From Novacetimonas maltaceti (GTDB lineage: Bacteria; Pseudomonadota; Alphaproteobacteria; Acetobacterales; Acetobacteraceae): DNA of 64,000 nucleotides. Positions within the stretch are counted from its first letter, which is position 1. Every line of letters begins with the position of its first letter. The notes beneath the pieces are model-generated. The model saw only the letters and a list, made by a program, of their open reading frames with translations, had not been told where the DNA came from and ran no database searches. The stretch lies in NCBI RefSeq assembly GCF_002906255.1, contig NZ_POTC01000012.1, positions 1-64,000 on the forward strand, in the 5' to 3' direction. A program made the translations under genes and the position numbers. Shown here one piece after another: positions 1 through 64,000 of the stretch.

Positions 1-714
1 GGGCAGGGGGACATGCAGGCGCTGGCCTTTACCCCACGCCAGGGCGCCATGCTGCCGCTTGATGCCCCCTTTGCCGATACATCGGGGCAGATCCGGCCGC
101 TTGGCGCCTTTCTGGGTCATGGGGCCACCATCGTGGCGATGGGATATTACGCCTGCCCCAACATGTGTGAGCTTGAGCGCCGGGACCTGCTCGATGCGCT
201 GGCGCGTGGGGGGCTGAAGACGCCGGCCGACTATACGCTGCTGGCTGTCAGCATCGACCCGGCGGAAACGGGGGCCATGGCGCGGCAGGCCCTGCGGGAG
301 GACATGGCCCGCTTTCCCGATCCCGGTGCAGGGCGGGGATGGCATTTCGTTACCGGCCCGGCCACCAGCATAGCGCGCCTGTCGCGTGCAGTGGGGTTTC
401 ATGCGCGCTATGACGCAAGGCTGCGCCAGTATCTCCACCCCATGGGGCTGGTGTTCATAACACCGGCGGGCGTGGTGTCGGGCTATGTGCTGGGGATTGG
501 CTACCGCCCGGACGACATACGCCAGGCCCTGTCCCATGCCGCGCGTGGCGGGCAGGCCCGTGCCGTGCCCATCCTGCTCCTGTGCTTCCATTATGACGAG
601 ACGACGGGGCGCTATACGCTGGCGGTCGAAAAGCTGCTGAAACTTGGCGGCGTGCTGACGGTGCTGATGCTGGGGGGCGTGGTGGGCATGGCCCACTGGC
701 GGGGGCAGCGATGA
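1..714 (+). CDS. SCO1/SenC-type copper chaperone (partial, 5' end outside window)
   Basis: The protein has a thioredoxin-like SCO fold and carries the CPNMC copper motif (Cys48 and Cys52, counting from the first visible Met at 13) and the third ligand His142 in YLHPMG. SCO proteins deliver copper to the CuA centre of cytochrome c oxidase subunit II, whose gene follows and overlaps this one by 4 bp (ATGA). The reading frame is open to the left edge, and the usual N-terminal signal or anchor is missing, so the true start is probably upstream. A hydrophobic segment near the C-terminus (about residues 210-228) followed by WRGQR suggests a C-terminal membrane anchor, as in SCO proteins encoded within oxidase operons. 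The family is certain; the completeness of the N-terminus is not. Confidence 0.88.
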   Translation, partial: GQGDMQALAFTPRQGAMLPLDAPFADTSGQIRPLGAFLGHGATIVAMGYYACPNMCELERRDLLDALARGGLKTPADYTLLAVSIDPAETGAMARQALREDMARFPDPGAGRGWHFVTGPATSIARLSRAVGFHARYDARLRQYLHPMGLVFITPAGVVSGYVLGIGYRPDDIRQALSHAARGGQARAVPILLLCFHYDETTGRYTLAVEKLLKLGGVLTVLMLGGVVGMAHWRGQR

Positions 715-1709
715 CCTGGCTGCCCGAAGCCTCGGCCCACGCCGCGAAGGTGGATATCCTGCTGGCGGGGCTGCTGCTCATCAGCCTGGCGGTGCTCGGG
801 CTGGTGTTCGGGCTGATGATGCTCAACATCATCCGTTTTCGCGTGGGAAGCCGGGTGCCCGTATCGCAGGAAACGGTGGCCCATAAAAGCTGGCGTTTCG
901 AGATCGGCTGGACAACGGCCACGCTGGTTGTCTTCTTCGCGCTTTTTGTGTGGGCGGCGCGGCTTTACGTGGTGGGGTTCCAGCCCCCTTCCGGTGCGAT
1001 CCAGATTTATGTGACGGGCAAGCAGTGGATGTGGAAGGTCCAGTATCCCGGCGGCCAGCGCGAGATCAATGCGCTGCACGTGCCACTGGGCCGGCCGGTG
1101 CAACTCCTGCTCACGTCGGAAGATGTCATCCATGATTTCTCGATCCCCGTGCTGCGGATCAAGCATGACGTCCTGCCCGGACGGTACCAGAGCCTGTGGT
1201 TCACCGCGACGAAGGAGGGGGCATTCCGTTTCTACTGCACGCAGTTCTGCGGCATCGGGCATTCGCGCATGACCGGCACCCTGATTGTCCTGACCCCGGG
1301 CGGATATGCACGATGGCTGGGCCAGACCCCGGCAAGCGGCAGTCTTGCGACCCGTGGGGAGGCCCTGTTCATCAGCAACGGATGCAGCGGCTGCCATGTG
1401 TCGCAGCTTTATGCCCCCGGCGCAGATGATACCGTCCGCGCGCCCTCCATGGTGGGGCTGTATGGCAGCGAGGTCACCGGGATGGATGGCCGGCGCCTGC
1501 GGGTGGACGACGCATTCCTGCATGACGCCATCGTGCATGCCGGGCCTGTGCGCGGGCTGGCGGAAACTTACACCACCCGCATGCCGTCTTATCATGGCGT
1601 GCTGGGGGAGGAGGAACTGGCCGCCCTGATTGCCTATATCCGTATCCTGTCGCCATCGCGCCCGCCGGGCATGGGGGGATCGGCCGCCAGCATGCGTGAG
1701 GGGGACTGA
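711..1709 (+). CDS. coxB: Cytochrome c oxidase subunit II with fused cytochrome c domain (caa3 type)
   Basis: This 332-aa protein has two transmembrane helices (about 14-40 and 68-88), then a periplasmic cupredoxin domain with the full CuA ligand set: His141, Cys176, Cys180, His184 and Met187 ([12 protein letters not shown]). A mono-haem cytochrome c domain follows, with CSGCH at 225-229. The fused haem domain defines caa3-type enzymes, which accept electrons through their own cytochrome c. The start ATG overlaps the SCO stop, and subunit I begins 4 bp after the stop. Acetic acid bacteria mainly use ubiquinol bo3 and bd oxidases, so a CuA-containing enzyme is noteworthy here. The terminal Gly/Ser-rich tail is low complexity. 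Confidence 0.95.
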
Positions 1710-1713
1710 CACC

Positions 1714-3355
<1,642 letters not shown>

Positions 3356-3363
<8 letters not shown>

Positions 3364-3988
3364 GCACCTCGCGCCCTATGACAGCCCGCAGCATCGTGAC
3401 GGGACGGCAATAGCGGGCATGTGGCTGTTCCTTGCCAGTGAAATCCTGCTGTTCGGGGGGCTGTTCCTGGTCTTCGTGGTCTATTCCCACACCCGTGCCG
3501 CAGGCTGGGCGCTGGGTGTGCGCCATACAGACCTTGTGACTGGCAGCATCAATACCGTGCTCCTGCTGGGCAGCAGCATGGTCTATACCCTTGGGGTCGA
3601 GGCCGCGCGCAACGGCAATGCGCGCGCGACCATCCGTGCCGGGATGGGGGCCGCGGCGCTGGGCGTGGCCTTCCTGTGCCTCAAGGGGTGGGAATGGCGT
3701 AGCGAACTGGACGGACACCTGTTCCCCGGTCCGGGATTTTCCCTTGCGGGTCCAGATGCAGGCGGGGCGCAGCTTTTCTACAGTTTCTATTTCCTGTCCA
3801 CCGCGCTGCATGGGCTGCACATGCTGGTGGGGATCGGGCTGATTGCCTGGGTCTGCGTGCGGGTTTACCGGGGGCGGGGGGCATCGCTGCAGGTCATGCC
3901 GGTGGAGGTCGTCGGCCTTTACTGGAGCTTTGTCGATCTGGTCTGGGTCCTGCTTTTCCCGGTCCTGTACCTGATCGGACGGGTGTGA
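3356..3988 (+). CDS. ctaE: Cytochrome c oxidase subunit III-like protein
   Basis: This 210-aa polytopic membrane protein has about five predicted helices and the subunit III hallmarks [15 protein letters not shown] near the N-terminus and [12 protein letters not shown] and [10 protein letters not shown] in the C-terminal half. The start chosen at 3356 (MSEHLAPYD) overlaps the subunit I stop by 8 bp, which indicates translational coupling; a longer frame opening at 3293 lies inside subunit I and lacks support. It has five helices rather than seven, as in bo3/caa3-type subunit III proteins. It belongs to the same operon as the SCO, subunit II and subunit I genes. Confidence 0.93.
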
Positions 3989-4302
3989 TGGCCGCCATCT
4001 TGTCATGCTGGGCGGTGCTGCTGGTACTGCTGGGGGTGGAACTGCTGCTGGCGGCGGCAGGGTCCGGATGGGGTGTGGGCGGGTGCGCCGGGCTGATGGC
4101 GCTGCTGGTTGCGTGTGGCTTCATGCGGATTGCCCGCGCCCCGGCGCTGGCCGCGATCTTTGCCATCGGTGGCCTGTTCTGGCTGTCGATCCTGCTGGCG
4201 CTGGGCAGCCTGGACAGTTTTACGCGCACCAATTTCCCCGTGGGCGATACGTTATCTTCCGCCGCGCATGACCCGCGTATCGTGCCCGACATCGCGCCCT
4301 GA
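3988..4302 (+). CDS. Small membrane subunit, cytochrome c oxidase subunit IV-like
   Basis: This protein of about 104 aa has three hydrophobic helices (roughly residues 5-25, 30-47 and 52-72) and a short polar tail. ATG 3988 overlaps the subunit III stop in a TGATG junction; a GTG at 3985 is an alternative start. Position at the end of the oxidase operon, size and topology match the subunit IV (CoxD/CtaF) family. Sequence similarity in this family is too low for a firm motif-based call, so the assignment rests largely on context. It would stabilise the CuB-containing core. Confidence 0.7.
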   Translation: MAAILSCWAVLLVLLGVELLLAAAGSGWGVGGCAGLMALLVACGFMRIARAPALAAIFAIGGLFWLSILLALGSLDSFTRTNFPVGDTLSSAAHDPRIVPDIAP

Positions 4303-4414
4303 TGTGAAATTACGTGTCCCGCGCCATAAACCGGCCCGCATGACGGGCGTTGTCTGACGTCGGAGCGCATATGCGGCATGCGGTGTCATGGCCGACAGGA
4401 AACAGGCAGGTGGC

Positions 4415-7400
4415 ATGAATGCAATCGTCCAACTGGCGCTTGCCCGTCCCTATACATTTGTCGTGATGGCCATCCTGATCGCCATGGCCGGTGTGCTTTG
4501 CGCCATCCGCACGCCCGAAGACATCTTTCCCGAGATCGGCATTCCCGTCATCGCGGTGGCGTGGACCTACAGCAACCTTTCGCCACAGGACATGTCGGGG
4601 CGTATCGAACTGCCGTTCCAGCGCGTACTGACCACCACGGTGAACAATATCGAACATATCGAGGGGCAGTCGCTGACCGGGATCGGGGTGACAAAGATCT
4701 TCTTCCAGCCGGGGATCGACGTGCGCGTCGCCAATGCGCAGGTCACCGCCATTGCCCAGACCATCCTGCGCCAGTTGCCCACCGGCACCACCCCGCCGCT
4801 GATCCTCAATTACAATGCCTCCACCGTGCCGATCGTGCAGCTTGCCCTGTCGGGGGAAGGCATGACCGAACAGCAGCTTTATGATTATGGCTTCAACTTC
4901 ATCCGCAACCGCCTGGTCACGGTTCCGGGCGCGGCCCTGCCCTATCCCTATGGTGGCCGCGTGCGCCAGATCCAGATGGACCTTGACCCCGCAAGGCTGC
5001 AGTCGCGCGGCGTATCGGCGCAGGATGTCGGCAATGCCCTGGGCAGCCAGACACAGATCACCCCCGCAGGTTTTGTGAAAATCGGTGAATACCAGTATAA
5101 TTTCCGGCTGAACAACGCGCCGCTTTCCGTCGAACTGCTCAACATGCTGCCCGTGCGCACAATCAACGTGGCGGTGGTGCGGGTGCGCGATGTCGCCCAT
5201 GTGCGTGACGGGTCCATGCCCCAGCAGAACGTGGTGCATGTCGATGGACAGCGTTCGGCGCTGATGACCGTGCTGAAATCGGGCGCGACCTCCACCATCG
5301 CCATCGTGGCCGGGATCAGGGCGATGATCCCCGATGCGACGCGTGGCCTGCCGAAACAGCTCAGGCTCAGGCCCGTCAATGACCAGTCGCTGTTCGTCCG
5401 CGCCGCCGTGGACGGGGTCATGCGCGAGGGGGCGATCGCGGCGGGACTGACCAGCCTGATGATCCTGCTGTTCCTTGGCTCGTGGCGCTCCACGCTGATT
5501 GTCGCGACCTCCATCCCGCTGTCGGTCATGGGGGCGATCGCGGCCCTGTCGGCACTGGGCGAGACGCTGAATGTCATGACGCTGGGCGGCCTTGCGCTGG
5601 CCGTGGGGATCCTGGTCGACGAGGCGACGGTCACGATCGAGAATATCGAGCGTCATCTGGAAATGGGCAAGGATGTCCATGCCGCCATCATTGACGGGTC
5701 GCAGGAGATCATTGTCCCGGCCTTTCTCTCGCTCCTGTGCATCTGCATCGTGTTCGTGCCGATGTTCTACCTGCCGGGGGTTGCGGGGTTCCTGTTCGTG
5801 CCGATGGCGCTGTCGGTCATGTTCGCCATGGTCATGTCCTTCATCCTGTCACGCACGCTGGTGCCGACCATGGCCATGTTCCTGCTGCGCCCGCATGGGG
5901 GGGCAGCAGCGCGGCATCAGGAAAACATCCTCGTCCGCTTCCAGCACGGTTTCGAACGGCGTTTCGAGGCGCTGCGCGGGCGCTACGGTGCGCTGCTGCA
6001 GGGCATTCTGGAGTATCGCGGCCGCTTCGTGGCCGGGTTCCTGTGCTTTGCCGCGCTGAGCATGGGTCTGCTTCCGTTCCTTGGCCGCAACTTCTTCCCG
6101 CAGGTCGACGCGGGTTCGATGACGCTGCATGTGCGGGGCCCCGTTGGCATGCGCATGGAGGAGACATCGGCCCTGTTCCAGCGCATCGAAAAGCAGATAC
6201 GCCAGCGGGTCCCGGCGGCCGAACTTGATTCCATCGCCGACAATATCGGCCTGCCCACCAGCGCCATCAACACTGCCTATAACGCGTCAGGCACGATCGG
6301 GCCGCAGGATGGCGACATCCTTGTCGCACTGAAGGAAAACCACCGCCCGACCGCGCGGTACATCCATATCCTGCGCCGCGAACTGCCCCGTGCCTTCCCG
6401 GAGGCCAGTTTTGCCTTCCTGCCATCGGACATCACGACGCAGATCCTCAATTTCGGCGCCCCGGCCCCGATCGACATCCAGGTTTCCGGCCCGGACCCGG
6501 ACGAGACACGGCAGTTCGCAGGCCGCATCCTGCGCGCCATCCGCCGCATTGATGGCGTGGTCGATGCCCGCATCCAGCAGCCCGGCCATTATCCCGAACT
6601 GCGTTTCGAGGCGGACCGCACCCGCATCAGCCAGCTTGGCCTGACGGAAGGCGACGTCACCACCTCCATCGCGACCTCCATTGCCGGGACCGTGCAGACC
6701 GCCCCGCTTTACTGGCTGGATCCGCACAGCATGGTGACCTATCCCATCGCGGTGCAGATGCCCGAATACCGCATCGGTTCGCTGGCGGATATCATCGGCC
6801 TGCCCGTAACCGGGGCGTCAACCACACAGTTGCAGGTGCTTGGCGCGCTTGGCACGATTACACGCGGCACGACGTCACCGGTGGAGGCGCAGTACAACAT
6901 CCGCCCGCTCATCGATGTTTTCGCCGGTGGGGACGGGCGCGACCTGGGGGGCATCGCATCGGACGTGCTGGCGGCCCTGCATCGGCTTGAACATGACCGG
7001 CCCGGGACCGTCACGGTCACGCTGCGCGGGCAGTACCAGGCCATGACCACCGCATTTTCGGGCATGGGGTTCGGGCTGCTGGGCGCAATCGTGCTGATCT
7101 ACCTGCTCATCGTCATCAATTTCCAGAGCTGGACCGACCCGTGCATCGTCGTCCTCGCGCTGCCGGGGGCGCTTGCGGGGATATGCTGGATGCTGTTCGC
7201 AACGCATACCCCGCTCTCCGTTCCCGCGCTGACGGGGGCGATCATGTGCATGGGGGTGGGGACGGCCAATTCCATCCTTGTCATCACCTTCTGCCGCGAA
7301 CAGCTGGCGGAACATGGCGATGCGCTCCAGGCGGCCCTGAACGCGGGGCGCACCCGCCTGCGGCCCGTCATCATGACGGCGCTTGCCATGGTCATCGGCA

Positions 7401-7582
7401 TGCTGCCCATGGCGCTGGGGCTGGGTGAAGGGGGGGAGCAGAATGCACCGCTGGGGCGGGCCGTGATCGGCGGCCTGATATTCGCTACCTGCGCCTCCCT
7501 GTTTTTCGTGCCGACGCTGTTTGCCGTCATATATGACCGGCGCGCACGCCACGGTCATGGCGGGGCGCGCGCCCATGGCTGA
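4415..7582 (+). CDS. RND (HAE1/AcrB-like) efflux pump permease
   Basis: This is a proton-driven inner-membrane drug or metabolite exporter of about 1,055 aa. The N-terminus (NAIVQLALARPYTFVVMAIL) is the typical first helix. The TM4 region reads GILVDEATVTIENIERH, with a single acidic relay Asp followed by Glu where AcrB has two adjacent Asp residues, and the C-terminal half has the usual repeat (GVGTANSILVITF, then RLRPVIMTALAMVIGMLPMAL). An in-frame ATG at 4388 exists, but ATG 4415 is preceded by AGGTGG and matches the family N-terminus. The gene is the first of a pump-adaptor-outer membrane operon with overlapping junctions. The substrate cannot be read from sequence. Confidence 0.93.
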   Translation: MNAIVQLALARPYTFVVMAILIAMAGVLCAIRTPEDIFPEIGIPVIAVAWTYSNLSPQDMSGRIELPFQRVLTTTVNNIEHIEGQSLTGIGVTKIFFQPGIDVRVANAQVTAIAQTILRQLPTGTTPPLILNYNASTVPIVQLALSGEGMTEQQLYDYGFNFIRNRLVTVPGAALPYPYGGRVRQIQMDLDPARLQSRGVSAQDVGNALGSQTQITPAGFVKIGEYQYNFRLNNAPLSVELLNMLPVRTINVAVVRVRDVAHVRDGSMPQQNVVHVDGQRSALMTVLKSGATSTIAIVAGIRAMIPDATRGLPKQLRLRPVNDQSLFVRAAVDGVMREGAIAAGLTSLMILLFLGSWRSTLIVATSIPLSVMGAIAALSALGETLNVMTLGGLALAVGILVDEATVTIENIERHLEMGKDVHAAIIDGSQEIIVPAFLSLLCICIVFVPMFYLPGVAGFLFVPMALSVMFAMVMSFILSRTLVPTMAMFLLRPHGGAAARHQENILVRFQHGFERRFEALRGRYGALLQGILEYRGRFVAGFLCFAALSMGLLPFLGRNFFPQVDAGSMTLHVRGPVGMRMEETSALFQRIEKQIRQRVPAAELDSIADNIGLPTSAINTAYNASGTIGPQDGDILVALKENHRPTARYIHILRRELPRAFPEASFAFLPSDITTQILNFGAPAPIDIQVSGPDPDETRQFAGRILRAIRRIDGVVDARIQQPGHYPELRFEADRTRISQLGLTEGDVTTSIATSIAGTVQTAPLYWLDPHSMVTYPIAVQMPEYRIGSLADIIGLPVTGASTTQLQVLGALGTITRGTTSPVEAQYNIRPLIDVFAGGDGRDLGGIASDVLAALHRLEHDRPGTVTVTLRGQYQAMTTAFSGMGFGLLGAIVLIYLLIVINFQSWTDPCIVVLALPGALAGICWMLFATHTPLSVPALTGAIMCMGVGTANSILVITFCREQLAEHGDALQAALNAGRTRLRPVIMTALAMVIGMLPMALGLGEGGEQNAPLGRAVIGGLIFATCASLFFVPTLFAVIYDRRARHGHGGARAHG

Positions 7583-8747
7583 CACCCATGTTGCCGTCCA
7601 TGCCGGGCCCCGGCCCCGCCTGCGCCGGATCGTCCTTGGCGGGGCATGCGTTTTCGGCATCATCGTGGTGACGGGAACGCTCACGCGGCTGCATGAATGC
7701 CGCAGCCTCCATGCCAGCAATGTCGCGGCGCTGGTGCCCAGCGTGAATGTCGTGCATCCGGGCGGGCAGGCCGTGGACACGCTGGTCCTGCCCGGCATCC
7801 TGCAGGCATGGTACAGCGCACCCGTCTATGCACGGACCAGTGGCTACCTGCGGCAATGGTATGTCGATATCGGGCAGAAAGTGGCGGCGGGACAGGTTCT
7901 GGCGGAAATCGATACGCCCGAAGTCGACCTCCAGCTGGCCGGTGCAAAGGCCGCGCTGGGCACCCGCACCGCGCAGCGCGACCTTGCGCGGATTACGTCG
8001 CGCCGGTGGGACCGGCTGAATGCCCAGAATGCCGTATCACAACAGGAAACGGACGAACGCCGTGGCAACCTTGCCGCCAGCGAGGCCACACGCCACGAGG
8101 CCGCCGCCGAGGTCGAGCGGCTTGAAACGCTTTCGGCCTTCAAGCGCATCATTGCCCCCTTCGCCGGGGTGGTGAGCAGTCGCGCGACCGACATCGGCGC
8201 CCTGATCGTGGCGGGAACGGCGGCCAGCCAGCCGCTTTTTACCGTATCGGACGTCACCCGCCTGCGGCTTTATGTACGTGTGCCGCAGGCCTATGCCGCG
8301 CGGATGCACGAGGGATTCGTCGCGCACTTCACGGTGCCGGATTACCGTAACCGGCAGTTCGGGGCGCGGCTGCTTCATTCTTCGGACGCGGTTGATCCCC
8401 AGTCGGGCACGATGCTGGTGCAGCTTGTCTATGACAACGGCGAAAACCTTCTCAAGCCGGGGGCTTATGCCCAGATCGCCTTTACATTCCATGGCCCCGG
8501 ACCACAGGCGCCCCCCACTGTGCGCATTCCTGCCAGCAGCCTGCTTTTCCGCCGCGACGGGACAACCGTGGCGGTCGTCGATGCGCAGGACCATGTCAGG
8601 ATAAGGCCCGTCTCGATCCTGATCGACTTCGGAACCGAACTGGAGGTCACGGGGCTTACGCCACGCGACAGGATCATCACCAACCCGCCCGATGACATCG
8701 GGGACGGGGACCCCGTCCGGCCGCGTGAGGGCGGGCATGGTGCCTGA
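7575..8747 (+). CDS. RND efflux periplasmic adaptor (membrane fusion protein)
   Basis: This HlyD/AcrA-type adaptor of about 390 aa has an N-terminal membrane anchor (RIVLGGACVFGIIVVTG), a split lipoyl domain (TSGYLRQWYVDIGQKVAAGQVLAEID, resuming at FKRIIAPFAGVVSSR), an intervening Ala-rich alpha-hairpin with few heptads, and a beta-barrel and membrane-proximal domain. The start at 7575 overlaps the pump gene by 8 bp, and an in-frame ATG at 7557 is a possible alternative. The protein links the RND pump to the outer-membrane channel encoded next. Confidence 0.92.
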   Translation: MADTHVAVHAGPRPRLRRIVLGGACVFGIIVVTGTLTRLHECRSLHASNVAALVPSVNVVHPGGQAVDTLVLPGILQAWYSAPVYARTSGYLRQWYVDIGQKVAAGQVLAEIDTPEVDLQLAGAKAALGTRTAQRDLARITSRRWDRLNAQNAVSQQETDERRGNLAASEATRHEAAAEVERLETLSAFKRIIAPFAGVVSSRATDIGALIVAGTAASQPLFTVSDVTRLRLYVRVPQAYAARMHEGFVAHFTVPDYRNRQFGARLLHSSDAVDPQSGTMLVQLVYDNGENLLKPGAYAQIAFTFHGPGPQAPPTVRIPASSLLFRRDGTTVAVVDAQDHVRIRPVSILIDFGTELEVTGLTPRDRIITNPPDDIGDGDPVRPREGGHGA

Positions 8748-10155
8748 ACGCGGCCGGGTGGTCCTGCTCTGCCTCGGGCTGCTGTGTGGCTGCGACCTCA
8801 GCCCCCGTTACCACAGGCCCGCATTGTCCGGCGTTCCCGCCACGTTCAGGGAAACCGGCATCTGGACCCCGGCACAACCCGCCGATGCGCTGCCGCGCGG
8901 CGCATGGTGGTCGGTCATGGGAGACGGGGCCTTGAACGTGCTGGAGGAGCGGATCGAACATGACAGTCCGCAACTGGCCGCCGCCACGGCGCGATATGAC
9001 GAGGCGCGCGCACTGGTCCGGCGGGCACGGGCCGAGTTCTTTCCCCAGATCGATGCAACCGCCAGCGCCCGGCGTGAACGGACCCTCTTTCCCGCCACGG
9101 GCAGTTATTACGAATATCATGATTTCGAAACCGGCGGCACCGTCTCGTGGGAGCCGGACATCTGGGGGCGCATCCGCAATCTGGTCAGGGCGGCGCGGGC
9201 CAATGCACAGGCCAGTGCCGCCGACCTCGCCGCGATCCGCCTCAGCCTGCAGGGCGAACTGGGCGATGATTATTTCCAGCTTCGTGGTCTGGATGCCCGC
9301 ATCAGCCTGCTGCAAAAGACCACAGGCGCCTATTCGGCCGCGCTGGACCTGACGACAGCGCGTTTTGCCGGCGGGGCCGCGAACGAAATGGACGTAGGCC
9401 GCGCCCGCACGCAGTTGGCCACGACACAGTCCCGACTGGAACAGCAGGTGGCGGATCGCGCGCTGGTGGAACATGCCATTGCCGTGCTGGTGGGCGCGCA
9501 GCCTTCCACATTTTCAATCCCACCGGTGGATGACCTGCCGCCCGTGCCGGTCATTCCCGTCATCGCCCCCGCCCGCCTGCTGCAACGCAGGCCCGATGTC
9601 GCATCGGCGGAACGGCACATGGCCGCGGCAAACGCCCGGATCGGCGTGGCGCGGGCGGCGTTCTTTCCCAACATCACGCTTGGGGCGACGGGGGGATCGG
9701 AAACCACGGCCGGCATGCTGGCCTCCGCCGGGAGTGGCGTATGGGCGCTTGGCCCGGCGCTGGCGACGCTGGCGATATTCGACGGCGGGCGGCGGTTCGC
9801 CAACCTTTCCCTGACCCATGCGGAATATGCACAGGCCGCAGCCGGTTACCGGCAGACGGCACTGACGGCCTTCCGGGAGGTGGAAGACCAGCTTGCGCTG
9901 CTCAACCATCTGGCCGATGCCGCCGCCCGGCAGGAAGAAGGCGTGGTGGCGGCCACGCGCACCGATCAGCTGGCCGCGATCCGGTACCGCGAGGGGGCCG
10001 TTGACTACCTTCAGGTCGTCATTGCCCAGACGGCGGAATTACAGGCGCGCGAAGACCTGATTACGGTCAATACGCGCCGGCTGATGAGTGGCATCGACCT
10101 TGTGCGGGCCATGGGCGGCGGCTGGGGCGCCCATGATGGGGCAAAAGGAACCTGA
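8737..10155 (+). CDS. Outer-membrane efflux lipoprotein, NodT family
   Basis: This protein of about 472 aa is a TolC-like channel of the OprM/NodT group. The N-terminus has a short signal peptide ending in a lipobox (LGLLCGC), so it is probably a lipoprotein, followed by the typical SPRYHRPA and ARGAWWSVMGD region. Two outer-membrane efflux repeats follow, with long helices (for example ARTQLATTQSRLEQQVADRALVEHAIAVLVG) and the ARLLQRRPDV motif that begins the second repeat. The start at 8737 overlaps the adaptor by 11 bp, which supports one operon. A terminator-like hairpin lies just after its stop. Confidence 0.93.
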   Translation: MVPERGRVVLLCLGLLCGCDLSPRYHRPALSGVPATFRETGIWTPAQPADALPRGAWWSVMGDGALNVLEERIEHDSPQLAAATARYDEARALVRRARAEFFPQIDATASARRERTLFPATGSYYEYHDFETGGTVSWEPDIWGRIRNLVRAARANAQASAADLAAIRLSLQGELGDDYFQLRGLDARISLLQKTTGAYSAALDLTTARFAGGAANEMDVGRARTQLATTQSRLEQQVADRALVEHAIAVLVGAQPSTFSIPPVDDLPPVPVIPVIAPARLLQRRPDVASAERHMAAANARIGVARAAFFPNITLGATGGSETTAGMLASAGSGVWALGPALATLAIFDGGRRFANLSLTHAEYAQAAAGYRQTALTAFREVEDQLALLNHLADAAARQEEGVVAATRTDQLAAIRYREGAVDYLQVVIAQTAELQAREDLITVNTRRLMSGIDLVRAMGGGWGAHDGAKGT

Positions 10156-10183
10156 AGGCCCCGCGCATCCCGGGGAACCTTTT
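10155..10183 (+). terminator. Rho-independent-like terminator of the RND operon
   Basis: Immediately after the outer-membrane protein stop, AAGG-CCCCG and CGGGG-AA-CCTT pair around a 7-nt loop, followed by TTTT at 10180-10183. The position fits the end of the efflux operon. Confidence 0.5.
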
Positions 10184-10274
10184 GGTGAACAGGGCACGAA
10201 AAGATGCCGGATTGCCTTTTGCCGCGTTTGCCAACAGCGTGTGGAACCCATGCTCATTTACGGAGGAACAGAAG

Positions 10275-11339
10275 ATGTCTCACAGGGCGCTTGTCATCGG
10301 GGCGACGGGAATTGTCGGCCAGAACCTTGCCAACCGTCTCGTGGCGGAGGGATGGACCGTCCATGGCCTTGCACGGCAGGTCGGGCACATGCTGGGTACC
10401 GTCATCCCGGTTGCCGCTGATGCGCTGGACCCGGCCTCGCTGCGCGCGGCACTGGCGGATGTCGTGCCCACGCATGTGTTTTTCACCACATGGACCCGCC
10501 GCGCAACCGAAAAGGAAAACTGTGCCGCCAACAGCGCGATGCTGCGTAATGTGTTCGACGCCCTGCCGGAACCGCAGGCGCTGGTCCATTGCAGCCTTGT
10601 CACGGGACTGAAGCATTATCTGGGGCCGTTCGAGGCCTATGCGCAGGGCACCCCGCCGCAGACGCCCTTTCGTGAATGCATGCCCCGTCTGGATGTCGAA
10701 AACTTCTACTATGCGCAGGAAGACGTGCTGTTCGAGGCCGCCGGCAGGCATGGCTTTGCATGGACGGTCCACCGCCCGCATACGGTAATCGGATATGCCA
10801 TCGGCAACCTGATGAACATGGGTACCACGCTTGCGGTCTATGCCACGCTGTGCCGGGAGGAGGGGCTGCCTTTCGTCTTTCCCGGCTCCCCCATGCAATG
10901 GAACGGCCTGACCGATGTCACGGACGCCCGCCAGCTTGCCAGCCAGATCCTGTGGGCCGCCACCAGTCCTGCCGGGCGCAACAGGGCGTTCAACGTGGTC
11001 AATGGCGACGTGTTCCGCTGGAACTGGCTGTGGCCGGTGCTGGCGGAATGGTTCGGCATCACGGCTGCGGCCTATCCCGGCCATGCCACATCGCTTGAAC
11101 GGGTGCTGGCGGGCAGGGAGGCGCAATGGGCGGCCATCGCAGGGCGGCATGGCCTGCGCGAGACGGCACTCGCCCGCCTGGCCTCGCCATGGCATACGGA
11201 TGCCGATCTCGGCCGGCCGGTCGAATGCGTGACCGACATGAGCCTGAGCCGCAGGCTCGGCTTTACCGGCTATCGATACACGCCGGACTCGTTCTTCGAC
11301 CTGTTCGAACGCCTGCGTGCGGAGCGTTACATTCCCTGA
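10275..11339 (+). CDS. PRISE-type SDR (progesterone 5-beta-reductase/iridoid synthase-like)
   Basis: This 354-aa NAD(P)H-dependent oxidoreductase starts with a Rossmann motif (LVIGATGIVGQNL). It contains features of the PRISE branch of atypical short-chain dehydrogenases: NFYYAQEDVLFEAA, where the Tyr replaces the usual YxxxK arrangement, plus TVHRPHTVIGYA and NVVNGDVFRWNWLWPVLAEWFG. Such enzymes reduce enones or related substrates; the bacterial substrates are mostly unknown. ATG 10275 has a strong GGAGGAA site 7 nt upstream, while the longer frame from 10182 has none. It appears to be a single-gene unit between the efflux operon and the MscS gene. Confidence 0.85.
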   Translation: MSHRALVIGATGIVGQNLANRLVAEGWTVHGLARQVGHMLGTVIPVAADALDPASLRAALADVVPTHVFFTTWTRRATEKENCAANSAMLRNVFDALPEPQALVHCSLVTGLKHYLGPFEAYAQGTPPQTPFRECMPRLDVENFYYAQEDVLFEAAGRHGFAWTVHRPHTVIGYAIGNLMNMGTTLAVYATLCREEGLPFVFPGSPMQWNGLTDVTDARQLASQILWAATSPAGRNRAFNVVNGDVFRWNWLWPVLAEWFGITAAAYPGHATSLERVLAGREAQWAAIAGRHGLRETALARLASPWHTDADLGRPVECVTDMSLSRRLGFTGYRYTPDSFFDLFERLRAERYIP

Positions 11340-11504
11340 TCCGGCGCCTGCCAGACATTGCGCCAAGAAGGGCAGGGGCGTCCTGAAATTATCTTGTAAG
11401 GGCATGGTGGTGACGGCCGTGCCCAAACCCCTTACCCTATGACCGGAAATGGGCGGCCTGTGCCGTCACGTGGCGCAGGCACAAGATCAGGTCAAGGATA
11501 GCCA

Positions 11505-12317
11505 ATGGAAAAGCAGGTTCATTCAATACTGGAGCAGGTGGACGGATTACTTCCCCTTGCGCTGGGGTATGCGGGTCAGTTCTGTCTGGCGCTGGTCGTT
11601 CTTTTCGTGGGCTGGAAACTTGTCAACGCGGTCACGAGCGCGACGGGCCGGATGATGGAGGCCAGCCACATAGAGCCGACACTGCGCGGGTTCCTGCTGA
11701 GCGTGATCGGGCTGTTCCTCAAGGCGCTGCTGCTGATCAGCGTGGCGTCGATGGTCGGGATTGCGACGACATCGTTCGTGGCGGTTCTGGGTGCTGCGGG
11801 CCTTGCGGTGGGCATGGCATTGCAGGGCAGCCTTGCCAACTTTGCCGGCGGCGTGCTGATCCTGCTGTTCCGTCCCTTCAAGGTCGGGGATTCCATTACC
11901 GCAGGCGGCAGTTCGGGCACGGTGACATCCATCGAGATGTTCCGCACGGTGCTGCTCGATGCCAATAACGAGATTATTTTCGTCCCCAACGGCACATTGT
12001 CAAACAACATTGTGATCAACAGTTCGGAATCGGAGCGGCTCCTTGCCTCGGTCAGCCTGCTGATGGATTACAACGACGATATCGACAAGGCGCGGGCGCT
12101 GCTGCTTGGCCTGACGGAGAATGACGCGCAGGTGCTCAAGGATCCTGGGCCGTCCGTGTCCTTCCTGCCAAAGCCTGCGAACATCCAGGTCACGCTGGGG
12201 TTCTGGTGTGCGCCCGGCGCTGTGTCCGGACTGGTCGCGAAATATTCCGAATCCTCGATCAAGGTGCTCCAGAAGGAAGGATATCGCCTTGGGGTCACGG
12301 CGCGCAGCGCCGCATGA
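11505..12317 (+). CDS. mscS: Small-conductance mechanosensitive channel, MscS family
   Basis: This 270-aa protein is close to E. coli MscS in length. It has three N-terminal helices, a pore-lining third helix rich in Gly and Ala (GAAGLAVGMALQGSLANFAGGVLIL), then the beta domain start FRPFKVGDSI and the MscS signature VPNGTLSNNIVINSS. It opens under hypo-osmotic tension to release solutes. The alpha/beta C-terminal domain is complete. It is monocistronic and convergent with the SRAP gene. Confidence 0.95.
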   Translation: MEKQVHSILEQVDGLLPLALGYAGQFCLALVVLFVGWKLVNAVTSATGRMMEASHIEPTLRGFLLSVIGLFLKALLLISVASMVGIATTSFVAVLGAAGLAVGMALQGSLANFAGGVLILLFRPFKVGDSITAGGSSGTVTSIEMFRTVLLDANNEIIFVPNGTLSNNIVINSSESERLLASVSLLMDYNDDIDKARALLLGLTENDAQVLKDPGPSVSFLPKPANIQVTLGFWCAPGAVSGLVAKYSESSIKVLQKEGYRLGVTARSAA

Positions 12318-12319
12318 CC

Positions 12320-12344
12320 GGCGCGGGGTCCGGGGCACCGCGCC
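12320..12344. terminator. GC-rich hairpin between convergent mscS and SRAP gene
   Basis: GGCGCGG (12320-12326) pairs with CCGCGCC (12338-12344) directly after the mscS stop. There is no T-tract, so it is only a candidate terminator or transcript end. Confidence 0.35.
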
Positions 12345-12374
12345 CCTGCACCCCGGGCATTACGTAAAAGCGGG

Positions 12375-13028
12375 TCAGGTGCCTCCAACCCCGTGACGGG
12401 CATCCACGACCCGCAGGCTGCCATCGGGCAGCGGGCGTTGCAGCCGCAGCGCCTCGCCCAGCGGCGCCGTCATCCACAGGTCAAGTTCTTCCGGCCGGGT
12501 CAGGATGACCGGCATGGCCTTCGGGTGGATGGCCCCGACCTCGCGATTGGCCGTGGTGGTCAGGAAGCCGAACAGGTCATCCGTCGTCTCGCCATCCGCC
12601 ATTTTGCGCACCGATGTCCACCGGCACCAGATCCCCGCAAAGAAAGCGAGCCTTTCGTCATCGCCACGGGTGAACCAGACGGCGCGTGATTTCCCATCCG
12701 GCAGCCGCTCCGGCTCGGAAAAGGCCGTGAGTGGCACCAGGCAGCGATGGTCCGCGCCCTCCCAGCGTTTCCACCATGTCGAGGCCGGATTGCGGATATT
12801 GGTGACACCCCGATCGACCCTGCGGCCCTGCAGGTAGCCCGGCGGCGTGGGCATGCCCCAGCGTGCCATGACCAGTTCGCGCCCATCCGGCGCATTCCGC
12901 ACGATGGGCGCCATGGTGTTGGGCCAGATATCGGGCAGGGGGGCAAGGTTGCCGGTCCGGTCCGTCACGACCCCGGCCGCCTTGCGGATCGCCTGCTGGC
13001 TACCTGTCATCGCATAGAGATTGCACAT
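12375..13028 (-). CDS. SRAP (HMCES/YedK-type) abasic-site DNA-protein crosslink protein
   Basis: The 217-aa protein begins MCNLYAMT, placing the catalytic Cys at position 2, which forms a thiazolidine crosslink with abasic sites in single-stranded DNA. Other family hallmarks are present: the Asn in VTNIRNPA, Glu in FSEPE and His in IHPKAMPVIL. The frame extends upstream to 13115, but the Cys must be at position 2 after Met removal, so ATG 13028 is the start. It protects abasic sites at replication forks. It is transcribed convergently with mscS and divergently from the peptidase gene. Confidence 0.92.
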   Translation of the reverse strand: MCNLYAMTGSQQAIRKAAGVVTDRTGNLAPLPDIWPNTMAPIVRNAPDGRELVMARWGMPTPPGYLQGRRVDRGVTNIRNPASTWWKRWEGADHRCLVPLTAFSEPERLPDGKSRAVWFTRGDDERLAFFAGIWCRWTSVRKMADGETTDDLFGFLTTTANREVGAIHPKAMPVILTRPEELDLWMTAPLGEALRLQRPLPDGSLRVVDARHGVGGT

Positions 13029-13213
13029 CACGCCGTCCTTTCGCAGGGCAGATATGGGACCGGTGCCGGGCGCAATCCAGATGCCGGGCAGGACCGGGCC
13101 GGGGCATTGCGCCATTCACGGGGGACATCCGCCCATGTCGGGAGGGTCGGTTGACGGGGGCGGCGGAAGTATCTACCGCTCAATTTCATTTCGATGACAG
13201 AAGGTTTGATCCG

Positions 13214-15382
13214 ATGCCGCGTCCGAAGCGCCTGCTGCTCTCACTGCTTGTCATGTCCATGGGGTCAACGGCCTGGGCGGCAGACCGGGGCGCGCCCGTG
13301 ACCCAGACGCATCCCGTGTCGCAGACCTATCATGGCGTGCGCGTGACCGACCCGTACCGCTGGCTGGAAAATAGTGACGATCCGAAGGTCATCGCATGGT
13401 CGGATGCGCAGAACACGCGTACGCGTGCCTATCTCGATCATCTCGGGCAGCGTCAGGTGGTGTTTGACCGCCTGATGGCGGCCTATCGTGCACAGTCCCC
13501 TTCCTATACGGATTTCCACCCTGCCGGGGGGCATGTGTTCGCGCAGGCCGTGCTGCCGCCGCACCAGCAGCCGGTTGTGGGCGTCATGGATGGCGGCGCG
13601 GATCCGAAAACCTTCCGCACGATCATTGATCCCGACCGGATCGACCCGTCAGGGCAGACCACGATCGACTGGAGCGTCCCGTCACCCGATGGCAGGCTGC
13701 TGGCCGTGTCCCTGTCACGTAACGGGACGGAGGACGGGACCGTACACGTCTTCGATACGAAGACCGGTAAGGAAACCACAAATGTCGTGCCCCGTGCGCA
13801 GTTTCCGACCGCAGGGGGCAGCCTGGCGTGGAAATCTGACAGTAGCGGGTTCTGGTACACTCGCTATCCCGGTGAGGAACGCCCCGAGGCGGACCGCCAT
13901 TTCTACCAGCAGGTCTGGTACCACCGGCTTGGCACGCCAGTGTCGCAGGATGTTTACGTGGCGGGACGGGATTTCCCCCGTATCGCCGAAATCGCGCTGG
14001 ACAATTATGGCGTCAGCCAGAACGGGCATGCCGTGCTGATGTCGGTGCAGGACGGTGATGGCGGCCGGTTCCAGCAGTATGTCATCGACCAGAAAACCGG
14101 ACAGGTGACACGCATCAGCGATTTTGACGATCGTGTCGTGGCGGCCGCGATTGGCCCGGACGATCATATCTACCTCATATCGCGCAGGAACGCGCCGCGT
14201 GGCGAAATCCTGGAGACGAGCCTCGACCACCCGGCGGTGGCGGATGCAAAACGCCTGGTCGCGCAGGGCGAGGGCGTCATCATGGGCGGTGCGGAATTCG
14301 GTGGCGCGCCGGTTATCGCGACCCGCAAGGCACTGTATGTGCGTGAAATGGTCGGCGGGCCGAGCCATGTGGCGGTCTTTTCCCCCGATGGGAAGCCAGC
14401 GGGTGACATTCCCCTTCCGCCGGTGGTTTCGGTATCGGATGTGACCCCCATTTCCCATGGGGAGATGCTGGTTTCCTTCAACAGCTACCTCACCCCCCAT
14501 CAGGTGATGCGTTACCGCCCCGCGACAGGGAAGCTGAAGCCGACCCCGCTGTCGAGCACAAGCCCGGTTTCCTTTGCCGACTGCGAAACCGTGCGGACCA
14601 CGGCGACATCACGCGATGGAACCCGTGTGCCGATGACGGTCATCCGCCGCCGGGGAACCCGCCTGGATGGCCAGAACCCGACGCTGGTATACGGTTATGG
14701 GGGATACGGCATTTCGGAAACCCCGCGCTTCATGGGGGCATGGCTGCGGGCGTGGCTGGATGCCGGGGGTGTATATGTCGATACCAACCTGCGTGGCGGC
14801 GGGGAATTCGGGGCGACATGGCATGAAGATGGCGCCCTGACGCACAAGCAGAACGTCTTTGACGATTTCGCCGCCGTCAGCAGGCAGGTGATCGCGCAGG
14901 GTTATACCAGTTCCAGCAGGCTTGCAGCCCTGGGCGGCAGCAATGGCGGCCTGCTGATGGGCACGGCGATGACCCAGACGCCGGAACTTTACCGTGCGAT
15001 CGTGTCGCTGGTGGGGATCTATGACATGACGCGGATCGAACTGGACCCCAATGGGGCCTTCAATGTGACGGAGTTCGGAACGGTCCGTGATCCGGCGCAG
15101 TTCCGCGCCATGATCGCCTATTCCCCGTACCAGGCGGTCAGGCCGGGCGTGAAATACCCGGCCGTCTTCATGGCGACGGGAACGCATGACGGGCGCGTCA
15201 ATCCCGCGCAGTCGCGCAAGATGATCGCGAAACTCCAGGCGGATACGGCCTCGGGATATCCGATCTACCTTTCCATCAGTGACAAGGCAGGGCACGGGAT
15301 GGGCAGCGCGGTCAACGTGCGCCTGGGGCAGACGGCCGATTACGTGGCATTCCTGTTCGACCAGTTGGGGATGAAACTGTAA
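13214..15382 (+). CDS. Exported prolyl oligopeptidase (S9A family)
   Basis: The mature protein follows a signal peptide (PRPKRLLLSLLVMSMGSTAWAA). An N-terminal seven-bladed propeller covers roughly residues 60-430, opening with DPYRWLE, and the alpha/beta-hydrolase catalytic domain follows. The triad is readable: Ser at about 576 (GGSNGG), Asp at about 659 (GTHDGRVNP) and His at about 694 (DKAGHGMGS). It cleaves after proline in short peptides in the periplasm. The frame continues upstream to 13151, but ATG 13214 gives a clean signal peptide. It lies near a second exported peptidase (S46), suggesting shared use of peptides as a nitrogen source. Confidence 0.94.
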   Translation: MPRPKRLLLSLLVMSMGSTAWAADRGAPVTQTHPVSQTYHGVRVTDPYRWLENSDDPKVIAWSDAQNTRTRAYLDHLGQRQVVFDRLMAAYRAQSPSYTDFHPAGGHVFAQAVLPPHQQPVVGVMDGGADPKTFRTIIDPDRIDPSGQTTIDWSVPSPDGRLLAVSLSRNGTEDGTVHVFDTKTGKETTNVVPRAQFPTAGGSLAWKSDSSGFWYTRYPGEERPEADRHFYQQVWYHRLGTPVSQDVYVAGRDFPRIAEIALDNYGVSQNGHAVLMSVQDGDGGRFQQYVIDQKTGQVTRISDFDDRVVAAAIGPDDHIYLISRRNAPRGEILETSLDHPAVADAKRLVAQGEGVIMGGAEFGGAPVIATRKALYVREMVGGPSHVAVFSPDGKPAGDIPLPPVVSVSDVTPISHGEMLVSFNSYLTPHQVMRYRPATGKLKPTPLSSTSPVSFADCETVRTTATSRDGTRVPMTVIRRRGTRLDGQNPTLVYGYGGYGISETPRFMGAWLRAWLDAGGVYVDTNLRGGGEFGATWHEDGALTHKQNVFDDFAAVSRQVIAQGYTSSSRLAALGGSNGGLLMGTAMTQTPELYRAIVSLVGIYDMTRIELDPNGAFNVTEFGTVRDPAQFRAMIAYSPYQAVRPGVKYPAVFMATGTHDGRVNPAQSRKMIAKLQADTASGYPIYLSISDKAGHGMGSAVNVRLGQTADYVAFLFDQLGMKL

Positions 15383-15412
15383 CCCCCGGCCGGGACAGGC
15401 CATGTTTCCCTG

Positions 15413-16777
15413 TCACTCGTTTGCGGGGGCAGGGGGCGGGGTCTGTGCGCCGGTCACACGCCAGATGGTGTTGCCCACGTCGTCGGCCACAAGCAGGGCG
15501 CCGTCGCGATCCAGCGCAAGGCCCACCGGGCGGCCGTGGACATGGTTTTCATCCGTGGTCAGGAACCCTGTCAGGACGTCCTTGGGCATCCCTGCGGGGT
15601 GAGCATCGGCAAACGGGACATAGATGACGCGATAGCCGCTCTTGGGCTGGCGGTTCCATGAACCGTGCTGCGCGACAAACAGTCCCTGCCGCCAGTCCTG
15701 CGGCAACTGGCTGCGCGCCGAAAATGCAATGCCCAGCGAGGCCGTATGCGGCCCCAGCGCATAATCGGGCACGACTGCGTGCGCCACAAGGTCGGGCCGC
15801 TGGGGCTGTGCGCGCAGATCGACATGCTGCCCGTAATAGCTGTAGGGCCAGCCGTAAAACGCGCCTTCCTTCACGGCCGTGATGTAATCCGGTACGATGT
15901 CACTGCCGATTTCGTCACGTTCGTTGACGACCGCCCACAGCGCGCCCGTGGTGGGTTCAAAGTCCAGTCCGTTGGGGTTGCGCAGGCCGGTTGCATATTC
16001 ACGCAGCGTGCCGGAGGCCAGGTCATACTGGTAAATGGCCGCGCGCCCCTTTTCCGCATCCATGCCGTTATCGGCAACATTGCTGTTTGAACCGACGGTT
16101 ATGTAAAGCTGCTTTCCATCAGGGCTGGCGACGACATTCTTGGTCCAGTGGTGATTGTACCCGGCCGGCAGGTCAAGCACCTTTACCCCCGGTCCGGCAA
16201 TATGTGTCTCGTCCCCATGATAGGGAAACCGCATCAGGGCGTTGGCATTGGCGACATACAGGTCATTTCCCACCAGCGTCATGCCAAAGGGGGAATACAG
16301 GCTATCAAGGAAGACCGTGCGGATGTCGGCGTGGCCGTCTCCCTTCGTATCGCGCAGGAGGATGATGCGGTCGGGGCTTTTCTCTCCCGCGCCGACCTGT
16401 CCCTGAATGAACCGGGCAACGCGGTTTTTGAATGTCCTGATGTCCGTTCCCGGTGAATTGCTCTCGGCCACGAGGATATCGCCGTTCGGCAGCCTGTAGA
16501 GCCAGCGCGGATGGTCCAGGCCAGTGGCGTAGGGCGTAACGTTCAGGCCCGGCGCCGCGATGGGATGCGCCCCGTCATGCCATCCCACGGGTGTCGCGAT
16601 ATTGACGGTGGGCATCATCGTCGGGTTGGGCGCAGGCAAAAGGGGATGCGGGCCGATGCCGGCCGCCACCGGCAGCGTGGCCTGTTCGGGATGAAGCATG
16701 ACCTTCCACCCCACCAGCCCGACCACCACGATGCCTGCCACCGCGCCAGCCAGGTAAACCCTGTATCCTGCCTTCAT
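15413..16777 (-). CDS. Membrane-anchored sorbosone-type sugar dehydrogenase (PQQ/soluble GDH fold)
   Basis: This protein of about 454 aa has a single N-terminal hydrophobic segment (about 5-27, [21 protein letters not shown]), with a non-cleaved look and no clear signal cleavage site. A six-bladed propeller of the glucose/sorbosone dehydrogenase family follows, with [47 protein letters not shown] and [12 protein letters not shown], the last containing the expected active-site His. Family members such as the L-sorbosone dehydrogenase of acetic acid bacteria oxidise sugars in the periplasm. ATG 16777 follows GAGGAACACGG and is better than longer starts up to 16963. PQQ dependence is inferred from the family. 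Confidence 0.85.
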
Positions 16778-17018
16778 TCCGTGTTCCTCATTTTCTGGCG
16801 TTGCTGGCCTGGCGGCCATCCGGGACTGTCGTGGTCGATATTGCCGCGTTTTGTGTCGCGTCCGCGACGTTCTGTCATGCTTAACAGATAATTCCCCTGG
16901 CAGGTTGCCTGCCTGTGGCCACATCATGGGATCGCATGGTGACAGGCAGGAGTCCCGTTCCACCTTCCGCGGGCAGTCGCAGGGATTGCCAATGACGCCA
17001 TGGCATGATCTGCTATGT

Positions 17019-17024
17019 TATAAT
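17019..17024 (+). promoter_or_regulatory. Perfect TATAAT -10 hexamer upstream of the S46 peptidase gene
   Basis: TATAAT lies 23 nt before the ATG at 17047 in a locally AT-rich stretch (17014-17034). No good -35 is present at 16-18 bp, so this is a suggestion only. Confidence 0.35.
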
Positions 17025-17046
17025 ATTATATTTCATCGGGTGCCTT

Positions 17047-19161
17047 ATGCTGTCAAAATCATTTCTCCTTGGTTCCGCAGCCGTTTTCGTGGCGTTCGCG
17101 GCAACAGGTCCTGCCCGCGCGGAAGAAGGCATGTGGACGTTCAACCACCTTCCCGTTGCGACCCTGCAGAAAACCTACGGCTTTACGCCCGACAGCGCAT
17201 GGATCGAGCATGTCGTGCAGTCTTCCGCACGGCTTGCCGAAGGGTGCTCCGCCTCCTTCGTGTCGGGGGGCGGGCTTGTCATGACCAACCATCATTGCGC
17301 CAATTCGTGCCTTGCCGCACTGTCTGACAGGACGCACGACTATTTCCGCGACGGCTTTTATTCCCACACCCCGGCCGAGGAGCGCCAGTGTCCGGGCATG
17401 GAGCTGGACCGCCTTGATACCATCAGCGACGTATCCGGGCAGGTGGCCGACGCGACACGGGGCACGAGTGGGGCCGCCTATACCGCTGCCATGCAGAAGG
17501 TCGAAAGTGAACTGACCAGGGACTGTGTCAAGGGCGATCCGACGCACTGGCGCTGTGACATGGTATCACTCTTTCACGGTGGCCAGAGCGCGCTTTATCG
17601 CTATCGCCGTTACCAGGATGTGCGTGTCGTCATGGCGCCGGAACAGGGGATCGCCTTTTTCGGCGGGGATCCGGATAATTTCAGCTACCCGCGCTATGAC
17701 ATCGATTTTTCGATGCTGCGGGTCTATGACGGGGGCAGGCCCGTCCATACCCCGTTCCTGAAATTCGATCCCATGGGGCCGAAGGCGGGGGATCTGGTGT
17801 TTACATCCGGCAATCCCGGCCGGACCCAGCGCAGCCTCCCGGCATCGGCCCTTGCGTTCCAGCGCGATGTCGCCAATCCCGCGATCATCGGCTACCTTTC
17901 GACCCGCGAAGGGATGCTGTGGGAATATTCCCGTCAGGGCACCACCCCCGCCAAGGAGGCGCAGGACGCACTGTTCGGTGTCCAGAATGCCCTGAAATCC
18001 TATTCCGGGACGCAGGCCGCGCTGCGTACCGGGGACATTGTCGCGCGGCGTGGCAGGGAGGATGCCGCGCTGCGGTCATGGATCGAGGCGGACGCCAGCC
18101 GTCGCAAGGAGTATGGCGACCCTTTCCATGATATCGAGCAGGCCGTGGCAGTCCAGAAGACCCTCTTTCCCACGTACCTGGCGCTGCGCATGGCCATGCC
18201 GGGACTGGCGGAAGATGCCGTGACGCTGGTGGATGGCGCGGCGGAGCGCGAAAAACCGGATGCAAAGCGGCATGCGGGCTTCCACGAAGCGCAGCTTGGC
18301 GAAATCGAGACGTCCCTTGGTGCGAAGACACCCGTCTATCCCCGGCTGGAGACGGATACCCTTGCCCTCGGGCTGAGCCTGATGCGCCAGACGCTGGGGG
18401 CGGATGACCCGCTGGTGACGGGCGTGCTGGGCACCGAAAGCCCGGAGGCGCTGGCCGAGCGCCTGGTGAAAGGGACGAAACTGGCTGACCCCGGCGTGCG
18501 TGTCGCGCTGTGGAAAAGGGGACGCACGGCGGTGGATGCGTCATCCGACCCGATGATCGTTTTTGCCCGCAGGCTCTACCCGGCCTATGCCCGGTTGCGT
18601 GAGCGGATGCTCAACGAAGTGACATCGCCGCTGCACAAGGCCGAAGGGGACATCGCGCGCGCCATCTTCGCACGGGCCAAAGCCGAAGGGCATGCGGACG
18701 ATATCTATCCCGATGCAACCTTTTCGCCGCGCCTGTCATGGGGGACGGTAAAGGGATGGACGGAAAATGGCACGGACATCCCGGCCTTTACCGATTTCGC
18801 GGGCATGTATCGCCACGCCACCGGCAGCGATCCGTTCGCACTGCCGAAACGCTGGCTGGGGGCTAAATCGAAGGTGGACCCGGCGACCCATCTTGATTTC
18901 GTTTCCACGAACGACATTGTCGGCGGCAATTCGGGATCGCCGGTCATCGACCGTAACGGCCATGTGGTCGGGCTGATTTTTGATGGCAACCTGCCCAGTC
19001 TGGCGGGCGACCTTTATTATGACATTTCCAGCAACCGGGCGGTTTCCACGGATACCAGCGCCATCATCGCGGCATTGCGCGACGTGTATGACGAACCGAC
19101 ACTGGTGCATGAACTGCTCGACGGGCATCAGGCGGCGGCGTCGGGGGCCGCGAAACCCTGA
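17047..19161 (+). CDS. Exported S46-family dipeptidyl peptidase (DPP7/DPP11-like)
   Basis: This protein of about 704 aa has a signal peptide (LSKSFLLGSAAVFVAFAATGPARA). The chymotrypsin-like double barrel is split by a helical insertion, as is typical of S46. The catalytic His lies in MTNHHCAN (about residue 83) and the Ser in VGGNSGSPV (Ser629). Residues after the Ser, LAGDLYYD, are in the region that decides acidic versus hydrophobic specificity, but I cannot decide it by eye. The enzyme releases dipeptides from oligopeptides in the periplasm. The frame starts at 17005, but ATG 17047 gives the proper signal peptide and lies just after a TATAAT. Confidence 0.93.
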   Translation: MLSKSFLLGSAAVFVAFAATGPARAEEGMWTFNHLPVATLQKTYGFTPDSAWIEHVVQSSARLAEGCSASFVSGGGLVMTNHHCANSCLAALSDRTHDYFRDGFYSHTPAEERQCPGMELDRLDTISDVSGQVADATRGTSGAAYTAAMQKVESELTRDCVKGDPTHWRCDMVSLFHGGQSALYRYRRYQDVRVVMAPEQGIAFFGGDPDNFSYPRYDIDFSMLRVYDGGRPVHTPFLKFDPMGPKAGDLVFTSGNPGRTQRSLPASALAFQRDVANPAIIGYLSTREGMLWEYSRQGTTPAKEAQDALFGVQNALKSYSGTQAALRTGDIVARRGREDAALRSWIEADASRRKEYGDPFHDIEQAVAVQKTLFPTYLALRMAMPGLAEDAVTLVDGAAEREKPDAKRHAGFHEAQLGEIETSLGAKTPVYPRLETDTLALGLSLMRQTLGADDPLVTGVLGTESPEALAERLVKGTKLADPGVRVALWKRGRTAVDASSDPMIVFARRLYPAYARLRERMLNEVTSPLHKAEGDIARAIFARAKAEGHADDIYPDATFSPRLSWGTVKGWTENGTDIPAFTDFAGMYRHATGSDPFALPKRWLGAKSKVDPATHLDFVSTNDIVGGNSGSPVIDRNGHVVGLIFDGNLPSLAGDLYYDISSNRAVSTDTSAIIAALRDVYDEPTLVHELLDGHQAAASGAAKP

Positions 19162-19182
19162 ATATGATTGCATGAGGCACGG

Positions 19183-19217
19183 CAGGCCCGGCATGGATAC
19201 GGATCGTGCCGGGCCTG
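19183..19217. terminator. Hairpin between convergent S46 peptidase and AAA+ genes
   Basis: CAGGCCCGGCA (19183-19193) pairs perfectly with TGCCGGGCCTG (19207-19217) around a 13-nt loop. It lies 22 bp after the peptidase stop. There is no T-tract, so function is inferred from position. Confidence 0.45.
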
Positions 19218-19274
19218 TCGCGCCCACCCGGCCGTGCAGGCCGGATGGGACATCGTGCGGTGTTCAGCCGGCGT

Positions 19275-21377
19275 TCATGCACAGAACCCGATCACCCGGC
19301 CTTTTTCACGGCCACGGGTCTCTTCGTCCAGCAGGGCCAGCAGGCGGTGGTGGGAGACGGGTTGCGGCATGAAACGCGCGCGCCGGCGCACAAGGGCGAA
19401 ATCCGATGGGGTCAATGGCCCGACATGGCGCAGCCCGGTCGGGGCGGCGTGGCGGAAAAAGCGCGTGAAAGCCGCCTCCCTCTGCCGGGGCGTCAGGTAA
19501 TCGAAACGGGCCTTGAACAGGAAACGGCGCATGCTTGCGGGGTCAAGCCGGGTGGCAAGGTTCGTGGTGCAGGCAAAGGGCAGGGGATGCTGTTCCATCC
19601 ATGTCAGCATCTCGTTGACCTGGCTGACCTCCCATGCGCGTTCGGCGTTGCCGCGATTGCCCAGCAGGCTGTCGACCTCGTCGAAAATCAGGAAGGCCCC
19701 GGTATCGCGCGCCTCGGCAAAGGCGGCGGCGATCTGGCGTTCGGTCTGCCCCACATACTGCCCCAGCAGGTCGGAGGCTCGTTTCTGCAGCACGGGCAGG
19801 TTCATGAGGTCGGCCACATGGCGCGCCCACGCGCTCTTGCCCGATCCCGGCGGCCCGGACAGCAGCAGTGAAATGGCACGCGGGCAGTCAGGTGCCGCGA
19901 ACTGCCGCGCAAGCTGGACCAGGTCGCAGTCGGCATTGACCAGTGCCGGGTCGTAATCCGCAGGCAGGGGCTGGCTTGCCTGCGGCATCAGACCACCATT
20001 TGTTGCGCGCGCGATGCTCATGGCGATCGTGCTGGCTGTATCCGAATTGCCGCGCGCAAGGCGGGTGGACCGCAGGGCATTGCGAAAAATACCGGGCGCG
20101 GCGGGAATGGCGTGCGCCAGGGTGACTGCGTCTTCCCCGCTCAGGGTTACATGTTCCGCCTCGGCCATTTCCTGCCACAGCCGGGTGCGGGCCGTTATGT
20201 CGGGGGCACGCATCTCTATGCACAGCGCCATGCGCCGCGCGACGGCGGGGCCAAGCGTGGGTAGGTCATTGGCGATCCAGATGACCGGCGTTTCGGCATG
20301 TTCCAGCAGGCGATGGAAATAGACCCGGCTGCGGCTCTTGCGCTCCATCGAGAGGGGGGAGGTGAACAGGTCCTCCGCCTCGTCGAACATCAGGACGGAC
20401 GTGGTGTCCTCAAGCAGGCGCAGGTTGCAGCGCAGGTCCGCCAGGCGTTCCATGCGCGACGGCTCATCGCCGCTGGCGTTGACTTCGCCCACCGGGTAGA
20501 GCTTTGCGCCGATCGTGGCGGCAAGGGTTGCCGCGAATTCGGTCTTGCCCGTGCCCGGCGGCCCGTACAGCAGGATATGCACGCCCTTTTCACGTTCCGC
20601 CACGGCGGCGCGCAGGATCTGGCGCGCGATGTCGCCCAGTTCGCCGATATGCGTGAACGCGTCCCATTGCAGCGTGGCTTCGCGCGGGGAGGCGACCAGC
20701 AGGCTGCGGACATCATGTGTCGGTGATGTGCGGCGTGCGATCAGGCTGGCAAGCCGGGGGAGGAGACTGATATCGCCGTCGTCATCCAGGGCGATGATCC
20801 CTGACGTACGCAGTCGCCCCTCCGGGCCGAGCGCCTGGGCAATGGCGGATTCAGGGGCGCCGCTGAGCAACTGGAACAGCGGTATGTCATCGCACAGCGC
20901 CATGTTGCGCCCGTGATTGCGTGTCAGGGCATCCCAGAACTGTTCGAACACAGGGTTCGTCATGTACAGGAAGATGATGCCCAGGATGAAGGTTTCCGTA
21001 TCGTTCAGTCCCAGGATTTCCTGCAGGGGCGCAAGCCATCCCCGGATGTGGCAGGTGTCGGTGGCCGTCTGCGCCCGGCGCCTGTCGAGTTCCGCGCCCA
21101 TCCGTTTCCATTCATGCGCCGTCAGGGGCTTTTCGCCATCCTGGCGGCTGGGGGCGGGCAGGACCTGTTCGGGCAGGCCAAGCGGCCTGCGGTTCTGGAC
21201 CACATATTCAACCATGATTGCGGCATCATGTTCATGGCGCTCAAGGCCGGAATGAAGGTGGACCAGTATGCTCAGCAGGAAACCCGCATTGTTGCCTGCA
21301 ATGGTATTTGACGCTTCATTGGGAGACATTCTCAAAAGCTTCCTGCGCGTGCGGGCGTTCTTGATGTAATTTGCCAT
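19275..21377 (-). CDS. Tandem AAA+ ATPase (two ATPase modules, unknown partner)
   Basis: This 700-aa soluble protein has an N-terminal region of about 230 residues without a recognised domain. Two complete AAA modules follow. The first has LLYGPPGTGKTEFA (Walker A) and SVLMFDEAEDLF (Walker B); the second has LLSGPPGSGKSAWARHVA and AFLIFDEVDSLLGNRGNAERAWEVSQVNEML. Both look catalytically competent, resembling Cdc48/ClpX-like remodellers, and no protease domain is attached. ATG 21377 gives the longest form; ATG 21329 (MSPNEASN), preceded by AGGAAG, is also plausible. It is the last gene of a minus-strand cluster with a small unknown protein and a WYL regulator, an arrangement that suggests regulated protein or nucleoprotein remodelling. 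Confidence 0.85.
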   Translation of the reverse strand: MANYIKNARTRRKLLRMSPNEASNTIAGNNAGFLLSILVHLHSGLERHEHDAAIMVEYVVQNRRPLGLPEQVLPAPSRQDGEKPLTAHEWKRMGAELDRRRAQTATDTCHIRGWLAPLQEILGLNDTETFILGIIFLYMTNPVFEQFWDALTRNHGRNMALCDDIPLFQLLSGAPESAIAQALGPEGRLRTSGIIALDDDGDISLLPRLASLIARRTSPTHDVRSLLVASPREATLQWDAFTHIGELGDIARQILRAAVAEREKGVHILLYGPPGTGKTEFAATLAATIGAKLYPVGEVNASGDEPSRMERLADLRCNLRLLEDTTSVLMFDEAEDLFTSPLSMERKSRSRVYFHRLLEHAETPVIWIANDLPTLGPAVARRMALCIEMRAPDITARTRLWQEMAEAEHVTLSGEDAVTLAHAIPAAPGIFRNALRSTRLARGNSDTASTIAMSIARATNGGLMPQASQPLPADYDPALVNADCDLVQLARQFAAPDCPRAISLLLSGPPGSGKSAWARHVADLMNLPVLQKRASDLLGQYVGQTERQIAAAFAEARDTGAFLIFDEVDSLLGNRGNAERAWEVSQVNEMLTWMEQHPLPFACTTNLATRLDPASMRRFLFKARFDYLTPRQREAAFTRFFRHAAPTGLRHVGPLTPSDFALVRRRARFMPQPVSHHRLLALLDEETRGREKGRVIGFCA

Positions 21378-21428
21378 GATGTAAGGCCCCGGAAGAATGA
21401 ATATCTGGAAATATGCGCGATGCCCGCA

Positions 21429-21755
21429 CTAGCGCCACAGGCGGCGGGTGCGGTGGCCGACCGTGACGATCTGGTCATCGGCGCTGATGATGGCATAGAT
21501 GCCCTTCAACCGGTCATCGTCGGTGCATATGCCTTCCGCCAGCAGTTCCGCATGGCGGCGGCGCGGAAGATAGATCATCTCGCTCCCGCCGCCGGCAGGC
21601 TTGCGCACCCCATGCTCCAGAAGCAGGGCGAGGACCACGGGCCGGATGGCGCGCTGCTGGCTGCGCCTGGTGGCATGTTTCGTCATTGCCCCCATGGCGT
21701 AGGCGTAGGTCTTCAGAGTATCGCGGCTATGCTTCTTGCTGACGGTACAGGCCAT
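21429..21755 (-). CDS. Small uncharacterised protein (C-terminal ITVGHR-like motif)
   Basis: This basic protein of 108 aa has no signal peptide or membrane segment. From about residue 25 (TKHATRRSQQRAIRP) through IYAIISADDQIVTVGHRTRRLWR it resembles a widespread family of uncharacterised proteins of about 100 aa that end in VITVGHRxxRI. That likeness is from memory and not confirmed. It lies 51 bp upstream of the AAA+ ATPase start and 89 bp downstream of the WYL regulator stop, on the same strand, so co-transcription is likely. It could be a toxin-like or nucleic-acid-binding partner, but no catalytic motif proves this. Confidence 0.65.
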   Translation of the reverse strand: MACTVSKKHSRDTLKTYAYAMGAMTKHATRRSQQRAIRPVVLALLLEHGVRKPAGGGSEMIYLPRRRHAELLAEGICTDDDRLKGIYAIISADDQIVTVGHRTRRLWR

Positions 21756-21844
21756 TGCGGTCTCCTCTGTGCATCTGCAGCAGGGATAACCGCGCGCTAT
21801 GTCAGAAATGGTCGTTGGTGGGACAGGGCGGGCAAAAAACTTTC

Positions 21845-22837
21845 TCAGGGTCCGGGGGTATGTTCATGATGCTCCAGCGCCTTGCGCAGCAGCCTGCATA
21901 ATTCCGTACGCAGTTCGACGGGGGCGAGGATTTCCACCGCCGTGCCCCAGGTGAACAGGTAGAAGGCCTGTTCCTGCAGGCCCCCGGCATGGTAGCGCAC
22001 GATCAGCGAGCCGTCGGGCAGGCGTTCGAGTTCCTGCGTCGGGTGGAAATGGCGCAGTGCTGCGTCCTCCGCCGCCTCGGGCGTGAAGCGCAGGATCACA
22101 TCATGTGGCGTGTCCTGGTAGATCCCGAATGACCGCGCGGCGAAGGCCTCGAGGTCCCACTGGGCAGGCGGCGGCGTGGCGGGGGCATCCGACAGCTTTA
22201 TGTCATGCATGCGGTCCAGCCGCCATAACGCGGGTTCCGTCTTGCCCTCCCCGGGGGCGACAAGATAATAGGCCGCCGGCCCATAGAGCAGCCCCCACGG
22301 GGTGACCTGACGCAGGCGGTTCGACCCGGTCTTGTACAGGAACGTCACCGCGCATCCCGCCTTGAGCGCCGTGCGGATGGTTTCAAGGATCGTCGGATCG
22401 TCCAGCGGGCGCAGGCCAGCCTGCATGGCCTGGCTTTCGCTTGTCAGCAGCGCGTCTAGGTCAGGCGCCATGCGCAGCCGCGCGGCAGGGCGCAGTGCCG
22501 CATGGACCTTGTCATACAGCGTGCCGAGAAGGCCCGCGCGCGTGGTATCCCCCTTTGTCTTCAGCGTGGCGATGGCGACACGCAGTTCCGCCAGTTCGTC
22601 GACACTTGGCATCTGGAGAAAACCGTCAAGCCCGCCGGGAATGCGGAAGCGTTTCCTGTGGCCGTCCGAGACCGTCTCCCACTGGGGGAACATCTGCTCG
22701 AGCACGGCGCGCATGCGATCCACCGTGCGGCGCGTCGTCCCCATTTCGGCCGCCATTTCATCCAGGGTCATGCCTTCGGCGCTGCCCGCGAGTTTGCGGG
22801 CCAGCTTCAGAAGGTCATCAAATTTCCCATAGCGCAT
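21845..22837 (-). CDS. WYL-domain transcriptional regulator (HTH-WYL)
   Basis: This protein of about 330 aa has an N-terminal winged helix-turn-helix of the HTH_11/DeoR-like type (LDEMAAEMGTTRRTVDRMRAVLEQMFP) and a central WYL domain (VTFLYKTGSNRLRQVTPWGLLYGPAAYYLVAP), followed by the C-terminal WCX-type extension. WYL regulators sense nucleotides or DNA ends and often control defence or DNA-damage genes. The start is uncertain: ATG 22837 begins MRYGKFDDLLKL, and ATG 22876 would fall inside the inverted repeat. With 22837, the palindrome lies 18-44 nt upstream and autoregulation is the simple reading. Downstream on the same strand are the small protein and the AAA+ ATPase. Confidence 0.9.
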   Translation of the reverse strand: MRYGKFDDLLKLARKLAGSAEGMTLDEMAAEMGTTRRTVDRMRAVLEQMFPQWETVSDGHRKRFRIPGGLDGFLQMPSVDELAELRVAIATLKTKGDTTRAGLLGTLYDKVHAALRPAARLRMAPDLDALLTSESQAMQAGLRPLDDPTILETIRTALKAGCAVTFLYKTGSNRLRQVTPWGLLYGPAAYYLVAPGEGKTEPALWRLDRMHDIKLSDAPATPPPAQWDLEAFAARSFGIYQDTPHDVILRFTPEAAEDAALRHFHPTQELERLPDGSLIVRYHAGGLQEQAFYLFTWGTAVEILAPVELRTELCRLLRKALEHHEHTPGP

Positions 22838-22854
22838 CGCCGGTCGCTTCGCTC

Positions 22855-22881
22855 CTGTTATGACCAATTCTGTCATAACAG
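22855..22881. promoter_or_regulatory. Perfect 10-bp inverted repeat, likely WYL regulator operator
   Basis: CTGTTATGAC (22855-22864) and GTCATAACAG (22872-22881) are exact reverse complements separated by CAATTCT. The site lies 18 nt upstream of the regulator start at 22837. Autoregulatory inverted repeats at this place are known for WYL regulators such as BrxR. Binding here is inferred. Confidence 0.6.
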
Positions 22882-22955
22882 AAGCCTGCGGCACGCCAAC
22901 CCGTCACGGCGTATAATGCCCCATCGCCATTTTTCATGATGGCGTGCCGCGCGGC

Positions 22956-23402
22956 TTATTTCCGGTAGGCGTCAGGCAGGTAGCCGGGACGCGACGTGCG
23001 CGGCAGCAGGATATCGGGCAGGCCCGTATGGGACTGGTTGCGCCTGCGGATGCCATCAAGGGTATCTGGCCCGAGCAGCTGGTCATCCGGGCAGAAGGGC
23101 GCGCCAAGATAGTCGTTGCAGATCGTGCGCCTGAGCACGATGTCGCGCTTGAGGAACGTGGCGAACAGGAACGGATGGCCCTTTTCTTCGTCAAGCTCCC
23201 GGCGGCCGCAGCGCAGTTGCAGGCCCTGTTCAAGGTTGATGAACCACCAGTCCAGCGACAGGTTGCGGTAATATTCGATAAGCCCGTAAAGGTTCCGCAG
23301 CGTGGAAGGAGCGTAATTGTGGCTCATGGACCTGAACGCGACTCTTTTTTCGAGATGTGCTGCAAGATCATGCATGGGAAAGGATGCCTTTTGCGAAATC
23401 AT
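22956..23402 (-). CDS. Hypothetical protein, 148 aa
   Basis: This soluble, charged protein has no signal peptide and no membrane segment. Notable stretches are LYGLIEYYRNLSLDWWFINLEQGLQL and FLFATFLKRDIVLRRTICNDYLGAPFCPDDQLL. It is not recognised. It lies immediately upstream of the WYL regulator on the same strand, with the palindromic operator in the gap, so it may be a separate unit or part of the same system. An alternative start is ATG 23375 (MHDLAAHLEKRV). Codon use looks like the neighbouring genes, and the frame is continuous over the whole length, supporting a real gene. Confidence 0.55.
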   Translation of the reverse strand: MISQKASFPMHDLAAHLEKRVAFRSMSHNYAPSTLRNLYGLIEYYRNLSLDWWFINLEQGLQLRCGRRELDEEKGHPFLFATFLKRDIVLRRTICNDYLGAPFCPDDQLLGPDTLDGIRRRNQSHTGLPDILLPRTSRPGYLPDAYRK

Positions 23403-23687
23403 GGGTGTCCGGTATGTGCATGAAGGTTATGGATACCGGCTACGTCAGGAACGGTCGTAACTGGACAGGTCATGTCGTATTTTGTTGTGATTGGTAAACC
23501 GGTGGACGGGCAGGGGCGCGTTCAAGGCTTTTTTCCATCCTGTGTTGCAGGAGAAAGGGTCTCATGCCCCCATGCGAACGCATGGATATGAATGGGGAGC
23601 TGCCAATGCCGTTTCTGGCAGATCGTGCGGATTATGGTGATGTGCTGCCTGCTCAATATATCCATAGTAAAGGATGGGCGTATTTAA
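23403..23687. other. Intergenic stretch, 285 bp
   Basis: This is a divergent spacer between the 148-aa gene and the secreted protein gene. A good ribosome-binding sequence (AGGAGAAAGGG) precedes an ATG at 23564 that opens a 92-codon frame overlapping the next gene out of frame. I judge that frame unlikely to be a real product, but a short leader peptide is possible. No other structure was seen. Confidence 0.4.
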
Positions 23688-24299
23688 ATGACTCAAGGGT
23701 TTGGCAATATGGATGGCGCACGGATTTTCAGGTATTTCCCCAGACATGTTCATATCGCCGGAATCTGCATGTGTGTCGGCATGGCGCTGCCCATACAGAA
23801 AACCTATGCCGATCCGGTGATGAAGGCTTATCAGTTTGCTGATGGTTCTACGGAGATCGCTGGTAGCGATGGGGAGAATTTTCTCTGCATCACCCGCAGC
23901 AGCATGAAGGAGGGGGCAAACAATACCGTCAGCATCGCAACAGATGGGAAGAACGCGGAGTTTGTCCTGACATCGTCAGATGTCACAGGCGCGGACAGGA
24001 ATCGTAATTTTGAAGTGAAGTTCATGTACGATGGGAAATACTACAAAGGCTCCATGACAAGGTCGGAGAGCAGGCGGAATATTTTCAGGTTCAGCCTTCC
24101 CGCCGATGCGGCCCTCGCATTCCTGAAATCGTTTAATTCCACGGGGCATATGGAAATGTTTTTTGTCCCTATGGATGCAGCGGGCTTCCCTTCCATGGCG
24201 GAAGTGGAGTGGAAGTCTTTTCCCACTGACATGAAGCATCAGGAAGATTGCGAGGAATCAAAAGGCCATGTTACGGGATATATTAATGTCATACAGTAA
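23688..24299 (+). CDS. Hypothetical secreted protein
   Basis: This protein of about 203 aa (or 196 from ATG 23709, which has AAGGG upstream) has a hydrophobic signal-like stretch (HIAGICMCVGMALPIQKTYA) followed by a mature region of about 160 residues, mostly beta-strand in appearance, with a few cysteines. No family is recognised. Base composition is visibly more AT-rich than the flanking genes, suggesting recent acquisition. The likely location is periplasmic. Upstream is the 148-aa gene on the opposite strand; downstream is the LacI regulator, with no obvious functional link. Confidence 0.6.
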   Translation: MTQGFGNMDGARIFRYFPRHVHIAGICMCVGMALPIQKTYADPVMKAYQFADGSTEIAGSDGENFLCITRSSMKEGANNTVSIATDGKNAEFVLTSSDVTGADRNRNFEVKFMYDGKYYKGSMTRSESRRNIFRFSLPADAALAFLKSFNSTGHMEMFFVPMDAAGFPSMAEVEWKSFPTDMKHQEDCEESKGHVTGYINVIQ

Positions 24300-24343
24300 G
24301 TATTGATATCTGCTCCTCACCGCAAAAGCGACATCCTTCATGA

Positions 24344-25435
24344 ATGTGCGATATTGCCGCATGGCATGATTGCACTGTAGCGGTTAGACTTCGTGCGAAG
24401 CATGCCACGTGGGAGAACGCAATCATTCGTGCCGTTACATCCATTGATGTCGCCCGGGCGGCGGGAGTGTCCCAGTCGGCGGTGTCGCGGGCATTTTCGC
24501 CGGGGTCGAGCATCTCTGCACGGACAAAGCAGAAGGTCCTGGCTGCGGCGGCCAGCCTTGGCTACCGGCCCAACCGTATCCCGGCCATCATGCTGTCGGG
24601 ACGCTCCTTCATGGTGGGGGTGGTGATCGGTGGGCTGGAAAACCCGTTCTATGCCACGGCGCTGGAACGCCTGGCGACCGCCCTGCGGGAAAGTGGCCTG
24701 CAGGTGCTGCTCATGCATGTCGATGATGCTCTGACCCTTGACAGTGCGCTCGACCGGTTGGTCAGTTACCGGATCGATGCCATCGTCACGTCGCTGGCCA
24801 TCGGGTCGAAAGCCGTAGTGCAGGCGCTTTCCCAGCTTCGCCTCCCGGTTGTCTGCTTCAATTCCTCACATGTGGGGCCATGGATCTCGACCGTGAATTC
24901 GAACAATCACGGGGCGGGCCTTGTCGCGGCGCGTCTTCTGGGACGGCATGGGATGCAGCGGCCGCTCTGGCTGGCCGGTCCTTCCCGGAATTCGGCGTCG
25001 CGCGCACGGGGAAGGGGATTTTGCCAGGGGGTGCGCGATACCGGCATCCCTTCCGCCCGACTGGTCCGGGTGCAGGGGAATGATACCTATGACAGCGGAT
25101 ATGACGCGATTGCCCGCCTGCAAAAGCAGGGCATCCGGCCCGACGCCATTTTTTCCAGCAATGACATGATGGCCTGTGGTGCGATCGATGCGCTGCGTGA
25201 GTGCATGGGCCTGCACTGTCCGCATGACGTGGCCATCATGGGATATGACAACATTCCGCAGGCGGCATGGCGCAGTTACGACCTGACATCCTTTGACCAG
25301 CAGACCGACCAGATGGTAGCCCGCGCCATGCAGTTGCTGGACGAGGCCCTTGGGACACAGGACGGCCCCGTGTCACGGACATGTATTGTTGACGCGCAGT
25401 TGATCGAACGCGGCAGCACGCGCGCCGCCCGATAG
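24344..25435 (+). CDS. LacI-family transcriptional regulator
   Basis: The N-terminal HTH reads TSIDVARAAGVSQSAVSRAFSPGSSISARTKQKVLAAAASLGYRPN, followed by a periplasmic-binding-protein-like sensor domain (VGVVIGGLENPFYATALERLA through AIFSSNDMMACGAIDALRE). LacI proteins usually start a few residues before the HTH, so the first 30 or so residues from ATG 24344 are doubtful; a start near 24421-24430 using a rare codon after GGGAGAA is possible. It is followed by a shikimate dehydrogenase-like gene and a sugar porter, with a perfect palindrome between, which suggests it represses that pair in response to a sugar or cyclitol-like ligand. Confidence 0.9.
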   Translation: MCDIAAWHDCTVAVRLRAKHATWENAIIRAVTSIDVARAAGVSQSAVSRAFSPGSSISARTKQKVLAAAASLGYRPNRIPAIMLSGRSFMVGVVIGGLENPFYATALERLATALRESGLQVLLMHVDDALTLDSALDRLVSYRIDAIVTSLAIGSKAVVQALSQLRLPVVCFNSSHVGPWISTVNSNNHGAGLVAARLLGRHGMQRPLWLAGPSRNSASRARGRGFCQGVRDTGIPSARLVRVQGNDTYDSGYDAIARLQKQGIRPDAIFSSNDMMACGAIDALRECMGLHCPHDVAIMGYDNIPQAAWRSYDLTSFDQQTDQMVARAMQLLDEALGTQDGPVSRTCIVDAQLIERGSTRAAR

Positions 25436-25475
25436 GAGATTAGGGCTTGCCTTCGGGCGGGCAAAGCGTGTTGTT

Positions 25476-25491
25476 TTGCATAGCTATGCAA
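25476..25491. promoter_or_regulatory. Perfect 16-bp palindrome, likely LacI-family operator
   Basis: TTGCATAGCTATGCAA is its own reverse complement. It lies 24 bp upstream of the ATG at 25516 and 40 bp after the LacI gene. Central-GC 16-bp palindromes are typical of LacI-family operators. The regulator-site pairing is inferred. Confidence 0.6.
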
Positions 25492-25515
25492 TTTTCCGCC
25501 CGTCAGGATCGCCTC

Positions 25516-26379
25516 ATGAGCACACAGAATTTCCGTAGTATTCTCACCGGATCCTTTTCCACCCCCTGTGCCGACAACCCGACCGTCGTGATGATCGAGG
25601 CAGCCTACCGGCATGCCGGGATCGATGCGCGCTACATCAACTGCGATGTCACGGCCGCCCATCTGGCGGATGCCGTGAAAGGTGCCGTGGCGATGGAGTG
25701 GGTGGGGTTCAACTGCTCGCTCCCGCACAAGGTGGCCGTGATCGCGCATCTTGATGAACTGGCGCAGGCCGCGCGGATCATTGGCGCCGTGAACTGTGTT
25801 TCCATTCGCGATGGCAGGCTGGTGGGGGATAATACCGACGGCAAGGGCTTTCTGGCCTCGTTGCGTGACGTAAGCGATCCTGCGGGTAGACATGTTTTCC
25901 TGCTGGGGGCCGGTGGCGCGGCGCGAGCCATTGCCGTTGAGCTCGGGCTGGCGGGGGCTGGCCACATCACCGTGGTCAACCGCGATCCTGAAAAGGCCGC
26001 GACCATCGCGGCGCTGGTGCGCGACAATACCGGTTGTGACGCCACCGCCGGGGCATGGGCGGGGAAGGCCCGCATTCCCGCGGGGACCGATATCGTCATC
26101 AATGCCACATCGGTTGGCCTGGGCGATGCACAGGCCATGCCGGATGTCGATCTGGACACGCTGGCAAGTGGACAGGTTGTCGCGGATGTCATTCCCAATC
26201 CCCCGATGACCCGCTTCCTGCGCGAAGCGCATGCGCGTGGCTGCACGCCGCTTGATGGTCTGGGCATGCTGGTCAACCAGGGCGTGATCGGTGTGGAGTT
26301 GTGGCTTGGCAAGACACTTGATGCCGGTGTGATGAAGCAGGCCCTGCGCGATATTTTCGGCGCGTCCGACGCGGGTTGA
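25516..26379 (+). CDS. Shikimate/quinate dehydrogenase-like protein
   Basis: This 287-aa protein has the AroE architecture: an N-terminal substrate domain with LTGSFSTP (a variant of the usual HSxSP) and NCSLPHK (the catalytic Lys, variant of NVTxPxK), then DNTDGKGF with the catalytic Asp. The Rossmann domain reads FLLGAGGAARAIAVEL, with NATSVGLG and LGMLVNQG further on. The substrate pocket departs from housekeeping AroE, so a role in quinate, a polyol or another cyclitol is possible. Association with a LacI regulator and an MFS sugar porter argues for catabolism rather than aromatic biosynthesis. ATG 25516 (STQNFRS) is the start that places the N-terminus conventionally; the frame extends to 25447 across the palindrome. 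Confidence 0.82.
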   Translation: MSTQNFRSILTGSFSTPCADNPTVVMIEAAYRHAGIDARYINCDVTAAHLADAVKGAVAMEWVGFNCSLPHKVAVIAHLDELAQAARIIGAVNCVSIRDGRLVGDNTDGKGFLASLRDVSDPAGRHVFLLGAGGAARAIAVELGLAGAGHITVVNRDPEKAATIAALVRDNTGCDATAGAWAGKARIPAGTDIVINATSVGLGDAQAMPDVDLDTLASGQVVADVIPNPPMTRFLREAHARGCTPLDGLGMLVNQGVIGVELWLGKTLDAGVMKQALRDIFGASDAG

Positions 26380-26416
26380 CCCGCGCCCCCGCCACAGGGA
26401 AAAGGAGCCCGCCGGC

Positions 26417-27883
26417 ATGACCTCCATCCCGGACATTCAGGACATATCCTGCAACCAGGTGCATCAACACGCGCTGGCAGCCCTGGCGGGCATGGTGCAT
26501 CGTGGTGACCAGACCGTGTCCGCGCGCCGCTACGTGTCGATTGCCGCCACGGTTGCCGCAGTGGGCGGACTGCTGTTTGGATATGACACCGGCATCATCG
26601 CATCCGCCCTGATTTTCGTGACGCAGACATTCTCGCTGTCAACCGCCGGGCAGGAATGGGTGGCGGCGGCCCTGAATATCGGGGCGATTTTTGGTGCCCT
26701 GCTGAGTGGCCCAGTGTCGGACCGGTGGGGGCGACGGCCCGCCATCATGGTGGCTGCGGGCATTTTCATCATCGCCTCGCTGGGGTGCGGGCTGGCGCCA
26801 GATGTCGGGACCCTGATTGTCGCGCGGTTGTGGCTGGGGGCGGCAATCGGTGCGACCACGCAGATCGTCCCGGTCTATGTGGCCGAACTGGCCCCGGCAT
26901 CCCGACGCGGGGGGCTGGTTTCGCTGTTCCAGCTTGTCTTTTCACTGGGACTGCTGCTGGCTTTCTTCGTGGGGTACGAACTGTCCGGCAGCGCGGAGTC
27001 ATGGCGGGCGATGTTCATGCTGGGTGCCGTCCCGGCCATCCTGCTCGGCCTTGGCATGATTTTCCTGCCTGAAAGCCCGCGTTGGCTGCTGCATCATGAT
27101 CATGAACAGCGTGCCGTCTCGATCCTGTATAAACTGCGCGGACACAGGGACATCGTCCGTCAGGAACTGGATGACGTGCTGCAGGCTGACGCGGGCGAAG
27201 CCGCAGGGGCAGGGGGTGCGGGTCTTCGCACACGCTGGGTCCGTCCCGCCCTGATCGCAGCGCTGGGGGTTGCTGCGTTTTCGCAACTGTCCGGCCCCAA
27301 TGTCATTGTCTATTACGCGCCCATCATCCTGTCGCAGGCCGGGCTTGGCCATTCGGCGGCGTTGCTGACATCCGTGTCGGTTGGCGTGACCTCCACGATT
27401 ACAACCGCGATGGGCATTGCCCTGATCGACCGGGTCGGGCGCCGGCGCATGATGTTATGGATGCTGCCGGTCGCGGCCCTGTCGCTGTTCGTGCTGGGGG
27501 CGGTCTTCCTCAGTTCCGCGCCATTGGTGGGCGTGCGCCTGTATCTTATGGTCCTGTCGCTGCTGGGCTACATCTTCTTCAATTTCGGATCGCTGTCGGT
27601 GGCGGTCTGGTTGATCGCCGCCGAGGTCTTTCCCCTTTTCATCCGTAGCAAGGCGATGGGACTGGCAAGTGCCACGGTCTGGGTGTCCGATACGCTTGTC
27701 TCGCTCGTCACGCTCTCCCTTGTTGAGGCGCTTGGCACGACGGGGACGTTCTGGCTGTTCGGTGTCATCAATCTTGCGGCGTTTGCATTCGTATGGAAAT
27801 ACGTGCCCGAAACTGCCGGCACCACCCTTGAAGAAATTGAAACCGCATTGAAGCGCGGGAATTTTTACAGGACCATCCGCTGA
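26417..27883 (+). CDS. MFS sugar porter-family transporter
   Basis: This 488-aa, 12-helix transporter has sugar-porter signatures: FGYDTGIIASAL after TM1, DRWGRRPAIM, the LAPASRRG loop, PESPRWLL at the end of the first half, the LSGPNVIVYYAP motif and the C-terminal PETAGTTLEEIE. It imports a sugar or cyclic polyol by proton symport. ATG 26417 follows AAAGGAG by about 10 nt. An N-terminal cytoplasmic extension of about 38 residues is longer than usual. It is 37 bp after the dehydrogenase-like gene, in one operon controlled presumably by the LacI regulator. Confidence 0.92.
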   Translation: MTSIPDIQDISCNQVHQHALAALAGMVHRGDQTVSARRYVSIAATVAAVGGLLFGYDTGIIASALIFVTQTFSLSTAGQEWVAAALNIGAIFGALLSGPVSDRWGRRPAIMVAAGIFIIASLGCGLAPDVGTLIVARLWLGAAIGATTQIVPVYVAELAPASRRGGLVSLFQLVFSLGLLLAFFVGYELSGSAESWRAMFMLGAVPAILLGLGMIFLPESPRWLLHHDHEQRAVSILYKLRGHRDIVRQELDDVLQADAGEAAGAGGAGLRTRWVRPALIAALGVAAFSQLSGPNVIVYYAPIILSQAGLGHSAALLTSVSVGVTSTITTAMGIALIDRVGRRRMMLWMLPVAALSLFVLGAVFLSSAPLVGVRLYLMVLSLLGYIFFNFGSLSVAVWLIAAEVFPLFIRSKAMGLASATVWVSDTLVSLVTLSLVEALGTTGTFWLFGVINLAAFAFVWKYVPETAGTTLEEIETALKRGNFYRTIR

Positions 27884-27903
27884 AGCCGCACGGCCCTTTC
27901 CGC

Positions 27904-28512
27904 TCATGCCTTGCGGCACATTCCGTCGAGCAGCACGTCGAGCGCCGCGCGCACCGGTTCGGCGCCGACTTTTTCTTCAAGGAGCTGGCCATTGATGGCC
28001 AGCATGGCGAGGCCGTGCACCTGCGCCCAGCATGCCGCCGCCAGTGCGTTTACGGCAACCGGCCGGAAACTGCCATCGCGCCGGCCTTCTTCCAGAAAGC
28101 GCAGGAGGATCCCGAACGTCTCCATCGCCGCGTCATGCAGGGCCGGGTCTGCCGTCTTGTCGGCATCGCCACTGAACATCAGGCGATAAAGGCCGGAATG
28201 GTCGCACGCAAACGCAATGCAGGCATTGGCCCCGGCCACGAATTTCGCGCGCATGCACAGATCATCGGATGACATCGCCGCCGTCATGGCCTGCCCAAGC
28301 CGGACATAGCCGATCCGGGCCAGTTCCCGCAGCAATGCCTCACGGTCATGGAAATGCTTGTAAGGGGCGGCATGGCTGACCCCGGTGCGCCGTGCGACTT
28401 CACGCAGCGTAAAGGCCCAGTTCTGGTCCGTGGCGAGCATGGCAAGGGCCGTGTCGATCAGGGCGCGGCGCAGGTCACCATGATGATAGGGGCGGTCCTT
28501 TGTTTCACTCAT
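27904..28512 (-). CDS. TetR-family regulator
   Basis: This 202-aa protein has an N-terminal HTH (LREVARRTGVSHAAPYKHFHDREALL) with the conserved PYKHF/FxDR pattern and an all-helical ligand domain (RFLEEGRRDGSFRPV, WAQVHGLAMLAINGQL) resembling the WHG/TetR_C_33 type. It is divergent from the aldehyde dehydrogenase gene, with mirrored operator-like sequences between the two genes. It is therefore a likely repressor of that enzyme and of itself, relieved by an aldehyde or aromatic inducer. Confidence 0.92.
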   Translation of the reverse strand: MSETKDRPYHHGDLRRALIDTALAMLATDQNWAFTLREVARRTGVSHAAPYKHFHDREALLRELARIGYVRLGQAMTAAMSSDDLCMRAKFVAGANACIAFACDHSGLYRLMFSGDADKTADPALHDAAMETFGILLRFLEEGRRDGSFRPVAVNALAAACWAQVHGLAMLAINGQLLEEKVGAEPVRAALDVLLDGMCRKA

Positions 28513-28523
28513 TCGTGATGCCT

Positions 28524-28602
28524 ATGTTTACAGAAGAAACTTTCGTTGACACGGGATCTTCATCCTCCATATCCTGCCTGCACAAGTTTCTCCTGTAAAC
28601 AT
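28524..28602. promoter_or_regulatory. Two inverted operator-like copies in the tetR-aldehyde dehydrogenase intergenic region
   Basis: ATGTTTACAGAAGAAACTT (28524-28542) recurs as its near-exact reverse complement AAGTTTCTCCTGTAAACAT (28584-28602), with one mismatch. Each copy contains the imperfect dyad GTTTAC-AGA-AGAAAC. One copy lies next to each gene start, as expected for a shared TetR repressor. Confidence 0.6.
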
Positions 28603-28612
28603 GGAGGGGGCA

Positions 28613-30034
28613 ATGTCAGACACGGTTCATGCGCCTGTCACGCCAGTCGACCTGTCGCGTATCCTTGAGCGCCAGCGTGCCGCGTTCGTGCATGCCGGAC
28701 CACCCGGCGCGGGGCGGCGCCGGGCCGACCTGCGCCGCCTGAAGGCAGAAGTCCTGAAGCGGCGCGCTGGAATCATGGCGGCCCTGAAGGCGGATTTCGG
28801 CCAGCGGTCGGAACGTGAAAGCGCCATTGTGGAACTGATCCCGCTGGTGCAGTCGATCAATTACCTCATTCGGCATCTGGGGGGCTGGATGAAACCGGAA
28901 CGTCGCCACGTTTCGGCCTATTTCCAGAGTGGTGGCGCATGGGTGATCCGTCAGCCGGTTGGTGTGGTGGGGATTATCGCGCCCTGGAATTACCCGCTCT
29001 CCCTCGCGCTGGTGCCCCTGGCCACGGCCATCGCCGCAGGCAATCGCGCCATGATCAAGCCGTCGGAACTGACACCGGCGACATCGGTGGTGATCGGGCA
29101 GATCATACAGGCGGCCTTCCCGCCAGAGCAGGTCTGTGTGGTTACGGGTGATGCGGAAATGGGGGCGGCGTTTTCAGCCCTGCCATTTGACCATATCCTG
29201 TTTACCGGCAGTACGGCGGTCGGAAAGAAGGTGGCGGCCGCTGCTGCCGCCAACCTGACCCCGGTGACACTCGAACTCGGTGGCAAATCCCCCGTGGTCA
29301 TCGAACCCGGTTTTCCCATGGACCGGGTGGCGCAGCGTGTGGCGTTCGGCAAGCTGACCAATGCGGGACAGACCTGTATCGCGCCCGACTACGTGCTGGT
29401 TCACGAGGCGGACCAGCAGGCTTTTGTCACGGCGTATCAGGAGGCCGTCAGGAAGCAGCATCCGGGTGAATATGTGGGCTCCCCCGATTATACGGCCATC
29501 CTCAACGCGCATCACTACGCGCGACTGGACCACCTGATCTGCGATGCCGGGGCACAGGGCGCGCATGTCGTGCATCTGGGACGTGATTCCGCAGACAGCC
29601 ATGTCCTTGCGCCTGTCCTTATCCTGGACGTTACGCCTGCGATGGCCGTCATGCAGGAGGAAATCTTCGGTCCTGTCCTGCCGGTGCTGCGATACCGGAC
29701 GCTTGATGATGCCATCGCCTTCATCAACGCGCGTCCCCGCCCGCTGGCTCTGTATTACTTCGGGGACAGGCGCGCCGGGCGGGACAGGCTGCTGCAGCGT
29801 ACGCTTTCGGGGAATGTCATGCTCAACGGGACATTGCTGCATTACGCGCAGGACGACCTGCCATTCGGCGGCGTGGGGGAGAGCGGGATTGGGGCATACC
29901 ACGGGAAAGAAGGCTTCATTCAACTGACCCATGCGCGTGGCGTTTACCGGCAGGGACGCTTCAATGCGGCGGATATCCTTCGGCCACCATTTGGAAAGAT
30001 TACTGATCTCATAACGAATTTCATCCTGAGATGA
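28613..30034 (+). CDS. calB: Coniferyl-aldehyde-type NAD(P)-dependent aldehyde dehydrogenase
   Basis: This protein of about 473 aa belongs to the coniferyl aldehyde dehydrogenase/class 3-like branch: the N-terminal ERQRAAF...RRADLRRLKAEV, VVGIIAPWNYPLSL for the cofactor, FTGSTAVGKKVAAAAA, ELGGKSPVV, and catalytic Cys in NAGQTCIAPDYVLV. The C-terminus ends with hydrophobic TDLITNFILR. ATG 28613 has a strong GGAGGGGG site 2-10 nt upstream; ATG 28601 is in frame but poorer. It oxidises aromatic or long-chain aldehydes. It is divergent from its likely TetR repressor. Confidence 0.86.
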   Translation: MSDTVHAPVTPVDLSRILERQRAAFVHAGPPGAGRRRADLRRLKAEVLKRRAGIMAALKADFGQRSERESAIVELIPLVQSINYLIRHLGGWMKPERRHVSAYFQSGGAWVIRQPVGVVGIIAPWNYPLSLALVPLATAIAAGNRAMIKPSELTPATSVVIGQIIQAAFPPEQVCVVTGDAEMGAAFSALPFDHILFTGSTAVGKKVAAAAAANLTPVTLELGGKSPVVIEPGFPMDRVAQRVAFGKLTNAGQTCIAPDYVLVHEADQQAFVTAYQEAVRKQHPGEYVGSPDYTAILNAHHYARLDHLICDAGAQGAHVVHLGRDSADSHVLAPVLILDVTPAMAVMQEEIFGPVLPVLRYRTLDDAIAFINARPRPLALYYFGDRRAGRDRLLQRTLSGNVMLNGTLLHYAQDDLPFGGVGESGIGAYHGKEGFIQLTHARGVYRQGRFNAADILRPPFGKITDLITNFILR

Positions 30035-30450
30035 AAAGTTCCACACGGTGCGCACCTGCACGGCTGTGCCTGTCATGCCGCGCCGATGGGCAGTTTCCTT
30101 CGGTCAAACCCCGGACTGAGGTCAAGATTTACAAGATATGCCACATTTGAAGATTATGACGTTTGATAAAATGTGCTCTATTTTCCGGAAGCTGTTTAAA
30201 AAGGAGCAATACTCCCGGAACGGGGTGCGTTGGAAAAATTCCGTTCGTGCGTGGCCGGCCTTCATGACGGCAGGGACCACAGTTTTGGAAATTCAAGAAT
30301 AGTTCGTAATTTTTCTGAACCCATAAGGGAAGCACATGCCTTCCGGGTCAGACTGGATGAGCAGGCGTGATATGTCCAGAAGATATCGAGGACGTATTCG
30401 CATGTGATGAGGACGGCAAATGCCCGACCTGAGGAGACAGCCTGAAAAGG
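30035..30450. other. 416-bp stretch without a supported gene
   Basis: This AT-richer intergenic region separates the aldehyde dehydrogenase and sulfotransferase-like genes. A 54-codon frame at 30138-30302 (MPHLKIMTFDKMC...) is present on the plus strand but has no convincing ribosome-binding site and is not recognised. No clear repeat was seen. It marks the left border of a lower-GC patch. Confidence 0.4.
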
Positions 30451-31191
30451 TCATTTGCCCTGAAGGGTTCTGATCTGGGATATCAGCCTGTAATCCTCCT
30501 CGTAAATCTTACGGATACGATAGAGCTGGTCTGCATTCAGGGGCGGCAGGTCGTCTTGTGTCCTGTTGGCGTGGGGGATGCGGTTCGGGGTATATGCCTT
30601 CATGAATCTCCTTATGCTGTCCATGTCTTCCATCATGAATAGGTGATCGACCGCGATCCTGCCGTTCCTGTCGGTAAGATACCATTTCTGTTGCCGGAAA
30701 ATATGGTCGATGTCATAGGGACGGCGCGCCGCATCAATATGGTCAAGGGCATCGTCAATGCAGCGGAAATTCATGTATTGCCGCCGGAAGCCCGCAGTCA
30801 CGCGCCTGTCGCTGCTTCCGCCCATCCGTGCATATCGATAAGCAGACAGGAAACGCTGTAACGGATCACGCAGGATGGCAAAGGACGGGTATTTATGGAC
30901 ATTCGACATGCGATTGTGAAAGTAACGAATGGTTTCATGCCCGATTTCCATATCGTAAAGCATACGGGAAATGGATGTTCCTGCATTCTTGGGGATATGG
31001 ATGAACAGCAACCCGCATTGGCGGATCCTTTTCAGACGTTTCCTGCGCTTGGGACCGGGGGGATAAGGGATATGCAGTTCCGCAAGACGTTCATGCAGGT
31101 CACTGGACATTTTGACACCAACGACAGGCTGCAGAAGGGTTTGCATGCAATCTCTATTCCCATCAAACTGGATCCGGAGGATGCCGGGCAA
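30451..31191 (-). CDS. Sulfotransferase-like protein
   Basis: This protein of about 246 aa (start uncertain: 31191, 31146 or 31110) has the two PAPS-binding elements of cytosolic-type sulfotransferases: a 5'-phosphosulfate loop in LLFIHIPKNAGTSI and a 3'-phosphate region in ILRDPLQRFLSAYR. A basic segment (GPKRRKRLKRIR) precedes it. Members transfer sulfate to carbohydrates or small molecules, and some prokaryotic ones decorate polysaccharides. It stands alone next to an insertion sequence in an AT-richer patch upstream of the cellulose synthase genes, so horizontal transfer is likely and an acceptor cannot be named. Confidence 0.8.
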   Translation of the reverse strand: MPGILRIQFDGNRDCMQTLLQPVVGVKMSSDLHERLAELHIPYPPGPKRRKRLKRIRQCGLLFIHIPKNAGTSISRMLYDMEIGHETIRYFHNRMSNVHKYPSFAILRDPLQRFLSAYRYARMGGSSDRRVTAGFRRQYMNFRCIDDALDHIDAARRPYDIDHIFRQQKWYLTDRNGRIAVDHLFMMEDMDSIRRFMKAYTPNRIPHANRTQDDLPPLNADQLYRIRKIYEEDYRLISQIRTLQGK

Positions 31192-31312
31192 TTATGAAGA
31201 AAAAAAGATAACATTGTGTAACGAATGGCAACAGGTTGGACATGGCCCCTAGGCTCAGGACCCATTGATTTTTGTAGGGAATTTTGATTCAGGCTCTGCA
31301 AGGAGACTGAAG

Positions 31313-31660
31313 ATGAGCGACCTGTTTTGGCTGACGGACGATCAGATGGAGCGCCTGCGACCGTTTTTTCCCAAGAGCCACGGCAAACCTCGTGTTGATG
31401 ACCGCCGCGTGCTGAGTGGCATCATTTTCGTGAACCGCAATGGTCTGCGCTGGCGGGATGCGCCCCGGGAATACGGCCCACACAAGATGCTCTACAACCG
31501 TTGGAAACGTTGGGGCGACATGGGCATTTTCATGCGGATGATGGATGGCCTGTCTGCCGAAAAAGCAGAGCCTCAGACCATTATGATTGATGCGACCTAT
31601 CTCAAAGCACATCGCACGGCTTCAAGCCTGCGGCTAAAAAAGGGGATCCAGGGCGTCTGA
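31313..31660 (+). CDS. IS5-family transposase, orfA part
   Basis: This 115-aa first frame carries the N-terminal DUF4096-type domain (LTDDQMERLRPFFPKSHGKPRVDDRRVLSGIIFVNRNGLRWRDAP) and reaches the first catalytic Asp (MIDATYLKAHRTA). ATG 31313 has AAGGAGAC upstream. Near its end, A_AAA_AAG at 31636-31642 is a classical -1 slippery heptamer, so part of translation should continue into orfB as one transposase. Without the shift it ends after KKGIQGV. Confidence 0.9.
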   Translation: MSDLFWLTDDQMERLRPFFPKSHGKPRVDDRRVLSGIIFVNRNGLRWRDAPREYGPHKMLYNRWKRWGDMGIFMRMMDGLSAEKAEPQTIMIDATYLKAHRTASSLRLKKGIQGV

Positions 31661-32070
31661 TCGGACGGACAAAAGGTGGCATGAATACGAAGCTGCATGC
31701 GGTCACGGATCAGAACGGACGACCGCTGAGCTTCTTCATGACGGCGGAACAGGTCAGTGATTACACCGGTGCCGCTGCTCTGCTGGACAGCCTTCCTATG
31801 GCACAGTGGATGCTGGCGGACCGGGGTTATGATGCTGACTGGTTCCGGGATGCCTTGGAGGAAAAAGGGATCAGGCCCTGCATTCCGGGACGGAGATCCC
31901 GCGGAAAGCCAGTCAAATACGACAAGCGAAAATACAAAAGACGCAACCGCATCGAGATTATGTTCGGAAGGCTCAAGGACTGGCGGCGGGTCGCAACCCG
32001 CTATGACAGATGCCCCACCGTCTTCTTCTCCGCCATCTGCCTCGCCGCAACCGTCATCTTCTGGCTATGA
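31643..32070 (+). CDS. IS5-family transposase, orfB part (reached by -1 frameshift)
   Basis: This is the frame -1 relative to orfA. After slippage at 31636-31642 the product continues GDPGRLIGRTKGGMNTKLHAVTD, which matches the usual continuation of IS427-group transposases. It carries the second Asp (LADRGYDADWFRDAL) and the Glu in NRIEIMFGRLKDWRRVATRYDR. An internal ATG at 31681 could give a 129-aa product alone. Together with orfA the DDE triad is complete and no disabling mutation is seen. Confidence 0.88.
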
Positions 32071-32187
32071 GTCCTGAGCCTAATGGACCATGGGGCATGT
32101 CCTGATCCCGGAATTGCAGGCGTTTTTTCCATCCTGACATATTGGAGGCCGGGATGGAAAATCATTCAGCGATAATGGGGGAGGCGG

Positions 32188-32574
32188 TCAGTCAGGCATT
32201 TTGATTTTTGCTGACTTTATTTCGTGTTTTTGCGCATCCAGATTGCCGAATACGGTAAACGTGCAGAGCCCGTCAGAAGCGCGGTTTGCATTGGAGCAGT
32301 TGCTTCCTATGTATTTCTTGCTGTCATCGTCTATGTCATTGTAATTTATCTTATAGGAAATGCTGGTTCTCATACCTTCCGATGATCGGGACATGTCTAT
32401 CGGGTTAAAATAGCATGTCCGTAGGCTTTCATTCAGGTCGCAATGTATTTTCCCTGTCCCGATTTCAGATGCACTGTATGTGCTGGCATATTTGTAAATA
32501 AAAATACCAAAAACAGAAAATAATATCGCGAAAAATAAAATATTTGATGTAAATCTGAGTGCTGTCTTTAACAT
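32188..32574 (-). CDS. Hypothetical single-pass membrane protein, 128 aa
   Basis: The N-terminal hydrophobic segment (about residues 10-30) is followed by a polar extracytoplasmic domain with five cysteines (HCDLN, TCYF, NCSN, LCTF) suggesting disulfides. No family is recognised. The gene is markedly AT-rich compared with the rest of the window and lies just right of the insertion sequence, so it is likely an acquired gene. Start ATG 32574 gives the N-terminal anchor. Confidence 0.55.
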   Translation of the reverse strand: MLKTALRFTSNILFFAILFSVFGIFIYKYASTYSASEIGTGKIHCDLNESLRTCYFNPIDMSRSSEGMRTSISYKINYNDIDDDSKKYIGSNCSNANRASDGLCTFTVFGNLDAQKHEIKSAKIKMPD

Positions 32575-32691
32575 AACGTGCCCTGCGTGTTATCTATTGT
32601 TCCTCAGATTTTAGCATGGTTGAATGTATTGATATACATGGAAAATGGTTTTGTTTTCCTGAATATTATGCGCAGGAAAGCATCGGACTGT

Positions 32692-33036
32692 TCAGTCACC
32701 CATGATCCTGACGGTCCCGTCCGGGTTCCGCGTCACGGGGTCAATCCTCATGATGGCTTTGGGGGACAGGCTTCCATAAAGATGCGGAAACAACTGACCC
32801 GCGCGCGAAGGCTCCCACCGCAGGGCATCCCCAAGGCTCTTCCGGTCGATTGCGGCAAGCATCAGGCCGGATTGTCCCTTGAAATACAGGTCGACCGTGG
32901 TGGTCACCTGGGCGGCGGTGGACATATGTATGAAACCATCGGCGAGATCGAGCGCGGAGCCGGCGAACACGTTTTCCCGCATCAGGGATTCATATTCAGG
33001 TGCCGTCAGGATTTTATATACGGTCTGTTCCGTCAT
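32692..33036 (-). CDS. DUF952 domain protein
   Basis: This 114-aa protein matches the DUF952 (glutathione S-transferase-like, uncharacterised) pattern: VYKILTAPEYESL, then GSALDLADGFIHMSTAAQV and RWEPSRAGQLFPHLYGSLSP. The family is small, cytosolic and of unknown role, found near many unrelated genes. It lies 41 bp downstream of the next hypothetical on the same strand. Confidence 0.8.
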   Translation of the reverse strand: MTEQTVYKILTAPEYESLMRENVFAGSALDLADGFIHMSTAAQVTTTVDLYFKGQSGLMLAAIDRKSLGDALRWEPSRAGQLFPHLYGSLSPKAIMRIDPVTRNPDGTVRIMGD

Positions 33037-33076
33037 GAATTTCCATCCAATCTAATCTGGCGTGTGCTGTAATTTC

Positions 33077-33469
33077 TTAAAACAGGATCAGGTTGATCGA
33101 CAGCCCAAATAAAACCATGCTCCACAGGGTGACCAGGACCATCTTTCTCTTTATGACATTTCTGGACAGCAGGGAAATGAGGGGGTCATGAAACTCCCTG
33201 AACGCTCTTTTATCCTTTTCCCGGTACAGTCCGTTATTTTCGCAGATCCCCACGGATTCCATCAGGAAAAGGCGGAACGCGCCAAGCTCGTCCTCCTTGT
33301 ACAAGGTTTCCCTGTTGATGGAGATTGTCTTCGGACCACATCGTAATATACGCATGACGAATAAAAGATATTTATTTATCCCAAGATATTGCGAAGCCTC
33401 CACAGGGGAAAGAATGGCCTTCCTGGGAAAGCGTATCAGGCCTGTCGTGTCACCTTGAAACGAAGTCAT
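33077..33469 (-). CDS. Hypothetical protein with helix-turn-helix-like start and C-terminal membrane helix
   Basis: This 130-aa protein contains LSPVEASQYLGINKYLLFVMRIL early on, like the DNA-binding segment of excisionase/MerR-type small proteins, a charged middle (REKDKRAFREFHDPLISLLSR) and a terminal hydrophobic helix (MVLVTLWSMVLFGLSINLILF). A tail-anchored protein is suggested; no family is recognised. It is AT-richer than the window average and lies in the patch between the insertion sequence and bcsAB. Confidence 0.5.
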   Translation of the reverse strand: MTSFQGDTTGLIRFPRKAILSPVEASQYLGINKYLLFVMRILRCGPKTISINRETLYKEDELGAFRLFLMESVGICENNGLYREKDKRAFREFHDPLISLLSRNVIKRKMVLVTLWSMVLFGLSINLILF

Positions 33470-33991
33470 CGGAATGTTCTTTCCTTTGTGGTGAGGGGAG
33501 GGTGTGCAGGTCCACCTGATCTTTGGGGTTGGCGGTCATCATACATCGCCTGTGGCTTCAGCCTCAATCGGCACGCGGCATATATGTCCCGGCAGGAGGT
33601 CACGAGCGTTCGATCTCGACCCGGGAGTCTTTTTTCATGGCTGGCGGATGGCCGGTCTTGCTGGATATGAAGTCTTCATGCGGTGGCAGTCCCACATGAG
33701 CAAAAAAATCAAACAGAAAATCCAATCTTGTTTCCGTAAAGCAAGCATTGACAGAAATATATTTTCAATCTAATGGGAAAAATAAGGTGGTATACTACTG
33801 AAAAATTTATATTCTGTTCTAGGGTTCTGAATGAATATCAGGCTTTCTTGGTGAATAATCATTATGAGATGATTGATTGTTATTTGGTAATGCGTTCCCG
33901 CGTGAATGTAAACCTGTAAGAATTTTCCTCCGGAATACCTCTGGTTTGTTCCTGAAACAGCATATTGAATACAGGATATAGTCCCAATTCC
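33470..33991. other. 522-bp upstream region of the cellulose synthase operon
   Basis: This AT-rich region carries no convincing gene; an 89-codon frame at 33504-33773 lacks support. TTGACA at 33748-33753 could be a -35 element, but the hexamer 17 bp later (TAATGG) is a poor -10. An inverted repeat AATCAT...ATGATT lies at about 33855-33872. The bcs operon promoter is presumably here. Confidence 0.4.
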
Positions 33992-36900
33992 ATGATCTGG
34001 CGTCTCTTGAAGTCTCCTTTTGTTTCCGGGGTGCTGTTTGCGCTGCTGATGGCGGTGGTGTGCCTGACGTACCTGCCCCCTGATCGCCAGGCGTTCGTGG
34101 CGATCGGCGGTGCTGTCCTGTTTTTCCTTGTCCGCCGGCATAATGAACGCTGGTCGCGCTGCTTCCTGATGGTGCTTTCCCTCGTTGTGTCGGGGCGCTA
34201 CCTGGTGTGGCGGTTCACCTCGACCCTCGACCTTGATGGTGCCTTGCAGACCATTCTGGTGCTGGCGCTGGCCATTGGCGAAATTTACACCACCATTCGT
34301 GTCGGGTTCACGTATTTCCAGCTTGCGTGGCCCCTGCGGCGGCAGATCCATCCCCTGCCGGACGATCCCGCAACCTGGCCGGTCATCGACGTGTACGTCC
34401 CGACCTATAACGAGGATATTTCCATTGTCCGCACCACGGTGCTGGGCTGCCTGTCCCTGGACTGGCCCGCGGACAAGCTCAACGTCTATATCCTAGATGA
34501 CGGGCGGCGGCCTGCATTCCGCGACTTTGCCATGCAGGTGGGGGCGGGCTATATCAACCGCGCGCAGAACATGCATGCGAAGGCAGGCAACCTCAATCAC
34601 GCCATCAGCGTGACGACAGGCGACATCATCGCCATTTTTGACTGCGACCATGTGCCCGTGCGCGGGTTCCTGAAGAAGACCGTCGGGTGGATGATCGCGG
34701 ACCCCAACCTGGCACTGCTGCAGACGCCGCATCATTTCTATTCCCCCGATCCCTTCCGGCGCAACATGAGCAGGGGGATGGAGGTCCCGCCCGAAAGCAA
34801 CCTGTTCTACGGGCTGCTGCAGGACGGCAACGACTTCTGGAATGCGACGTTCTTCTGCGGTTCGTGCGCCCTGCTGCGGCGCAAGGCCATCACCTCGATC
34901 AACGGGTTCGCCACCGAAACCGTGACGGAGGACGCCCATACGGCCCTGCGCATGCAGCGCAAGGGGTGGGGGACGGGATACCTGCGTGAACCGCTTGCCG
35001 CCGGGCTGGAGACGGAAACCCTTCTCCTGCAGGTCGGGCAGCGCGTGCGCTGGGCGCGCGGGATGTTCCAGATGCTGCGCCTCGACAACCCGCTGTTTGG
35101 GCGTGGCCTGCGCCTGACGCAGCGGATCTGTTACATGGCGGCGGCGACGAACTACTTTTTCGCCATGCCAAGGATCATGTTCCTGATGGCCCCGCTGGCC
35201 TACCTGTTCCTGGGCGTCACCATGATCGCGGCATCGCCGTACGAACTTGCGGTCTATGCGCTGCCGCACCTGTTCCATACGACCATGACCATGTCGCGCC
35301 TGCAGGGGCGGTGGCGTTACTCCTTCTGGAGCGAAATTTACGAATCCATGCTTGCGCCATTTCTGGTGCGCATGACGTTCGTCACCATGATCGCGCCGCA
35401 CAAGGGCAGTTTCAACGTCACGGACAAGGGCGGCCTGCTGGACCGGGAGCGTTTCGACTGGCGCGCCTCCTATCCCGGCGTGATCATGGCCGTCATACTG
35501 GTGGTCGGCCTGTTCAGCGGTATCTGGGCGGCGATCGCCCATTACCATGAAACGCTGGTTTTCCGGGCGATGGCGGTCAATTCGATCTGGGTGCTGTTCA
35601 GCCTGATCATCGTCCTTGGCGGTGTGGCCGCCGCACGTGAGACGCGCCAGCGCCGCCGCAACCACCGCGTTGCCGCCACACTCCCGTTCAGTCTTGCGGA
35701 CGGGGCGGGAGGGGTGTTCGCATGCCGCAGCGTCGATGTCTCGATGGGGGGCTGCCAGCTTGACGTGCCCGCCGGACTGCCGGTTGAGGTGGGGCAGGTG
35801 GTGTCGCTGGGCTGGTCGCTTGTAACCGGTCCGGTCACGATGCGCGCAACTGTCATCGCCCGGCGCGAGGGGCGGTTGCACCTGCAGTGGATCATCCCCG
35901 GGATTGCGGCGGAAAGGCAGGTCGTGGGACTGGTGTTCGGCCGTGATGATGCCTGGGCGCAGTGGTCCGATTTCCCGCCGGACCGTCCCCTGCGCAGCCT
36001 CTACCTGCTTGTGGTCAGCATCTGTGCGCTGTTCCGCCCCTATCCCCGCGCGGAGGCGGCGACGCCCGTCCCGCAGGCCGCGGAAAAGAAGGCACCGCCC
36101 GAAGAGAAGCTGCCCGCCCGGCAGCTTGTCATCCCGCCGGACCAGAAGGTGACGATGCGCAATGTCGGCACGATGGTCATGCTGGCGGTGCTGTTCGTCC
36201 TTTCTGGCGGGGCGTGGGGTGCGTGCGCGGCACAGGCCACGCAGGGCGCGGACATCGCGGCGGGTCGCGACAATCCGGTCGTCGCCATCGACGATGCGCA
36301 CATGACCGTCGCGGATGTGGACGAGGTCTCGCGCCAGCCCGTCACACGTACGCGCACCCTGGCGGAAATACGGCCGGGGGAGGAGATGGTCCTGCGGGCA
36401 GGCGCACCGTTGCAGGGCCTGATCGCGAAGGTGGGGCGCGACGTCATCATCACGGCCGCGCACCTTGACGTTTCAGGGACCGCGCGCATGGGAAGCGCGG
36501 CAGGTCACGCGGCAGTCGCGGTCAGCATCAACAATCAGGATGTGGGCGTGATCTGTCCTGCGGCCGATGGAAGCTTCGGCCCGGTGGACCTGCCGGTCAG
36601 CACCATGTTCCTTGATACGCGCAACAGGATCAATTTCCGCCTGTTCATGCGTGGCCCCCAGCCGTCCGGGTATCCCGCACCGGCCTGCGGGCCGGATGCG
36701 CGCGGGCCGACCGGCACTGTGGCGCAGGTCACGGATCCCGCCACCCGGATTACGATTTCACCACAATCCACCCTGACGCTGACAACCGTCAGCCTTGTGC
36801 CGCACCGCCTGCTGTCGGCCCTGCCTTATCCGGTGCTCGACCCTGATGCGGCGCAGGCGCCGGTGGTGACCTTCGTCATGCCCGGCCTGTCCGATCCGGA

Positions 36901-38458
36901 CATGCTGGCATCCGCGGGGATGCTGGCGTCATGGTTCGGGTTGCAGGCGCGTGACCGCCGCATCCATTTCAACGTGACGGATACCCTTCCATCGCAAGGC
37001 AACGCGGTGGCCATCGGACCGGGTCTGCCGGGACCGTGGGGGGCCGTGCCGGCGGGGCCGGAACTGGCGGCCGTGCCAAACCCGCATGACAGGTTCGGCA
37101 CGACACTGGTGGTGACCGGGCGCAGCATGGCGGAGGTCAGGATCGCGGCCCGGGCGCTTGCCCTTGGGGCCGAACATGACGCGGTGGGCGCGCACGCGCT
37201 AGCCCCGGTCCTCAATCCCCCCGCCCGGCAGCCCTATGATGCCCCCGGACTGGTGCGCACCGACCGGCCCGTCACCTTTGGCGAACTGGTCTCGACCGCA
37301 TCCCTGCGCACCCACGGCCTGATGTCCGGGACGCTCCAGGTGCCGATCTCCCTGCCGCCGGACCTGCGGTCATGGCGTTCAAGGCCGTTCATGGCGCGCC
37401 TGCAACTCCGCGCGCCCGAAGACGGGGTGCTGGACCGTGCGAAATCGCATGTCAGCGTGACGCTCAACGGGACATACCTGCATTCCTACCCGCTGGTGCC
37501 GTGGTCGCTCAACCCGTTCCGCGCACGTGGCGCGCCGGTGGAACATGACCTGGAACTGCCGGTCTGGAAGATGTCGCAGCATAACGAACTGCGCCTGTAT
37601 TTCGATGTCCAGCCCCGGCACATGACGGAACAGGCGGCCATCGCCTCGCCCGATGTGGTCGAACTCGACCCGTCCTCGACGATGGATTTTTCGAAGTCGC
37701 GCCATTTCGCGGTGCTGCCGGATATCACGATGTTCGCGACCGCGGCCTTTCCCTTCTCCCGCATGGCGGACCTGTCGGAAACGACCGTGCTGCTGCCGCC
37801 GCACCCGGCGGCGGAGACCGTTGCGACATTCCTTGACCTGATGGGCTTTGCCGGGGCCATCAGCAGCTATCCCGTGACGGGCGTGGATGTCCGCACCACC
37901 GATATGCCGGTTGACGGGTCGATCACGGGCGATGTGCTGGTGGTCTCCACGCTGGACGGACTGGGCAACGCGCGGGCGGCCCTTGCCAATGCGGGGTATG
38001 TGCGTCACCGCTCCCTCCTCGAGCGTGTCGGGGCGCGGGTGATGCACCCGGACCGGGGCGCTGCCCCGCCGTCCTATGACCTGGCGGAAGGGGCGGTGGT
38101 GGCCGCGCAGTCGCCGTTCGTTGCGCACCGTTCCGTGGTTGCGGTGCTGGGGGCGACACCCGCCGCGCTGTCGGCCATGGTCCATGACCTGCGTGACCCG
38201 GCGCACATGGCGCGTTTCCAGGGGGATATGGTGATCCGCCACGGGGACCGCCTGGATGATTACCGCACCGGGGGGGTCTATACCGTGGGGAACATGCCGG
38301 CATGGATGCTGCCGGACTGGTACCTTGGCGGCCATCCGCTGCTGCTGTGCGTGCTTGGGGTCATGGCCGCACTGTGCGGAACGTCATGCGCCATGAAACT
38401 GCTGGGCGCACGCAGCAGGCGGCGCATCCTGAACGATGACCTGACGGGCGACCTGTAA
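33992..38458 (+). CDS. bcsAB: Fused cellulose synthase BcsA-BcsB (catalytic and periplasmic subunits)
   Basis: This protein of about 1,488 aa polymerises UDP-glucose into cellulose. The BcsA half shows the GT2 motifs: DVYVPTYNED, ILDDGRRPAF, FDCDHVP (DxD, about residues 217-219), TEDAH (about 313-315) and QRVRW (about 350-354), with the glycan channel helices, then a PilZ domain with RRRNHR and DVSMGG (about 582-587) that binds cyclic-di-GMP. From about residue 740 the BcsB half begins with a membrane segment (VMLAVLFVLSGGAWGACA), followed by carbohydrate-binding domains and a C-terminal anchor. The fusion is typical of Komagataeibacter. ATG 33992 (MIWRLLKSP) fits the family; 33965 is an alternative. 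Absence of bcsZ, ccpAx and bcsD nearby marks the third locus. Confidence 0.95.
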   Translation: MIWRLLKSPFVSGVLFALLMAVVCLTYLPPDRQAFVAIGGAVLFFLVRRHNERWSRCFLMVLSLVVSGRYLVWRFTSTLDLDGALQTILVLALAIGEIYTTIRVGFTYFQLAWPLRRQIHPLPDDPATWPVIDVYVPTYNEDISIVRTTVLGCLSLDWPADKLNVYILDDGRRPAFRDFAMQVGAGYINRAQNMHAKAGNLNHAISVTTGDIIAIFDCDHVPVRGFLKKTVGWMIADPNLALLQTPHHFYSPDPFRRNMSRGMEVPPESNLFYGLLQDGNDFWNATFFCGSCALLRRKAITSINGFATETVTEDAHTALRMQRKGWGTGYLREPLAAGLETETLLLQVGQRVRWARGMFQMLRLDNPLFGRGLRLTQRICYMAAATNYFFAMPRIMFLMAPLAYLFLGVTMIAASPYELAVYALPHLFHTTMTMSRLQGRWRYSFWSEIYESMLAPFLVRMTFVTMIAPHKGSFNVTDKGGLLDRERFDWRASYPGVIMAVILVVGLFSGIWAAIAHYHETLVFRAMAVNSIWVLFSLIIVLGGVAAARETRQRRRNHRVAATLPFSLADGAGGVFACRSVDVSMGGCQLDVPAGLPVEVGQVVSLGWSLVTGPVTMRATVIARREGRLHLQWIIPGIAAERQVVGLVFGRDDAWAQWSDFPPDRPLRSLYLLVVSICALFRPYPRAEAATPVPQAAEKKAPPEEKLPARQLVIPPDQKVTMRNVGTMVMLAVLFVLSGGAWGACAAQATQGADIAAGRDNPVVAIDDAHMTVADVDEVSRQPVTRTRTLAEIRPGEEMVLRAGAPLQGLIAKVGRDVIITAAHLDVSGTARMGSAAGHAAVAVSINNQDVGVICPAADGSFGPVDLPVSTMFLDTRNRINFRLFMRGPQPSGYPAPACGPDARGPTGTVAQVTDPATRITISPQSTLTLTTVSLVPHRLLSALPYPVLDPDAAQAPVVTFVMPGLSDPDMLASAGMLASWFGLQARDRRIHFNVTDTLPSQGNAVAIGPGLPGPWGAVPAGPELAAVPNPHDRFGTTLVVTGRSMAEVRIAARALALGAEHDAVGAHALAPVLNPPARQPYDAPGLVRTDRPVTFGELVSTASLRTHGLMSGTLQVPISLPPDLRSWRSRPFMARLQLRAPEDGVLDRAKSHVSVTLNGTYLHSYPLVPWSLNPFRARGAPVEHDLELPVWKMSQHNELRLYFDVQPRHMTEQAAIASPDVVELDPSSTMDFSKSRHFAVLPDITMFATAAFPFSRMADLSETTVLLPPHPAAETVATFLDLMGFAGAISSYPVTGVDVRTTDMPVDGSITGDVLVVSTLDGLGNARAALANAGYVRHRSLLERVGARVMHPDRGAAPPSYDLAEGAVVAAQSPFVAHRSVVAVLGATPAALSAMVHDLRDPAHMARFQGDMVIRHGDRLDDYRTGGVYTVGNMPAWMLPDWYLGGHPLLLCVLGVMAALCGTSCAMKLLGARSRRRILNDDLTGDL

Positions 38459-38462
38459 TACA

Positions 38463-41400
38463 ATGAGTCTGACCATGCTTGATGGGCCTTTTGTCCCGTG
38501 TCGCGTTTCCGTACCGTCCGCCCGCCGCCCCGTGGCATGGATGTGGGGGGGCATTGCGCTTGCCGGGGCCGTGTGCCTGTGCACGCCACCCGCATCCGCG
38601 CAGACGCCGGTGCGCTATGCCGAAGGCATCCTCGACCAGCAGATAGAGGAAGGGGCCTTCTGGATCCACCATGGGAACGATACGCACGCCCTGCATGCGC
38701 TTGAGCGCGCGTTGCGGATCGAGCCGGACAATCTGGAGGCGCGCCTCATGCTGGGCGCGGTTCAGGTGCACCAGAACGACCTTCCCGCGGCCCGTGCCAC
38801 ATTGCAGGCATTGCAGGCGCAGGGGGCGACGGCGCAGGCCGCGATGCTGCGTGGCTGGATCGGGCAGCCCCCCATCGACCCTGCCGCGCTTGCGAATGCC
38901 CGTGCCGTGGCCGACCATGGCAAGCCACTGCAGGCGACGCTGGCCTATCGCGCCGTTTTCCGCGACGCGCACCCGCTGCCGGAACAGGAACTGGAATATG
39001 ACCGGGTCCTGTCGGGGTCGCTTCTGGGATATGCCGAGGCCACGCAGCGACTGCGTGCGCTTGGCGCGCTGCTGCCGCACGACCTTGAGGTGCGCATGGC
39101 CCTTGCGCAGGCGCTGAGCTATCGCCCGGCCTCCCGCCCCGCCGCCATCGAGGACATGCGCACACTGGCCACGTCATCCGCGACGCCGGACTTTATCCGT
39201 GACGAGGTGATGCAGTCATGGCGCAAGACGCTGGAATGGATGGGAACGGACCCGCAGGCGGAGCCGTATTACCGCGAATGGCTGTCGCTGCATCCCGACG
39301 ATGCGGAAATGCGCGCCCGTCTGGATACGGTGCAGGCCGCACGGGTAGAGGCTGAACGCATGGCGCTGGTGGGGCGGGGGTATCATGCGCTGTCGCATGG
39401 CGATCTGGACCAGGCGGAGGCGGATTTCCACAATTCCATGCAGTCCGATACCCCCCGGCCGGAAGCGCTGGAGGGGCTGGGCCTTGTGGCGCAGCGCCGT
39501 GGGGATACAAAGGCCGCGCGTACCTTCCTGACGCAGGCGCTGGGCCTTGCGCCGGGGAACGAAGGCATCCGCGCGGCCCTTGCCGGGCTGGATGCGCCGG
39601 GCGGCGACCCGCAACTGGCGCGCATGTGGGCGCTGGTGGCGCATCACCAGTATGAGGAAGCATGGGCCATGCTGCCTGCCGTGGAAAAGGACCATGGCAG
39701 GATTGTCGACACGGTCCGGGTGCGCGCCATCATCGAACAGTCACGTCACCAGTTGGGCAGCGCGGAGGCGGCATGGCGCGAGGTGCTGCGTATGGTGCCC
39801 GGCGACATGCCTGCTGCGGCGGCCCTGTCCGACGTGCTGATCGAAGAGGGGAAGATCCGTGAGGCCGAGGGATGGGTCGCGCGGCTCAGGGCGGCGCGCT
39901 ATCCCGGCGTTACGGGGCTGGAGGCCAGTGTGCTCGGTGCCATGGCGGAGATCGAGACGGACCCGCGCAAACGTGTCCTGCTGCTGGAACAGGCGGTGCG
40001 TGATGCCCCGCGCAATGGCTGGCTGCGGCTGCATCTGGCGCAGGCCCTGCTGACACAGGGGCAGGCGACGCGTGCACGCACGCTGATGGCGCCGCTATGC
40101 GGTTCCCTGCCGAAGACGGACGAGGACATGCGCATCTGTTTCGCCTTCGCCCTGCAGGATCAGGATATGCCCCGTGCCGATGCGCTGCTGGCGCACCTGC
40201 CGCGCGCGGACATCACCGCGCAGATGGCCGATGGCGTGGCGCAGGTGATGCTGTGGCACCGGATCAGCACCCTGCCACCGCAGGATGCGCAGGCGGTTGC
40301 GATGCTGGAGAGCATGTCCGTGGTGCCTGACCCCGAAGGGACGCACGCGCGCCTGGTGGTGGATGCAATGCTCAGGCGGCATGCGTCGGCCCAGGCCACG
40401 GCCGGGGTGCTGCAACGTGCCCTGGCACAGGATGCGGGGCATGTCACGGTGAACCAGAGCCTGTCCTACGCCGGCATGTTCATGCAGATTGGCGACCCCA
40501 TGGCGGCGCAGCGGGTGCTTGATGCGCTGCCCTCCATCATGCAGGGCAGGCAGCTGACGCCTACGCAGGCGCGCGACCTGCATGACATGCGCAAGAGCCT
40601 TGCGATCGCGCAGGCCGACCATGATGACATTGATGGCCATCCCGACGCGGCGCGACGCCTGCTTGACCCGCTGCTGGCGCAAAATCCGGAGGATGCCGAC
40701 CTGCTTCTGGCCCGCGGGCGTGTCGAGGCCGCGATGCGCAGGCCCGTGGATGCGCTGGTTTATGACCGCCGGGCGCTTGCCATCCGTCCCGATGACAGGA
40801 TGGGCGAGGCCGCCCTTGCCCGGGACAGCCTTGCAGGTGGCCATGAACAGGCAGCGCGGGAGATGGCGCGCACGTTGCAGCAGGCCCACCCGCAATGGGG
40901 CGACACATGGGAAATCCAGGCCGAGATCGACGGTCTGGACGGTCGCGACCGTCGCCGCCTGCGCGATGTGCAACGTGCCCGCACACTGGACTGCACGCCC
41001 ACGCGGGACGAGGATGATTCCACCGGCCACGGGACGCGTATCGATGCAGGCTGCGCCCCGTATCGCGTGCGTGCCGCCGATGAATGGCCCGACATCAGCA
41101 CCGGTTTCGTGCCCGGCATGGGGGCAGGCATGCCGGAGGTTTACCATTACGACCCGTCCCTGACCCCGGTGCAGGCGCTGGACCGGCAGGGGGACTACCT
41201 GTCGCGTGCGCTTGGGCCACAGGCTGACGGCAATCTGGAAATCCGTGACCGTTCGGGGCAGTCGGGGCTGGGCCACATGACAGTGGTCAATATCCCCATG
41301 ACCGCCACGCTGCCGTTTTCCTCCACCCAGCACCAGTTTTCCTTTTCGGTGATGCCCAGTGTGCTGATGTCCGGGGACCCGCTGGCGTCCACGGGCACGG

Positions 41401-42272
41401 CGCTGCAATATGGCAGTGTCGCGGGTAATGGCGTGCGCTCCGGTTTCCATGTGCCTGCCGCCGTCGCGGGTGTCGCGCTGTCGGCGCATTACCAGTGGCG
41501 GTGGGTGGCGGCCGATGTCGGGTCAACCCCGCTGGGGTTTGCCACGTCCAATGTCCTTGGCGGGATCGAACTGACGCCGCACCTGACCCATGACCTGATC
41601 CTGCGCGTGACGGGGGAACGCCGCGCGGTGACCGACAGCCTTCTGGCCTATTCCGGGGCGCGGGATCCCGGCACGGGACGGATCTGGGGCGGGGTGACGC
41701 GCAACCGCGGGCATGGGCAACTGGAATGGTCGCAGCCGGGATACAACCTGTATGCCGGTGGTGGCTATGCGGTGATGCAGGGCACCAATACGGTGGCCAA
41801 TCACGAGGCCGAGGCCGGGGCAGGTGGCTCCGCCCTGGTGTGGCACCGCCATGATGCGCAGCATCTGCGCCTTGGGCTGGACCTTGTCTATTTCGGGTAT
41901 CGCCGCAATTCCTACTTCTTTACATGGGGGCAGGGGGGCTACTTCTCCCCGCATGCGTTCATGGCGGCGCTGATGCCGCTGACCTATGACGGGCATGCCG
42001 GGCGGTGGACATGGCTGTTCAAGGGCGAAGGCGGCTACCAGCATTATACCGAAAACGCGACCGCGATGTTCCCGCTGGGGGAGGGCGGGATCGCGGCAAG
42101 GCAGAAATATGCCGGGCAGTCGACCGGTGGCCTTGCGGGCAATGTCATGGCGCGCGCCATTTACCAGATGACCCCGTCATTGCGCCTTGGCGTGGAGGGG
42201 GGATATTCCCGTTCGGGAAGCTGGGATGAAGTCCACGGCATGCTCATGCTGCATTACGCGCCGGGGCACTGA
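38463..42272 (+). CDS. bcsC: Cellulose export outer-membrane porin BcsC with TPR repeats
   Basis: This 1,269-aa protein has a signal peptide (about residues 26-47, WMWGGIALAGAVCLCTPPASAQ), a long run of TPR-like helical repeats (starting GAFWIHHGNDTHALHALERALRIEPDN, up to about residue 830) and a C-terminal BcsC-type beta-barrel of roughly 330 residues (VAGVALSAHYQWRW through LRLGVEGGYSRSGSWDEVHGMLMLHYAPGH). It guides the nascent glucan through the periplasm and outer membrane. It begins 4 bp after the bcsAB stop, so translation is coupled. Confidence 0.94.
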   Translation: MSLTMLDGPFVPCRVSVPSARRPVAWMWGGIALAGAVCLCTPPASAQTPVRYAEGILDQQIEEGAFWIHHGNDTHALHALERALRIEPDNLEARLMLGAVQVHQNDLPAARATLQALQAQGATAQAAMLRGWIGQPPIDPAALANARAVADHGKPLQATLAYRAVFRDAHPLPEQELEYDRVLSGSLLGYAEATQRLRALGALLPHDLEVRMALAQALSYRPASRPAAIEDMRTLATSSATPDFIRDEVMQSWRKTLEWMGTDPQAEPYYREWLSLHPDDAEMRARLDTVQAARVEAERMALVGRGYHALSHGDLDQAEADFHNSMQSDTPRPEALEGLGLVAQRRGDTKAARTFLTQALGLAPGNEGIRAALAGLDAPGGDPQLARMWALVAHHQYEEAWAMLPAVEKDHGRIVDTVRVRAIIEQSRHQLGSAEAAWREVLRMVPGDMPAAAALSDVLIEEGKIREAEGWVARLRAARYPGVTGLEASVLGAMAEIETDPRKRVLLLEQAVRDAPRNGWLRLHLAQALLTQGQATRARTLMAPLCGSLPKTDEDMRICFAFALQDQDMPRADALLAHLPRADITAQMADGVAQVMLWHRISTLPPQDAQAVAMLESMSVVPDPEGTHARLVVDAMLRRHASAQATAGVLQRALAQDAGHVTVNQSLSYAGMFMQIGDPMAAQRVLDALPSIMQGRQLTPTQARDLHDMRKSLAIAQADHDDIDGHPDAARRLLDPLLAQNPEDADLLLARGRVEAAMRRPVDALVYDRRALAIRPDDRMGEAALARDSLAGGHEQAAREMARTLQQAHPQWGDTWEIQAEIDGLDGRDRRRLRDVQRARTLDCTPTRDEDDSTGHGTRIDAGCAPYRVRAADEWPDISTGFVPGMGAGMPEVYHYDPSLTPVQALDRQGDYLSRALGPQADGNLEIRDRSGQSGLGHMTVVNIPMTATLPFSSTQHQFSFSVMPSVLMSGDPLASTGTALQYGSVAGNGVRSGFHVPAAVAGVALSAHYQWRWVAADVGSTPLGFATSNVLGGIELTPHLTHDLILRVTGERRAVTDSLLAYSGARDPGTGRIWGGVTRNRGHGQLEWSQPGYNLYAGGGYAVMQGTNTVANHEAEAGAGGSALVWHRHDAQHLRLGLDLVYFGYRRNSYFFTWGQGGYFSPHAFMAALMPLTYDGHAGRWTWLFKGEGGYQHYTENATAMFPLGEGGIAARQKYAGQSTGGLAGNVMARAIYQMTPSLRLGVEGGYSRSGSWDEVHGMLMLHYAPGH

Positions 42273-42290
42273 ACCGGGTAACGGTGCATG

Positions 42291-42324
42291 ATTCACAGGT
42301 TTGCATGGCGGCAAACCTGTGAAT
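42291..42324 (+). terminator. Perfect 14-bp hairpin after bcsC
   Basis: ATTCACAGGTTTGC (42291-42304) and GCAAACCTGTGAAT (42311-42324) pair exactly around a 6-nt loop, 18 bp after the bcsC stop. No T-run follows directly, so either a terminator with a weak tail or a transcript-stabilising stem is possible. Confidence 0.55.
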
Positions 42325-42474
42325 GGCCTGTCTTTACTGTCTGGAAACCGGGTGCCACGGATTGAGGCGTTTTTTCCTCCGGTTCATGGAATGTCGCGCC
42401 TGATGACCGACGCGACTTTCAATGACCGGATCCGTAAAATGGGATCACACGGGCCCGTGCCATAACCGTCCAGC

Positions 42475-42972
42475 TTACCAGCATTTTCCCTTGCAGTCTG
42501 TCGAAACGACCCTGCCGTTTTTCTTCAGGACGCCTGTAGGGATGTCATAGACATAGGTCGCCATTGGCGCTCCCTTGTAGCGGAGTGGGTGGTAGGCTTC
42601 AAATGCCAGGGTTATGCTCTTGCCGGGAACGATGGTGCGTTTCGGATCCACGTTACAGTTTCCGAAATAGGCCATCGGTGTCACGGAGTGTTCGGCAACC
42701 TTGACAATGGAATACAGCGCCGGACAGACCGAGCCCCCGACATCCGTCAGCAGCAGATAATCCGCATCGGCAGTTTCGCTGATTTTTTCGACGAACATCC
42801 CGCCATCGCCATCAACTTCAGGCGTGGTGTGATGCCCATTGATCTTGAGAACATTCTCCGAGCCATCTGCGAGGCCAAAGCGGGTCTGTGCCCGGTGAAG
42901 GTCATCCGCCATGGCGGTCCCGCAGCAGAAGAGAAAACTCATTGCCAGGGAAGAAAACTTCAGAAATTTCAT
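42475..42972 (-). CDS. Hypothetical secreted protein, 165 aa
   Basis: This protein has a clear signal peptide (KFLKFSSLAMSFLFCCGTAMA) and a mature region of about 143 residues with cysteines that could form disulfides (GSVCPAL, FGNCNVD, STDCKGKCW). No family is recognised. It is convergent with the cellulose operon and might act at the cell surface, but nothing in the sequence ties it to cellulose. It is somewhat AT-richer than the neighbours. Confidence 0.6.
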   Translation of the reverse strand: MKFLKFSSLAMSFLFCCGTAMADDLHRAQTRFGLADGSENVLKINGHHTTPEVDGDGGMFVEKISETADADYLLLTDVGGSVCPALYSIVKVAEHSVTPMAYFGNCNVDPKRTIVPGKSITLAFEAYHPLRYKGAPMATYVYDIPTGVLKKNGRVVSTDCKGKCW

Positions 42973-43252
42973 GGGAAAGGCGCATCAATCATTTTGGGTG
43001 GTAAATAATACCGGCATCATGTGCATTTTCATTTCTGCCGTCAATCAAACTGTTTTCTGTACATTTTCTACATTAATAACCGGCAGGGAAAATTTATATA
43101 AAGACTGGATGGTATTGGCGGCCCATGGTCGGCATGGCAGCCGCATTTCATCGATTCGATGACGCATTTCCGTGTAATTCCCAGATATGACCGTTTCTGT
43201 CGTAACGGTGCCCCATGCTTGTGCTGTCGTCAGGATAAGGGAGACACGGCAC

Positions 43253-43459
43253 ATGACCATCGGCACCGCAGTCCAGCGCGGACACTTTGTTTACGTTTAT
43301 GACGAAAAGGGACGGCAGATGACTGTCATCCCCGCAGGCAGCCAGTCGGGGGACGGGTTAGAGGGCTATACGGGCGCAACCGTCAGCGTGCGGCGTGGCG
43401 CCTTCATTCATGTCCATGACGAACGGGGCCGCCAGGTGTCGACCATCCCGGCACGCTAG
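43253..43459 (+). CDS. Small protein with two tandem RG-F-V-DE-GRQ repeats
   Basis: This 68-aa protein consists of two near-identical halves: VQRGHFVYVYDEKGRQMTVIPAG and VRRGAFIHVHDERGRQVSTIPAR, joined by a Gly-rich linker (SQSGDGLEGYTGATVS). No signal peptide is seen. ATG 43253 has GGGAGA upstream, while a longer frame from 43187 is not supported. The duplicated beta-hairpin-like unit is compact, and function is unknown. It lies upstream of the AddB-like gene on the same strand, with 123 bp between. Confidence 0.65.
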   Translation: MTIGTAVQRGHFVYVYDEKGRQMTVIPAGSQSGDGLEGYTGATVSVRRGAFIHVHDERGRQVSTIPAR

Positions 43460-43582
43460 GCGCGGCCTGCCCGCATGGCGGCGTCAGGCGGGGCTGCCAT
43501 GCGGGATGTATCTTTTTGGGGCGTATGTATCCATGCCAGAAAGGGCGTGGATCGGTACAGAACGTGATGGGGTGACACAGTC

Positions 43583-46249
43583 GTGCAGGAACACGACGCG
43601 ACGGCCAGGCTGCCGCAAAGACGGACCGTTATCGTCCATGATCGCCATGCCATGCGGCAATGGCGCCTCAAGGCCGCCCGTGCGCGGTGGAACGGCCTTC
43701 AGGTCATGACATTCGCGCAGGCCATTGCCAGGCTGGCCGGTGGGTTTGCGCATGAGGTCGATGAAGAAACATTGCAACAGGCGGTGCGGGACACCCTGCA
43801 CGATGTGCGGCTTGTGGAACTGGCCCCCATCAGCAGCCTGCCCGGCATGGCCAGCGCGGTAACTGCGACCCTGCGGCGGGTGTGGGATGCCGGCATCGAC
43901 CTTGCGGCACGCGCGGACACCCATCCGCGCATTGCCGAAATGGCACGGATCGAGGCCGCAATCCTTGACGCCCTGCCCCCCGGTTGCCTGAGCAGGGCTG
44001 AAATGGCGCGACGGGCCTGTGCCCGCATGGTGCATGCCCCCGCGCTGCTTGGCCCGGTTGAAATCATGGGCGTGCCGGATCTTTCGCCATGCTGGCGGCC
44101 CGTTGCGCAGGCGCTTGCGGCGCATGTGCCCGTGCAATGGCATGCCGGACCGCGCCAGGCCCCCGCATGGCTGGCCGGGACGGGCATGGCAGTGGTGACC
44201 GCCGCGCCCTCCATGCCGGATGTAACGTGCTGCAGCACGGCGACACCCCACCATGAAGCCATCGAGGCGATGCGCTGGGCGCGGGCGCTTATGGCGTCCG
44301 GCCAGGCGCGGCCGGAGGACATCGCCATCGCCACCACGGGTGTGAACGCCTATGACGCAAGCTTCCTGAGCCTGCGGGCCGATGCGAATTTCGCCCTGCA
44401 CTTTGTCCACGGCCAGCCCATTACCGCGACACGGGACGGGCAGGCGGCGGCCGCGCTGGCGGATATCGTGGTGCGTGGCCTGTCACGCCAGCGACTGCGC
44501 CGCCTTGTCAGCCTGACGCAGGCCAGCGCCCCGATGCTGGCGGCCCTGCCCGAAGGGTGGATGCGTATCCTGGGCACGGCACCGCTGGCAACGCCCGATG
44601 CGTGGGCACGGTACCTGTCCGGCCTTTCGGCGGGGGACTGGCCCGATGGTACCGACCATGGCGCCACCCTGCAGGCACTGGTTGACCTGCTGCACCGTGG
44701 CGCCACGGCGGCGGGCGAAATGGGCGAACAGGTGCTGACAGGCTGTGCGCGGTTGATCTGGCGGGCGGCGCTGGCGGCAGGTCCGGCGCAGTCGGTGGAC
44801 CTGACGGTGGAAGGGATGCGGCTGGATGACAGCACGGACCCCTGCGCATCGGTCGCATGGATGCCGGCGGAGGCCCTGGCCGCATCGCCACGCCGGTTTG
44901 TCAGGCTGCTGGGCCTCAATTCCGCCCGCTGGCCCCGCAATGCGGGCGAAGACAGGCTGTTGCCCGATCACATCATTCCTTCCGCCGAACTCAACCCCAC
45001 GCCCACCGGCATGGCGGACCGGCGCGCCTTTGCCACCATCATGGCGACAACCGCCGGGCATGTGGTCCTTTCGCGCGCGCGGCGTGGCAATGACGGGCGA
45101 CTGCTGGGCCGCAGCGCCCTGTTGCGGGACTACCCGGCGGAGACCTACCTGCGGCGCAACCGCGTGCCCGCCCATGCCTATAGCGAGACGGACCGGCTGA
45201 CCGCACGTCGGGGGGAATTCGCCCGCACGCCACAGGCCCGTTCCGCCACGGCCTGCTGGCATGACTGGCAGCGCGCCGATATCACGCCGCATGACGGACT
45301 GCTCCGCGCGGAACATCCGGTCATGCAGGCCATCATGCAGCGCACGCAGTCCGCCAGTTCGCTGCGCCTGCTGCTGCGTAACCCGCTGGGTTTCATGTGG
45401 CGTTACGGGCTGGGCCTGAATGCGGCGCAGGAAGGGCAGGACAGCCTGATGCCCGACGCCATGGCCGTGGGCAACCTTGTCCACGCCACGATGGAACATG
45501 CCCTTCGGCTCACGACGCGGGAGGCAGCGGCAAATCCAGACCATGACACCGTTGTGGAGCAGGCCCTTGCCGCCGCGGCGGAGGAATGGCAGCGCGAAAA
45601 TGCCACGCCACCCCGGCTGCTATGGCACCACCTGCTCGATACCGTGCGTACCATGGCACGATGGGGCCTGCGTGTGACATGCAAAAACGCCACGGGTGGC
45701 TGCTCCTACGCCGAAGTGCCGTTTGGCGGCATTGCCACCGACCGGGACAGGCAGGCGGCGTGGGATGCGGCACAGCCGGTCCCGGTTGCCGATACCGGGT
45801 TCTTCATCAACGGGTATATCGACCGTCTGGACATCTCCGCCGATGGGCGGCAGGCCTGGGTGTACGATTACAAGACAGGCCGGGCGGCAGGGGGCGGGAC
45901 CGTGCTGAAAGGCGGCGCCGAACTGCAGCGGTGCCTGTATGCCTTTGCCGTGCGGGCATTGCTTGGTCCCCGTGTGCAGGTGGATGCAACCCTGCTTTAC
46001 CTGCGCGATGAAACCGTCCTGCGGCTGGATGATCCCCACCAGGCCATGGCGGACCTGACCACCTACCTGCGGGCCGCGCGCCGGACCATGCTTGCGGGCC
46101 ATGCCCTGATCGGCCCCGATAGCGGGGGGGATTATGACGACATGCGCCTGTGCCTGCCTGCCGGGCTGGACGCCTACCGCAAGCGCAAGGAGGCGCAGGC
46201 CAACATGATTCTGGGTGATGACGCCATTGCAGTGTGGGAGGCCCCCTGA
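43583..46249 (+). CDS. AddB-like PD-(D/E)XK nuclease with degenerate helicase domain
   Basis: This 888-aa protein resembles AddB-type subunits: an N-terminal degenerate UvrD-like region without a Walker A (RRTVIVHDRHAMRQW, FAQAIARLAGG), and a C-terminal RecB-like nuclease with GNLVHATMEH (about residue 628), GYIDRLDIS and VYDYKTG (about 759). Canonical AddB proteins are longer and carry a four-Cys iron-sulfur site around the nuclease; I see only one Cys after it, so the cluster is probably absent. The start GTG 43583 is uncertain (ATG 43652 is possible). It overlaps the helicase gene by 1 bp (TGATG). Together they form a helicase-nuclease for double-strand DNA end processing. Confidence 0.8.
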   Translation: MQEHDATARLPQRRTVIVHDRHAMRQWRLKAARARWNGLQVMTFAQAIARLAGGFAHEVDEETLQQAVRDTLHDVRLVELAPISSLPGMASAVTATLRRVWDAGIDLAARADTHPRIAEMARIEAAILDALPPGCLSRAEMARRACARMVHAPALLGPVEIMGVPDLSPCWRPVAQALAAHVPVQWHAGPRQAPAWLAGTGMAVVTAAPSMPDVTCCSTATPHHEAIEAMRWARALMASGQARPEDIAIATTGVNAYDASFLSLRADANFALHFVHGQPITATRDGQAAAALADIVVRGLSRQRLRRLVSLTQASAPMLAALPEGWMRILGTAPLATPDAWARYLSGLSAGDWPDGTDHGATLQALVDLLHRGATAAGEMGEQVLTGCARLIWRAALAAGPAQSVDLTVEGMRLDDSTDPCASVAWMPAEALAASPRRFVRLLGLNSARWPRNAGEDRLLPDHIIPSAELNPTPTGMADRRAFATIMATTAGHVVLSRARRGNDGRLLGRSALLRDYPAETYLRRNRVPAHAYSETDRLTARRGEFARTPQARSATACWHDWQRADITPHDGLLRAEHPVMQAIMQRTQSASSLRLLLRNPLGFMWRYGLGLNAAQEGQDSLMPDAMAVGNLVHATMEHALRLTTREAAANPDHDTVVEQALAAAAEEWQRENATPPRLLWHHLLDTVRTMARWGLRVTCKNATGGCSYAEVPFGGIATDRDRQAAWDAAQPVPVADTGFFINGYIDRLDISADGRQAWVYDYKTGRAAGGGTVLKGGAELQRCLYAFAVRALLGPRVQVDATLLYLRDETVLRLDDPHQAMADLTTYLRAARRTMLAGHALIGPDSGGDYDDMRLCLPAGLDAYRKRKEAQANMILGDDAIAVWEAP

Positions 46250-49200
46250 TGGAACAGATACGTGTGCCACTGAAGGACGATGGCGCCCGCAGGGCGGCGA
46301 TTGCGGATATTTCCCGCTCCTTCCTTGTGGAGGCCGGGGCAGGGTCGGGCAAGACAGCCGTGCTGGCGGGCCGGATCGTCATGCTGCTGGCGGGCGGGGT
46401 GCATCCACGCCACGTCGCGGCCGTCACCTTTACGGAACTGGCGGCCAGTGAACTGGTCATGCGCATCCGCGCCTTTGTCGAGCGGCTCTGCCAGGGCGAT
46501 GTGCCTGCCGAACTGCGTGTTGCCCTGCCGCACGGACTGGACGCGGCGCAACGCACCAGTCTTGCGGCAGCGGCCACCAGCATTGATGACATGACATGCA
46601 GCACCATCCACGGTTTCTGCCAGCGCCTGATCGGCCCCTATCCGGTCGAGGCCGATATGGACCCCGGCGCCGTGCTGGTGGACCCGGGGCAGGGTGGCCT
46701 GATCTTTGACGAAATTACCGAGACCTGGCTGCGTGATGTGCTGTCGGGTCATGAGGACAGCCTGATCGCCACCATGGCGATCGAGGACCCCGGTGGCACG
46801 CTTGGCGAAATCAGGGAAATCCTGCATACCCTGCGCGCACAGCCCGACCTTGCAACACCGCCCCTGCCAGACCTGCATGCCGTCGTGGCGGACTGCATGG
46901 GCGCACTGGACGCCTTTATGGCCTTCTGTCGCGGGGAAGGCCAGATCGAGGCGGAAACGCTCGCCCTTGGTGCGGGGTTTGCGGACCTTGCGCGGAGTGT
47001 CCGGCAGTTGCGCGACGCGGATACGGCCGCCTGCCGCATCCGGCTGCTGCGCACCCCTGCGCCCGAAGGCGTACGTAAAGGCGACGGGGGATGGAAAACA
47101 TATCGCAAGAAGGGAAAGTGGAAGGCCGCTGCGGCCATGGCGGGGGAATCGCAGGCCTATGGCGAGCAACTCAATGACCGGGCCACCATGTTGTATGACG
47201 CCTGCCATGAAACGTGGCAGGCGGTGCAGTCCGCCGTGGCGTCCCATGTGTTCCATGACCTTGTCATGCAACTGCGGCCGGTCATCGACCGGTTCCGTGA
47301 GCATAAGCGCGCGGTCGGGTTGCTGGATTTTGATGACCTGATCCGGACGGCCCGTGACCTGCTGCGTGACCATGCGCAGGTGCGCCATGCACTGGGACAG
47401 CGTTTTTCCCATGTCTTGGTTGACGAATTCCAGGATACCGACCCCACGCAGACCGAGATATTCTGGCGGTTGTGCGGTGATCCCCCGTCCGATGCGCCGG
47501 ATGCCCCATGGGCTGCATGGCATATCCGCCCCGGGGCGCTGTTTCTCGTGGGCGATCCGAAGCAGGCGATCTACCGTTTCCGGGGGGCGGATGTCGGGGC
47601 ATATGTACAGGCGCGTGACCTGTTCCATACCCAGCATGGGACGCAGGGACTGCTGTCGATCACGACCAATTTCCGCTCCTGCGCGCCAATCCTTGATTAC
47701 GTGAACGACTGCTTCGCACATCCCCTTTCGGCACGGAATGGACAGCCGGGCTTTACATCACTGGATGCTTTCATCGCGGGGCGGTCGGCCGGCGCCTGTG
47801 TCATCGCGCTCGATATTCCCGTGGCAGGGGGCGGTGACAGGGGCTCCGTGGATGCCATGCGCCAGGCAGAGGCGCGTGCCGTCGCCCGCATGTGCGCGGG
47901 CCTGATCGGGCATGAAACCGTGCGCGATCGTGAAAGCGGCCTGCCGCGTCCCTGCCGTCCCGGCGATATCGCCCTGCTGGCCCCGACAGGAACCGGGCTG
48001 CATTATTATGAGGAAGCACTGGAACAGCTTGGCATCCCCGTTGCCACGCAGGCGGGAAAGGGCCTGTTCCAGCGCCAGGAAATACAGGACCTGATCGCAC
48101 TGACCCGTGTCCTTGCCGATGCGGGCGATTCCCTTGCTTTCGGCGCACTGCTGCGCGGGCCGCTGGTCGGCCTGACGGACGGGGAGTTGCTGGATATCGT
48201 GGCCGCCCAACCCCGCGGCACGGACAGGCCCGACCGCCTGCCGGCCCTTCGGGTGACGCTGGATATCGCCCATGTGGGGCATGAACTGGCCCGTACGGTC
48301 ATCGAAAAGCTGCAGGTTCTGCGACGCCGCATGCACGCCACCACGCCGTATGACCTGCTGGCGCAGGCCATAGACATGTTGCGTGTGCGCCCGGTGCTAA
48401 TCGAGCGCATGGGCCGGCAGGCCGAACGCGCGCTGGCGAATGTGGACCTGTTCCTGACCTTCGCCCAGGCCTATGACGTACGCGGCCTGCGTGCCTTTGC
48501 CGATGCCATGAATACGGCCTGGACCGATGGCGCGCGTGATGCGGAGGGACGGCCCGACGCGCAGGAGGAAACCGTTGCCCTGTATACCGTGCATGCGGCC
48601 AAGGGGCTGGAATGGCCCATCGTGATGCCGCTCAATACCATGTCGGGAACGCGGTCGGTCAAAGGCATGGTGATCGAGCGTGGGGTGGGGCACATACATG
48701 CCCCGCTGATGGGCATACCCACGACAGGATACGACGCGGTGTGCGAGGAGGAAGCGGCCGAAGCACGGCGCGAACAGATCCGGTTGTGGTATGTCGCCCT
48801 GACCCGTGCGCGTGAAATGCTGGTCCTGCCGCGTTTCGACCTGCCCCTGTCCGACAGGGCATGGACGTCACTGCTGGATCTGAAAATCACGGACCTGCCT
48901 TCCATCACCCTGCCCGAAGGCAACAGCCATTGTGTGCCTCAGTCCGATACCGTGGAAAACCTCCAGACGCGTGAACGGTTCGTGGCGGAAGCAGAAACCA
49001 TTGTACGCGCCACGACAAGGTTGATATGGAAAACACCCAGCAGGGACGAGGGCGCGACGTCTCCCGCGATGGAGACGCCTGTCCCGCAGATCATCCTGCC
49101 AACGGCGGATGATGGGGCGGGGGAGACATACCATCCCGTGTCCGCACCTGTCGTGCGGGGCAGTAGCGAACGTGGCAGCATATTGCACAAGCTTCTGGAA

Positions 49201-49647
49201 GAAGTGCTCAACCATGAAACCCCCGACACGCCAGATGCCCTGAAAGCCCGTGCCGGCACGCTGCTGGCCGAGGCAGGCTGTCCCGTGGTGTCGGATCCGG
49301 CCGCAGGGCCTGAAGCGGGCGAACTGGCGCAATCCGTGCTCCGCGCCCTCCATGCCCCCGAAATATCCCGGTTGCGCACCGTGATGGTCGCGGAATATCC
49401 ACTTTACATGGTGCAGGGCGACGCAGAAGCAACGGATGTCATTTGCGGAATTGCCGATGCCGTCGTGCCGGCCGCCGATGGCACGCCGGAGGTCATCATC
49501 GACTGGAAAAGCGATGTCAATCCATCGGCGGCGACGCTTGCCCATTATCAGGCACAGGTTCGGGCCTACATGGACATGACGGGTGCGCGGCAGGGACTGA
49601 TCGTCATGGCGACATCCGGTGCCGTCATCAGCCTTGAGGCGGCATGA
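46249..49647 (+). CDS. AddA-like UvrD-family helicase-nuclease
   Basis: This 1,132-aa protein has all UvrD/AddA motifs: EAGAGSGKT (motif I, about residue 30), VDEFQDTD (about 390), GDPKQAIYRFRGADV (about 434), TVHAAKGLEWPIV (about 780) and WYVALTRAREML (about 846). A C-terminal RecB nuclease follows with RGSILHKLLEEVLNH, ICGIADAVV and IIDWKSD (about 1,082). It translocates on and degrades DNA ends. The gene starts in a TGATG junction with the AddB-like gene, so the two are co-translated. The standard housekeeping addAB neighbours are not seen here. Confidence 0.9.
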   Translation: MEQIRVPLKDDGARRAAIADISRSFLVEAGAGSGKTAVLAGRIVMLLAGGVHPRHVAAVTFTELAASELVMRIRAFVERLCQGDVPAELRVALPHGLDAAQRTSLAAAATSIDDMTCSTIHGFCQRLIGPYPVEADMDPGAVLVDPGQGGLIFDEITETWLRDVLSGHEDSLIATMAIEDPGGTLGEIREILHTLRAQPDLATPPLPDLHAVVADCMGALDAFMAFCRGEGQIEAETLALGAGFADLARSVRQLRDADTAACRIRLLRTPAPEGVRKGDGGWKTYRKKGKWKAAAAMAGESQAYGEQLNDRATMLYDACHETWQAVQSAVASHVFHDLVMQLRPVIDRFREHKRAVGLLDFDDLIRTARDLLRDHAQVRHALGQRFSHVLVDEFQDTDPTQTEIFWRLCGDPPSDAPDAPWAAWHIRPGALFLVGDPKQAIYRFRGADVGAYVQARDLFHTQHGTQGLLSITTNFRSCAPILDYVNDCFAHPLSARNGQPGFTSLDAFIAGRSAGACVIALDIPVAGGGDRGSVDAMRQAEARAVARMCAGLIGHETVRDRESGLPRPCRPGDIALLAPTGTGLHYYEEALEQLGIPVATQAGKGLFQRQEIQDLIALTRVLADAGDSLAFGALLRGPLVGLTDGELLDIVAAQPRGTDRPDRLPALRVTLDIAHVGHELARTVIEKLQVLRRRMHATTPYDLLAQAIDMLRVRPVLIERMGRQAERALANVDLFLTFAQAYDVRGLRAFADAMNTAWTDGARDAEGRPDAQEETVALYTVHAAKGLEWPIVMPLNTMSGTRSVKGMVIERGVGHIHAPLMGIPTTGYDAVCEEEAAEARREQIRLWYVALTRAREMLVLPRFDLPLSDRAWTSLLDLKITDLPSITLPEGNSHCVPQSDTVENLQTRERFVAEAETIVRATTRLIWKTPSRDEGATSPAMETPVPQIILPTADDGAGETYHPVSAPVVRGSSERGSILHKLLEEVLNHETPDTPDALKARAGTLLAEAGCPVVSDPAAGPEAGELAQSVLRALHAPEISRLRTVMVAEYPLYMVQGDAEATDVICGIADAVVPAADGTPEVIIDWKSDVNPSAATLAHYQAQVRAYMDMTGARQGLIVMATSGAVISLEAA

Positions 49648-49654
49648 GGGCCTG

Positions 49655-49691
49655 CCCGCGCGCCCAACCATTTTCGGTATGGGCGCGCGGG
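49655..49691 (+). terminator. Perfect 12-bp GC hairpin after the AddA-like gene
   Basis: CCCGCGCGCCCA (49655-49666) pairs exactly with TGGGCGCGCGGG (49680-49691) around a 13-nt loop, 7 bp after the stop. No T-tract follows, but the position fits transcription termination before the next gene. Confidence 0.5.
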
Positions 49692-49807
49692 TGCCGCAAC
49701 CGGGGCATTCGCCGCCATTACGGTTTTTGCATGATATCGTATGATGGTTTGGAAATGCATCCCCGCGCGAACCCTGCGCTCCCCTGAAGAACATAGGTGA
49801 AAACGGC

Positions 49808-51061
49808 ATGAAACAGTCCCCCCAACCCGGTCCCGACAGTGCCGTGTCGCGGCTTGCGCCCACGATGGCGCTGACTGATGGGCAGGAAGCCCTGAAGGCC
49901 GAGGTGCTGTCTTTCTGCCGTGCCCACCGGGCGCAGGATCATGCGCTGTTCATCATCGAAGGCGATGCGGGGACCGGCAAGAGCCTGCTGCTCAATACCC
50001 TGTTCACCGCCATCCAGGGTGCGGCGCGCGGGTGTGACATCCATGACCCCCTGCATGGCAGCCGTAATTTCCTGCTGGTCAACCATCCGGAAATGATAAA
50101 GCTGTATCGCAATATTTCCGAAACACAGGCCGCCCTGCGCAAGAAGGATTTCGAACGCCCGACAACCTTCATCAATCAGGCCAATGCCAGTGGCAGGCGT
50201 GCCGACATCGTGCTGGTGGACGAGGCGCATCTGCTGCTGACCCGCCGTGATCCCTATAACCGGTTCCATCAGGACAACCAGCTGGAGGAGATCATCCGCC
50301 ATGCGCATGTGGTGGTGATCGTGTTCGATGCCCGCCAGGTCCTGAAGTTCAAGAGCCTGTGGGATGATGCCTCCCTTGCGCAACTGGTATCTGGCTTTCC
50401 CGTCGTGACCCGTAGGCTGGACCATCAGTTCCGCATGCACGCCCATGCCGATGTCATGGACTGGATCCGCGCGTTGCGGGATGGCGTCCTGCGTCCACTG
50501 CCCGCGCCGCAGGCGTTCGATTTCCGTATATTCGATGATGCGCAGGACATGTATGAGGCCATCAGGCAGCGTAACGCGCAATACGGCCTGTGTCGCATGC
50601 TGGCGACCTATGATTATCCCTATACCCTGAACGGGCAGGACCACTTCATTACCGAGGGACGTTTTCACCTGCGCTGGGACCGGGCCATGCCACAGGCGCG
50701 GCTGCCATGGGCGGAACGTCCCGATACGATTGATGAGGTGGGGTCGGTCTATACCATTCAGGGGTTCGACCTCAATTACGCCGGCGTGATCCTGGGGCCA
50801 TCCGTCACCTATGACCGCGCCGCCGACCGGATCGTGATCGACCCGTCACGTTACGAGGACCGCGCCGCCTTTACCGGTCGCGATGGCGTGGCAGACCCGC
50901 ATGAAGTCATGGCGCGGATCATCCTCAATTCGATCAATGTCCTCATGACCCGGGGGGTGAGGGGACTGTATATCTACGCCAGTGAACCCGATCTGCATGC
51001 CCGTCTGGCGCGGTTGTGGGAAGAACGGCAGGCGGGCAGTGATACCCGGCCTGCCGCGTGA
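49808..51061 (+). CDS. DUF2075-family ATPase/helicase-like protein
   Basis: This 417-aa protein belongs to the DUF2075 family of P-loop proteins related to Schlafen-type and superfamily 1 helicases: GDAGTGKSLLLNTLF (Walker A, about residue 55), ADIVLVDEAHLLLT (Walker B), RRLDHQFRMHAHADV, VGSVYTIQGFDLNYAGVILGPSV and NVLMTRGVRGLYIYAS. A role in nucleic acid metabolism or defence is suspected for the family but unproven. It follows the AddAB-like pair with a 160-bp gap and a strong hairpin between, so it probably has its own promoter. Confidence 0.85.
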   Translation: MKQSPQPGPDSAVSRLAPTMALTDGQEALKAEVLSFCRAHRAQDHALFIIEGDAGTGKSLLLNTLFTAIQGAARGCDIHDPLHGSRNFLLVNHPEMIKLYRNISETQAALRKKDFERPTTFINQANASGRRADIVLVDEAHLLLTRRDPYNRFHQDNQLEEIIRHAHVVVIVFDARQVLKFKSLWDDASLAQLVSGFPVVTRRLDHQFRMHAHADVMDWIRALRDGVLRPLPAPQAFDFRIFDDAQDMYEAIRQRNAQYGLCRMLATYDYPYTLNGQDHFITEGRFHLRWDRAMPQARLPWAERPDTIDEVGSVYTIQGFDLNYAGVILGPSVTYDRAADRIVIDPSRYEDRAAFTGRDGVADPHEVMARIILNSINVLMTRGVRGLYIYASEPDLHARLARLWEERQAGSDTRPAA

Positions 51062-51073
51062 CCCCGCATGGGA

Positions 51074-53368
51074 TCAGTGTTTCGGGTCGGCCTGCATGAC
51101 AAAGCGCAGTTCACCACCCTTGAGGATGTCTTCATGCCGCAGGTGCACAAGGTCCTGCGGCCTGCCATTGAGGGTGACGGACGCGACATAGGGGTGCGCC
51201 GCATCCAGGCCGCTTGCCACCATGGTGAAGGTCCGTCCATTGGGCAGGTGGAGCACCGCCTTCGGCACGAAGGGGCGGCCGATGGTGTATTCGTTGCTGC
51301 CCGGCGCAACAGGGTAGAAGCCCAGCGCGGTAAACAGGTACCATGCCGATGTCTGCCCCAGGTCATCATTGCCGGCCAGTCCATCGGGACGGGCACTGTA
51401 CTGGCTGTCCATGATCTGCTGTAGCCGCTGCTGTGTCTTCCATGGCGCCCCGGCATAGTCATAGAGGTAGGCGATATGGTGGCTGGGTTCGTTACCATGT
51501 GCATACCAGCCGATAAGTCCGCTGATATCCTCGACATTCCTGAACCGCGCCGGATCGACCTTCGTATCGAACAGTTCGTCCAGCTTCGCCGTGAATTTCG
51601 CGCCCCCCCCGACCGTTGCGATCAGGCCGGGCACGTCCTGTGGCACGTACCACAGGTACTGCCACGCATTGCCCTCGGTATAATCACTGCCATAGGCAGC
51701 AGCGCCGGGGTCGAAGGGAGTATGGAATTCCCCGGTGCTCAGCCGTGCGCGCATGAACCCGGTCTGCGGGTCCCATTCGTTGCGCCAGTTGCGGGCGCGC
51801 TTTTCAAAGGTCTCGGCAATGCCGGTCCGGCCCATCGCACGCGCCATGCGTGCCAGGGACCAGTCGTCATAGGCATATTCCAGCGTCTTTGACCCGGCCT
51901 CGGCCTCGTGGTCGATCGGGACGTAGCCGAGTTTCATGTAATCCGTCAGGTCGCCATAGACGGGCGATGTGGCGGACGCCACCATTGCATCAAGCGCGGC
52001 ATTCGCGTCAAAACCACGCACTCCCGCCAGATAGGCATCCGCGATGATCGGTACCGCGTGATAGCCGGTCATGCACCATGTCTCCAGCCCCAGATATGAC
52101 CAGATCGGCAGCACGCCCACGGGACTGGCCTGCTGTGCCGCGACGAGGGAGCGCACGAATTGCGCGCTCATGTCCGGGCGCAGCAACGCCATGAGTGGCT
52201 GCTGCGCGCGATAGACGTCCCATGTGGACCATGTGGAATAGAAGCTGAAACCCCGCGCCCTGTGCACTTCCTGATCCGGGCCGCGATAATCCCCGTTTGC
52301 ATCCATGCTCAGCGTCGGGGCGAGCATCGCATGGTACAGCGCGGTATAGAATTGCGTGCGCTGTTCCGCCGTGCCGGAAACATCAATCACCGACAGGGCA
52401 CGGTTCCACGCGTTCGTGGCGTCTGTGCGGCGGGCATCGAAATCCCAGCCCTGTCCCCCGGAATCGAGGTTGGCGATCGCGTTCGTCTCGCTGATGGGGG
52501 ACATCGCCACCTTCACCACCAGTGGCGCGGACAGCCTGCCGAAATCGAATACGGCCTCCACCGCGCGGCCTGTCTGGACATTCGGGTCCATCGGCGCGTT
52601 CCCCGGCCCGCGAAACCCGTGATAGGTCAGGCCGGTTTCATGGTTGTAGAGCATGTGCGCGCTCATCGGACGCGAAAAGCGCATCGCAAAGCATGTCGTC
52701 CGGCCCGGCGCCCAGCCGCGCGTCGTGCGGCACCCCGTGATGGTGCCATCCGCGCGCACGCGCAGGCGTGTCCACAGGACCTTGCCGGGATAGTCATAGA
52801 TGCTTGGCCGCAGGTCCAGCAGTACATGCGCGGGTTGGTCGGCCGGGAAAGTATAGCGGTGCCATGCCACGCGCGGTCCCGCCGTCAGTTCGGCGCGTAT
52901 GCCGTAATCATCCAGCGTCACGGCGTAATAGCCGGGATGTTCCTCCTCGCCCGCGTGGCTGAAGCGTGAACGGTAGCCGCTTTCGGGCTTTGCGGGATCT
53001 CCCGGTTCCATCCTGACATCGCCCGAAACCGGCATCAGCAGCCAGTCGCCAAGGTCGGAATGTCCCGCGCCGGAGAAATGGGTCTGCGAAAAGCCCATGA
53101 TGGTGGGGTCATTATACTGGTACCCACCCGCCCAGTCATAGGCATGGTGGAATTCCGGCATTGCGGTATCGGGGGAGGGCTGGACCATGCCGAACGGGAC
53201 ACTTGCCCCCGGAAACGTATGTCCCGGTCCGCCCGTGCCGATACGCGGGTCAACCATGTCGGCAGGCTGTGTCGTGGCTTTCGTGCCAGCATGTCCGCCT
53301 GTGGGCGGGGACATGGTGGAAACCGCCAGCATGATGGAAAGGCCATGCAGGAGTGGGCGACGCTTCAT
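51074..53368 (-). CDS. GH92 alpha-1,2-mannosidase, exported
   Basis: This protein of about 764 aa has an N-terminal signal (KRRPLLHGLSIMLAVSTMSPPTGGHAG). The GH92 domain pattern is clear: VDPRIGTGGPGHTFPGASVPFGMVQPSPDT at the start, HGNEPSHHIAYLYDYAG in the middle and GNDDLGQTSAWYLFTALGFYPVAPGSNEYTIGRPF near the end. GH92 enzymes are calcium-dependent inverting exo-mannosidases. No other mannan genes accompany it. ATG 53368 is preferred over 53419 for signal-peptide shape. It converges with the DUF2075 gene. Confidence 0.93.
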   Translation of the reverse strand: MKRRPLLHGLSIMLAVSTMSPPTGGHAGTKATTQPADMVDPRIGTGGPGHTFPGASVPFGMVQPSPDTAMPEFHHAYDWAGGYQYNDPTIMGFSQTHFSGAGHSDLGDWLLMPVSGDVRMEPGDPAKPESGYRSRFSHAGEEEHPGYYAVTLDDYGIRAELTAGPRVAWHRYTFPADQPAHVLLDLRPSIYDYPGKVLWTRLRVRADGTITGCRTTRGWAPGRTTCFAMRFSRPMSAHMLYNHETGLTYHGFRGPGNAPMDPNVQTGRAVEAVFDFGRLSAPLVVKVAMSPISETNAIANLDSGGQGWDFDARRTDATNAWNRALSVIDVSGTAEQRTQFYTALYHAMLAPTLSMDANGDYRGPDQEVHRARGFSFYSTWSTWDVYRAQQPLMALLRPDMSAQFVRSLVAAQQASPVGVLPIWSYLGLETWCMTGYHAVPIIADAYLAGVRGFDANAALDAMVASATSPVYGDLTDYMKLGYVPIDHEAEAGSKTLEYAYDDWSLARMARAMGRTGIAETFEKRARNWRNEWDPQTGFMRARLSTGEFHTPFDPGAAAYGSDYTEGNAWQYLWYVPQDVPGLIATVGGGAKFTAKLDELFDTKVDPARFRNVEDISGLIGWYAHGNEPSHHIAYLYDYAGAPWKTQQRLQQIMDSQYSARPDGLAGNDDLGQTSAWYLFTALGFYPVAPGSNEYTIGRPFVPKAVLHLPNGRTFTMVASGLDAAHPYVASVTLNGRPQDLVHLRHEDILKGGELRFVMQADPKH

Positions 53369-53756
53369 GAAGGAATCCCGGTCTGGGTATGGAATGTTTC
53401 GGACCGGCAAGTTTCGCATGGCATGGGGGGCGTGTCATCCCGGCGATGACAGGACACCAAAGGACAGTTCCATAGGCATATGGCGTGGAATCAACCGCCC
53501 GGTCACGGGGCAGGAGTTTGGACAAGACCTGAGTAAAACGCATAACACCTTGTCATAAAAGGAAGTTTCACGAGATCTTGAGCATGAAAAGCTTTGTTAT
53601 ACGAGGACGACTATATATGTTCGTATATAGACGATTCACAGCAAACCCCCTGTCATCCGCCATGCGCGATGCCTGTACATGGTGCGGGGGTCAGGCCCGT
53701 GTCGGGGCCGGCAGGTGTGTTGCTGGCAAAAAAAATTGGGAGGCTACCGTAAAACC
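53369..53756. other. 388-bp divergent promoter region
   Basis: This region lies between the GH92 gene and the aldehyde dehydrogenase gene. It holds two short inverted repeats: TGTCATC-CCGGC-GATGACA (53433-53451), about 65 bp before the GH92 start, and CTATATA-TGTTCG-TATATAG (53611-53630). Both are operator-like, but no regulator lies adjacent. No gene is supported inside. Confidence 0.45.
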
Positions 53757-55127
53757 ATGCTGTACCAGACAATAAATCCGTACACCGAGGAAACGCTGAA
53801 GACCTTCGACCTGCATTCGGATGCGCAGCTTGCGAAGATCATCACCACGGCCGACACCACATACAGGAACAACTGGCGCAAGAAGACCTACGCACAGCGC
53901 AGCGCCATCCTGCACAAGGCCGCGGAAATCATGCGGCATAACCGCGATGCCTTCGCGACGCCCATTACCGTTGAAATGGGCAAGCTGTTCCGCGAGGCGC
54001 AGGCCGAAGTGGACCTCAGCGCCGATATCCTTGATTACTATGCCGACAACGCCGAGAAATTCCTCGCACCTGTCGACCTGAAGGTCGATGACGGCAAGGC
54101 CACGATCCTCAGCCAGCCGATCGGCATCGTCTTTTGCATCGAACCGTGGAACTTCCCCTATTACCAGTTGGCACGCGTTGCCGGGCCGAACCTGATGGCG
54201 GGGAACGTGCTGATCGTGAAGCACGCGCCCGGCGTGCCGCAATGCGCTGTCATGTTCGAGGAACTGTTTGCCGATGCCGGTGCCCCCGAAGGCACCTATT
54301 CAAACGTCTTCATCACCAATGAACAGTCGGCCACGGTCGTGGCGGACCCGCGCGTGCGTGGCGTCGCCCTGACCGGGAGCGAGCGTGCGGGCAAGGCCGT
54401 CGCGGCAGAGGCGGGAAGTGCGCTCAAGAAGAACACGATGGAACTTGGCGGCAGTGACGCCTTCATCGTGCTGGATGATGCGGACCTTGATGTCGCGGTC
54501 AAATGGGCCGTGTGGGGCCGCATGAACAATACGGGGCAGTGCTGTGTCGCGGCCAAGCGCTTCATTGTCCATGAAAAGATCGCCGATGCCTTTACCGCCC
54601 GCTTCAAGGCGGAACTTGAAAAACTGGTCGATGGCGACCCGATGGATGAAAAGACGACGCTTGGGCCGTTGTGCAGCGAAAGCGCGCTGAAGCTTGTGCT
54701 GGGGCAGATCGAAAGCGCGGTCGAACATGGCGCGCGGATTGTCACGGGCGGCAAGCGTATCGCGCGTCCCGGCTATTTCCTGCAGGCCACCATCCTGGAG
54801 AACATCACCAAAGACAATCCGGCGTTCCATCAGGAATTCTTCGCGCCGGTAGCCATGATTTTCCGTGTGCCGGACGAACAGGCCGCCATCGACCTGGCCA
54901 ATGATTCTCCCTACGGGCTGGGCGGTTCGGTCATCACGACCGACATCGAACGCGGCAAGCGCGTGGCCAGCCAGATCGAAACGGGGATGGTCTTCATCAA
55001 CCGCTCCACCTGGACGGCGCCGGGCCTGCCCTTTGGCGGCGTCAAGAATTCCGGCTATGGCCGTGAACTGTCCTCGCTGGGGATCGAGGAGTTCATCAAC
55101 AAGAAGCTGGTCCATACCCCTGCGTAA
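53757..55127 (+). CDS. NAD(P)-dependent succinate-semialdehyde-type aldehyde dehydrogenase
   Basis: This 456-aa ALDH has the succinate-semialdehyde branch features: a start INPYTEETLKTF without a long N-terminal extension, EPWNFPYYQLARVAGPNLMAGN, TGSERAGKAVA, MELGGSDAFIVLDDADLD and catalytic Cys in NNTGQCCVAAKRF. The C-terminus FGGVKNSGYGRELSSLGIEEFINKK is typical. ATG 53757 has GGGAGG upstream. It is convergent with a paralogue at 55260-56651. It oxidises succinate semialdehyde or a similar short aldehyde. Confidence 0.85.
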   Translation: MLYQTINPYTEETLKTFDLHSDAQLAKIITTADTTYRNNWRKKTYAQRSAILHKAAEIMRHNRDAFATPITVEMGKLFREAQAEVDLSADILDYYADNAEKFLAPVDLKVDDGKATILSQPIGIVFCIEPWNFPYYQLARVAGPNLMAGNVLIVKHAPGVPQCAVMFEELFADAGAPEGTYSNVFITNEQSATVVADPRVRGVALTGSERAGKAVAAEAGSALKKNTMELGGSDAFIVLDDADLDVAVKWAVWGRMNNTGQCCVAAKRFIVHEKIADAFTARFKAELEKLVDGDPMDEKTTLGPLCSESALKLVLGQIESAVEHGARIVTGGKRIARPGYFLQATILENITKDNPAFHQEFFAPVAMIFRVPDEQAAIDLANDSPYGLGGSVITTDIERGKRVASQIETGMVFINRSTWTAPGLPFGGVKNSGYGRELSSLGIEEFINKKLVHTPA

Positions 55128-55169
55128 CCAGTCCCGGTCGGGGCTGCGCTGGCGGTCCTGATAAAAAGA

Positions 55170-55199
55170 AACCTCCCACGACGCATGTCGTGGGAGGTT
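55170..55199. terminator. Bidirectional terminator between the two aldehyde dehydrogenases
   Basis: AACCTCCCACGAC (55170-55182) pairs exactly with GTCGTGGGAGGTT (55187-55199) around GCAT. T-rich sequence follows on the plus strand (CTTTCG) and, for the minus strand, TTCTTTTTAT. It suits both convergent genes. Confidence 0.7.
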
Positions 55200-55259
55200 C
55201 TTTCGTTTCCGCCAGAAGCGGCAGGCGGTGGCGTCATGCCACCTGCCTGCATGACGTCC

Positions 55260-56651
55260 TCAGAACGGTGCGTCGATATCGACGATGTTGATCAGCTTGT
55301 GGTTGACGAATTCCTTGATGCCGAGGCCAACGAGTTCGCGTCCGTAGCCGGAGCGTGCAACGCCACCAAACGGCAGGTCGGCCTTGGGCACGAGGGGATG
55401 GTTGATGAACACCATGCCGGTGTGGATGGCCTGCGCCACCCGCATGCCACGCGCCTCATCGCGCGTGAAGACCGAACCGCCCAGCCCGTAGGGGGAATCA
55501 TTGGCGATGCGGATGGCATCGGCATCGTCCTTCGCCCGATAGATCTGGGTGACCGGGCCGAAGAACTCCCAGTGGCGGGCCTCGTTCTTTTCGTCAAGGT
55601 TCGACATCAGCAGCGGCTGGAAGAACGCGCCCTTTTCGGGGACCGGTGCGCCGATGACCTCGACCTTCGCGCCGTGTTCCACCGCCCGCTTGACCTGTTC
55701 GCGCAGGTCATCCGCCGCCCCCTGCGAGGACAGCGGCGCCAGCGTCGTGGCCGGGTCCATCGGGTCCCCCGCCTTCAGTGCCGCGACACCTTCCTTGTAG
55801 ATGGCGAGGAAGCGGTCATAGATGGCGTCGGCAACGATCAGGCGCTTGGCCGAAACACAGACCTGACCGGCATTCCAGTGACGGCCGATCACCGCCCAGC
55901 GGGCCGCCTTTTCCACGTCGGCGTCGTCCAGCACGACAAACGCGTCCGCGCCGCCCAGTTCCATGGTCGCCTTCTTCAGCGCCTTGCCCGCGATGCCGGC
56001 AATCACGGTGCCCGCGCCTTCCGAACCCGTCAGGGCGACACCGCAGACGCGCGGGTCGTTCAGGATCATGGCGGTGTGGGGACGCGCTGCGTACAGGTTG
56101 CGGAACAGCCCCTTCGGCAGCCCGGCCTCAAGCATCAGTTCCTCGCACGAGGCGGCGCACTGCGGCAGGTTGGACGCATGCTTGAGCAGCACGGCATTGC
56201 CGGCCGAAAGCTGCGGCGCGATGATGCGCACCACCTGGTAGAACGGGAAGTTCCACGGCTCGATCGCCAGCACGATGCCCAGCGGCTCATGCACCAGCAG
56301 GGGCCGGCCTTCGGCCGCGTCGGCCACGGGCAGGACTTCCGGCTTCAGCAGCTCTTCGGCGTATTTCGCATAATATTCGAGGATTTCGGCCGAAAGGATG
56401 ACTTCCTTCTTCGACTCTTCAAACAGCTTGCCCATTTCCAGCGTGCCGAGGCGGGCATATTTGTCGATGTCGCGGCGCAGGATGGCGGCGGCGGCGTTCA
56501 TCACCTTCGCGCGTTCGGCAAAGGACGTGTTGCGCCAGCTTTCAAATGCGGCATGGGCTTCCGACAGCGCGGCCTGCACGTCTGCGTCCGTGGCGTCGGG
56601 GAAGGTGGCGACGACTTCGCCGGTATAGGGATTGGTGGTTGCGTAGGCCAT
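55260..56651 (-). CDS. gabD: Second succinate-semialdehyde-type aldehyde dehydrogenase
   Basis: This 463-aa protein reads AYATTNPYTGEVVATFPDATDADVQAALSEAHAAFESW, PWNFPFYQVVRIIAPQLSAGN, TGSEGAGTVIAGIAGKALKKATMELGGADAFVVLDDADVEKAA and catalytic Cys in WNAGQVCVSAKRL. It is clearly homologous to the protein encoded at 53757-55127 yet distinct along its length, so this is an old duplication or two family members rather than a recent copy. It likely converts succinate semialdehyde to succinate, feeding the tricarboxylic acid bypass used in acetic acid bacteria. It is convergent with its paralogue and downstream of a LysR gene on the same strand. Confidence 0.87.
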   Translation of the reverse strand: MAYATTNPYTGEVVATFPDATDADVQAALSEAHAAFESWRNTSFAERAKVMNAAAAILRRDIDKYARLGTLEMGKLFEESKKEVILSAEILEYYAKYAEELLKPEVLPVADAAEGRPLLVHEPLGIVLAIEPWNFPFYQVVRIIAPQLSAGNAVLLKHASNLPQCAASCEELMLEAGLPKGLFRNLYAARPHTAMILNDPRVCGVALTGSEGAGTVIAGIAGKALKKATMELGGADAFVVLDDADVEKAARWAVIGRHWNAGQVCVSAKRLIVADAIYDRFLAIYKEGVAALKAGDPMDPATTLAPLSSQGAADDLREQVKRAVEHGAKVEVIGAPVPEKGAFFQPLLMSNLDEKNEARHWEFFGPVTQIYRAKDDADAIRIANDSPYGLGGSVFTRDEARGMRVAQAIHTGMVFINHPLVPKADLPFGGVARSGYGRELVGLGIKEFVNHKLINIVDIDAPF

Positions 56652-57117
56652 TTTGATCCTTGTATCTTTTCAGTTCATTGCGCCGGCATGTCATGCCGGG
56701 GCGCACATCCCGCTGGTTCCTGCCGTCAGGTCAGGCGGCTGCTTCGGGTATCGGGCGCCTGACGTCAAGCGTGATATCGCCGTTCGCACCCGGACCGCGC
56801 CATCGCGCGATCTTTGGGCTGTTGCACCGGGCCGTGGATGTCATCCACACCGATATCGGGGACGGACAGGCGCGTCGGCACGCCAGTTCTTTCAGGGAAT
56901 GCCTCCGTCCTGTTGATAACGACATCGTTCCGCTCATCTTCCGTCCCATTGGTCAGGTTCCATGCACGCCGTGCATATGCGGCAGTCTGACACGATTTTC
57001 CGCCGCGCGCACCTTCCGTTGGGCCGGGATATACCATCGCCAGCGCAAGGGCTTGGTCAATAGGGTATTTTGCCGTGCTTCCATGGTCGGGCAACCGTCT
57101 TTTTCCACCTGTTCCGC
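56652..57117. other. 466-bp stretch without a supported gene, possible coding remnant
   Basis: This lies between the end of the LysR gene and the start of gabD, both on the minus strand. Minus-strand frames here contain short open pieces (for example ...DERNDVVINRTEAFPERTG... and ...GANGDITLDVRRPIPEAAA) in different frames, which could be a decayed gene. No family is recognised. A plus-strand frame through the region runs into the LysR coding region and is treated as a shadow. Confidence 0.35.
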
Positions 57118-58023
57118 TCAGGCCACCGGCTGGGCCATGATGTCGCCCATGATCGTCCCGACCAGATGGGTAACGCGCGACAGCTGGCGGGTGCGGTCAT
57201 GCACCAGCGCCAGCGTCAGGTGTGGCATTTCGGTGCCAAGGAGCGGCACGAAAGCCACATCGCCGCGCATCACCTCGGACATCACGTCAAGGTAGCTCAG
57301 GAAACAGACCCCCACGCCCGCCGTGACAAGGGAGATGATCATCTGCACGTTGTTCGCCCGCGCCGCCACCACGGGGTCGATCCGCCCGGCTTCCACCAGC
57401 CTTGTGAACGTGGTGGCCAGGGCGAGGGGCTGTTCCGGCACGATCATGGGATAGGCCGCGCATTGCGCCAGCCGCGCCGCCGCATGCCGCGCCAGCGGAT
57501 GGCCGGGGCAGCAGGCGAAGCCGAGGGGGAAGGACAGCCGCCGGACCACGACAAGGTCGCGTATTTCCGCCGGATCCAGCACAAGGGCAAGATCCCCTTC
57601 GCCAGACAGCAGGGTGGGGCAGATGCGCCTGTTGTCGCGGATGTTGATGTTCAGCACCACACCGGGATGGCTGCGTTTCATGCGCGCGACAAGTTCGGGC
57701 AGGAAGGTGCGCGCCAGGGCTTCGGGCGCCAGCAGGTCCACCTGTCCGCGACGGACCCCTTTCAGGTCGTCGATCTGGCGGTTGAGGTCATCAAGGTCCT
57801 TGACCCAGCGGCGCGCGCATCCATACAGCAGTTCGCCCGCCGCCGTCAGGCGCATGCCGCTGGGCAGGCGTTCGAACAGCGGGGTCTGGAGCTGGTTTTC
57901 CCCCAGCAGGATATGCCGGTTGATGGCGGACCCCGCAATGTGGAGGTCCTCTGCCGCCTTGCGGATGGATTTATGGCGCGCAACGGCCAGAAAATAGAGG
58001 AGGAAGCGGGAAAACGGCTGCAT
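57118..58023 (-). CDS. LysR-family regulator divergent from the Rieske oxygenase
   Basis: This 301-aa protein has an HTH (FLLYFLAVARHKSIRKAAEDLHIAGSAINRHILLGE) followed by the LysR substrate-binding domain (VDLLAPEALARTFLPELVARMKRSHPGVVLNI, LALVLDPAEIRDLVVV, MIISLVTAGVGVCFLSYLD). The frame extends upstream to 58227 across the intergenic region and into the oxygenase gene, which is implausible, so ATG 58023 is taken. Divergence from the dioxygenase genes, with 121 bp between, is the standard arrangement for a LysR activator of an aromatic-degradation operon. Confidence 0.9.
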   Translation of the reverse strand: MQPFSRFLLYFLAVARHKSIRKAAEDLHIAGSAINRHILLGENQLQTPLFERLPSGMRLTAAGELLYGCARRWVKDLDDLNRQIDDLKGVRRGQVDLLAPEALARTFLPELVARMKRSHPGVVLNINIRDNRRICPTLLSGEGDLALVLDPAEIRDLVVVRRLSFPLGFACCPGHPLARHAAARLAQCAAYPMIVPEQPLALATTFTRLVEAGRIDPVVAARANNVQMIISLVTAGVGVCFLSYLDVMSEVMRGDVAFVPLLGTEMPHLTLALVHDRTRQLSRVTHLVGTIMGDIMAQPVA

Positions 58024-58144
58024 GCGTGCTTGTTTTGAGAATGGGAAATGATCGATTATGATATATCCGAGATCGCACGGTGTGTGAAATGATCTTTCCC
58101 AGACGCCGCCGGATGGATTCCGGCCCTGTTCAGGAGAACCCGCC
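58024..58144. promoter_or_regulatory. Divergent LysR-oxygenase promoter region with a 9-bp direct repeat
   Basis: GAAATGATC occurs at 58045-58053 and again at 58086-58094, 41 bp apart (about four helical turns). The spacing suits a multi-site LysR tetramer, but the LysR T-N11-A box was not firmly identified. Confidence 0.4.
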
Positions 58145-59200
58145 GTGACCACGACTACCCATCCGCGCCCGACCAACGCCCATGTCCTGCCGCGCAACAT
58201 GACGTTCGATGTCGATGACTGGAACATCCTTGCCCGGTGCTGGTATCCGGTCGCCCTCGTGCGTGACCTTGGTGACGGGCCGATGGGCGTGACGCTGCTC
58301 GACGCGCCTCTGGTGATCTATCGCGCCGGTGACAGTATTGTGATCGCTGATGACCTGTGCCCGCATCGTGGCGTCCCGCTCAGCATGGGGAAAGGGGACG
58401 GCACGACGATTGCCTGTGCGTATCACGGGTTCCGTTTTGGCGGGCAGGGGAAGTGCGTCAGGGTGCCCGCCCATCCCGACAGCGCCATCCCGTCGAAGCT
58501 GAACCTGCGTACCTATCCCGCGGTCGAACGCTATGGCCTGATCTGGACCTGCCTGCGGCCGGGGGATGAGGCCCCCGCCATCCCGCCGATGCCGCACTGG
58601 GACGACCCGGCATTCCAGCAGATCAACTGCCCATGGATCGATATCGCCGGTTTTGCCGGGCGGCAGGTGGAAGGGTTCATTGACGTCGCCCATTTCGCCT
58701 TCGTCCATACCGATACGTTCGCCGATCCGGAAAATCCCGTCGTGCCCCCGTACAGGACCCGCGTGACACCCGACGGGTTCGAGGCGGAATATCGCAGCAG
58801 CGTGGGTAATTACCCCATTGGCAAAAGCGACCGGGGGCGTCCGGGGTTTGAATGGCTGCGGCATTTCCGCGTCCATGTGCCCTTTACCGCGACACTGGAA
58901 ATCCATTTCCCCGAGAATGGCCGCCTGGTGATCATGAACGCGGCATCACCCGTCTCGGCGCGTAAGACGCGGATGTTCGCGCCCATGTGCCGCAATTTCG
59001 ACAAGGACCTGCCCCTGCAGGATGTGTACGATTTCAACCTGCGGGTTTTCGAGGAGGATCGCGCCCTGGTCGAGGCGCAGAAGCCGGAGAACCTGCCGCT
59101 TGACGTGACGCTGGAGGCGCATGTGATGGCGGACCGCAGTTCGATCGCCTATCGCCGCGCCCTGCGCACGATGGGGCTGAGCCAGTTTTTCACGGCGTAA
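58145..59200 (+). CDS. Rieske aromatic-ring oxygenase/O-demethylase (VanA-like)
   Basis: This 351-aa protein has the Rieske [2Fe-2S] ligands in CPHRGVPLS and CAYHGFRF and the mononuclear iron ligands around EGFIDVAHFAFVHTDTF. The overall length and lack of a small beta subunit match the vanillate O-demethylase/phthalate dioxygenase branch. GTG 58145 is preceded by CAGGAGAA. With the reductase directly downstream (14 bp gap) it forms a two-component oxygenase for a methoxylated or carboxylated aromatic. The exact substrate is not shown. Confidence 0.88.
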   Translation: MTTTTHPRPTNAHVLPRNMTFDVDDWNILARCWYPVALVRDLGDGPMGVTLLDAPLVIYRAGDSIVIADDLCPHRGVPLSMGKGDGTTIACAYHGFRFGGQGKCVRVPAHPDSAIPSKLNLRTYPAVERYGLIWTCLRPGDEAPAIPPMPHWDDPAFQQINCPWIDIAGFAGRQVEGFIDVAHFAFVHTDTFADPENPVVPPYRTRVTPDGFEAEYRSSVGNYPIGKSDRGRPGFEWLRHFRVHVPFTATLEIHFPENGRLVIMNAASPVSARKTRMFAPMCRNFDKDLPLQDVYDFNLRVFEEDRALVEAQKPENLPLDVTLEAHVMADRSSIAYRRALRTMGLSQFFTA

Positions 59201-59214
59201 GGAAAGGCGGGAGC

Positions 59215-60159
59215 ATGTCTGCACTGTTTGCAGTCCGTGTCGAGGATGTGGCCCCCGAAGGGGCGGACTGCGTGCGCCTGCGCCTGGTCGCGCGGCCGGG
59301 TGGGGAAGCCCTGCCGGCCTTTGAACCGGGCGCGCATGTCGATGTCATGACGCCTTCGGGCCTGATCCGGCAGTATTCGCTGTGCGGTGATGCGGATGAT
59401 CCGTCCGCCTATGTGCTTTGCGTCAAGCGAGATGCCGTGTCGCGTGGGGGATCGGATTCACTGTGCACGCAGGTCACGCCGGGGATGGAGTTGCAGATTT
59501 CCGCCCCCCGCAACGCATTTTCACTGCCTGATGCGCGACGTTACATGCTGGTGGGCGGCGGCATCGGCATTACGCCTTTGTTGTCGATGATGCGGCACCT
59601 GCAGGCCAACGGCGCGGATTGGGGACTGTATTACTACGCGCGTGAGCCTGATAAGGCCCCGTTTCGCGACATGCTGTGCGCCCCGCCTTATCGGAATCAT
59701 GTCCGCTTCAGCAGGAGCCTGAAGGACGGGTATCCCGATTTTCTGGCGACGCCTTCGCCCGATACGGCCATCATGCTGTGCGGGCCGGACGGGTTCATGG
59801 ATGCCGTTTTCTCCCATGCGGTTGCGGCAGGGTGGCAGGCGGAGCAGATCCATACGGAATATTTCCGTCCCACCGAATCCTCCCACGCGCTGTCGGACCG
59901 TCCGTTCGAGGTCGTGCTGGCGCGGTCGGGCCGGACGGTCGCGGTCCCGGCGGGGCAGAGCATCGCCTCCGCCCTGCTGGCGGCGGGCATGGATGTGGAC
60001 CTGTCGTGTGAGCAGGGCATGTGCGGCGCATGTATCGTGCCCCTGCTGGCCGGGGAGGGGGACCACCGCGATGTGGTGCTGACGGAGGAGGAGCAGGGCA
60101 GTCATATCGCGCTGTGCTGCTCACGCAGTCGCACGCCATCGCTGACCCTCGACCTGTAA
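59215..60159 (+). CDS. VanB-like ferredoxin-NAD(P)H reductase component
   Basis: This 314-aa protein has an FMN/FAD reductase domain (RQYSLCGDADD), an NAD-binding region (MLVGGGIGITPLLSMMRHL, MLCGPDGFMDAVF) and a C-terminal plant-type [2Fe-2S] ferredoxin domain (CEQGMCGACIVPLL with a later Cys in ALCCSRS). This order matches the phthalate oxygenase reductase/VanB family. It supplies electrons to the adjacent Rieske oxygenase. ATG 59215 follows GGCGGGAGC. Confidence 0.93.
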   Translation: MSALFAVRVEDVAPEGADCVRLRLVARPGGEALPAFEPGAHVDVMTPSGLIRQYSLCGDADDPSAYVLCVKRDAVSRGGSDSLCTQVTPGMELQISAPRNAFSLPDARRYMLVGGGIGITPLLSMMRHLQANGADWGLYYYAREPDKAPFRDMLCAPPYRNHVRFSRSLKDGYPDFLATPSPDTAIMLCGPDGFMDAVFSHAVAAGWQAEQIHTEYFRPTESSHALSDRPFEVVLARSGRTVAVPAGQSIASALLAAGMDVDLSCEQGMCGACIVPLLAGEGDHRDVVLTEEEQGSHIALCCSRSRTPSLTLDL

Positions 60160-60214
60160 TATGATGGCACGCAGGTAAGGGGGTCTTCGTCTTCCCCATC
60201 AGCGGGCAAACAGA

Positions 60215-60243
60215 AAACGGGGCCGCATGGTGCGACCCCGTTT
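60215..60243. terminator. Bidirectional terminator between the reductase gene and sldA
   Basis: AAACGGGG (60215-60222) pairs with CCCCGTTT (60236-60243) around a 13-nt loop. A-rich and T-rich flanks lie on the outer sides. It sits between two convergent genes. Confidence 0.6.
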
Positions 60244-60269
60244 CCGTCTGCCCGTAATGATGCAGGCGA

Positions 60270-62474
60270 TCAGTTGACGTTATCCAGTGCGTAGACCACG
60301 AGGTCGTCCGTCACCGGCGTCATCATGAAGTGGTGCCCGCCAGCCATGATGGCGACGTACTGCTTGCCCTTGTATTCATACGTCATGGGCGTGGCCTGTC
60401 CGCCACCGGGCAGGACATCGTTCCACACTTCCTTGCCGGTATGGATGTCGAAGGCATGGATCATGTTGTCGGTCGTCGCGGCAACGAAGATCAGGCCACC
60501 GGCCGTAATGACCGGGCCGCCATTGTTGGGCGTGCCGATGTTCAGCGGCAGGTGCGTCGGCAGGCCGAACGGGCCGTTGGCGCGTGCGCTGCCCAGCGGA
60601 TGCTGCCACAGCACCTTTTGCGTGTGCATGTCGATGGCGGTGATCATGCCATAGGGCGGACGGTTGCACATCATGCCCGTATATTCGTCCCAGAAGGGCG
60701 ACACGACGATGCCATAAGGCGTTTCCGCCATGGCGCCAGCGCCCTCTGCCCCGCCACCGCCGGGCTTGTAGTTGGGATCATCCACCGGCATCAGGCCCAG
60801 CTTGTCCGCCTTCTTGCGGCTGACCAGCTGGTCATACATCGGCGTATTGTTCCAGTTGGCGATCAGGATGCCCGTCTTTTCATCATAGGCCACGCTGCCC
60901 CAGTCCGAACCGCCGTTATAGCCGGGATATTCCAGCCAGGGCTTGTCGATGCTCGGCGGCGTGAACTCGCCCACATAATGCGCGCGACGGTATTTCAGGC
61001 GGCAGTAAAGCTGGTCGATGGGGGACATGCCCCACATGTCGGATTCCTTGAGCGGCGCGAAGCCCAGGCGCGGCATGCCAACCGACCACGGCTGCGTGGG
61101 TGAACGCGTATCGCCCGGCACCATGCCCGGCGACGGGGCGGGCCGTTCTTCCACCGGCAGCACGGGATCGCCCGTACGACGGTCCAGCACGAAGGTCTGG
61201 CCGCGTTTGGTCGGCATGATCAGCGCAGGCACCGTGGAGCCGTCAGGCTTGGTAAAGTCCATCAGTGTCGGCTGCGACCCGATGTCGTAATCCCAGACAT
61301 CCTTGTGCACGGTCTGGAACACCCAGCGCGGTTCGCCCGTTTTCACGTCGATCGCGACAACGGCGGAGGAAACCTTGTTTTCTTCCGGGCTGCGCATGGC
61401 GCTGTAATAATCGGCGGCGGAGTTGCCGGTCGGCACGTAAACCAGGCCCAGCGCATTGTCGCCAATCATGGCCGCCCACGAATTGGGGGTGCCACGGCTG
61501 TAATGCTCGCCTTCCTTCGGTTCGCCATGCTCATGCGGGCGGTTGACGTCCCATGCCCACAGGAAACGCCCGGTTTCGGCGTCATAGCCACGGATCACGC
61601 CCGACGGCGCCCAGCGGCGCTGCCCGTCGAGGATTTCCTGGTTGGTGATGATCGCGCCATTGACGATGGGGGGCGGCGCGGTCTCGGCCACGAAGCCGGG
61701 CACCGATTCACCCATTCCCTTCATCAGGTTGACCATGCCGTGCCAGCCAAAGCCCTCGCACACCTTACCGTCCTCGCTGTCCACCTCGATCAGGCGTTCA
61801 TCCAGCGTGGCTTCAAGGATGCGGTGATGGCAGTGCTCGCCCTCCGGCACGGTGGAGGAGGTGTAGTACACAACCGCCTTGCACGCTGCCGTATAGGGGA
61901 TGCTTTCATATTTCTCATTGGCATGGAAATGCCAGATTTCCTTGCCCGTGGCAGGGTCGATGCGCATCATGTCGTTCAGCGCCGAACACATGTACAGCCC
62001 GTCACCCACCTTGATCGGCGTGGTTTCGGCCGCCCACTTGTTCACCTGTCCCGGTCCCGGCTTGCTGCCGGTGTGGTAGATGAAGGCACGCTTCAGGTGA
62101 CTGATGTTGGAAGGCGTGATCTGGTCCAGCGGTGAAAAACGCGTCGCCCTGTCATCACGGCCATAGCCGGGCCAGTCGTCATGCGCCGGGTTGGCCGTGA
62201 CCTGCTCGACCATCGGCGTGGCCTCGCTGGGTTCGGCGGGCGGCCCGTCGGGGATGTTGGCCGCGTTCACGCCCGGTGCCTGCGCGGCATTGGGGGAGGG
62301 CGGTGCATACGCATCCGCGGGCGGGGCAGGTTCGGCAGGCGGGACCGTGGCGTTGCCATTGCCGGGGGGCTGATCAGCGGGGGGCACCTGCGCAAAGGCC
62401 GCCGTACAGGACAGGCCGGCGATGATCGTGGCGCCGAGCAGCATGGGGCGCAGCATGGAATTCCTGGACATCAT
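60270..62474 (-). CDS. sldA: PQQ-dependent polyol (glycerol/sorbitol) dehydrogenase large subunit
   Basis: This 734-aa periplasmic quinoprotein has a signal peptide (residues about 1-28), a Pro/Ala-rich linker (about 30-90) and then an eight-bladed PQQ propeller starting HDDWPGYGRDDRATRFSPLDQITPSNISHLKRAF, with typical W-motif segments (MHTQKVLWQHPLGSARANGPFG, FDIHTGKEVWNDVLPGG). The linker ending APGVNAANIPD is characteristic of SldA, as known from Gluconobacter. It oxidises D-sorbitol, glycerol, arabitol and other polyols, handing electrons to ubiquinone. The small membrane subunit gene overlaps it by 4 bp (ATGA) upstream. Confidence 0.92.
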   Translation of the reverse strand: MMSRNSMLRPMLLGATIIAGLSCTAAFAQVPPADQPPGNGNATVPPAEPAPPADAYAPPSPNAAQAPGVNAANIPDGPPAEPSEATPMVEQVTANPAHDDWPGYGRDDRATRFSPLDQITPSNISHLKRAFIYHTGSKPGPGQVNKWAAETTPIKVGDGLYMCSALNDMMRIDPATGKEIWHFHANEKYESIPYTAACKAVVYYTSSTVPEGEHCHHRILEATLDERLIEVDSEDGKVCEGFGWHGMVNLMKGMGESVPGFVAETAPPPIVNGAIITNQEILDGQRRWAPSGVIRGYDAETGRFLWAWDVNRPHEHGEPKEGEHYSRGTPNSWAAMIGDNALGLVYVPTGNSAADYYSAMRSPEENKVSSAVVAIDVKTGEPRWVFQTVHKDVWDYDIGSQPTLMDFTKPDGSTVPALIMPTKRGQTFVLDRRTGDPVLPVEERPAPSPGMVPGDTRSPTQPWSVGMPRLGFAPLKESDMWGMSPIDQLYCRLKYRRAHYVGEFTPPSIDKPWLEYPGYNGGSDWGSVAYDEKTGILIANWNNTPMYDQLVSRKKADKLGLMPVDDPNYKPGGGGAEGAGAMAETPYGIVVSPFWDEYTGMMCNRPPYGMITAIDMHTQKVLWQHPLGSARANGPFGLPTHLPLNIGTPNNGGPVITAGGLIFVAATTDNMIHAFDIHTGKEVWNDVLPGGGQATPMTYEYKGKQYVAIMAGGHHFMMTPVTDDLVVYALDNVN

Positions 62475-62857
62475 GCGACCTCCCGCACGGAAGTGGTGCG
62501 TGCGGCCTGTGCGCGACGCAGGACCGGCAGGCTAAGTGCCACGCCAATGGCAAGCAGGGTGGGGCCGAACACGCGGGGCAGCAGTCCCCAGCCGTCAAAG
62601 CCGACTTCCCACAGGGCCCACAGCCACGTGAACGCCACCGCCGCAAGGTAGAGCATGCCCCCCGCGACCCGGCCCATGGCCATAAGGATGCCCGCCACGG
62701 TAACGGCAAGGCCAACAAGGACGTAATACCAGGACCCGCCAAGGAACGCGAGTTCCGCCCCCATGTAGACCAGTGGCAGGCCAAGCGCGATGATGACAAC
62801 CGCAAGCACCAGTGTCGCCCATCCACCAGCGGTTTGGGGCGCCGTGAAAACAGACAT
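62471..62857 (-). CDS. sldB: Polyol dehydrogenase small membrane subunit
   Basis: This 128-aa hydrophobic protein has about four to five transmembrane helices (ATLVLAVVIIALGLPLVYMGAEL through VFGPTLLAIGVALSLPVL) and resembles the N-terminal membrane part of membrane-bound glucose dehydrogenase. In sldBA operons it anchors and activates the quinoprotein subunit. ATG 62857 follows GGAGGAAAA. The ATGA overlap with sldA couples translation. Confidence 0.92.
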   Translation of the reverse strand: MSVFTAPQTAGGWATLVLAVVIIALGLPLVYMGAELAFLGGSWYYVLVGLAVTVAGILMAMGRVAGGMLYLAAVAFTWLWALWEVGFDGWGLLPRVFGPTLLAIGVALSLPVLRRAQAARTTSVREVA

Positions 62858-63323
62858 AATGGATTTTCCTCCAAAGTATTGTGGAGCGAAGGCTAGTCCT
62901 ACATTTGTGGAACGTGAAAAAACGAAGTCGTGAAAGCGGTAACGACTTTATGAATATTGTTACGGAACCAACAGTATTCTGCCAAAAAACGCACATGTCA
63001 TTCCATTTTCAATAGACAGCCCTGCGATTGATGCAATCTGTGCGACACGCCGTTATTTTTTTTGTTCATGAAAGGAACTGTTCCGTATCCATAACGGGTA
63101 GGGGTGTGAACCTTTTCTTTTCAGTGCCTTGGGCCGATTAAAGAGACCGAATGGTCTGCATGTCGGGGAATGGTAGACCTGTCCGTCTATTTCGGGCGCT
63201 GGTGCGACCGGGTATGGGACCCGTGGGGAAGATTCCCACTGCAGGCGACAGGGGGCGGAAGGTAAGGTATGGAAACACCAGCCGGAAACTGTTTCCTGAA
63301 AATCATCCCCACGGACGTTATCT
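62858..63323. promoter_or_regulatory. 466-bp divergent promoter region between sldBA and a LysR gene
   Basis: No gene is supported here. Two operator-like dyads are present: AAGTCGT...ACGACTT (62925-62948), near the sldB side, and GGAAAC-T-GTTTCC (63284-63296), 27 bp before the LysR start. The divergent LysR gene makes it a likely regulator of sldBA, but this is inference. Confidence 0.5.
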
Positions 63324-64000
63324 ATGCGATTGCCGGATCTTGAAGCATGGGCCATCTTTGCAAAGGTGGCGGAGCAGGGTTCCTTCGCGCGGGCGGCAGA
63401 AGAAATCCAGCGCTCCAAGCCGACCGTCTCGAAAGCCGTCAGCAGGCTTGAACAGACCCTTGGAATTTCACTGTTCAATCGCAATTCACGCAACCTGTCC
63501 CTGACTGATACCGGGCGCCTGCTGCTTGGTCATGCGAACAGGATTCTCGCCGAGGCGCAGGCCGCGGAAACGGAGGCCCGTGGAGGGATGCTCAGCCCTG
63601 CCGGCCTGATCCGTGTCGCGGCGCCCATGACGTTCGGGGTCAGGCACCTTTCCCCCCTGTTGCCCGGTTTCCTGCGGCAATATCCTGAAATCGACGTCAC
63701 CATTGATTTCAGCGACGTCCTCGTTGACCTCGTCGCAGAAGGATATGATGTCGCCCTGCGTATTGCCGCGCTGGCGGATTCCTCCCTGCGCGCACGGCAG
63801 CTGTGCCCCGTCAGGATCCTGCCCGTCGCAGCGCCCGGCTACATCGACCGGGTCGGGCGGCCCGAACATCCGCGGAATCTGGAAGGGGAAAAGGGGTTTG
63901 TCTATACCAATACATCGGCACCGGGGATGATCCGGCTGCGGCACGACCATAATGGCCGCGAATATGTCCTGCGCCAGACGGCGCGGCTGCGCGCGGACAA
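63324..64000 (+). CDS. LysR-family regulator (partial, 3' end outside window)
   Basis: The visible 225 residues begin MRLPDLEAWAIFAKVAEQGSFARAAEEIQRSKPTVSKAVSRLEQTLGISLFNRNSRNLSLTDTGRLLL, a standard LysR HTH, then the effector domain start (LIRVAAPMTFGVRHLSPLLPGFLRQYPEIDVTI, VALRIAALADSSLRARQL). It stays open to the right edge. Its position divergent from sldBA suggests it controls polyol oxidation. The CrgA-like subgroup is suggested by the sequence GLIRVAAP. Confidence 0.9.
   Translation, partial: MRLPDLEAWAIFAKVAEQGSFARAAEEIQRSKPTVSKAVSRLEQTLGISLFNRNSRNLSLTDTGRLLLGHANRILAEAQAAETEARGGMLSPAGLIRVAAPMTFGVRHLSPLLPGFLRQYPEIDVTIDFSDVLVDLVAEGYDVALRIAALADSSLRARQLCPVRILPVAAPGYIDRVGRPEHPRNLEGEKGFVYTNTSAPGMIRLRHDHNGREYVLRQTARLRAD

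Follow-up and report, generated by a model that had tools for sequence, protein, structure and literature searches.

A DriD-type WYL regulator, its putative boxes and a candidate accessory DNA-damage response cassette in an acetic acid bacterium

On the minus strand of a contig of Novacetimonas maltaceti, a WYL regulator gene with a perfect inverted repeat before its start lies together with two genes for small proteins and a gene for a double-AAA+ ATPase, which raises the question of what signal this regulator would answer to and which genes it would control. We analysed a stretch of 64,000 nucleotides of the contig (the window), the relevant features of which are collected in Table 1. An earlier note on the same DNA had described these four genes as a unit around a self-regulated WYL gene. 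Every frame was found at the coordinates claimed there and the 10-bp repeat is exact; the gap between repeat and WYL gene, given as 18 nt, measured 17 nt to the ATG. Gluconacetobacter entanii (G001) carries all four frames in the window's order, and dN/dS between the two species was 0.146 for p148, 0.145 for WYL, 0.194 for p108 and 0.131 for the AAA+ gene. Values of 0.13-0.19 in all four frames indicate four real proteins under purifying selection. The longest WYL frame has a GTG start at 22894 and would overlap the inverted repeat; the ATG at 22837 is the likely start because it aligns to residue 1 of DriD.

Table 1. Positions of genes and candidate regulatory sites in the window. Pattern, box pattern drawn from the relatives' sites; consensus, published DriD consensus.
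Feature	Position	Strand	Remarks
AAA, double-AAA+ ATPase	19275-21377	minus	700 aa; Pfam AAA 1.1e-34; PHROG phrog_10401 'ATPase' 1.6e-78
p108, small DUF4258-like protein (weak family assignment)	21429-21755	minus	108 aa
Degenerate DriD-type box between WYL and p108	21797-21817	plus	4 mismatches to pattern
WYL regulator, DriD homologue (wHTH-3HB-WYL-WCX)	21845-22837	minus	330 aa from ATG; PDB 9pfq/8tp8 full-length match, tree
Perfect inverted repeat CTGTTATGAC-N7-GTCATAACAG	22855-22881	minus (box orientation)	box core 22858-22878; 17 nt before WYL ATG
p148	22956-23402	minus	148 aa; no family assigned, lineage-restricted; dN/dS 0.146; 2/397 family genomes
DriD-type box before p148	23440-23460	plus	37 nt from p148; 2 mismatches to pattern, 3 to consensus
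DriD-type box before p68	43185-43205	minus	47 nt from p68; 0 mismatches to pattern, 2 to consensus
p68	43253-43459	plus	68 aa; in other genera a divergent neighbour of WYL
AddB-like PD-(D/E)XK nuclease	43583-46249	plus	888 aa; PDDEXK_1 5.7e-25
AddA-like UvrD helicase-nuclease	46234-49647	plus	1137 aa; UvrD-helicase 1.6e-50 + PDDEXK_1

The best solved relatives of the WYL protein were the DriD entries 9pfq and 8tp8 (E 1.9e-87, full length). The alignment to DriD covers residues 1-324, with 160 of 322 aligned residues identical (49.7%) and 60% identity in the DNA-binding domain, and the wHTH, three-helix bundle, WYL and WCX domains all lie in one chain (Pfam WYL and WCX; DriD alignment), the domain order of DriD (PMC12340889, PMC4211646). 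When a tree of 69 WYL proteins was rooted at its midpoint, the protein and DriD fell into one 18-row clade with a support of 100/100, a clade that includes one long-branch member (L100). Ten of the 14 residues named for DriD as RNA polymerase contacts in the passages of PMC12340889 are kept, the changed ones being F74, S118, R121 and Q225. The WRLDRM segment, which holds the RLDR arginine pair of the WYL domain, is identical in the two proteins, and we read these arginines as the pair mutated in PafBC and SiwR. On every feature testable by sequence the protein belongs to the DriD clade. DriD, SiwR and PafBC are activated by ssDNA (passages of PMC12340889, PMC4211646, PMC10693628 and PMC11804915) and, by analogy, the window protein would sense ssDNA and activate transcription.

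These comparisons shift the placement of the regulator. The earlier note had named BrxR, CapW and PafBC as established WYL controllers, and it is indeed a WYL regulator; its closest kind, however, is the known activator DriD. BrxR and CapW, too, are WYL regulators that have inverted repeats and lie next to defence genes, but they are repressors (PMC9122601, in the passages that describe them), and none of the six PADLOC matches of the WYL protein was named BrxR or CapW. PafBC has the WYL-WCX arrangement, the conserved arginine pair and the ssDNA activation that we presume here, but is a heterodimer (PMC11804915); one WYL gene is present at the locus, with a weak match to PafC (4.3e-8). SiwR of Mycobacterium smegmatis is a homodimeric WYL activator of its adjacent operon that binds ssDNA and is induced by zeocin; the window likewise has a WYL-type putative activator next to its presumed target genes, but the neighbours of SiwR are DinB/YfiT-like and, as far as the passages of PMC10693628 go, include no AAA+ or AddAB-like genes.

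For DriD the consensus ATACGAC-N7-GTCGTAT has been published (PMC12340889). The window's repeat reads TTATGAC-N7-GTCATAA, i.e. it has the same spacer length and GAC/GTC core and differs in outer bases at 4 of 14 positions. Searched for as such, it was its own sole match in the window at up to three mismatches (0/100 shuffles); its extended arms (14 nt, 93%) go beyond the exact repeat, and it is conserved in G. entanii. The published consensus, at up to three mismatches, found five sites in the window against 1.06 expected, a number reached in 0 of 100 shuffles. The best of the five is the box before p68, and the box before p148 is among them; the other three have no established role, and the boxes at 22858 and 21797 were missed by the consensus at this threshold. 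A pattern drawn from the relatives' sites found three window boxes at up to three mismatches against 0.03 expected, a count that is partly circular because the pattern was built from these very sites; the same holds for the pattern-based counts of boxes before AAA and across genomes given below.

Similar boxes recur at corresponding places elsewhere. One precedes p148 in G. entanii, one lies between WYL and p108 in each of the loci L023, L072 and L073, and the WYL gene has a box on both sides in G. entanii, G238, G296 and G269. Within the 260 nt upstream of the WYL gene, a box stood 35-53 nt before the start in 10 of 17 loci of the DriD clade versus 0 of 9 outside it; of the other clade loci, two had a box at -248 and five had none. 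For DriD itself, the box lies within a divergent promoter, some 40 nt ahead of driD (PMC12340889). Given the kinship with DriD and the box architecture, the repeat is very probably an operator read by the WYL protein, which upholds the earlier view of a DNA-damage-type regulator with its own operator. The gap between p148 and WYL also holds a second perfect inverted repeat (22888-22898 / 22940-22950), with 11-nt arms 41 nt apart, which is mostly conserved in G. entanii and is perhaps the terminator of p148.

The claim that the WYL gene is self-regulated fared less well. With the spacer taken as the guide to orientation, the box before WYL points the opposite way, relative to its gene, from those before p148, p108-AAA and p68-addBA. 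Boxes before AAA in other loci had the orientation of the boxes before these presumed targets. Genus g49 (L075-L078) departs from a simple rule: there a box 250-310 nt upstream of WYL is oriented as at the targets. We infer that the spacer is tied to the direction of control. Caulobacter DriD does not activate its own gene, and the site next to driD serves to switch on the divergent operon (PMC12340889, in the passages on this site). The opposite orientation and the Caulobacter precedent together make self-activation of the WYL gene unlikely, and autorepression is possible because the box is so near the start codon.

The gene set appears to be larger than the four genes of the earlier description, since the box at 43185 leads a further group, p68-addB-like-addA-like. 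In the window the WYL half and the p68-addBA half are 20 kb apart, each with a box. The genome G296 carries AAA-p108-WYL-[box]-p68-addB-addA uninterrupted, and G238, a close relative, carries p108-WYL-[box]-p68-addB-addA, without an AAA gene in the stretch examined; orthologues in these two loci (L072, L073) were 81-87% identical for p68, which adjoins WYL there, 81-83% for the AddB-like and 76-77% for the AddA-like protein. A 56% homologue of p68 faces WYL in a genome of another family (L142, G563), with no good box at that place. In G269 (L074) p68 is degenerate and contains a stop. Like AddAB/RexAB, the pair consists of a PD-(D/E)XK protein and a UvrD-PD-(D/E)XK protein encoded side by side in overlapping genes. 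Unlike them, the AddA-like protein (TIGR02784, 8.8e-86) scores 289.3 bits, below the curated AddA cut-off of 860.75, the AddB-like protein lies below the AddB/RexB cut-off and is not recognised, and the AddB-like protein occurs in only 4 of the 26 genomes searched.

All four of these genomes have a WYL gene, and no AddB-like protein was found at E<=1e-20 in 16 other WYL-bearing genomes (4/20 WYL genomes positive). G. entanii keeps the WYL unit and lacks the AddAB-like pair, G002 is without the WYL unit, and in G003, without AddAB-like genes, the distance from bcsC to the SLFN-type helicase gene is 2.4 kb versus 7.5 kb in the window. This patchy presence marks both the AddAB-like pair and the WYL unit as accessory genes. 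Pairs of AddB-like and AddA-like genes were present in 6 of 34 WYL-bearing stretches (L072, L073, L086, L088, L099 and L100), and one member of the pair in L098. The Schlafen-group-3 helicase gene that follows addA-like (49808-51061) was found in 6 of 6 genomes searched; it also occurs without AddAB-like genes and so probably lies outside the cassette.

Both small frames of the four-gene region are conserved beyond the strain, contrary to one of the refuting conditions set in the earlier note, although p148 extends to just one further species. It had no match at E<=0.1 in Pfam, PADLOC, NCBIfam or PHROGs and none among plasmids; 2 of 397 family genomes carry it, so it is no broadly conserved component of the cassette. 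For p108 there was no match at E<=0.1 in Pfam, PADLOC or NCBIfam, one weak PHROG match (E 0.022) and no relative among the viral contigs searched. Six of seven p108-type relatives matched DUF4258, all below the cut-off, which weakly suggests that p108 is DUF4258-like. Orthologues of p108 lie 3' of WYL in G. entanii, G238 and G296. A p108-like gene faces WYL across a box in the distant genome G671 (33.7% over 92 residues; 38.5 bits versus 22.7 for the best of 500 shuffles), and p108-like genes were present on 12 plasmid records. On a Thauera plasmid (L165, 1235-1824) the p108-like gene shares 4 nt with a helix-turn-helix gene, an overlap of the kind seen in toxin-antitoxin pairs. Structures of p148 and p108 were predicted from two-row alignments and set aside as unusable because mean pLDDT was 44.1 and 50.4.

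The ATPase was found, as claimed, to have two AAA domains (two Pfam PF00004 stretches), and no protease family was among the 25 of 42 Pfam families inspected. Walker A and B motifs are intact in both domains of the window copy. The pore loop of domain 2 is of the aromatic-V-G type (QYVGQTE), and in 24 of 24 aligned AAA+ relatives the V/L-G of the pore loop follows an aromatic or phenylalanine residue. An aromatic pore loop is a mark of polypeptide threading. A box-like site precedes AAA (P<=0.03) in 12 of 19 WYL-linked loci, which are not all independent because L091/L092 and L095/L096 share identical best sites, versus 1 of 5 loci without WYL in view; for this comparison the shuffling was by single nucleotides, and part of the pattern came from L091 and L094. 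Each of the four genus genomes also has a 57-58% AAA+ paralogue without a WYL neighbour (G000:C10:87783-89849, L022, in the own genome, and copies in G001, G002 and G003). By eye, its flanks are alike in the own genome and G002, with a grxB-like gene and a 277-279-aa protein.

Relatives of the WYL protein were found in 54 of 397 family genomes (E<=1e-20) and in 26 of 385 class genomes (1e-30, own genome included). We examined 30 Acetobacteraceae loci out of 55 places, with short flanks, some of them ended by contig ends: AAA lay beside WYL in 18, and 12 had WYL without an AAA neighbour. The two genes were also adjacent in all six AAA-bearing viral contigs and in six of the seven plasmid stretches examined (of 19 matches). 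The WYL-p108-AAA order recurs in G. entanii and G296, and the AAA-WYL pairing reaches far outside the genus. In relatives WYL and AAA+ are also found without each other, a situation that the earlier note had named as refuting; their linkage is thus frequent and not obligatory.

We consider it likely that the window carries an accessory DNA-damage (or phage-DNA) response cassette under a DriD-type activator; the kinship with DriD, the architecture and placement of the boxes and the gene linkage that this reading draws on all emerge from comparison with relatives. The WYL homodimer would be made constitutively and kept off DNA until its WYL domains take up ssDNA, whether this arises at double-strand breaks, at stalled forks or from incoming mobile DNA. 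Once activated, the dimer would bind boxes of the form TAYGAC-CRTTTCT-GWCRTA and recruit RNA polymerase, switching on p108-AAA+, p148 and, 20 kb away, p68-addB-like-addA-like. DNA ends would be processed by the AddAB-like pair, and the double AAA+ would act on a protein partner by threading or remodelling it, perhaps so as to clear proteins from these ends or load them there. We infer from sequence the effector functions of AAA+, p108, p148, p68 and the AddAB-like pair, and any role in defence. On the best reading the benefit would be repair, phage defence or both, and the neighbours fit both.

To our knowledge, DriD has been known from one organism, where its regulon is small. In the present comparison a relative of DriD recurs with its box and an AAA+/AddAB-like set across several genera, plasmids and viral contigs. 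The apparent targets (p108-AAA+, p148 and p68-addB-like-addA-like) differ from the DriD targets named in passages of PMC12340889 and PMC4211646, i.e. didA, bapE, recJ, dnaG and CCNA_03891/01149. The set would connect DNA-end-processing machinery, in a way that can be tested, to a sensor of ssDNA that works independently of SOS, and would set an activator alongside the WYL repressors known from phage-defence islands. In addition, the perfect operator gains a concrete candidate reader, and genes responding to DNA breaks are predicted in a cellulose-producing acetic acid bacterium. Among titles and abstract starts, with subscription papers outside the scope, we found no publication describing WYL/DriD with AddAB, an AAA ATPase or ADP-ribosylglycohydrolase as such a set. 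It is possible, if rather doubtful, that DriD-type WYL proteins in general act as master switches triggered by ssDNA and that what they control is a mobile and modular system for defence and repair, with a fixed WYL-box core, usually a double-AAA+ threader, and exchangeable box-tagged effectors (AddAB-like, DUF4258-like, PglX- or SbcD-linked). The AAA+ would be the conserved effector, stripping or delivering proteins for the nuclease, and if this were true, the cell would respond to the DNA ends of phages or plasmids independently of SOS.

The neighbours also bear on an alternative in which the locus is a BrxR/CapW-like defence island, i.e. the neighbours are kept repressed by the WYL protein until a phage infects, and the AAA+ and nuclease genes encode effectors against phage. 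AAA-WYL pairs on plasmids have ADP-ribosylglycohydrolase, HEPN, PD-(D/E)XK, UvrD, PLD and SNF2 genes as neighbours, other pairs lie on viral contigs, and a GmrSD pair adjoins the WYL unit in G238 and G296. The distribution is patchy and the unit insertable, and a PglX-type methylase gene lies beside the WYL gene of G269, all of which would suit such an island. We nevertheless regard it as unlikely, since the regulator groups with the activator DriD and keeps most of the polymerase-contact residues, and PADLOC holds no system model for p148, p108, p68 or the AddB-like proteins. An SbcD-like phosphoesterase gene is among the neighbours in other WYL stretches. The methylase gene of G269 (L074) lies 3' of the box with a 340-aa gene, and Hen1/Pnkp RNA-repair genes are nearby.

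A second alternative is that the repeat controls WYL alone, as an autorepressor site, and that p148, AAA+ and the AddAB-like pair are chance neighbours. Binding at a perfect box so close to the WYL start codon would block transcription, p148 is lineage-restricted, and AAA and WYL are apart in several genomes; but separate boxes before p148, p108 and p68 are conserved in other species, G296 has the set contiguous, and AAA and WYL are paired in distant genomes, viral contigs and plasmids, which makes this account quite improbable. An IetAS-type or other immunity pair in which the AAA+ feeds a protease is very improbable: AAA domain 2 resembles IetA models (PADLOC 5.7e-30; NCBIfam IteA 7.7e-30) but scores 104.3 bits, far under the curated IteA equivalog cut-off of 510, no subtilisin-like protease was seen adjacent to the window AAA+, and the neighbouring S46 peptidase gene (17005-19161) is convergent with AAA+, absent beside the unit in G. 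entanii, where gluDH directly follows it, and present without the unit in G002.

A scan of the own genome (G000) with TTATGAC-N7-GTCATAA at up to three mismatches gave 81 sites per strand versus 39 for the reversed control and was too loose to use. With a stricter pattern, the counts (forward plus reverse/control) were 8/1 in the own genome, 9/3 in G001, 6/4 in G238, 8/3 in G296, 5/4 in G269, 4/2 in G187 and 3/3 in G217, and 4/3 and 1/5 in G002 and G003, the genus members without a WYL gene. The site TTATGACACGAATGGTCGCAG is also present in G002 and is probably unrelated. The near-match TTATGACAGGAACGGTAATAA (G000:C1:211845-211865, L058) was set aside because a similar site exists in G003, which has no WYL gene at E<=1e-20; it precedes a large ORF that by eye is M1-aminopeptidase-like.
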